Part shown: positions 1-22,468 of the stretch, in pieces
Layout: every line of letters starts with the position of its first letter
Numbering within the stretch: the stretch's first letter is position 1
Source: a virus
Strand: one strand, 5' to 3'
IMG/VR virus record: IMGVR_UViG_3300008110_005936
Coordinates: 18,852 to 41,319 of that record
DNA length: 22,468 bases
Position numbers and translations under genes: made by a program
Notes under the pieces: model-generated
Seen by the model: the letters and a program-made list of their open reading frames with translations, nothing else
What the model was told of the DNA's origin: nothing
Database searches by the model: none

Positions 1-89
1 GCATCTTCACCCTTTTCATATGGAGTTAAATCCACATCAATAGGAAATACTTTATCTACCGTTGCTAAATATGATTCAATACTAGCCAT
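1..89 (-). CDS. Partial CDS running off the left edge, hypothetical
   Basis: The first 29 codons are visible, beginning MASIESYLATVDKVFP and rich in acidic residues; the rest lies outside the window. The ATG shares its A with the stop of the upstream gene (TAATG overlap), the same coupling used by the next gene pair, which supports this start. No family is recognisable from so short a piece. It belongs to the same minus-strand operon as the helical protein and SGNH protein upstream. Confidence 0.6.
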   Translation of the reverse strand, partial: MASIESYLATVDKVFPIDVDLTPYEKGED

Positions 90-493
90 TAAATTTTTGA
101 TTTAATATCATCTAATTCTATTTGAATATCAACCAATTTTTCTTCATTTTTCTTTTCAATTTCGTTTACTGTATCTTCTAATTCAGTAAGTAATTGATTT
201 TTTTCATGCTCACTTAACCAACCATCTTCACCAATACCCTTTGCCTCTGCTGCTGCTAATCTTTGTGCAATTGTTGCAAGTTTAATAAGATGGTCATCGT
301 TCTTAACCGATACCTCTATTAAGTCTTTGATAATTGGAGCAATAACAGTTGCTTCACCAACATTCTTAATTAGTTTCCTCAATGATTCAATCAAATCGGA
401 AATGTTTTTCTTTTTGTTTTGTTGGTTTTCGTATATATCTTTAAATAATGATGATAAATTTTTACCATCAAATAGTTGAAATTCTGATGCCAT
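89..493 (-). CDS. Helical conserved phage protein, function unknown
   Basis: A 134-aa protein that is almost entirely predicted helix. The central part (about residues 44-85, GEATVIAPIIKDLIEVSVKN onward) has the look of conserved T4-type marine phage proteins, but I cannot name a function. The C-terminal third is a Glu/Lys-rich coiled-coil-like segment. There is no signal peptide or membrane segment. Its ATG overlaps the stop of the SGNH gene upstream and its stop overlaps the start of the partial gene downstream, so the three are likely translationally coupled. A minor virion or assembly protein would fit, but that is a guess. Confidence 0.75.
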   Translation of the reverse strand: MASEFQLFDGKNLSSLFKDIYENQQNKKKNISDLIESLRKLIKNVGEATVIAPIIKDLIEVSVKNDDHLIKLATIAQRLAAAEAKGIGEDGWLSEHEKNQLLTELEDTVNEIEKKNEEKLVDIQIELDDIKSKI

Positions 494-1266
494 TATATTA
501 TGTTGTTATCTACTATATAATTATAAAGTTCTTCACTTATTAGATTATAACCATTTTCATTGGGGTGTTTTGATGGTATTTCTTCAAATGAATTGGGGTA
601 TTCCCAAGCTGATTCATCTGATGTTTTAACTAAGAAATCCCTAATGGTTTGTTTAGCGAATCCCCAATAATTTTTTTTATTTATCAAATGTGTAATATCA
701 TCTTCTCTATTTAAATCTTGCACCATCATATCAAAAGCATCTAGCATTAGATATTTAACGCCATATTCTTCTAACATCTTTTGTAAGAAAACAATATAAT
801 TTTGATTTATTATATTATAATAGTTTTGATTAAACATATTTTCTAAAAAAAACTTTTTATATTGTTCTAAAAATCCGTTGTACTTATCATCACCATATTT
901 GTAAGATTCAAAAAACTTATGTGGTAATAGTGCTAGTTCTTTTACAGACCAACTAATCCATTCACCCTTTGGTAAAAAATGTACGTGGTCTCTTAATGAT
1001 GAACTCCACATTATAATAACCAAATCTCCTTTGTGTATTTTCCCATTTCTTAAATCTGCAATTACATCGTTAAAAATTAAGTTATTCGCTCTACCACTCC
1101 ATCCATTATTTTCGTGGTCACATCTTAATTTACTAGCTAATTTTATTGGCCAAGAATATTTGTTTCGAAAATCTTTAAGATACATTCTATCTTTTATAGA
1201 ATTTTCTTCATCCAATCTACAGCCTTGACCTTCTGTCCAACTATCTCCGTATGCGTATAATTTCAT
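493..1266 (-). CDS. SGNH/GDSL hydrolase-like protein
   Basis: A 257-aa protein with the SGNH blocks in order: block I YGDSWTEGQG near residue 7 (nucleophile Ser in GDS), a block II-like NNGWSGRANN near residue 53, a strand VIIMWSS near residue 83, and a C-terminal block V-like KHPNENGY near residue 233 carrying the catalytic His. SGNH enzymes hydrolyse or transfer acyl groups on sugars or lipids. It is a more divergent relative of the three SGNH proteins at 10.5-12.7 kb. Its start overlaps the end of the carbamoyltransferase gene by four bases (ATGA), so the two are probably made together, hinting at a shared glycan or small-molecule substrate. The substrate cannot be read from sequence. Confidence 0.8.
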   Translation of the reverse strand: MKLYAYGDSWTEGQGCRLDEENSIKDRMYLKDFRNKYSWPIKLASKLRCDHENNGWSGRANNLIFNDVIADLRNGKIHKGDLVIIMWSSSLRDHVHFLPKGEWISWSVKELALLPHKFFESYKYGDDKYNGFLEQYKKFFLENMFNQNYYNIINQNYIVFLQKMLEEYGVKYLMLDAFDMMVQDLNREDDITHLINKKNYWGFAKQTIRDFLVKTSDESAWEYPNSFEEIPSKHPNENGYNLISEELYNYIVDNNII

Positions 1267-2966
1267 TTCTTATCAATTAAATAATTACCCAATACTAAAT
1301 AATCCATATCTGAATTTAAGAATGTCCAAATTGCTTTTTGTGGGTCATTAGTCATTGTATGCCCTCTTAAATTAAAAGATGTGTTTAATAGTATTGGTGT
1401 ACCACTAACCTTTTTAAATTCTTTAAGTAGCATATGGTAAAGTGGGTTTTGCTTTTTCGTAACTGTTTGTATTCTCGCTGATTTATCAACGTGGGTTACA
1501 GATGGTATTGATTTATAATCGGTTACTTTAACAACCTGATTCATATATGGAACTTCTCCTTCGGAAGTAAAGTATTTTTCATATTCTTCAAAAACTACCG
1601 ATGGCGCAAATGGTCTAAACAATTCTCTCTTTTTAACTACTCTATTTATCCTATCTCTTACATCTGATAAGTGTGGGTTAGCCAATATAGAACGATTGCC
1701 CAATGCTCTTGCACCAAATTCAGTCCTTCCTTGAAACCAACCGATTACAGAACCTTCATTTATAAGTTTAGCAACTTCTTTACATAACTCTTTTTGAGTA
1801 TCGTAAAATTTTATATTTTTTGTTGGTACATCTTCTCTTAATAATGTATTTAAAAATTGGTCATTATTCCATTCAGGTCCTAAGTATGGTGATTGGTTAT
1901 CCCCACCTTTTACTTTTGCATTACCTAATATGTTATGCCAATGATATAAACATGCTCCAATTGATGAACCCGCATCGGATGGGGCAAATGGAATCCATAT
2001 TTGTTTAACTGATGTATGCTTTTGTATTTTTCCATTGGCTGTTCCATTGTAGGCAGAACCTCCTCCTAATACTAAATTACCAGTATCGTATTGCTGCATT
2101 GAGTGATTTATAAAATAATAAAAGCAGCTTTCGTACCACTTTTGTAAAGCGGCTGCCAAATCCATATGATGTTGTTCTATTTTTGATTCAGGTTCTCTTG
2201 GTTCGAATCCAATTAGTTTAACTAATTTGTATGTGTACATATCGGTATTCGAATATTTCCAAGTAAAATATTTTTGATTTATTTTTATATTTCCACCTAT
2301 ATCAAAATTAGATATTTTATCAAAGATATCTTTAAATTTTGTTGAATCACCATATGGTGCTAAACCCATTACTTTGTATTCTCCATTATTTGGTTTGAAC
2401 CCTAAGTATGAAGTTATTGTTGAATAGACCAACCCTAATGAATTTGGAAATGTTAGTGAATGAATATCTTCAAATGTATTTTCACTACATTTTGTAACTA
2501 ATGCAGTTTCCCATTCTCCTACCCCATCTATTGAAATACCAACTGCCTTATCAAATGGTGAAGTATAATATGAAAAAGCTAAATGTGAATGATGGTGTTT
2601 TATGTATTGAATATCTTTTACATAATTTAATCTTTTAGCCAAATACATTGAAAGATTTCCCTCTGCTTCTTCAAATTCTTTTTTAAAAGCTTTCCAAGTC
2701 TTTCTGTTTTTCCACCAGTATTTTCCTAAAGTGTTTTTTACTCTATCATATTTTAAATTCGGGTTTTCATACCAACATATCGTATCTATATCAGATATTG
2801 TTTTGTTGGAATATTGTAATAACCATTTTATTGCTTTAATTGGAAATGAATTATCGTGCTTAATGCCTGATAATTTTTCTTCCTCTATTGCTGCTATTAC
2901 TTTTCCGTTCTCAAATAAACAAGCGGCAGAATCGTGATAGAATGCCGATATACCTAATGAAACCAT
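1263..2966 (-). CDS. Carbamoyltransferase, NodU/CmcH (TobZ-like) family
   Basis: A 567-aa protein, the usual full length for this family. The N-terminus GISAFYHDSAACLFENGK and the EEEKLSGIKHD segment are the ASKHA-fold Kae1-like start. A His-rich HHHSHLAFSYY and GVGEWETA lie in the first third. The C-terminal YrdC-like part contains WFQGRTEFGARALGNRSIL and later PILLNTSFN. Members make carbamoyl-adenylate from carbamoyl phosphate and ATP, then O-carbamoylate a hydroxyl on a sugar or antibiotic. All hallmark motifs look intact, so it is probably active. It lies between the sigma factor (4-base gap upstream) and an SGNH protein (4-base overlap downstream). The acceptor is unknown; a virion or host glycan is plausible. 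Confidence 0.93.
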   Translation of the reverse strand: MVSLGISAFYHDSAACLFENGKVIAAIEEEKLSGIKHDNSFPIKAIKWLLQYSNKTISDIDTICWYENPNLKYDRVKNTLGKYWWKNRKTWKAFKKEFEEAEGNLSMYLAKRLNYVKDIQYIKHHHSHLAFSYYTSPFDKAVGISIDGVGEWETALVTKCSENTFEDIHSLTFPNSLGLVYSTITSYLGFKPNNGEYKVMGLAPYGDSTKFKDIFDKISNFDIGGNIKINQKYFTWKYSNTDMYTYKLVKLIGFEPREPESKIEQHHMDLAAALQKWYESCFYYFINHSMQQYDTGNLVLGGGSAYNGTANGKIQKHTSVKQIWIPFAPSDAGSSIGACLYHWHNILGNAKVKGGDNQSPYLGPEWNNDQFLNTLLREDVPTKNIKFYDTQKELCKEVAKLINEGSVIGWFQGRTEFGARALGNRSILANPHLSDVRDRINRVVKKRELFRPFAPSVVFEEYEKYFTSEGEVPYMNQVVKVTDYKSIPSVTHVDKSARIQTVTKKQNPLYHMLLKEFKKVSGTPILLNTSFNLRGHTMTNDPQKAIWTFLNSDMDYLVLGNYLIDKK

Positions 2967-2970
2967 ATTA

Positions 2971-3660
2971 TTAAATTTTTATATCACCATCTCTATCAAA
3001 CTCATTATATAACTCCATCTGTCTTTCTTTCATTTTGTTGACAACTTTAGTTATATAGTGTGTAGGATAGCCGGTCATTTCTCTAATAAGTAGATACAAT
3101 GATTTTTTATTGAAGCTTTCAATGTAATTTGCTCTTCTAAAGAGCTCTAATACTGCATCTGCAATTTGGATATCTCTTTTTTTCTGAAAGAAGTTTTCTA
3201 AGTGAGTATCCCAATATTCTAACATTCGTTCATTAAAAGTTCTATGTTCTGCATTACGAACTTCTTCTGCCCAATTATTTTCCGTATCCCAATTATCCGG
3301 CAGAGAGGACATTACATCTGTATCTTTATATCTTTTGTAGTTGGAATTATTGTTTAGAATAAGATAGTTTCTGGCAACAATAGTAAAGTAAGAGAATGCT
3401 TTTCCCTTACCCTCTTGGTACATATGAATCTTCTCAATCATAAAGGCAACTACTTCTGCCATTACATCTTGTGGGTCATCATCGAAGTATGTGAACTTCC
3501 ATTTGTTATAAACAATTTCAGCCAGCTTTTCAAATGAATGCTGAATTCTATCTTTGTATAATCTATTTTTTATACGCTGGTCATCGGTTTTATTATATTC
3601 GATGATAGCATCTTCTGTATCTTTTGTAAAATATATTCTGGGTACTCTTTTTCTAGGCAT
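2971..3660 (-). CDS. T4 gp55-like late-transcription sigma factor
   Basis: A 229-aa protein resembling phage T4 gp55 and related small sigma-70-like factors. It opens with a basic segment (MPRKRVPRIYFTKDTEDAII). The middle (about 55-115) holds a region 2-like helix set including DPQDVMAEVVAFMIEKI and GKAFSYFTIVARNYLI, where such proteins bind core polymerase and the -10 DNA. The C-terminal part (about 165-215) has a helical segment resembling a reduced DNA-binding region. gp55 directs host RNA polymerase to simple late promoters. Its presence implies that part of this phage is transcribed from promoters different from the host-type ones seen at 9.1, 9.5, 21.0 and 21.6 kb. Confidence 0.85.
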   Translation of the reverse strand: MPRKRVPRIYFTKDTEDAIIEYNKTDDQRIKNRLYKDRIQHSFEKLAEIVYNKWKFTYFDDDPQDVMAEVVAFMIEKIHMYQEGKGKAFSYFTIVARNYLILNNNSNYKRYKDTDVMSSLPDNWDTENNWAEEVRNAEHRTFNERMLEYWDTHLENFFQKKRDIQIADAVLELFRRANYIESFNKKSLYLLIREMTGYPTHYITKVVNKMKERQMELYNEFDRDGDIKI

Positions 3661-3662
3661 TT

Positions 3663-3902
3663 TTAAAATTGTTTGAAAAGTTCGATTGTATCCTTTACTT
3701 GTGTAAATAAAGAACCTACTTCATCATCCTTCTCAAACATTTGCTTAGAATCAATTTCACGCAATGTCTCCAGTAATGTTATATTATATTGTTCTTGTTG
3801 TTCTATAAATTCTTCATATCTCTCTAATTTACTTAGAAGATTATAAATTGTATATCCAGCAACTGCTAAGCATACAACTAAAAATATTATTACTATTTCC
3901 AT
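3663..3902 (-). CDS. Small membrane-anchored coiled-coil protein
   Basis: A 79-aa protein with one N-terminal membrane segment (about residues 3-22, IVIIFLVVCLAVAGYTIYNL), followed by a charged helical tail that ends in DDEVGSLFTQVKDTIELFKQF. Short phage proteins with a membrane anchor and a DDEVG-type tail recur beside early/late regulators in T4-like phages, but no function is known to me. It sits one or two bases from both neighbours (deformylase and sigma factor), so it is clearly part of the operon. Confidence 0.75.
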   Translation of the reverse strand: MEIVIIFLVVCLAVAGYTIYNLLSKLERYEEFIEQQEQYNITLLETLREIDSKQMFEKDDEVGSLFTQVKDTIELFKQF

Positions 3903-3903
3903 A

Positions 3904-4539
3904 TTATACTACTTCATATCCTTTTAAAAAATAATCGTTTGCTTTTTTATACTTTACTTCCACTAATTCACCATCCGGTGCTTTCATAACAATCTTATCA
4001 TTTCTACCATATGTTTGCTTTTTAACAACAGTTGTAGAATATACTCTATCTTTAATTGTAATACCATCTAGGTGGTCTATTTCATGCTGAACCACTACTG
4101 TTTTCATAGTATCATCCGATACTTTTTCTCCCTTTCTATCTTCTTCTGGATTTATTTCAAATCGTAATTCACCCAAATTATCAGTTTGTACAACAACGTA
4201 TGTAGCACGAATAGTTCTTACAGGCTTTTTTATTGTATCTGGAATAGATAAACAACCTTCATAGAAAATAAACCCATCATTAGAACGTTCTTTAATAACA
4301 GGGTTTAATAGAAATAGTTCAACATCGTTAAATTTAATAACACATGCTCTTTTATTTACACCAATTTGGTTTGCAGATAATCCAACTCCGCCTAATCCTT
4401 TGAGTGCTGCAAATAATGTATCTTTTAATACATCTGCTTCAAATTGAGTCAGTTCGGATTTAGGAACTGGGTTTTTTAAGAATTTTGCAAAATCCGAATT
4501 TGGCATTCCGGTTTGTTTTTTATCAACTATTAATTTCAT
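3904..4539 (-). CDS. def: Peptide deformylase
   Basis: A 211-aa enzyme with all three deformylase motifs: GVGLSANQ (51-58), EGCLS (94-98, metal ligand Cys96) and QHEIDHLDG (151-159, metal ligands His152 and His156 with catalytic Glu153). It removes the N-formyl group from nascent proteins. Phage deformylases are common in marine T4-like viruses, where they are thought to keep protein processing running during infection. It is somewhat longer than minimal phage versions, with a C-terminal tail of about 45 residues after the HEIDH helix. No key residue is missing. Confidence 0.95.
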   Translation of the reverse strand: MKLIVDKKQTGMPNSDFAKFLKNPVPKSELTQFEADVLKDTLFAALKGLGGVGLSANQIGVNKRACVIKFNDVELFLLNPVIKERSNDGFIFYEGCLSIPDTIKKPVRTIRATYVVVQTDNLGELRFEINPEEDRKGEKVSDDTMKTVVVQHEIDHLDGITIKDRVYSTTVVKKQTYGRNDKIVMKAPDGELVEVKYKKANDYFLKGYEVV

Positions 4540-4544
4540 AATAT

Positions 4545-4655
4545 TTAATTTGTTATTAAAATAATTCCTAATGTTATTATTAATCCAATAATAGCATAAA
4601 AGGATACATCTTGTGAGAATTTAATTTGTTCTGGTCTTTTGCCTTGATTTTCCAT
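4545..4655 (-). CDS. 36-aa single-span membrane protein
   Basis: A 36-codon ORF fills the gap between deformylase and the DUF2061 gene, with 5 and 1 spare bases at its ends. The N-terminal 18 residues are polar (MENQGKRPEQIKFSQDV), followed by one hydrophobic span (FYAIIGLIITLGIILI). Its fit in the gap and its membrane pattern argue that it is a real gene. Function unknown; it may act with the two neighbouring membrane proteins. Confidence 0.6.
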   Translation of the reverse strand: MENQGKRPEQIKFSQDVSFYAIIGLIITLGIILITN

Positions 4656-4656
4656 T

Positions 4657-4869
4657 TTATTTTTGTTTTTTTAATCCGTATTTTATATATTGATACCAAA
4701 CTCTTTCATGTAAAAAATAAATAATAGGTTTAAACAATAATTCACCCATTCCAACCATTCCTGCCCACTTTAATGGTAATCCTGCGGCTAATGTTAGTAA
4801 TATAGTTGTTATTGTTCCAACGAATCTATAACTTATACTCTTAGCTATGTGTCTTTTTACTAATGGCAT
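4657..4869 (-). CDS. DUF2061-family membrane protein
   Basis: A 70-aa protein matching the DUF2061 pattern: a basic N-terminus (MPLVKRHIAKSISYRFVG), a first hydrophobic segment (TITTILLTLAAG), a second one (around 35-52) and the characteristic FLHERVWYQY near the C-terminus. The family is found in bacteria and phages as a small inner-membrane protein of unknown function. Its start abuts the stop of the oxygenase gene with no spacer. Confidence 0.8.
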   Translation of the reverse strand: MPLVKRHIAKSISYRFVGTITTILLTLAAGLPLKWAGMVGMGELLFKPIIYFLHERVWYQYIKYGLKKQK

Positions 4870-5403
4870 TTATAATATATTTTTTTTAATTACTTCTGTG
4901 TTTTTTATGTGAATTATCAATGAGTTTCTAATACCTTTGGTTATTTCTTCAACTTCATGTTCTATTGTAGATTCAAATATATAACAATTTCCTACAACTT
5001 TATTTAGTGTTAATACTTTATTGTTCATAGTATCATATACTTTTAAATCGCCGCCTTCAAACTCATCACTTAGTAAAACACCTAAAGTATATATTCTTGG
5101 ATTTGTATCATTTGGAGATAAATCTATATGTTTTGAAAATTTATCACCAGCTTTATATGTTAAAATATTAGAATCTAAATTAAGCTTTGTTGTTTCTATA
5201 TAAATTGATTCGTATATGAATTTTTTTATAATATCTAAGAACCAACTATTATCTTCGTTATCTAATACTTTATATTCATCAAATGAAGCTTTTACACCAT
5301 TTTTATTATACAAAAGAAATCCATCTAATTTTGGAGCAGTTGTTACTATTTCTAATATTTTAGAACATTCGCTTTTTGTAAATATTTCTTTTTGTATAAA
5401 CAT
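4870..5403 (-). CDS. 2OG-Fe(II) dioxygenase (prolyl-hydroxylase-like)
   Basis: A 177-aa protein with a double-stranded beta-helix oxygenase core. Iron ligands are His92 and Asp94 (KHIDLSPND) and His149 (IEHEVEEI). Arg159 (KGIRNSLI) is placed to bind 2-oxoglutarate. The segment GVLLSDEFEGGDLKVY is typical of the PKHD/P4H-like subgroup. Such enzymes hydroxylate amino-acid side chains, nucleobases or small molecules; the substrate here is unknown. The ligand set is complete, unlike the second oxygenase-like protein at 16.4 kb, whose Arg is replaced. Confidence 0.87.
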   Translation of the reverse strand: MFIQKEIFTKSECSKILEIVTTAPKLDGFLLYNKNGVKASFDEYKVLDNEDNSWFLDIIKKFIYESIYIETTKLNLDSNILTYKAGDKFSKHIDLSPNDTNPRIYTLGVLLSDEFEGGDLKVYDTMNNKVLTLNKVVGNCYIFESTIEHEVEEITKGIRNSLIIHIKNTEVIKKNIL

Positions 5404-5412
5404 AAAAATAAG

Positions 5413-5781
5413 TTATTTTGTGGTAGTTTCATTACCATTGGAATCAATAACTCCTTTTCTAATTTTAGTACCACTTATTTCCGCAATTTCGGTTGGTGGT
5501 TCGTGGAAAATAACATCGTATCCAACGCCTCTACCATAGTTTACTGATTCAATATCAGGGATAATTGATACAAATAATTTATCCCAATTGTTTTGAAAAA
5601 ATGGTTCGTTTTGTAACATAGTTAAAACTTCTTGAGCTGATTTAGGATTGTTCTCATCTTTTGGAACATCTCTAATTGCAACCCATACATTTTTTCCTTT
5701 ATCCATTTGCTGGCGGATTAACCATTCATGTCCTTTATGCCAATTCTGCCATCGGCCTATGAACAATGCGTACTTTTTCAT
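5413..5781 (-). CDS. Nucleotidylyltransferase, NMN adenylyltransferase-like
   Basis: A compact 122-aa member of the HxGH nucleotidylyltransferase superfamily. HKGH is at 15-18 after the first strand YALFIGRW, and the ISGTKIR motif (102-108) near the end is the second nucleotide-binding signature. The closest family by pattern is archaeal NadM/phage NMN adenylyltransferase, which makes NAD from NMN and ATP. At 122 aa it is shorter than typical NadM (about 170), ending soon after ISGTKIR. The ATG must be here because the HxGH strand starts at residue 4, so the gene overlaps the end of uvdE by 47 bases. Adenylation of a different small substrate is possible. Confidence 0.8.
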   Translation of the reverse strand: MKKYALFIGRWQNWHKGHEWLIRQQMDKGKNVWVAIRDVPKDENNPKSAQEVLTMLQNEPFFQNNWDKLFVSIIPDIESVNYGRGVGYDVIFHEPPTEIAEISGTKIRKGVIDSNGNETTTK

Positions 5782-6379
5782 TTATACTTTTTTTTAAATA
5801 AGGTAATATGGCTAACTCCTTACCTTTAGCTTCTACCATAACATCAATATCTAATCCGTATGTATTTGGTAGTGAGTTGATATATAATGAGTGAGCTTGT
5901 GGTTTTTCTTTTGGATTATTTTCGTGCAATGCTTTTGATTCTGAATAATGAACCTCTTGTCTGATATCTAATGGCCAAGTGGTTGCTGCAAGTTTAAGAG
6001 CTTGTTCTTCTGATAAATCACCTGTACAAAATTGGTGATGATGGTAATCAAATACAATTGGAATGCCTGTATGATTATGAATATACATAAGGTCTTTAAC
6101 TGAATACATTGAAGCCTTATCATCATTCTCAATTGTGAGCCTATTTTGAACCGATTTAGAGAGTCTTTTGAAGTTAGTGATAAATCTATCCATAGCGGAT
6201 TGTTTATCTCCATAGACACCATTACAATGAATATTAATGTTATTGTATGTGGTTTTAGATAAACCCATCATATCAAATATCTTACCATGTAGTTCTAAAT
6301 CTGCAATTGCGTTAGTTACAACAGTTTCATTTGGCGAAGTAAGTACACAAAATGGGCCAGGGTGTGAATTTATACGCAT
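5735..6379 (-). CDS. uvsE: UV-damage endonuclease (UvdE/UvsE family), start unresolved
   Basis: From the first ATG this is 214 aa of a UvdE TIM-barrel enzyme, which nicks 5' to UV photoproducts in an alternative excision-repair route. Family landmarks are present: NSHPGPF, NIHCNGVYG, TIENDD, IVFDYHHHQF, EVHYSES, AHSLYIN and MVEAKGKE, which include the usual metal-binding His, Asp and Glu positions. However the same frame is open a further 68 codons upstream (to 6583) and encodes clear family sequence there. ATG 6379 therefore probably does not give the whole protein, and no ATG, GTG or TTG exists upstream in frame. The end overlaps the NMNAT-like gene by 47 bases. Confidence 0.85.
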   Translation of the reverse strand: MRINSHPGPFCVLTSPNETVVTNAIADLELHGKIFDMMGLSKTTYNNINIHCNGVYGDKQSAMDRFITNFKRLSKSVQNRLTIENDDKASMYSVKDLMYIHNHTGIPIVFDYHHHQFCTGDLSEEQALKLAATTWPLDIRQEVHYSESKALHENNPKEKPQAHSLYINSLPNTYGLDIDVMVEAKGKELAILPYLKKSINEKVRIVHRPMAELA

Positions 6380-6583
6380 TTCCCAAAACTTAGCGAAATC
6401 ACCTGCTTTTTTGAGTTCTGATTTGATTTGTTTGTAGTCTTTGAGTTGGGTTAAATCGATATGGTCGCCCCACGGAATTATTGCTGAAGATAAACGGAAA
6501 AAGTTGATACCATTTAATCTATTCCATTCTAATATTTTGATAATATCACTTGCATTAGCTAATGCCAGTACCTTTTTTGTTAT
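6380..6583 (-). other. 5' continuation of the UvdE frame lacking a start codon
   Basis: Open in the uvdE frame from just after a TAA (6584-6586), this stretch encodes KILEWNRLNGINFFRLSSAI followed by IPWGDH, the well-conserved second segment of UvdE enzymes. The very N-terminal strand of the family (about 35-45 residues) is absent. The first 29 bases overlap the 3' end of the membrane coiled-coil gene in another frame. There is no conventional start codon. Either initiation is unusual, a +1 shift at the AAAAAA run (6573-6578 on the plus strand as TTTTTT) joins it to the upstream gene, or the gene is 5'-truncated. Confidence 0.6.
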
Positions 6584-7625
6584 TTAACCAATAGTTAACC
6601 GCTTTTGGGTTATTTATCCACAAACTACGATTATTCCATGGAAATTCGGGATGCATATATTCTTCCCATTTTAAATCTGGCATTTCTGTTGTGGTTTGTT
6701 GGTTATTTTCCACATTAAGTACATTTTCTTCCTCTAATGTTGATTTTTTTCCACTATCTTCGATATTTTGTGAATTATTTTCCACTATATCCTCTTTTTT
6801 ATCACCATATACCTCATATAACCCCAATTTTTCATCATTTTCCATCATTTCTATCAGAGCTTCTCTTTGTTTACGCTTTTTATCAGAAATTAATCCGTTA
6901 AAAGCGATAATTAAAGCAACTGCGAGTGGGTCAAACACCAAAACTATCAAAAATATGAAAAATTTCACTACTTGAGCCAATTCTACATTGAATGCTTCGG
7001 CTACAAATCGGAATCCACCCACTTCTTTCTCTATATCAATGTTTGCGTTTTTAATTTTATTGATTTCTTCGTAATTTTTGTTATTTTCTTCAGTTAAAGT
7101 ATTAATTTTTGCTGAAATTTGAGTAATTTCCTTATCAGCATTACGAACCATTTGAGAAAGACGTGATGTTGAACCATTTCTTTCAACAACTTTTGAAATA
7201 TTTTGCTCTTGTGAGTTACGAATGTTTTGTTGATTGGTTAATTGAGTGGTATAACGAGCAATTTCACTCTCATTTTGCTTAATTTTTGTATCAAAAACGG
7301 AAATTTCTCTTTCAATCTGCATCAACTGAATGTTTTGTTGTTGGAATGCGTTTGAAAGGTAACCAAAAATACCGGCAGAAGTGATTAACATCAATACACC
7401 AACGGAAATCGTTATGTACCATTTATTAAATCCACTAATTTCATCCCATTTTTGCTTCAAATAAGTAGCCGCAACTAACTTTGCCAGTTCTAATGCGGAA
7501 GCCATTATCATTACCGATAGTGAAGCACCAGCGAATAATACACCTAGTCCCGTTACGGAGAAGTAAGCCGCACATCCTGCGATAATTAGTGCGGATAGAC
7601 CCACTAAAATCTTAAGCCAATTCAT
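6555..7625 (-). CDS. Multi-span membrane protein with long periplasmic or cytosolic coiled coil
   Basis: A 356-aa protein with three N-terminal membrane segments (about 4-25, 28-52, 70-93), a Gln/Asn/Glu-rich coiled coil (about 97-205) and a fourth membrane segment (about 218-245, FFIFLIVLVFDPLAVALIIA). A basic stretch (DKKRKQREAL) and an acidic, low-complexity Asn-rich linker follow. The last 40 residues are Trp-rich (FPWNNRSLWINNPKAVNYW). Proteins of this layout occur in T4-like marine phages without known role; holin/spanin-like or superinfection-control functions are possible but unproven. Its end overlaps the upstream part of the UvdE frame. Confidence 0.8.
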   Translation of the reverse strand: MNWLKILVGLSALIIAGCAAYFSVTGLGVLFAGASLSVMIMASALELAKLVAATYLKQKWDEISGFNKWYITISVGVLMLITSAGIFGYLSNAFQQQNIQLMQIEREISVFDTKIKQNESEIARYTTQLTNQQNIRNSQEQNISKVVERNGSTSRLSQMVRNADKEITQISAKINTLTEENNKNYEEINKIKNANIDIEKEVGGFRFVAEAFNVELAQVVKFFIFLIVLVFDPLAVALIIAFNGLISDKKRKQREALIEMMENDEKLGLYEVYGDKKEDIVENNSQNIEDSGKKSTLEEENVLNVENNQQTTTEMPDLKWEEYMHPEFPWNNRSLWINNPKAVNYWLNNKKGTGIS

Positions 7626-7626
7626 A

Positions 7627-7803
7627 TTATCTGATAATTGATACTAATTCAGAAGTACGCTCTACTATTTTTCGAGCATCTTCAATTGTTTTATTAATAT
7701 CTGATGGTGATAGTTGTTGGGCACCATTTGCTACGTTTTGTATGATGCGTAGTTTACCATCTAATGATTCTAACAATGTTTGTATTTTTTCTGTATAATT
7801 CAT
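7627..7803 (-). CDS. 58-aa helical protein, unknown
   Basis: A 58-codon ORF directly upstream of the membrane coiled-coil gene (one base between stop and next ATG). It is helical throughout, from MNYTEKIQTLLESLDGKLRI to EDARKIVERTSELVSIIR, with no membrane segment or cysteine. Tight spacing and regular amphipathic pattern support a real gene. It is the first gene after the terminator/promoter element at 7.82-7.89 kb. Function unknown. Confidence 0.65.
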   Translation of the reverse strand: MNYTEKIQTLLESLDGKLRIIQNVANGAQQLSPSDINKTIEDARKIVERTSELVSIIR

Positions 7804-7823
7804 AATAATAAGTATTATTAAAT

Positions 7824-7851
7824 AAAAAAGGTGGTAACTTTCGCTACCACC
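7824..7851 (-). terminator. Intrinsic terminator after hsp20
   Basis: On the minus strand GGTGGTA (7851-7845) pairs with TACCACC (7836-7830) around an 8-base loop and is followed by six T (7829-7824). It sits 27 bases beyond the hsp20 stop and should end transcripts from hsp20 before the next operon. Confidence 0.8.
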
Positions 7852-7854
7852 CTA

Positions 7855-7886
7855 TAAATATACAATAAAAAAATGAATTAACCAAC
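7855..7886 (-). promoter_or_regulatory. Bacteroidota-type promoter variant GTTGG-N19-TATATTTA
   Basis: GTTGG (7886-7882) is separated by exactly 19 bases from TATATTTA (7862-7855), the same geometry as the four stronger promoters in this window with one changed base in each box. It overlaps the last codons of hsp20. The predicted RNA start lies inside the 5' arm of the adjacent terminator stem. It would drive the 7.8-0 kb operon. Confidence 0.5.
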
Positions 7887-8276
7887 TTTTATTGAAACTT
7901 TCTTTGGCTTAGATTCTTCTTTTCTTTCTATAACCAATGTAAGAATACCATTTTTAAATTCTGCTTTAGCGCTTCTACCATCTAAATCTTTACCTAAAGT
8001 AATTCTTTCATCGATATTAGCTACTAATTCATCAAACGGCGTTTTTTCTTCCTTACTTTCTTTTTTTGCTTTGATTTCAATCTTATCCTCATAGCAATTG
8101 ATATCAATGTTTTTAGGTTCGTGTCCTAATACCGATAGAGCTATGTAGGCTTTTTCATCCTTTACATCAACTGCAAATTTAGAAGGAACAAATGTTCTCG
8201 AATGTGTTTCCCAAAGTGGTTTGTTATCAGCCACTAATAATTTCTCAACGAATTTGTCAAAATCTGAATAAAACAT
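7878..8276 (-). CDS. Hsp20/alpha-crystallin small heat-shock protein
   Basis: A 132-aa small chaperone. The alpha-crystallin domain runs from about residue 30 (FVPSKFAVDVKDEKAYIALSV) to residue 120, ending in the typical strand pair AEFKNGILTLVIERKEESKP. The C-terminal tail KKVSIKVG contains an I-x-V motif that normally binds a neighbouring dimer. It would hold unfolding phage or host proteins during infection; T4-like cyanophages carry similar genes. It is monocistronic: a 124-base leader region with an inverted repeat lies upstream and a terminator downstream. Confidence 0.92.
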   Translation of the reverse strand: MFYSDFDKFVEKLLVADNKPLWETHSRTFVPSKFAVDVKDEKAYIALSVLGHEPKNIDINCYEDKIEIKAKKESKEEKTPFDELVANIDERITLGKDLDGRSAKAEFKNGILTLVIERKEESKPKKVSIKVG

Positions 8277-8339
8277 AATTAAATAATTTTTAAGTTAAAC
8301 AATATACCCTATATGTTCAACTTTTATACCAACCCTCTT

Positions 8340-8383
8340 TTTGTAACAATTTACTGACAAAATTACATTAACTTTGTTACAAA
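8340..8383. repeat. Inverted repeat upstream of hsp20
   Basis: TTTGTAACAA (8340-8349) and TTGTTACAAA (8374-8383) are exact reverse complements, ten bases each, 24 bases apart, in the otherwise empty 124-base gap between the HD hydrolase and hsp20. The spacing would place both half-sites on the same DNA face or form a stem. A regulator-binding site or an RNA hairpin is possible; there is no T-tract, so it is not a standard terminator. Confidence 0.5.
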
Positions 8384-8400
8384 TCGGAAAATTAGTCAGA

Positions 8401-9048
8401 TTAAATTTCGTTACTTTGTGATTCTATTACTGTGGATATATGGTCCGCCCAATGCATTATATATGGAATCTTATATTTCATTCTCTTACTAATATCAAAT
8501 ACCTTTAAGTACTTCATATTATCTTCATCATATAATCCATCAGTAAGTTTCATACCAAAATATTCGGCCTCTGAAAAAGTAATACCATATTGTTGTAATA
8601 CGAATATAGTTCTATCCGTATGAGTCATATGGTGTAATTCTGGGTTAGCTGTATATACTTTACCTTGGTTCTTAATATGCCAATCCGAAGGATTTGGGAT
8701 GTAGTATGGTTTATTTTTTAAACCCAATTTACCTAAGTCGTGATGTAATGCGACAAATATTAATTCTTCGTCTGTAAAATCTACTTTACCGCCCAACTGA
8801 ACAAATAATTCTTTAACTTTAAGTGCGTTTTTACAAACATTGAAAATGTGGTCAATGTAACCACCTGTATAACAATTATGGTATCCTGCATTACCACTTG
8901 CTGGCGCAATTGCAAGATTTTGCCCTAACTCACCTTCAGAATACATATGTAAAAGCCTCTCTAATCTTTCACCTGTAAAATACTTCTTAACTACTGCTAT
9001 GAACTTATCGTAGTTTTCTTTCAATTCTTTTTCTGTCTTTTGTTTCAT
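8401..9048 (-). CDS. HD-domain metal-dependent phosphohydrolase
   Basis: A 215-aa protein with the HD signature spread in the usual order: His67 (GGYIDHIFNV), His103-Asp104 (ALHHDLGKLG), further His around 139-143 (ELHHMTH) and Asp202 (MHWADHIST). HD hydrolases cleave phosphate esters of nucleotides or RNA. The pattern is close to the HD domain of 3'-5' exonuclease YhaM-type and to HD proteins carried by T4-like marine phages. It could act in nucleotide recycling or in removal of signalling nucleotides. It has its own host-type promoter at 9110-9141. Confidence 0.87.
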   Translation of the reverse strand: MKQKTEKELKENYDKFIAVVKKYFTGERLERLLHMYSEGELGQNLAIAPASGNAGYHNCYTGGYIDHIFNVCKNALKVKELFVQLGGKVDFTDEELIFVALHHDLGKLGLKNKPYYIPNPSDWHIKNQGKVYTANPELHHMTHTDRTIFVLQQYGITFSEAEYFGMKLTDGLYDEDNMKYLKVFDISKRMKYKIPYIMHWADHISTVIESQSNEI

Positions 9049-9109
9049 ATTTAAGTTTTAATTTTCTAGTGCTGTCTGCTTTCTGTTTAAGTATTATAAA
9101 AAGATACCT

Positions 9110-9141
9110 CAAATATACAAAAATTTTTTCAAATTTCCAAA
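9110..9141 (-). promoter_or_regulatory. Host-type promoter for the HD hydrolase gene
   Basis: TTTGG (9141-9137), 19 bases, TATATTTG (9117-9110), exactly as at 9471-9502 and 20992-21023. It matches the Bacteroidetes -33 TTG / -7 TAnnTTTG consensus. It begins at the base after the stop of the upstream gene and leaves a leader of about 55 bases before the HD gene. Confidence 0.8.
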
Positions 9142-9465
9142 TTAATACAGGTCTTTTTTTGTCAAAATTTTGTAAAGTATTTCCACTTCCTCTTCTGTGG
9201 TTAATTCTGGCAGGTCCTCATCGAATAATCGCATGGTATATAAGGTAACCCCTTCTTCGGATTCAAACTCTGTTGATTCGGATGACCACAATGATGGGAT
9301 TGATTCTAAATTATTTTCTAACTCTTGTTGTGTTACATCAATAAGTGGTATGATGTAGTAATGGTAAGTATCTTCTAAATTTTCATCCTTCACCTCTAAT
9401 TTGATGCATGGATTCCATTTAGTAAAACTAACGTCTGTTATCGGAGTTTCTGGTACAACTATCAT
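9142..9465 (-). CDS. Acidic 107-aa protein, unknown
   Basis: A 107-aa, strongly acidic protein (MIVVPETPITDVSFTKW at the start, TEEEVEILYKILTKKDLY at the end) predicted as mixed strand and helix. No motif, cysteine pair or membrane segment. It has no internal Met before about residue 77, so the ATG at 9465 is the only good start, only five bases downstream of a -7 box; its mRNA is probably leaderless. An acidic small early protein could be a host-protein inhibitor or DNA mimic, but nothing in the sequence shows this. Confidence 0.75.
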   Translation of the reverse strand: MIVVPETPITDVSFTKWNPCIKLEVKDENLEDTYHYYIIPLIDVTQQELENNLESIPSLWSSESTEFESEEGVTLYTMRLFDEDLPELTTEEEVEILYKILTKKDLY

Positions 9466-9470
9466 AACCG

Positions 9471-9502
9471 CAAATATAAGAATAATATTTGATTAAACCA
9501 AA
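9471..9502 (-). promoter_or_regulatory. Host-type promoter, probable leaderless transcript
   Basis: TTTGG (9502-9498), 19 bases, TATATTTG (9478-9471), then CGGTT and the ATG at 9465. Transcription should begin at or within a few bases of the ATG, leaving no room for a ribosome-binding site. Confidence 0.8.
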
Positions 9503-9504
9503 TA

Positions 9505-10083
9505 TTATACTAATTTTTTAGATATGGGTATTTCTAATATATTTGTTTTTTTATATCTGTATTTTGAATTTAACATAGCATCGCATTTTGGATTACTTAT
9601 ATTCAAATAATTCATCAACTTAATTCTATCTATGCCGGTTTCGAAAATACCCTCATACGTTATAAATAATTCTATATGTGGGTTATTTAAAATATCATTT
9701 TGCATTACATTGATATCTGATTCAATTGATTTTATTTTATCTTCATTTTCAATAACCCAATTTAAGTCTACCAAATAATTACTATGCCAAACATTTGTTT
9801 CTAATGCAATGGCATTACTTTCTGCACATTCTCTTACGTTTGTACGAGTTATTCCTATAATTTTATCCCAATGAAAATGTTTTACTCTATTCCACTCTTC
9901 ACCCGGAAATACTTTAACAACCATCGGGTCATTTTCTTTTCTCAATTTATTTAAAAATATATTAACATCATTTCTCCATTCTGAAAATGGTTCGTGCATA
10001 TATTCTATATTGGTTTCATATCCAATCCATTCACCAATTCTAGTACCACCAACTCTGCCTGCGGCAATTAATAATATTCTCAT
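9505..10083 (-). CDS. P-loop sulfotransferase-like protein A
   Basis: A 192-aa protein that starts directly with a sulfotransferase-type phosphate loop, LLIAAGRVGGTRIGEWIGYE, in place of a Walker A with GK. EYMHEPFSEW follows, a position where sulfotransferases recognise acceptor. A 3'-phosphate-binding segment is seen in GITRTNVRECAESNAIALE. Sulfotransferases use PAPS to sulfate hydroxyls or amines on sugars and peptides. Proteins with this fold are frequent in marine phages, with unknown acceptors. It follows the second sulfotransferase-like gene with a one-base gap. Confidence 0.78.
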   Translation of the reverse strand: MRILLIAAGRVGGTRIGEWIGYETNIEYMHEPFSEWRNDVNIFLNKLRKENDPMVVKVFPGEEWNRVKHFHWDKIIGITRTNVRECAESNAIALETNVWHSNYLVDLNWVIENEDKIKSIESDINVMQNDILNNPHIELFITYEGIFETGIDRIKLMNYLNISNPKCDAMLNSKYRYKKTNILEIPISKKLV

Positions 10084-10084
10084 A

Positions 10085-10612
10085 TTAAATCATATTACGT
10101 TTACCATTTCTATACTTCTTAGAATTATCTAATTTTAAAACAGTCGATATTTTTAAATAATCTTCTACTGATTTTAAACCATTACCATAATATAAATCCT
10201 CATATGTAATGTGTAAGCAATTTTCACACTTACTTAGTATCTGATTTTCTTCTTTTATAATTTGCTCCATACGATTTAATTCATTGGTATTTTCTTTTAA
10301 GAATGAATCATCTATTGTATATGGAGAAAAATATTTTTTAACATGTTCTGCGTATAACCTACTTTCAGCTTGCTCTTTTAGATTATTTCTGACAAGAACA
10401 ATACACTTATCAAAACTATTTCTAACTAAATCATATTTAGCTTCCGATGGAGTTAATTTTATTATAATATTTTCTACATCATTTATTATTTTTGAAAAAT
10501 TTTTATTGTTATAAAACCCTTCTCTTTGATAATCACATTTATAATGGGTCATCAACAGTTGAGCTAACGATGTTGAACCCGTTCTGTGAGTTGTGTATAT
10601 TAGTAGTTTCAT
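10085..10612 (-). CDS. P-loop sulfotransferase-like protein B
   Basis: A 175-aa relative of the preceding family member. The loop YTTHRTGSTSLAQLL (7-21) is the PAPS 5'-phosphosulfate binding site. CIVLVRNNLKEQAESRLYAE (about 70-90) is the 3'-phosphate motif, with the Arg and Ser of the family. It is short for a sulfotransferase (usually over 230), missing much of the C-terminal cap. The P-loop is at the extreme N-terminus, so the ATG at 10612 is firm, giving a 74-base overlap with the end of the SGNH gene upstream. Confidence 0.78.
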   Translation of the reverse strand: MKLLIYTTHRTGSTSLAQLLMTHYKCDYQREGFYNNKNFSKIINDVENIIIKLTPSEAKYDLVRNSFDKCIVLVRNNLKEQAESRLYAEHVKKYFSPYTIDDSFLKENTNELNRMEQIIKEENQILSKCENCLHITYEDLYYGNGLKSVEDYLKISTVLKLDNSKKYRNGKRNMI

Positions 10613-11399
10613 TTTTAATAAAATTTATAATAAAATTTGCTATATTAATATGCCCATCATAACTAGGATGCCAATCGTTTATCCAACCATTAGTATCCGC
10701 ATATATTGTTAGGTTTAATTCGTCCACAAATCCGTACATCCCTCTCGGATGTATTTCCATTAGATTAGTTGGTTTCGATAAATATTTTGGCCAAATATCT
10801 TCATTTATAATATATGTAGTTATTCCCATTGATTTTAAAATCTTTGTAAATTCTACAATTCTCCAAATACTACGTTCATAATATTTTTCAGTCATAATAA
10901 ATTCTGAAAAAAAATTGCGAATTGTATCGTATTTGGTTTTATTTAACTTTAAATTATTATTTTTTAAATCCTCTTGACTGTTTACATATTTTAATATATT
11001 TTCAGATTCTTTACGATACTCTTTTAGTAAACTAGTAACAAATATAGGTTTAAGAAAATAAGGAGAATCAAACATATTAGTTCCCATTAAAGTATTTTGT
11101 TTTAAAAAAGGAAAATCAAATCTACCAATGGTAGATGTTTGTATTATAACAATGTCGGATGGAGTGATAGTTGATGTATGTTCCAATAATGTATCAAAAA
11201 TAGTATCAGTAGTAATACCATTTTTGGATAAATCCACTAACTCTAATGATAACGAGTCTGCGACAATCTCATTCCAAATTTTTTTACCAGCTACTATATA
11301 GTTTTTAAAAGGACTAAGATAGTTATGAGCCGGATTATCAAAATATTTACATCCATGTCCTGCAGTAAAGCTATCCCCAAATGTCCAAAGTTTACTCAT
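10539..11399 (-). CDS. SGNH hydrolase-like protein 1
   Basis: A 286-aa SGNH-fold protein. Block I is WTFGDSFTAGHG (Ser10 nucleophile). A block II-like KNGITTDTIFD lies near residue 58, strand SDIVIIQTS near 81, and block V is DWHPSYDGH near 240 with the catalytic Asp-x-His arrangement. It is the first of three tandem relatives, longer than the others because of an insert of about 50 residues in the middle and a 20-residue C-terminal tail. That tail is read from the DNA that also encodes the P-loop of sulfotransferase B in another frame. Confidence 0.8.
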   Translation of the reverse strand: MSKLWTFGDSFTAGHGCKYFDNPAHNYLSPFKNYIVAGKKIWNEIVADSLSLELVDLSKNGITTDTIFDTLLEHTSTITPSDIVIIQTSTIGRFDFPFLKQNTLMGTNMFDSPYFLKPIFVTSLLKEYRKESENILKYVNSQEDLKNNNLKLNKTKYDTIRNFFSEFIMTEKYYERSIWRIVEFTKILKSMGITTYIINEDIWPKYLSKPTNLMEIHPRGMYGFVDELNLTIYADTNGWINDWHPSYDGHINIANFIINFIKNETTNIHNSQNGFNIVSSTVDDPL

Positions 11400-12067
11400 A
11401 TTAAAAATTTATAAAAATAATCTGATTGAATAAATTGTCCTTTTTCACCAAAATGACTATCGATTAATTTACCCCCTGTCTCTGTAGTTATATCTTCTGC
11501 GCCCAGCCTTATCAAATCTTCCCTAAAATTATTTGTTGATAAATAATGGGGTTTGTTTAATTTTTTATCAAATGTCCAATAGATTAATTTAAATCCAATT
11601 AATTTAGATAATAAATTTATAATTACCTCCCAATTATAAACTTCATTAATCCATTGAGTGTTAGTTCTATTATACAGAATTGAATTAACAACATCTATAT
11701 TTATACCATTTAATAAAACAGGATTATCAATGTGTTCCGGTTTAAATTGATTGGGCCTTATTGTAACAAATCCATTCGTTGTTTCATCTACTAATCTAAA
11801 TCTTTGAACGTAACCCCAACCAATGATAACAATATCGTATTTTTGTATTTGCTCCACACATCTACAAAACATATCAAATATATCATAGTTGGATTGGCCT
11901 GAAACAGCCATATTTTTTAGTTCCGTTCCTAATTCTTTTGATAGTAATTCGGACCAGCTTTTTGGGAAAGTACCACCCCTATATTCTTTGTAATACTTAA
12001 ATCTTCTTTCTTTAGTTTTACCAAAGATAGCTGAATTGTTATCACCAAATACCCATAACTTATTCAT
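11396..12067 (-). CDS. SGNH-like protein 2, nucleophile replaced
   Basis: A 223-aa paralogue of the next gene upstream: both begin MNKLWVFGD and share NYxIF, DIVIIGW, RFRLV and FVTIRPN. The catalytic block I of the family, GDS, is GDN here (FGDNNSA, residues 7-13), so the nucleophile Ser10 is Asn; a Ser at 12 is not in the usual position. The C-terminal DSHFGEKG retains the His. It is either a non-catalytic partner of its active paralogues or a binding protein. Overlaps the next gene by four bases (ATGA). Confidence 0.8.
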   Translation of the reverse strand: MNKLWVFGDNNSAIFGKTKERRFKYYKEYRGGTFPKSWSELLSKELGTELKNMAVSGQSNYDIFDMFCRCVEQIQKYDIVIIGWGYVQRFRLVDETTNGFVTIRPNQFKPEHIDNPVLLNGINIDVVNSILYNRTNTQWINEVYNWEVIINLLSKLIGFKLIYWTFDKKLNKPHYLSTNNFREDLIRLGAEDITTETGGKLIDSHFGEKGQFIQSDYFYKFLI

Positions 12068-12070
12068 AAA

Positions 12071-12748
12071 TTATTTTTTAGATATTAAATCATAAAAATA
12101 TTCAGATAATATTTTGTGGCCGTTCTCACTATAATGTCCATCGTTTATATATCCATTAGTTTCATCTGATATCTTTTCTAAATCTTTTATACATTCAATT
12201 TTAATAATATTCATATTATTATTAATAAATTGAAATGGAGACCAATGAATTACCTTACATTTATTATTTAAATAAAGATTTATTATTTTGATAAATCTAT
12301 TTACTTCATATTGAAATAACGCATTATCCCTATTAATCAGTAATTCGGTTATAGTTTTTAATGATATATTTTCAAATTCTTCTGTATTTGTTAGTGTACT
12401 TTGGGAGAACGATACGGTATCCAAATTGAAATTATTTGGTCTAATTGTTACAAAAGAATTGTTTTTACCAACTAATCGAAATCTAAGGGTAGATGACCAA
12501 CCAATAATTACAATATCATTTTCTTTTATACTATCTATAACATCCAATATTGTTTCAAATATAGTATAATTATCGATACCACCTATTGCACAATTAATTA
12601 ACCTATGTTGGATTTTTAAACTTAAAAAATCTCCCCAAACAAGTGGGGTATATCCTTTCCAATTTTTATACTTTAATCTCCAACTTTCTAAATTATTTAA
12701 TTTATTTGTTGCAGAGAAGGAATCGCCAAATACCCATAACTTATTCAT
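12071..12748 (-). CDS. SGNH hydrolase-like protein 3
   Basis: A 225-aa SGNH-fold protein with block I WVFGDSFSA (Ser10), a block II-like CAIGGIDN near residue 55, a strand NDIVIIGWSS near 78, and block V NDGHYSENGH near 205. The catalytic Ser and His are both in place, so this copy should be active, unlike paralogue 2. Activity on acylated sugars or lipids is the family norm; the substrate here is unknown. A TATATTTG sequence lies just before its ATG but without a -33 box. Confidence 0.8.
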   Translation of the reverse strand: MNKLWVFGDSFSATNKLNNLESWRLKYKNWKGYTPLVWGDFLSLKIQHRLINCAIGGIDNYTIFETILDVIDSIKENDIVIIGWSSTLRFRLVGKNNSFVTIRPNNFNLDTVSFSQSTLTNTEEFENISLKTITELLINRDNALFQYEVNRFIKIINLYLNNKCKVIHWSPFQFINNNMNIIKIECIKDLEKISDETNGYINDGHYSENGHKILSEYFYDLISKK

Positions 12749-12758
12749 TCAAATATAA

Positions 12759-12854
12759 TTAAGAATGCTTTGCCTTAATGGCTGCGAATAAGATTTGTAA
12801 TAATGATAAAGAAGCCGCTTTATCGGAAGGAGTAGCTGATGTTTTTGTGCTCAT
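12759..12854 (-). CDS. 31-aa peptide next to the ATP-grasp/Hint gene
   Basis: A 31-codon ORF fills the gap between the ATP-grasp/Hint gene (11 bases upstream) and SGNH protein 3 (10 bases downstream). It begins MSTKTSATPSDKAAS (Ser/Thr/Lys-rich) and ends in a helical LLQILFAAIKAKHS. Its tight fit, and an A-rich sequence before the ATG as in neighbouring genes, argue it is translated. It has no cysteine and only one acidic residue. A link to the ATP-grasp-like protein is conjecture. Confidence 0.5.
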   Translation of the reverse strand: MSTKTSATPSDKAASLSLLQILFAAIKAKHS

Positions 12855-12865
12855 TTTATTTAAAT

Positions 12866-14719
12866 TTATTTTTGTTCATCATATACTAAAATACCATTAG
12901 CATAAAAATTATGATTATTTTCTACAAATAAGTTATATGTTTGAATAGGTGATACTATTTCTGTTATAGATTCAATTTCAACTTTGTTACCATTAATATC
13001 AATACATACACTACTAATATCCATTTTAAGGATTTCACCATTATACCATTCTTTTGTTTTTTCTGGACTATATGATATTAATGTACCATCTATATTATAA
13101 TATGGATGGTCAAATGTGTTTAAAATGGATGTACCATTTTTGAATTTAATTTCTATAATATCATTTTGTATTGGAGAAACTATTTCTAATACTTTATTTA
13201 ATTCTTTTTGGTTTGTATTGAAATTGAAAGACCAAACTAAATCACCCACTACTACATCTTTTATCTCTTTCTCAATTCCATCCATTGATATTAGTGTATC
13301 TTCCGAAAAACAACAATAAGGGTATGTGTGACATTTATTGTGTAATAATATATTACCAACATTATTTTTGGTAATATCATTATGCGTTGTACCGGCAACA
13401 AATACATCATCAGGCTCTATGTCTAAAATAGTAATACTACCGGAATACCATACATTTTCTTTAGATATTATTGGCAGAGCAATTTGATTTGTAGTTACTA
13501 TATAATCATTTAAGTTAACATCAGCCGCACTTACGAATCGTATATTATTATCAACCGAACTACTTATTACTAATAATTCACTATTAGATAATATACTAGA
13601 ACCACTAATTGTATCATTACCATATACTATATTAACTAACCAACCCTCATAAGCTTTGTTAGTAATAAAATTTACCGAAGATGTTTCGTATGTGATAGTA
13701 TTCAATTCAGATGATGATATATACCAATCCAATGTTTCTTCCGCTGAAGCTGTCAAACTTAAATTAGGGAATCGAACCGATTTTATAGTATCTCCCATTG
13801 ATAGCGTTTCTATGTTAACCACTTCTTCAATACCATTGACTATTTTAACAACTTCATAGCTGCCGGGTACACCAAATGATAAATAATTTGGGTTAGAGAA
13901 GTACATAGCTCTCCATTTATTATCAAGTCTATTGTTTGTATAGGTTATAATAGATGTATCTAATGGTAATTGATTGTTGGTGATACTAATACCAATTGGT
14001 ATCATAGTTTCAACATCTGATAATAAAATAACATTTAATCGTATTATATTACTAATTTTACCAGCAGCATTTAAATTTGTATTTATTTCAAATTCTTGTA
14101 TCATATAATCATCCGCTAATTCGGATTTTAAAGTATCCAATTGCGTTGATGATGTAATATTATAAAAAGCTGGATAGTCAATTCTATCAAAATCTGGCAA
14201 AGACTTCTTTACTATTACATTTGGTGATAATCCATTATCAACTAAATTAGTTAGATTATCTAAAATTGAATCATCGTCTGTATATTTAACATATGTCTTT
14301 GGTAGTATATTTTCATTATTCGAATCAAACAACAATTTTGCAACAGCCGATTTATCTCTACAATATGTATCATCTATAATAGCTGTTGCATCATATGAAC
14401 ACCTTAAATAAAATGTATTAGGTTCATCTGTTATAGATGGTGCAACCACACTATTATTATTTACCCAAATAGTTGAAAATTCTATTGAAAATTCATTACA
14501 TTTGGCTTCAAACAAATTTAATACCGCATCAACAACGTGCTTCTTTTTATATATCATTACAAATTTAGTGTACGAATTATTTACCAAATATGTAAATAAT
14601 GGGTCTAAATCCATATATGGTACATCCGGCAGATATAAATCTGCATCTGTATTTATTTCTAATAATTTGTATCCATTTTCTAATTTTAGGATATCGGCGC
14701 CTATCAATACACTTCTCAT
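12866..14719 (-). CDS. ATP-grasp-like protein fused to tandem Hint domains
   Basis: A 617-aa protein in three parts. Residues 1-260 look ATP-grasp-like: GYKLLEINTDAD (16-27), the segment YLRCSYDATAIIDDTYCRDK (104-123) leading into AKLLFDSN and ILPKTYV, VIVKK (168-172) and YMIQEFEIN (205-213). Residues about 275-462 read as a divergent Hint-like region ending NVGNILLHNKC. Residues 469-617 are a clear Hint domain: CCFSEDTLISMDG start, VVVGDLVWSF, NTFDHPYY block, and the ending NHNFYANGILVYDEQK. The normal terminal His-Asn is Tyr-Asp, and the chain stops four residues later, so splicing is unlikely but N-terminal cleavage at Cys469 or Cys470 is possible. Similar proteins occur in marine T4-like phages, possibly as virion components. 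Confidence 0.78.
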   Translation of the reverse strand: MRSVLIGADILKLENGYKLLEINTDADLYLPDVPYMDLDPLFTYLVNNSYTKFVMIYKKKHVVDAVLNLFEAKCNEFSIEFSTIWVNNNSVVAPSITDEPNTFYLRCSYDATAIIDDTYCRDKSAVAKLLFDSNNENILPKTYVKYTDDDSILDNLTNLVDNGLSPNVIVKKSLPDFDRIDYPAFYNITSSTQLDTLKSELADDYMIQEFEINTNLNAAGKISNIIRLNVILLSDVETMIPIGISITNNQLPLDTSIITYTNNRLDNKWRAMYFSNPNYLSFGVPGSYEVVKIVNGIEEVVNIETLSMGDTIKSVRFPNLSLTASAEETLDWYISSSELNTITYETSSVNFITNKAYEGWLVNIVYGNDTISGSSILSNSELLVISSSVDNNIRFVSAADVNLNDYIVTTNQIALPIISKENVWYSGSITILDIEPDDVFVAGTTHNDITKNNVGNILLHNKCHTYPYCCFSEDTLISMDGIEKEIKDVVVGDLVWSFNFNTNQKELNKVLEIVSPIQNDIIEIKFKNGTSILNTFDHPYYNIDGTLISYSPEKTKEWYNGEILKMDISSVCIDINGNKVEIESITEIVSPIQTYNLFVENNHNFYANGILVYDEQK

Positions 14720-14728
14720 ATTTTTTAT

Positions 14729-15301
14729 TTAAATTATTTTTTTTATTTCTTTATCTTTGTTTATAAATATTTCTAATTTGATTTTCCAATCATAAGTATC
14801 GTTGTAAATCAATAAAAAGCGATTACCAAATTGTTTTCTATATTCTGCTAAATTAGAATAGGCTAAATACCAACTATCTATTGTTATTTCAGTTGGATAT
14901 ACCCTATCTCTACCTTCGACTCTATTTATACAGGTTTCTAAGTCGCTGTATAGCATAATCATAGAAGTAAAATATCCTGCTTTTTCTAAGATACGTCTTT
15001 GTAGCATAATAATATCTACATCACGTCCGATACCATCTATAACAATATCTTTTCCATCATTTACCGCATTCTTAAACTTTTCATCATTTAATAGTTTAGA
15101 TTGTTCGAATAATTTTATAGAAGCTTCGAATTCTGAATTTGTGAAGTTCTTTATTTTTAATCCCAATCCACTCTGAATTAATAACTCTTCATAGATTATA
15201 TCAACATCTATATGTACAAATCCTGAAAGGTTGTTTTTAACAAATGTAGATTTACCACTTCCACCACTTCCGCATACAAATATAGCTTTTTTATTTCTCA
15301 T
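14729..15301 (-). CDS. P-loop kinase (AAA_33/zeta-toxin-like)
   Basis: A 190-aa P-loop kinase. Walker A is CGSGGSGKSTF (10-20), followed by HIDVDIIYEELL (substrate-binding DxD region), a Walker B-like DIVIDGIGRD near 89 and a lid-type Arg-rich GRDRVYPTE near 130. The pattern fits small nucleotide/sugar or polynucleotide 5'-kinases such as T4 Pnkp N-terminal domain, or zeta-type kinases. Its start overlaps the end of the nucleotidyltransferase gene by 11 bases. The substrate is not evident. Confidence 0.8.
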   Translation of the reverse strand: MRNKKAIFVCGSGGSGKSTFVKNNLSGFVHIDVDIIYEELLIQSGLGLKIKNFTNSEFEASIKLFEQSKLLNDEKFKNAVNDGKDIVIDGIGRDVDIIMLQRRILEKAGYFTSMIMLYSDLETCINRVEGRDRVYPTEITIDSWYLAYSNLAEYRKQFGNRFLLIYNDTYDWKIKLEIFINKDKEIKKII

Positions 15302-15749
15302 TGATGCGAGTTTTAATCATAAGGATATCAGATAAATGCTTTTCAATATCTTGTCCACTATTATATATCATTTGTTTATCAATCAGATGATAATTTGGTT
15401 TTAAAACTCTTATATCGTTTATTACGTTAAATATATTATTGGAATGATTTACAAATAAATGAAATTCGTTTAATTTAGTTTCTATATCAAAACAGGTATA
15501 TACATCGTACTTTAGTACATCATATACTATTTTAAAATTGGGATATACTCTAAAATGTTTACTTATTTCGGATTTGTATAACTCCCAATCTTCTATTAAA
15601 ATATTTACATCCAAATCGTGTACATCTCTTTGAATTATATTTTGAAACCTTAAAGATAAAGAACCGCCTAATATAACTCTTCCATTTGTAATAGTATATA
15701 ACTTATCAAATATATCACTATACGATTTTTTAATTAGATTACTTAGCAT
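15291..15749 (-). CDS. Minimal nucleotidyltransferase-fold protein
   Basis: A 152-aa protein with the polymerase-beta-like nucleotidyltransferase signature: ILGGSLSLRFQ (26-36) and HDLDVNI with Asp45 and Asp47 as the metal-binding pair. A third acidic strand may be FDIETKLNEFHLF. It resembles AbiEii/LinB-type small NTases rather than polymerases, and could adenylate a protein, RNA or antibiotic-like molecule. It overlaps the kinase gene downstream by 11 bases, so the two act together or at least are made in step. Confidence 0.7.
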   Translation of the reverse strand: MLSNLIKKSYSDIFDKLYTITNGRVILGGSLSLRFQNIIQRDVHDLDVNILIEDWELYKSEISKHFRVYPNFKIVYDVLKYDVYTCFDIETKLNEFHLFVNHSNNIFNVINDIRVLKPNYHLIDKQMIYNSGQDIEKHLSDILMIKTRINEK

Positions 15750-15750
15750 A

Positions 15751-16371
15751 TTAAAGTATTTTTAATTCTTCATCTTTTAATCTAACTCTTTTTTCATTGG
15801 ATATTACCCATAAATTCAAAAGTTTTTCGTTTGGTATTCTATTTATAGAACTAAAAATCTCATCTAATATTTTGTGGTTATTATCTAAAAAAATATCTTC
15901 GTAGTAATAAATTTTTTTATTATACTTTTTGGATAACTCATTTATTTTATTGGTTGAATACTCCACCCTTTTAGTATTCAATTGAATTATTTCATTAGGA
16001 ACTAACTCCATTCTATAACGTCTTTTATCATGCCACCTAAAACTATTAGTATAAGTTTGATATGAAAAACTTTCAATTTGTAATTGTTTATCCAATCTAT
16101 CTAATAATATTATTTCATCGAAATGTTCAAATAGCCAAACATGCATATCATTGATATTGATATCTGATTGAGTTTGGTCTACTAATGTTTTAATTAAAAC
16201 ATGCTTTTTGGATTCAATAATAGGTTTTTGATTGATATCATATCCGATAGGTCTACTCATAGTGTTAAATGGTTCTAAACCAAAATAATAATTAGATGGT
16301 AAGTGTGCTCTTAATAATTCATATAAAGATGTAGAACCTGCTCTACCCGTTGATATAATACAAATTTTCAT
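15751..16371 (-). CDS. P-loop sulfotransferase-like protein C
   Basis: A 206-aa third family member with ISTGRAGSTSLYELLRAHLP (PAPS 5' loop, 6-25) and a 3'-phosphate-binding segment EIILLDRLDKQLQIESFSYQ, containing the expected Arg and Ser. FGLEPFNTM follows the loop where the acceptor-binding Pro/Phe lies in relatives. It is full-length at both motifs and not a fragment. One base separates it from the nucleotidyltransferase gene, in the same operon as the other two copies. Confidence 0.8.
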   Translation of the reverse strand: MKICIISTGRAGSTSLYELLRAHLPSNYYFGLEPFNTMSRPIGYDINQKPIIESKKHVLIKTLVDQTQSDININDMHVWLFEHFDEIILLDRLDKQLQIESFSYQTYTNSFRWHDKRRYRMELVPNEIIQLNTKRVEYSTNKINELSKKYNKKIYYYEDIFLDNNHKILDEIFSSINRIPNEKLLNLWVISNEKRVRLKDEELKIL

Positions 16372-16383
16372 TAATACCTAAAC

Positions 16384-16989
16384 TTAAATTAATTTACTAT
16401 TATTTGTTTTTTCTAATATATTACAATTAATAACACATTTATCATCATTAGTAGAAGGTATTCCAGCGTGTGGGATTAGTCCATCAAATATTAAAACTCT
16501 ATTTTCTATACAATCTATTTTTTTAATTACATTTTTATCATCATCATATAAAAGTGTATAACCATTATTTGTATTAATATAAAATATATAAGAAGTGTGA
16601 GGAGTTTCCCTATCTATATGAACCGCCTTTTCGATATGTTGTTCTGAAAATATTTGAGGTTTGTTTAAATTTACCTTTGTTCTTAATTCATATGTAAATT
16701 CTTTATTAAGAATGGATTCAACATTTGACTTTATACTATAAATTATAGATAATATATTTTTATCAATTGTAATATATTCATCTGGAATTGATATAACAAA
16801 CCCATCTCCAATTTTTGTATCAATAAGGCTTGGATTTGTAAAATTTTTGGTTATTCCATTTTCATTTTTTACTATTCCTTCAAAGTAACACCAATTTAAT
16901 TTGTTTTGTTCTTTCACAAAATAATTTTGTAAAACTTTAAGAGATGTGGTATCTAAACAATTATCAATTATAATAATATCATCAATCAT
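16384..16989 (-). CDS. 2OG-Fe(II) oxygenase-like protein with Arg-to-Lys change
   Basis: A 201-aa cupin/DSBH-like protein. His124 and Asp126 (AVHIDRETPH) and His174 (GLIPHAGIPS) form the iron triad. The position that normally binds 2-oxoglutarate with Arg, ten residues after the last His, is Lys184 (DDKCVINC), a known alternative in some subfamilies. IFDGLIPHAG matches phage and marine bacterial proteins annotated as 2OG-Fe(II)-like. The substrate is unknown; hydroxylation or desaturation of a peptide or sugar is possible. Overlaps the zinc-ribbon gene by four bases. Confidence 0.75.
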   Translation of the reverse strand: MIDDIIIIDNCLDTTSLKVLQNYFVKEQNKLNWCYFEGIVKNENGITKNFTNPSLIDTKIGDGFVISIPDEYITIDKNILSIIYSIKSNVESILNKEFTYELRTKVNLNKPQIFSEQHIEKAVHIDRETPHTSYIFYINTNNGYTLLYDDDKNVIKKIDCIENRVLIFDGLIPHAGIPSTNDDKCVINCNILEKTNNSKLI

Positions 16990-17222
16990 ATAGATTCTAT
17001 TTTATCCCATTTATGCAAATCACAACTCCCCATCTTAGGTGTGAATATTTTTTTACCTAAAGGACATCCACATTCGCCACATATATAATTGAATACAACT
17101 GAATCTTTTTTGCTATCGCATCGCATACATATGGCAAACCTAGCCTCAGCCAATTTGGATTGCTCCTTTGTAGGATTTTCAGCTCTCCACCAACTAACCA
17201 ATATTTCTTGTAGCTTATTCAT
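16986..17222 (-). CDS. Small zinc-ribbon-like protein
   Basis: A 78-aa protein with six cysteines: C32xxC35, C48xxC51xC53 and C67, in the order MRCDSKK, YICGECGCPLG and MGSCDLHKW. This is a typical single zinc site of phage small-protein families. A helical N-terminus (LQEILVSWWRAENPTKEQSK) precedes it. It overlaps genes on both sides by four bases. Zinc-dependent binding to protein or nucleic acid is likely; no specific role can be assigned. Confidence 0.75.
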   Translation of the reverse strand: MNKLQEILVSWWRAENPTKEQSKLAEARFAICMRCDSKKDSVVFNYICGECGCPLGKKIFTPKMGSCDLHKWDKIESI

Positions 17223-17521
17223 AGTTTCTCAAAAAAATTATGTAACCTATGACAATCTTCATACATTTCTAATTTGGTTAACCTGCCCATCAGCCATTTA
17301 CCCATAGATTTAAAGTCCTCTCTCTTTAAGGTTATATATGCCGGTAGAGATTTATACTTAATCAGTATTATTTCCCTACACCTACGATTTGATTTCCAGT
17401 TATCTAACTTATCAACCAATTCTGAAAGGTTTTGTTTAGACAATTTAGTTTTAGGAAGATATGTTTTCCACTCCAAAGATATCCATCCCTTTTCTAATTT
17501 ATCTAAGACTGTAATATTCAT
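17219..17521 (-). CDS. 100-aa protein, unknown, probably leaderless
   Basis: A 100-aa basic protein (MNITVLDKLEKGWISLEWKT at the start, YEDCHRLHNFFEKL at the end) with mixed strand and helix. No motif was recognised. It is the first gene of the 17.5-9.5 kb operon. Its ATG lies five bases downstream of a -7-like box, the same spacing seen at the 9465 gene, so it may be translated without a leader. Confidence 0.65.
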   Translation of the reverse strand: MNITVLDKLEKGWISLEWKTYLPKTKLSKQNLSELVDKLDNWKSNRRCREIILIKYKSLPAYITLKREDFKSMGKWLMGRLTKLEMYEDCHRLHNFFEKL

Positions 17522-17526
17522 AACCT

Positions 17527-17558
17527 ACAATATACTAATAATTATTGATATTTACAAA
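17527..17558 (-). promoter_or_regulatory. Promoter variant TTTGT-N19-TATATTGT
   Basis: TTTGT (17558-17554), 19 bases, TATATTGT (17534-17527). Same spacing as the consensus promoters, with one change in each box (TTTGG to TTTGT, last TG swapped). It is the only host-type element before the long operon that reaches 9.5 kb. Confidence 0.55.
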
Positions 17559-17631
17559 TTTATTTTGGGGTGGGGGTTGGGGGAAACGAGTCGTTTTTTA
17601 AAAAGAAATTTTTTGGTATCTCTATTGATAG

Positions 17632-17787
17632 TTACCTTTTATACCCTCTTTTTCTCGTCCTCCAGACTCTTTCTATCCACCACATGGGAAAACGTACCAT
17701 ATAATATAAACCCACCAATATACTCAATAAAATCAATAATGGTAGTAATGTCAGAATAGTAGCGATATCTCCGAATCTTTTAATCAT
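17632..17787 (-). CDS. 51-aa membrane protein with basic tail
   Basis: A 51-codon ORF between the 387-aa protein (6-base gap) and the unknown 100-aa protein. One hydrophobic span (about 9-30, ATILTLLPLLILLSILVGLY) is followed by a Trp/Arg-rich tail (MWWIERVWRTRKRGYKR). The positive tail predicts that the C-terminus stays in the cytoplasm. Its tight spacing behind the upstream gene supports it. A longer plus-strand reading frame covers the same DNA but is unlikely to be real. Confidence 0.55.
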   Translation of the reverse strand: MIKRFGDIATILTLLPLLILLSILVGLYYMVRFPMWWIERVWRTRKRGYKR

Positions 17788-17793
17788 ACCCTA

Positions 17794-18957
17794 TTACGCT
17801 TTTACTATTTTATGTACTTTAGGGGCTTGGTAAACATATCCGCTTGGAGAACCATCCGGTGAATCTTGTACCGCCCATAAGGTATTACCATTTGGTAAGG
17901 TTTTAAATAGGTAGCCGGAGAAAGTTCCATTAAGTTTTATCTTACCTATTGACTTTTCTTTTGGATAACCCTTTTCATTTAAAGGAAAATCAGGCTTTGG
18001 TGGGAATATGTTTATACCACCTACGGCGAAAAGCGTTCTAATACCTACGGGTTTTACTTTCCACTTTTCAATAGTTGGTTTATTGGTAGAAGCAGATTCA
18101 CCATTGGCAGCCGCAGCTTCGTTTTTAAGTGCTTCTAATTCCGCTTTAACGGCTTCTACGGCTTTCTTTTGTTCTTCGGCTTGTTGTACCGCAGGTGTAG
18201 CCGTTTTAGATGCCACAACGGATTCCTTAGTAATCACTTGTACTTCGAACTCCTCACCCTCTGCGGAAGCCAATATTTCGAATGTAGTAGTAGAAGAAGG
18301 TACGGATTTACCAAAGTAGAATATATCCTTTATAATATTGAAATCTCCTCTCAATTCGGCAATTCTATCATTGAGTATCTTTAGGTTATTAGCCAGTACA
18401 TCTTCAGGTATCCTTTTAGTTTCATCTAAGGGAGTAATAGGGATGGAAGTGACTGAATAATCGCCAGTCAAATTTAAATCATATACTATGTACTTATCTT
18501 TAGGTTTAGAGGATGTAGGGGAGAGTGTCCAATTTATCTGCTCTATTAATCCCTTATAAGAATCCTCTAAAGACCAACGGACTTCTTTAACCCCCGCAAA
18601 TTTACCCTTTTCTTTTTGTTTAGTTATTATATCCGATAGAGTATCTACCTTAACCTCCAATATAGGGATAGTCTTTCCCATCTTTGCTCCTAATACCTTT
18701 GAATGTTCTTTATATGAGAAGTGAGGATTTGTTTGAAATGAGTCCGATAAGTTCTGAACTAATTCCTTTGAACCTAAATAGTAATCCGTTCCCTTTATAT
18801 GTACAATAACACCCGATACTGATAGAAGAGGGGATAGTTCTACGTTTCTACTCCCTTCGGTTATCTCAACGGGTTTAAGACCCGATTTAGCAGATATTTT
18901 CCATACTCCGTTCTTATAAGAGTATCTATTTGGGTTTTGTGTTACTTCTATTTGCAT
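17794..18957 (-). CDS. 387-aa protein with Ala/Glu coiled coil, unknown
   Basis: A 387-aa protein. The first 240 residues are beta-rich with Lys/Ser/Thr surface (PVEITEGSRNVELSPLLSVS, ISAKSGLKPVE). Residues about 250-290 form an Ala/Glu/Lys-rich coiled coil (QQAEEQKKAVEAVKAELEAL). The C-terminus is beta-rich (KLNGTFSGYLFKTLPNGNTL). No signal peptide. Such a layout suits a structural or scaffold-like protein, but no family was recognised. It overlaps the preceding gene by 10 bases and is less AT-rich than the 10-17 kb genes. Confidence 0.75.
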   Translation of the reverse strand: MQIEVTQNPNRYSYKNGVWKISAKSGLKPVEITEGSRNVELSPLLSVSGVIVHIKGTDYYLGSKELVQNLSDSFQTNPHFSYKEHSKVLGAKMGKTIPILEVKVDTLSDIITKQKEKGKFAGVKEVRWSLEDSYKGLIEQINWTLSPTSSKPKDKYIVYDLNLTGDYSVTSIPITPLDETKRIPEDVLANNLKILNDRIAELRGDFNIIKDIFYFGKSVPSSTTTFEILASAEGEEFEVQVITKESVVASKTATPAVQQAEEQKKAVEAVKAELEALKNEAAAANGESASTNKPTIEKWKVKPVGIRTLFAVGGINIFPPKPDFPLNEKGYPKEKSIGKIKLNGTFSGYLFKTLPNGNTLWAVQDSPDGSPSGYVYQAPKVHKIVKA

Positions 18958-19220
18958 AATTGATAAGCCCTTTTGTATATAGTAGAATCCTTTATATTCC
19001 CTTTACGTTTCCTTTGTAATTCATAAACCTTTCTAATAACCTTCTTATAGATACCCTCATCAATTGAATTTGCTACTATCTCATTAATAACTGAATCGTC
19101 GTGGTATAATCTATTCTTCTTAATCACATCCACTCTATCCATAAAGTTAATCATCGTAGCTACTCCTATTGAAGTACTATATTCCTCTGCTATCTTCATA
19201 TAATCCGTATCCCTTAACAT
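18948..19220 (-). CDS. Small helical basic protein, start placed at 19220
   Basis: I place the start at MLRDTDYMK (90 aa) rather than at the upstream ATG at 19256. An AAGGA ribosome-binding sequence (19231-19227) lies six bases before it, and the 12 upstream codons span a -7-like TATATTTA. The protein is basic and helical (VIKKNRLYHDDSVINEIVAN, KVIRKVYELQRKRKGNIKD), without cysteine or membrane span, and ends in KRAYQLCK. A nucleic-acid-binding role would fit but is not shown. Confidence 0.6.
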   Translation of the reverse strand: MLRDTDYMKIAEEYSTSIGVATMINFMDRVDVIKKNRLYHDDSVINEIVANSIDEGIYKKVIRKVYELQRKRKGNIKDSTIYKRAYQLCK

Positions 19221-19334
19221 ACCATTTCCTTTGTATATAAATATACCCATCCTCAATAAAAGGAAAACGGCTAAGAATGGTTCAGTATCGCTAATGGTGT
19301 ATCACACCCCATGTCAAAAAGGGTTTCCATAGCG

Positions 19335-19372
19335 AAAAAACCGGGCTCGGTATTTAAGCGTACCCGACCCGG
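19335..19372 (-). terminator. Intrinsic terminator
   Basis: On the minus strand CCGGGTCGGGTA (19372-19361) pairs, with an internal mismatch, with TACCGAGCCCGG (19352-19341) around an eight-base loop. Six T follow (19340-19335). A second small hairpin with GAGCA/TGCTC arms lies just before it (19376-19393), making the 3' end of a possible small RNA. Confidence 0.75.
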
Positions 19373-19491
19373 CGTGAGCAAAGGGGTATGCTCTCGCTTT
19401 ACGTGATATTCAGATGGGGGGGGGTCTATGTGTATATGTGGATATACGAATATACAAATGTAAATTTACAAATGTAAATGCGAATGAGCAT
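19373..19491 (-). ncRNA. Candidate small RNA in a gene-free stretch
   Basis: Between the terminator at 19492-19523 and the one at 19335-19372 no supported ORF exists. The interval holds a GAGCA/TGCTC hairpin, nine consecutive G on the plus strand (19416-19424), TACATTTG boxes (19476-19469 and 19462-19455, minus strand) and TATATTCG, and ends in a stem with T6. This is the layout of a short independent transcript read leftward. The promoter boxes lack a good -33 element, so this is a candidate only. Confidence 0.35.
19453..19480. repeat. Tandem TACATTTG/CAAATGTA repeat
   Basis: The sequence ACAAATGTAAAT occurs twice in direct repeat (19454-19465 and 19468-19479), each carrying CAAATGTA, whose complement TACATTTG fits the Bacteroidetes -7 consensus TAnnTTTG. 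It lies in the gene-free stretch, downstream of one terminator. It may be a tandem promoter or a protein-binding site. Confidence 0.45.
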
Positions 19492-19523
19492 AAAAAAAGC
19501 CCATAGCTTTTGGGCTACGGGCT
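19492..19523 (-). terminator. Intrinsic terminator after the 81-aa gene
   Basis: AGCCCGTAGC (19523-19514, minus) pairs with GCTATGGGCT (19507-19498), with one internal mismatch, around a six-base loop, followed by a run of seven T (19498-19492). It lies about 30 bases beyond the stop of the 81-aa gene and should end its transcript. Confidence 0.75.
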
Positions 19524-19551
19524 TAGTTGGGGTGAGTGAGGGTCTCTATAC

Positions 19552-19797
19552 TTACATGGCATGCAATCGGCGGAGGAAGCGAGTTAGGATGTTGTTGTTG
19601 GTATCCGCTCCACTCCACTGCTTCATTAGGTTGTTAGCATTGTGTACTAACTCTCTATTGGTATGTAGTCTACCTATATGGTATTGCTTATACCAGCGTT
19701 GGAATTGTGGGTCTGCCATTGTATCCTCTCTCTGCTTATATAGTTGTTGTATCTTATCTACGTCTGTATATGTATCTACTACTATATGTGTATTCAT
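19552..19797 (-). CDS. 81-aa protein, unknown
   Basis: An 81-aa helical protein (MNTHIVVDTYTDVDKIQQLY, QFQRWYKQYHIGRLHTNREL, ending FLRRLHAM). Rich in Gln, Tyr, His and Arg; no membrane segment or cysteine. It lies 38 bases after the previous gene and is followed by a clear terminator, so it is the last gene of its transcript. No family was recognised. Confidence 0.65.
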   Translation of the reverse strand: MNTHIVVDTYTDVDKIQQLYKQREDTMADPQFQRWYKQYHIGRLHTNRELVHNANNLMKQWSGADTNNNILTRFLRRLHAM

Positions 19798-19835
19798 ATG
19801 CTTTGCTGATTTTATTTTTATTAAGGGTGTCCGAA

Positions 19836-20066
19836 TTATGCCTGTGCAATAGGGGGATTCATCATCAACGCTTCTTTGAGCAAATCATCTTGCTCTGCTG
19901 CGAACTCAGCCGCTCCCTTCTCATACATCTTAATCATCTTAAGCGCAGAACGGATTTCATTTAACCTAGCTGATGCTGCCCACTTAGGGGAGCCATCTTT
20001 CATAGCACGGATACGTTTCATTAATACCGCCTCCGCTTTCTCTAATACTGTAATTGCTTCTTGCAT
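19836..20066 (-). CDS. 76-aa helical protein, unknown
   Basis: A 76-aa protein, all helix by pattern: MQEAITVLEKAEAVLMKRIR, SARLNEIRSALKMIKMYEKG, AAEFAAEQDDLLKEALMM. Alternating charged and Ala/Leu residues suggest a short coiled-coil hairpin. Its start lies four bases after the stop of the HExxH-containing frame, so translation of the two is probably coupled. Function unknown. Confidence 0.65.
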   Translation of the reverse strand: MQEAITVLEKAEAVLMKRIRAMKDGSPKWAASARLNEIRSALKMIKMYEKGAAEFAAEQDDLLKEALMMNPPIAQA

Positions 20067-20070
20067 AATC

Positions 20071-20325
20071 TTATTTATTTAATTTTGGTTTAATATCCCT
20101 CCACATATCACTATATAGCTTCTCCGATGAATATGCTGCTCTTTCGAAGGGGTTTCTGCTATATGCGGTCTCATTGTACTCCTTCCATTTAGATGTAAGG
20201 GGTTGTAGGGAATGAGTCCATTCGTGTATGATTGTTTGTAATAACTCTTTAACGTTGTCTATATTCTTATAGTATATAAAGATAGTGTGCTCTTGTGGGT
20301 CATAGAGCGGTGGTGTAGATTCGAA
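20071..20325 (-). CDS. HExxH metallopeptidase-like frame, start codon not found
   Basis: An open frame of 84 codons with a zinc-peptidase core, TIIHEWTHSLQP, whose HExxH pair (two His and the catalytic Glu) is intact. The downstream NPFERAAYSSEK supplies a Glu that can act as third ligand. Similar short HExxH proteins occur in T4-like marine phages with about 30 more N-terminal residues. Here the frame opens inside the tRNA gene, after a TAG, and has no ATG, GTG or TTG before the motif. Either the gene is 5'-truncated by the tRNA or it uses an unusual start or a frameshift. The tight 4-base spacing to the next gene suggests it was a working gene. Confidence 0.55.
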   Translation of the reverse strand, partial: FESTPPLYDPQEHTIFIYYKNIDNVKELLQTIIHEWTHSLQPLTSKWKEYNETAYSRNPFERAAYSSEKLYSDMWRDIKPKLNK

Positions 20326-20376
20326 CTACCTCCTCCTGGCTGGACGCCAGGCGTACAAACATTATACGTCCACCGC
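20306..20376 (-). tRNA. tRNA-Gly (anticodon UCC), atypical
   Basis: A 71-nt tRNA-like cloverleaf. The acceptor stem GCGGTGG/CCACCGC is perfect over 7 bp with discriminator U73. The D arm GTAT/GTAC contains the GTATAATG sequence typical of bacterial tRNA-Gly. The anticodon stem CCTGG/CCAGG is perfect, and the T arm has a TTCGAAT loop with a 4-bp stem and one G-A mismatch. The loop CGTCCAG gives anticodon UCC (Gly, GGA codon). Unusual: position 33 is G instead of U, the D loop has GT where GG is expected, and C32-G38 could pair to leave a five-base loop. CCA is not encoded. Confidence 0.75.
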
Positions 20377-20381
20377 TTGTA

Positions 20382-20399
20382 GGGGGCGTGGTGTCCCCC
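20382..20399 (-). other. GGGGG/CCCCC hairpin just upstream of the tRNA
   Basis: On the minus strand GGGGG (20399-20395) and CCCCC (20386-20382) flank an eight-base loop, ending five bases before the tRNA 5' end. There is no T-tract, so it is not a standard terminator. It may be a processing signal for the tRNA or a leader stem. Confidence 0.4.
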
Positions 20400-20406
20400 G
20401 TATGGA

Positions 20407-20568
20407 TTACTTCACTACTGAAGCGGTATCCACCTTAACGGAATCAGCTGGTACTACTACAGTTGAATCAACAGCTGTTGAATCTACTGCTTTGTTTTCA
20501 GTTGAACCATTACCACCACATGCTACCAATGTAGCTGCTACTGCGAAAATTGCGATTACTTTTTTCAT
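20407..20568 (-). CDS. Small lipoprotein
   Basis: I start at MKK (20568), 25 codons inside the longer open frame, because it opens a textbook lipoprotein signal: MKKVIAIFAVAATLVAC, with lipobox LVAC (Cys17 lipidated) then GGNGSTEN. The mature part is only about 37 residues, Ser/Thr/Val/Asp-rich with an imperfect repeat (AVDSTAVDST). The signal and composition are typical of Bacteroidota lipoproteins. Surface lipoproteins encoded by phages often block superinfection. An upstream hairpin (20617-20638) lies in its leader. GC is higher than in the 10-17 kb genes. Confidence 0.75.
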   Translation of the reverse strand: MKKVIAIFAVAATLVACGGNGSTENKAVDSTAVDSTVVVPADSVKVDTASVVK

Positions 20569-20616
20569 CTTTGTTTGTTTATAATTAACTAATAGTTTAA
20601 ATTTTAAGTTAGTGAT

Positions 20617-20638
20617 GGGACCAGCGGATGCCGGTCCC
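20617..20638 (-). promoter_or_regulatory. Leader hairpin before the lipoprotein gene
   Basis: GGGACCGGC (20638-20630) pairs with GCTGGTCCC (20625-20617), nine base pairs with one G-U, four-base loop. No T-run follows, so it is a leader structure or weak terminator between the DNA-binding-like gene and the lipoprotein gene. Confidence 0.5.
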
Positions 20639-20660
20639 TCCACCTAATGATATGAGCAGA

Positions 20661-20924
20661 TTAAGCAATCATGCTCTTCTTAATTTCACGAGCCTTCTTC
20701 AAAGAAGTAGCGAATTGAGAATCACCTGCTACTCTAACTCTATAAGATACCTTACCTGATGGGTAGGTAATCTTTTGGATGTTAGATACTACAGTCTCAT
20801 AAGAAGTACTGCGCTTAGCTGCCTTACGATTCTTCGAAGTAGCCTTAGTTGATTTTGCCGGTGTGAAACCGATACCTTTGTTACTCTTAAATGTAACAGT
20901 TGTTTTGCTTGACTTGTTAGCCAT
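20661..20924 (-). CDS. Small basic, probably DNA-binding protein
   Basis: An 87-aa strongly basic protein. The N-terminal 40 residues are a Lys/Ser/Thr tail (KATSKNRKAAKRSTSYE). The rest has a three-strand then helix pattern, NIQKITYPSGKVSYRVRVAG then FATSLKKAREIKKSM. This resembles the AP2-like/integrase arm-binding fold found in many phage accessory proteins, in which the strands enter the major groove. It has a strong host-type promoter of its own, as expected of an early regulator. It could also be a nucleoid-type protein. Confidence 0.7.
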   Translation of the reverse strand: MANKSSKTTVTFKSNKGIGFTPAKSTKATSKNRKAAKRSTSYETVVSNIQKITYPSGKVSYRVRVAGDSQFATSLKKAREIKKSMIA

Positions 20925-20991
20925 TTTTAAACGTTTTAATCCAGCGGATGTTTAATACAGGTCTCCGCCTTCACCTTTTGTTTGATATATA

Positions 20992-21023
20992 CAAATATAC
21001 GAAACTTTTTTGATATTGCCAAA
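20992..21023 (-). promoter_or_regulatory. Host-type promoter for the DNA-binding-like gene
   Basis: TTTGG (21023-21019), 19 bases, TATATTTG (20999-20992). It starts one base beyond the stop of the upstream gene and leaves a leader of about 60 bases that can fold into a stem (20964-20969 with 20943-20948). Confidence 0.8.
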
Positions 21024-21024
21024 T

Positions 21025-21240
21025 TTAATCGTTAAAACTTTCATATAACTCGTCCCAATTGACCTCCTCCACATCGATATCGTCGTGGCCAGGTTGGAAC
21101 ATTTCAATAAAGAATTGCCTCAATTGCGTGGGGCCAGTTGCTCTACGAGCCACTTTATAGGGGTATTCTGATTCAGTTAACCAATTGTACGAATTCCACG
21201 TATCCCAATTGGTCCAGCCATTGTATTCTTTGTACGTCAT
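21025..21240 (-). CDS. DUF7249-like small phage protein
   Basis: A 71-aa acidic protein whose first 20 residues, YNGWTNWDTWNSYNWLTESE, carry the NGWTNWDTWN motif that marks a family of small proteins widespread in phages (DUF7249-type). The C-terminus is acidic (HDDIDVEEVNWDELYESFND). Function is unknown in the family as far as I know. It lies two bases downstream of the 103-aa gene and shares its promoter. Confidence 0.7.
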   Translation of the reverse strand: MTYKEYNGWTNWDTWNSYNWLTESEYPYKVARRATGPTQLRQFFIEMFQPGHDDIDVEEVNWDELYESFND

Positions 21241-21242
21241 TG

Positions 21243-21554
21243 TTATTCGTTTTCGTTAGTAATATGTTCAAAGTCTCCGGCTAACTCCTTAGCTGCAATC
21301 AAATCCTTGCCGGCGGATATGATAGCCGATTTACCCAATGTAGGTGCTCCCTTACCGGCTAGCGCCTGTGTTTGGACTTTTTCTGATTCTAATTTAGCTA
21401 TAAATTTAATAGCATAGTCCTCATTACCAAATAGCTTCTTAATGCCCTTACGTTTGTGGGTCAACTCTACTAATTGTGTACGTTTCTTGCCATCCTTAGT
21501 TCTAAGGAACTTCACTTTTGGGGTAATAGTGTAACCTCTAGGAATTGTGTTCAT
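21243..21554 (-). CDS. 103-aa basic protein, unknown
   Basis: A 103-aa protein with a basic N-terminal half (RTKDGKKRTQLVELTHKRKG) and an Ala/Gly-rich C-terminal half (QALAGKGAPTLGKSAIISAG). Mixed beta and helix by pattern; no cysteine or membrane segment. First gene of a two-gene unit with its own host-type promoter, 25 bases before the ATG. No family was recognised. Confidence 0.7.
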   Translation of the reverse strand: MNTIPRGYTITPKVKFLRTKDGKKRTQLVELTHKRKGIKKLFGNEDYAIKFIAKLESEKVQTQALAGKGAPTLGKSAIISAGKDLIAAKELAGDFEHITNENE

Positions 21555-21578
21555 AACTGATTGATTTTGTTTACTATG

Positions 21579-21610
21579 TAAATATACGAAATTATTTCCG
21601 AATTACCAAA
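21579..21610 (-). promoter_or_regulatory. Host-type promoter for the 103-aa gene
   Basis: TTTGG (21610-21606), 19 bases, TATATTTA (21586-21579), one base different from consensus in the -7 box. About 20 bases of leader separate the likely RNA start from the ATG at 21554. Confidence 0.75.
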
Positions 21611-21628
21611 TATTTGGGGTACTTTTTT

Positions 21629-21655
21629 ATAACGTGTTGATTATCAGTACGTTAT
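21629..21655. repeat. Inverted repeat at the end of the 99-aa gene
   Basis: ATAACGT (21629-21635) and ACGTTAT (21649-21655) are exact reverse complements with a 13-base spacer, overlapping the stop of the 99-aa gene. On the minus strand no T-run follows, so it is not a clean intrinsic terminator; an mRNA 3' stem or protein site is possible. Confidence 0.4.
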
Positions 21656-21951
21656 ATATTACGAATATAGATGGGGCTTCCATCCCATAACTGCCCATTC
21701 AAATACCAGTCCCAATTCTTTTGGTGAACCCTTACGCCTGGCAGCCCGTTTAATCGTTCCTTTGTAGTGTTGGACCTCCACCCAGCGGAGCTAATCCACA
21801 TTTTACCATCGGCTTCTAAAGCGGCTATCTTATTACCATGTAGTTTCAAATAGTATATAGTACCTTCACGGACTACACTCATATTTGATTTCTTAAAGGG
21901 AACTCCATCTAAAAAGTTCCTAACTGATTCCTGTGTGATTTTTCTACTCAT
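21652..21951 (-). CDS. Conserved small phage protein (LHGN...GW family)
   Basis: A 99-aa protein with the pattern YYLKLHGNKIAALEADGKMW, SSAGWRSNTTKERLNGLPGV and a basic/aromatic tail (KNWDWYLNG). This LHGN-xIA then GW-x-T-x-RLN arrangement recurs in small proteins of many tailed phages. It is beta-rich and has no signal peptide. Function unknown. It follows the 51-aa ORF with a 13-base gap. Confidence 0.7.
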   Translation of the reverse strand: MSRKITQESVRNFLDGVPFKKSNMSVVREGTIYYLKLHGNKIAALEADGKMWISSAGWRSNTTKERLNGLPGVRVHQKNWDWYLNGQLWDGSPIYIRNI

Positions 21952-21964
21952 AACTCATTTAGTT

Positions 21965-22120
21965 TTATTGATTACTTAATTGCTCTTCAGCGGTAGCATA
22001 CCCATCGGACCAAGATAACTCTTTCTCCCATTCCAACGCCTCTATTAATAAGTCCGTTTGTGATTGTGAAAGGTTTAGGCTCTCAATGATTTCGATTGTG
22101 CTTTGTTCTAAATTAATCAT
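21965..22120 (-). CDS. 51-aa acidic helical protein
   Basis: A 51-codon ORF in the gap between the 99-aa and 101-aa genes. Helical and acidic, from MINLEQSTIEIIESLNLSQS to LEWEKELSWSDGYATAEEQL, with no membrane span. It starts 11 bases after the 101-aa gene ends, consistent with the packing elsewhere in this region. Function unknown. Confidence 0.6.
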   Translation of the reverse strand: MINLEQSTIEIIESLNLSQSQTDLLIEALEWEKELSWSDGYATAEEQLSNQ

Positions 22121-22131
22121 ATGTAAATTGT

Positions 22132-22437
22132 TTATATAGTTGCTAAATACTCTTTACCTTCGGCCACTCCCATACCTTCCCTATACTCAATCGCTTCCGC
22201 TGGTTCGGTAGTGTAACTATCACCATCGTATCGGGCATACTTAGGATACTTACTTACAACAGCCCATACCTTAATGATACGTCTATATAACTGCTTCGGC
22301 AACCCCTCAGCGTTAATTAGAAGCTCATCGTATAAGTAACCATCGAATAACCCATACAATTGGTTAGTTAAATTCCAATTCTTAAAATCTGATTCAGCGA
22401 TAATAGTTAGGATTTCCCTACGAGTGTCATCGCCCAT
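22132..22437 (-). CDS. 101-aa protein, possibly extending past the right edge
   Basis: From the first ATG (22437) it is 101 aa, MGDDTRREILTIIAESDFKN at the start and EGMGVAEGKEYLATI at the end, acidic and helix-rich with aromatic residues (KYPKYARYDGDSYT). The frame remains open upstream to the window edge (SYSKFDRHEC before the Met), so the gene may begin outside the window. No family was recognised. Confidence 0.6.
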   Translation of the reverse strand: MGDDTRREILTIIAESDFKNWNLTNQLYGLFDGYLYDELLINAEGLPKQLYRRIIKVWAVVSKYPKYARYDGDSYTTEPAEAIEYREGMGVAEGKEYLATI

Positions 22438-22468
22438 ACACTCATGTCTATCGAATTTAGAATAACTG

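Follow-up and report, generated by a model that had tools for sequence, protein, structure and literature searches.

A phage ATP-grasp-like/Hint fusion protein and its conserved partner peptide: candidates for a peptide-conjugation pathway

What might a phage do with a protein that joins an ATP-grasp-like N-terminus to Hint domains, and is the short open reading frame that follows its gene a true partner? The question is raised by a 22,468-base stretch of DNA (the window), part of a 41,319-base IMG/VR virus record from a T4-like myovirus whose baseplate block lies at the opposite end from the window. An earlier note on this DNA had described the fusion gene and a 31-codon ORF 11 bases beyond it; both are present as described, with exactly 11 bases between them. 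The locus contains the following features.

12866-14719, minus strand: ATP-grasp/Hint fusion gene, 617 aa
13880..14719, minus strand: predicted ATP-grasp-like domain, circularly permuted, residues 1-280 (AlphaFold, Foldseek, conservation)
13337..13873, minus strand: degenerate Hint1, residues 283-461 (Z 17.6)
13313..13336, minus strand: linker KCHTYPYC between Hint1 and Hint2, residues 462-469
12878..13312, minus strand: Hint2, residues 470-614 (Pfam, NCBIfam, 6y75)
12866..12877, minus strand: Glu-Gln-Lys and stop after Tyr613-Asp614 (most Hint-bearing relatives end ...VHN-K)
12759-12854, minus strand: partner peptide ORF, 31 aa, MSTKTSATPSDKAASLSLLQILFAAIKAKHS, a predicted amphipathic helix with a KHS-COOH end

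A viral gene family and its partner peptide

Searches with the single protein returned one match, a 100% identical contig. A mixed alignment that included intein fragments extended the family to about 19 relatives, most of them full-length and 23-61% identical, and an N-terminal profile scan of viral contigs confirmed 113. Neighbourhood analyses rest on 80 loci fetched from these 113 relatives, which are of common ancestry, so that locus counts are not independent. The same profile gave 24 pattern hits in bacterial and archaeal genomes, none of which was confirmed, and queries with the N-terminal half of three family members found no member in 50,697 cultured-phage records. Among 5.39 million papers, not one names 'ATP-grasp' together with 'Hint domain'.

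Judged by baseplate protein, the closest cultured phage is Flavobacterium phage immuto, in which the ATP-grasp/Hint family has no match; the baseplate wedge proteins of immuto and the window phage are 38% identical. Bacteroidota-type promoter patterns are over-represented in the window (11 seen versus 2.4 expected), which suggests a Bacteroidota host. Matches to TTTG-N-TATATTTG lie at these positions.

9110-9141: Bacteroidota-type promoter match
9471-9502: Bacteroidota-type promoter match
20992-21023: Bacteroidota-type promoter match

The link between the fusion gene and the short ORF, which the earlier note had offered as conjecture, proved to be the strongest part of its proposal. A peptide ORF of one type, 31-52 aa long, adjoins the fusion gene in 78/78 intact neighbourhoods; the neighbourhood of L158 is truncated and is outside this count. 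The distance is at most 86 bases in 74 of 79 loci, and the ORF lies slightly farther downstream in L089, L090, L157 and L163. The peptide is under purifying selection, with a median pN/pS of 0.26 over 53 pairs and, for the window peptide against that of L090, values of 0.13/0.59 (pN/pS about 0.22). That it is a real partner gene is therefore close to certain. The earlier note had named two outcomes that would refute its proposal, a predicted structure without an ATP-grasp fold and a short ORF missing from or damaged in relatives; both were looked for, and neither was seen. At L089 (about 6860-7080), and at the same place in L090, a gene for a 69-aa membrane-protein-like product stands between the ligase and peptide genes; these are the two closest relatives, and both keep the peptide despite the insert.

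The peptides follow the consensus [ST]xx[ED]KxK[VI]xx[IV][IL]xKF[FI]x[YL][FI]KxKH[SL]-COOH, a predicted amphipathic helix nearly free of Cys and Trp with a mean net charge of +4. Conservation spans the last 24 residues and is sharpest near the C-terminal KH[SL], where the His at -2 is the most conserved residue (51/56); in 13 of the 56 peptides, 1-2 residues follow KH[SL].

A predicted ATP-grasp-like domain and its possible substrate

The predicted fold bore out the ATP-grasp-like N-terminus of the earlier note; sequence searches did not. Pfam and PDB profile searches for ATP-grasp gave nothing above threshold, and the domain matches none of the profiles PF03738 (GSP_synth), PF04174 and PF14403 (CP_ATPgrasp). 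The fold comes from an AlphaFold model of residues 1-468 built on an alignment of 59 relatives (pLDDT 86, pTM 0.77); an earlier whole-protein model (17 rows, pLDDT 69) was weak at the N-terminus and served for Hint2 alone. Foldseek matched the ATP-grasp part to YgiC (6.6e-7), YjfC (5.7e-6), human GSS (8.4e-6), GspS (3.8e-5) and yeast glutathione synthetase, with E values from 6.6e-7 to 1e-4 across the ATP-grasp matches and a low TM score (TMq about 0.31 of the 468-aa model, rmsd about 8 Å). YgiC, YjfC, the glutathione synthetases and GspS are circularly permuted ATP-grasp enzymes. On this modelling, the N-terminus very probably has an ATP-grasp fold, and because no sequence profile recognises the domain, it constitutes a new family of an established fold class.

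Ten or so positions are invariant in the 59 rows, nine of them polar, and the candidate catalytic residues D9, E21, N23, T24, R106, D116, Y119, K171 and R227 are identical in 59/59. The putative metal motif E21-x-N23-T24 comes first in the domain order, and the residue order D9...E21-x-N23 at the extreme N-terminus parallels that of YgiC (DLAWDGTGEPKLLENNADT); in an hhalign comparison with YgiC only the D..E-x-N stretch aligned, weakly, at 8-9% probability. The usual position of the hinge glutamate is variable, residue 209 being Q, E, K or N.

The structural matches bear on chemistry. YgiC and YjfC are annotated as peptide--spermidine ligases (Pederick et al. 2023, as cited in PMC12568646), and in GSS and GspS a peptide C-terminal carboxylate is phosphorylated and then attacked by an amine (PMC10979984). 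A peptide that is conserved, its C-terminus included, and encoded beside the enzyme fits what chemistry of the GSS/GspS type would require. We therefore propose, tentatively and at somewhat less than even confidence, that the fusion gene encodes a peptide C-terminal amidoligase acting on the neighbouring peptide. The permuted ATP-grasp domain would phosphorylate the C-terminal carboxylate of the adjacent 31-52-aa peptide, and an amine (an amino acid, a polyamine or a protein) would attack the acyl phosphate; in this scheme the peptide would serve as a carrier or modifier, not as the core of a graspetide. Hint1 would be a fixed structural or C-cleaving module, and the optional Hint or S74 domain described below would cut at its own N-terminus (469/470 here), remove itself and so mature the enzyme C-terminus. 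The product might be tailored by 2OG-Fe oxygenases, radical-SAM enzymes, methyltransferases (SET and others) and sulfotransferase-like proteins, joined in one clade by a flavin halogenase; a K-[STN]-L-I tag shared at the C-terminus may hold these enzymes together.

By analogy, the most likely reading of the locus is a phage peptide-conjugation pathway acting on the C-terminus of a carrier peptide, most likely GspS/YgiC-like in chemistry and scaffold-peptide-like in logic, a member of neither group and not a graspetide system. YgiC/YjfC and GspS provide the best ATP-grasp fold matches, apparently share the early D...E-x-N motif and belong to a class that acts on peptide C-terminal carboxylates, the action proposed here. 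The phage family differs from them in having no family membership detectable by sequence, in its shorter N-terminal part, in its fusion to Hint domains, in the dedicated ribosomal peptide encoded alongside, and in its occurrence in viral contigs only. Eukaryotic-type glutathione synthetase is likewise similar in fold class by Foldseek, but its substrate is a free dipeptide and it has neither a Hint domain nor a partner gene. The proposed logic of a carrier peptide, ATP-dependent C-terminal extension and tailoring by oxidases and halogenases is that of the PEARL/pearlin (ammosamide) systems. PEARLs, however, are tRNA-dependent, LanB-related ligases without Hint domains, and no Pfam or NCBIfam match to a LanB-like peptide aminoacyl-tRNA ligase was found in the fusion protein or the scanned neighbours.

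The peptide could equally be no substrate at all but a small subunit that the ATP-grasp-Hint protein requires, or its chaperone or regulator, with the ligase acting on some metabolite or other protein. An amphipathic, basic peptide conserved over its last 24 residues is what a docking subunit would look like, and the residues that extend past KH[SL] in some peptides also fit such a role. Conservation peaks at the terminal KH[SL], the part of a peptide on which this structural class works, and we regard the subunit explanation as rather unlikely.

Hint domains and their substitutes

What the earlier note called a divergent Hint-like region models as a real Hint fold spanning residues 283-461. 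A VIA structure search placed this Hint1 domain at Z 17.6 and an rmsd of 1.7 Å from the Ssp DnaB mini-intein, with all of the best 50 VIA matches being Hint; among the named matches of a BFVD search, only the Hint type appeared. In addition, the alignment A7 profile matches the KlbA intein 2jmz at 1.7e-5. The position of Hint1 Cys1 is occupied by Gly283, and neither Cys nor Ser occurs in that column in 59 rows; a Cys stands one residue ahead of it in 2 of the 59. The terminal His460-Asn461 is retained here, with Asn present in 78/78 intact loci and His substituted in a few. Since Cys1 is missing and the closing Asn is kept, Hint1 could at most cleave at its C-side.

The second Hint domain was confirmed as a clear one, including the replacement of His-Asn by Tyr-Asp. 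Hint2 matches Pfam Intein_splicing (1.2e-7) and the NCBIfam intein N- and C-terminal models, and its nearest solved structure is 6y75 (BIL2 of Tetrahymena BUBL1; TMt 0.87). It comprises Cys470, block B T535-F-D-H538, block F His603 and the terminus Tyr613-Asp614, of which C470, T535 and H538 (Cys1 and TxxH) are invariant in alignment A3. The earlier note had placed cleavage near Cys469; the nucleophile is the invariant Cys470. Hint2 lacks the combination of a terminal His-Asn with a nucleophilic +1 residue that splicing needs, reading Tyr-Asp-Glu here and HN-K in most relatives, so that autocleavage rather than splicing is to be expected from its sequence. The change to Tyr-Asp is seen in the window clade.

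Across the family, the ATP-grasp-like part and Hint1 are kept with the peptide gene alongside, and 0-3 Hints follow. Where present, the 1-3 tandem Hints after Hint1 end in VHN-K-stop, mostly with 0-3 residues (AP, SP, R, RA or nothing) between one Hint and the next; overall, linkers range from 0 to about 30 residues. Hint2 is absent from L092, L093-L105, L145, L148, L152 and L159, which keep the enzyme and the peptide; after Hint1, L093-L105 carry a Cys/Trp-rich tail, and L092, L145 and L152 a few residues. In L091:5001-6635 (53% identity in the N-terminal part), a Peptidase_S74 chaperone-protease domain (SDIRLKENI...; E 6.5e-4, slightly short of the Pfam cut-off) begins where Hint2 would start, so that one self-cleaving module has taken the place of a different one. 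Because the later Hints vary from 0 to 3 and S74 substitutes for them in one relative, the conserved unit is ATP-grasp, Hint1 and peptide. The autoproteolytic domains further along are accessories that can stand in for one another, and what they would have in common is to cut the chain directly after the post-Hint1 segment. Of the self-processing idea in the earlier note, the two Hint domains are supported; self-processing by the Hints after Hint1, which are optional, would be an accessory and not the core role. Repeated autoproteolytic tails, whether Hint arrays or S74, on one enzyme amount to a natural experiment in Hint retention.

Two further observations concern these arrays. L113, L134, L128 and their relatives (about 912 aa) carry four tandem Hint domains in one phage protein, with the junctions HN-AP-C, HN-R(A)-C and HN-K(F)-C. 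In L032:4001-6253 / L163, an in-frame stop lies inside the last Hint of one relative, and the downstream peptide is intact.

Two other explanations put the Hint domains at the centre. In the first, the ATP-grasp-Hint1 chain would end in a thioester formed by Hint2, which would hand the chain on to an amine and so fasten the enzyme to a partner or to the virion. BUBL1 BIL2, the structure nearest to Hint2, makes isopeptide conjugates (PMC8616854); BUBL proteins also have several autoprocessing domains per chain, and the window-clade Hint2, with Cys470 and TxxH but without its terminal HN, would be limited to N-side chemistry. The phage proteins differ from BUBL in having no ubiquitin-like domains and in Hint arrays that mostly abut, with 0-3 residues between. 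The enzyme and peptide are kept in relatives without Hint2 and in L091, where S74 takes its place, which rules out Hint2 conjugation as the core function common to the family; the probability of this explanation is low.

In the second, a C-cleaving Hint1 and an N-cleaving Hint2 or S74 would cut out the segment that separates them (KCHTYPYC in the window), perhaps in cyclic form, their order being that of split-intein peptide cyclisation. The losses in the window clade are complementary, Hint1 lacking Cys1 and keeping Asn, Hint2 keeping Cys470 and lacking HN. The linkers of the two closest relatives (KCTWSGFC and KCAWSGFC) count in its favour, as do the Cys/Trp/Tyr-rich tails that follow the Hint1 HN in L093-L105, for example CWCPWSYCGDWCYSSWCPAC. 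Trp in the post-Hint1 segment also goes with a Trp halogenase on the contig (9/16 versus 1/35 contigs; Fisher 3e-5 with phylogeny ignored). Many linkers, however, have 0-2 residues (HN-C abutment, A-P or S-P) and leave at most a dipeptide to free; the closing Asn is perhaps retained for folding, and most last Hints outside the window clade still have HN. Linker excision as the family's function is accordingly improbable.

Enzyme neighbourhood and a shared C-terminal tag

Enzyme genes surround the fusion gene in the window.

14729..15301, minus strand: P-loop kinase-like protein, directly upstream (AAA_33 2.5e-7, Zeta_toxin 4.8e-7), tag-like end ...EIKKII
15751..16371, minus strand: sulfotransferase-like protein (judged by eye, without a Pfam match; cluster 4), tag-like end ...ELKIL
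16384..16989, minus strand: 2OG-Fe(II) oxygenase-like protein (PF13640 6.9e-4, under the curated cut-off), tag-like end ...NNSKLI
10539..12748, minus strand: three consecutive SGNH-hydrolase-like proteins, immediately downstream of the peptide ORF (weak Pfam Lipase_GDSL; cluster 6)

Pfam-confirmed neighbours across the family are 2OG-Fe, SET, radical SAM, Trp halogenase and methyltransferase proteins. The 2OG-Fe oxygenases form cluster 0, with 125 genes across 65 loci; sulfotransferase-like and SGNH-like proteins also occur, as do Trp-halogenase-type flavoproteins in one clade. PADLOC detected no defence system apart from one generic 2OG match, and the representative of the SGNH-like cluster was unmatched in cultured phages. 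Marine T4-like phages carry 'auxiliary' 2OG-Fe oxygenases, halogenases and the like, whose substrates are mostly unknown. Finding enzymes of this sort around a putative orphan ligase and its peptide offers a concrete hypothesis for their substrate, the peptide C-terminus, and if it is true, phages encode peptide-conjugate chemistry of their own.

This setting also bears on the earlier suggestion of a self-cleaving virion protein, in which a tail protein with a retired ATP-grasp fold would be matured by a C-terminal autoproteolytic domain, as in tail fibres. Phage tail proteins typically carry autoproteolytic tails of the S74 type, and L091 has such a domain. The candidate ATP-grasp residues, however, are invariant in all 59 rows and show no decay, the neighbours are mainly enzymes, and in L003 the baseplate block is at a distance; the virion assignment is not favoured, and we consider it improbable.

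The graspetide parallel drawn in the earlier note, which would have side-chain lactones or lactams formed in a small peptide, is highly improbable: the ATP-grasp gene with an adjacent small ORF and the radical-SAM and methyltransferase neighbours do recall such (microviridin-like) clusters, but the ATP-grasp class differs by predicted fold, and the 56 peptides, conserved in their C-terminal half and with 0.8% Gly, have no GG-type site and no conserved Ser/Thr-acidic pair in the C-terminal part that could form a core, whereas graspetide precursors combine a leader motif with a GG-type cleavage site and have cores of conserved Ser/Thr-Asp/Glu/Lys (PMC8939145).

Many neighbouring proteins share a C-terminal motif of roughly K..K-K-[STN]-L-I-COOH. 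Ends in [LI][LI] occur in 270 of 752 unique same-strand neighbours (36%), as against 6 of 355 proteins (1.7%) at 60 control phage Hint loci, and K-x-[LI][LI] ends in 136/752 versus 0/355. Homology inflates these counts; convergence across clusters is independent of them. Most members carry the tag in 18 of 58 homology clusters, and it is rare or absent in 35, including DNA-metabolism genes. Four window ORFs are tagged, three of them listed above.

4870-5403: tagged ORF
14729-15301: tagged ORF (P-loop kinase-like)
15751-16371: tagged ORF (sulfotransferase-like)
16384-16989: tagged ORF (2OG-Fe(II) oxygenase-like)

One of the SGNH-hydrolase-like genes, at 11396-12067, ends in ...KFLI.

The tag could be a signal in the protein or, as an operon start signal, in the DNA. 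Leu codons at -2 are used at near normal frequencies, and untagged genes of the same operons are also close to the next start; for these two reasons a protein-level signal is preferred. Ile at -1 prefers ATA, at least partly through ATGA overlaps, and some contribution from the DNA is possible. The motif looks like a docking signal that depends on the terminal carboxylate, and its [ST]-x-hydrophobic end is reminiscent of class I PDZ ligands; the common tag is a candidate recruitment signal for the island enzymes. A broader picture, to which we give clearly less than even weight, is a new type of biosynthetic system restricted to phages, in which an orphan ligase and its carrier peptide would be the hub and the tag would recruit tailoring enzymes from about 18 unrelated clusters, with trimming of the hub enzyme by Hint or S74 domains and, in some lineages, release of a short peptide.

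In immuto the level of the tag is that of the background (5/118). On the 132-kb contig G005, tagged genes crowd the interval from 65 to 97 kb (19/40 versus 6/147 elsewhere; p 2e-10), and the ATP-grasp gene lies inside it, at 76.6-78.5 kb.
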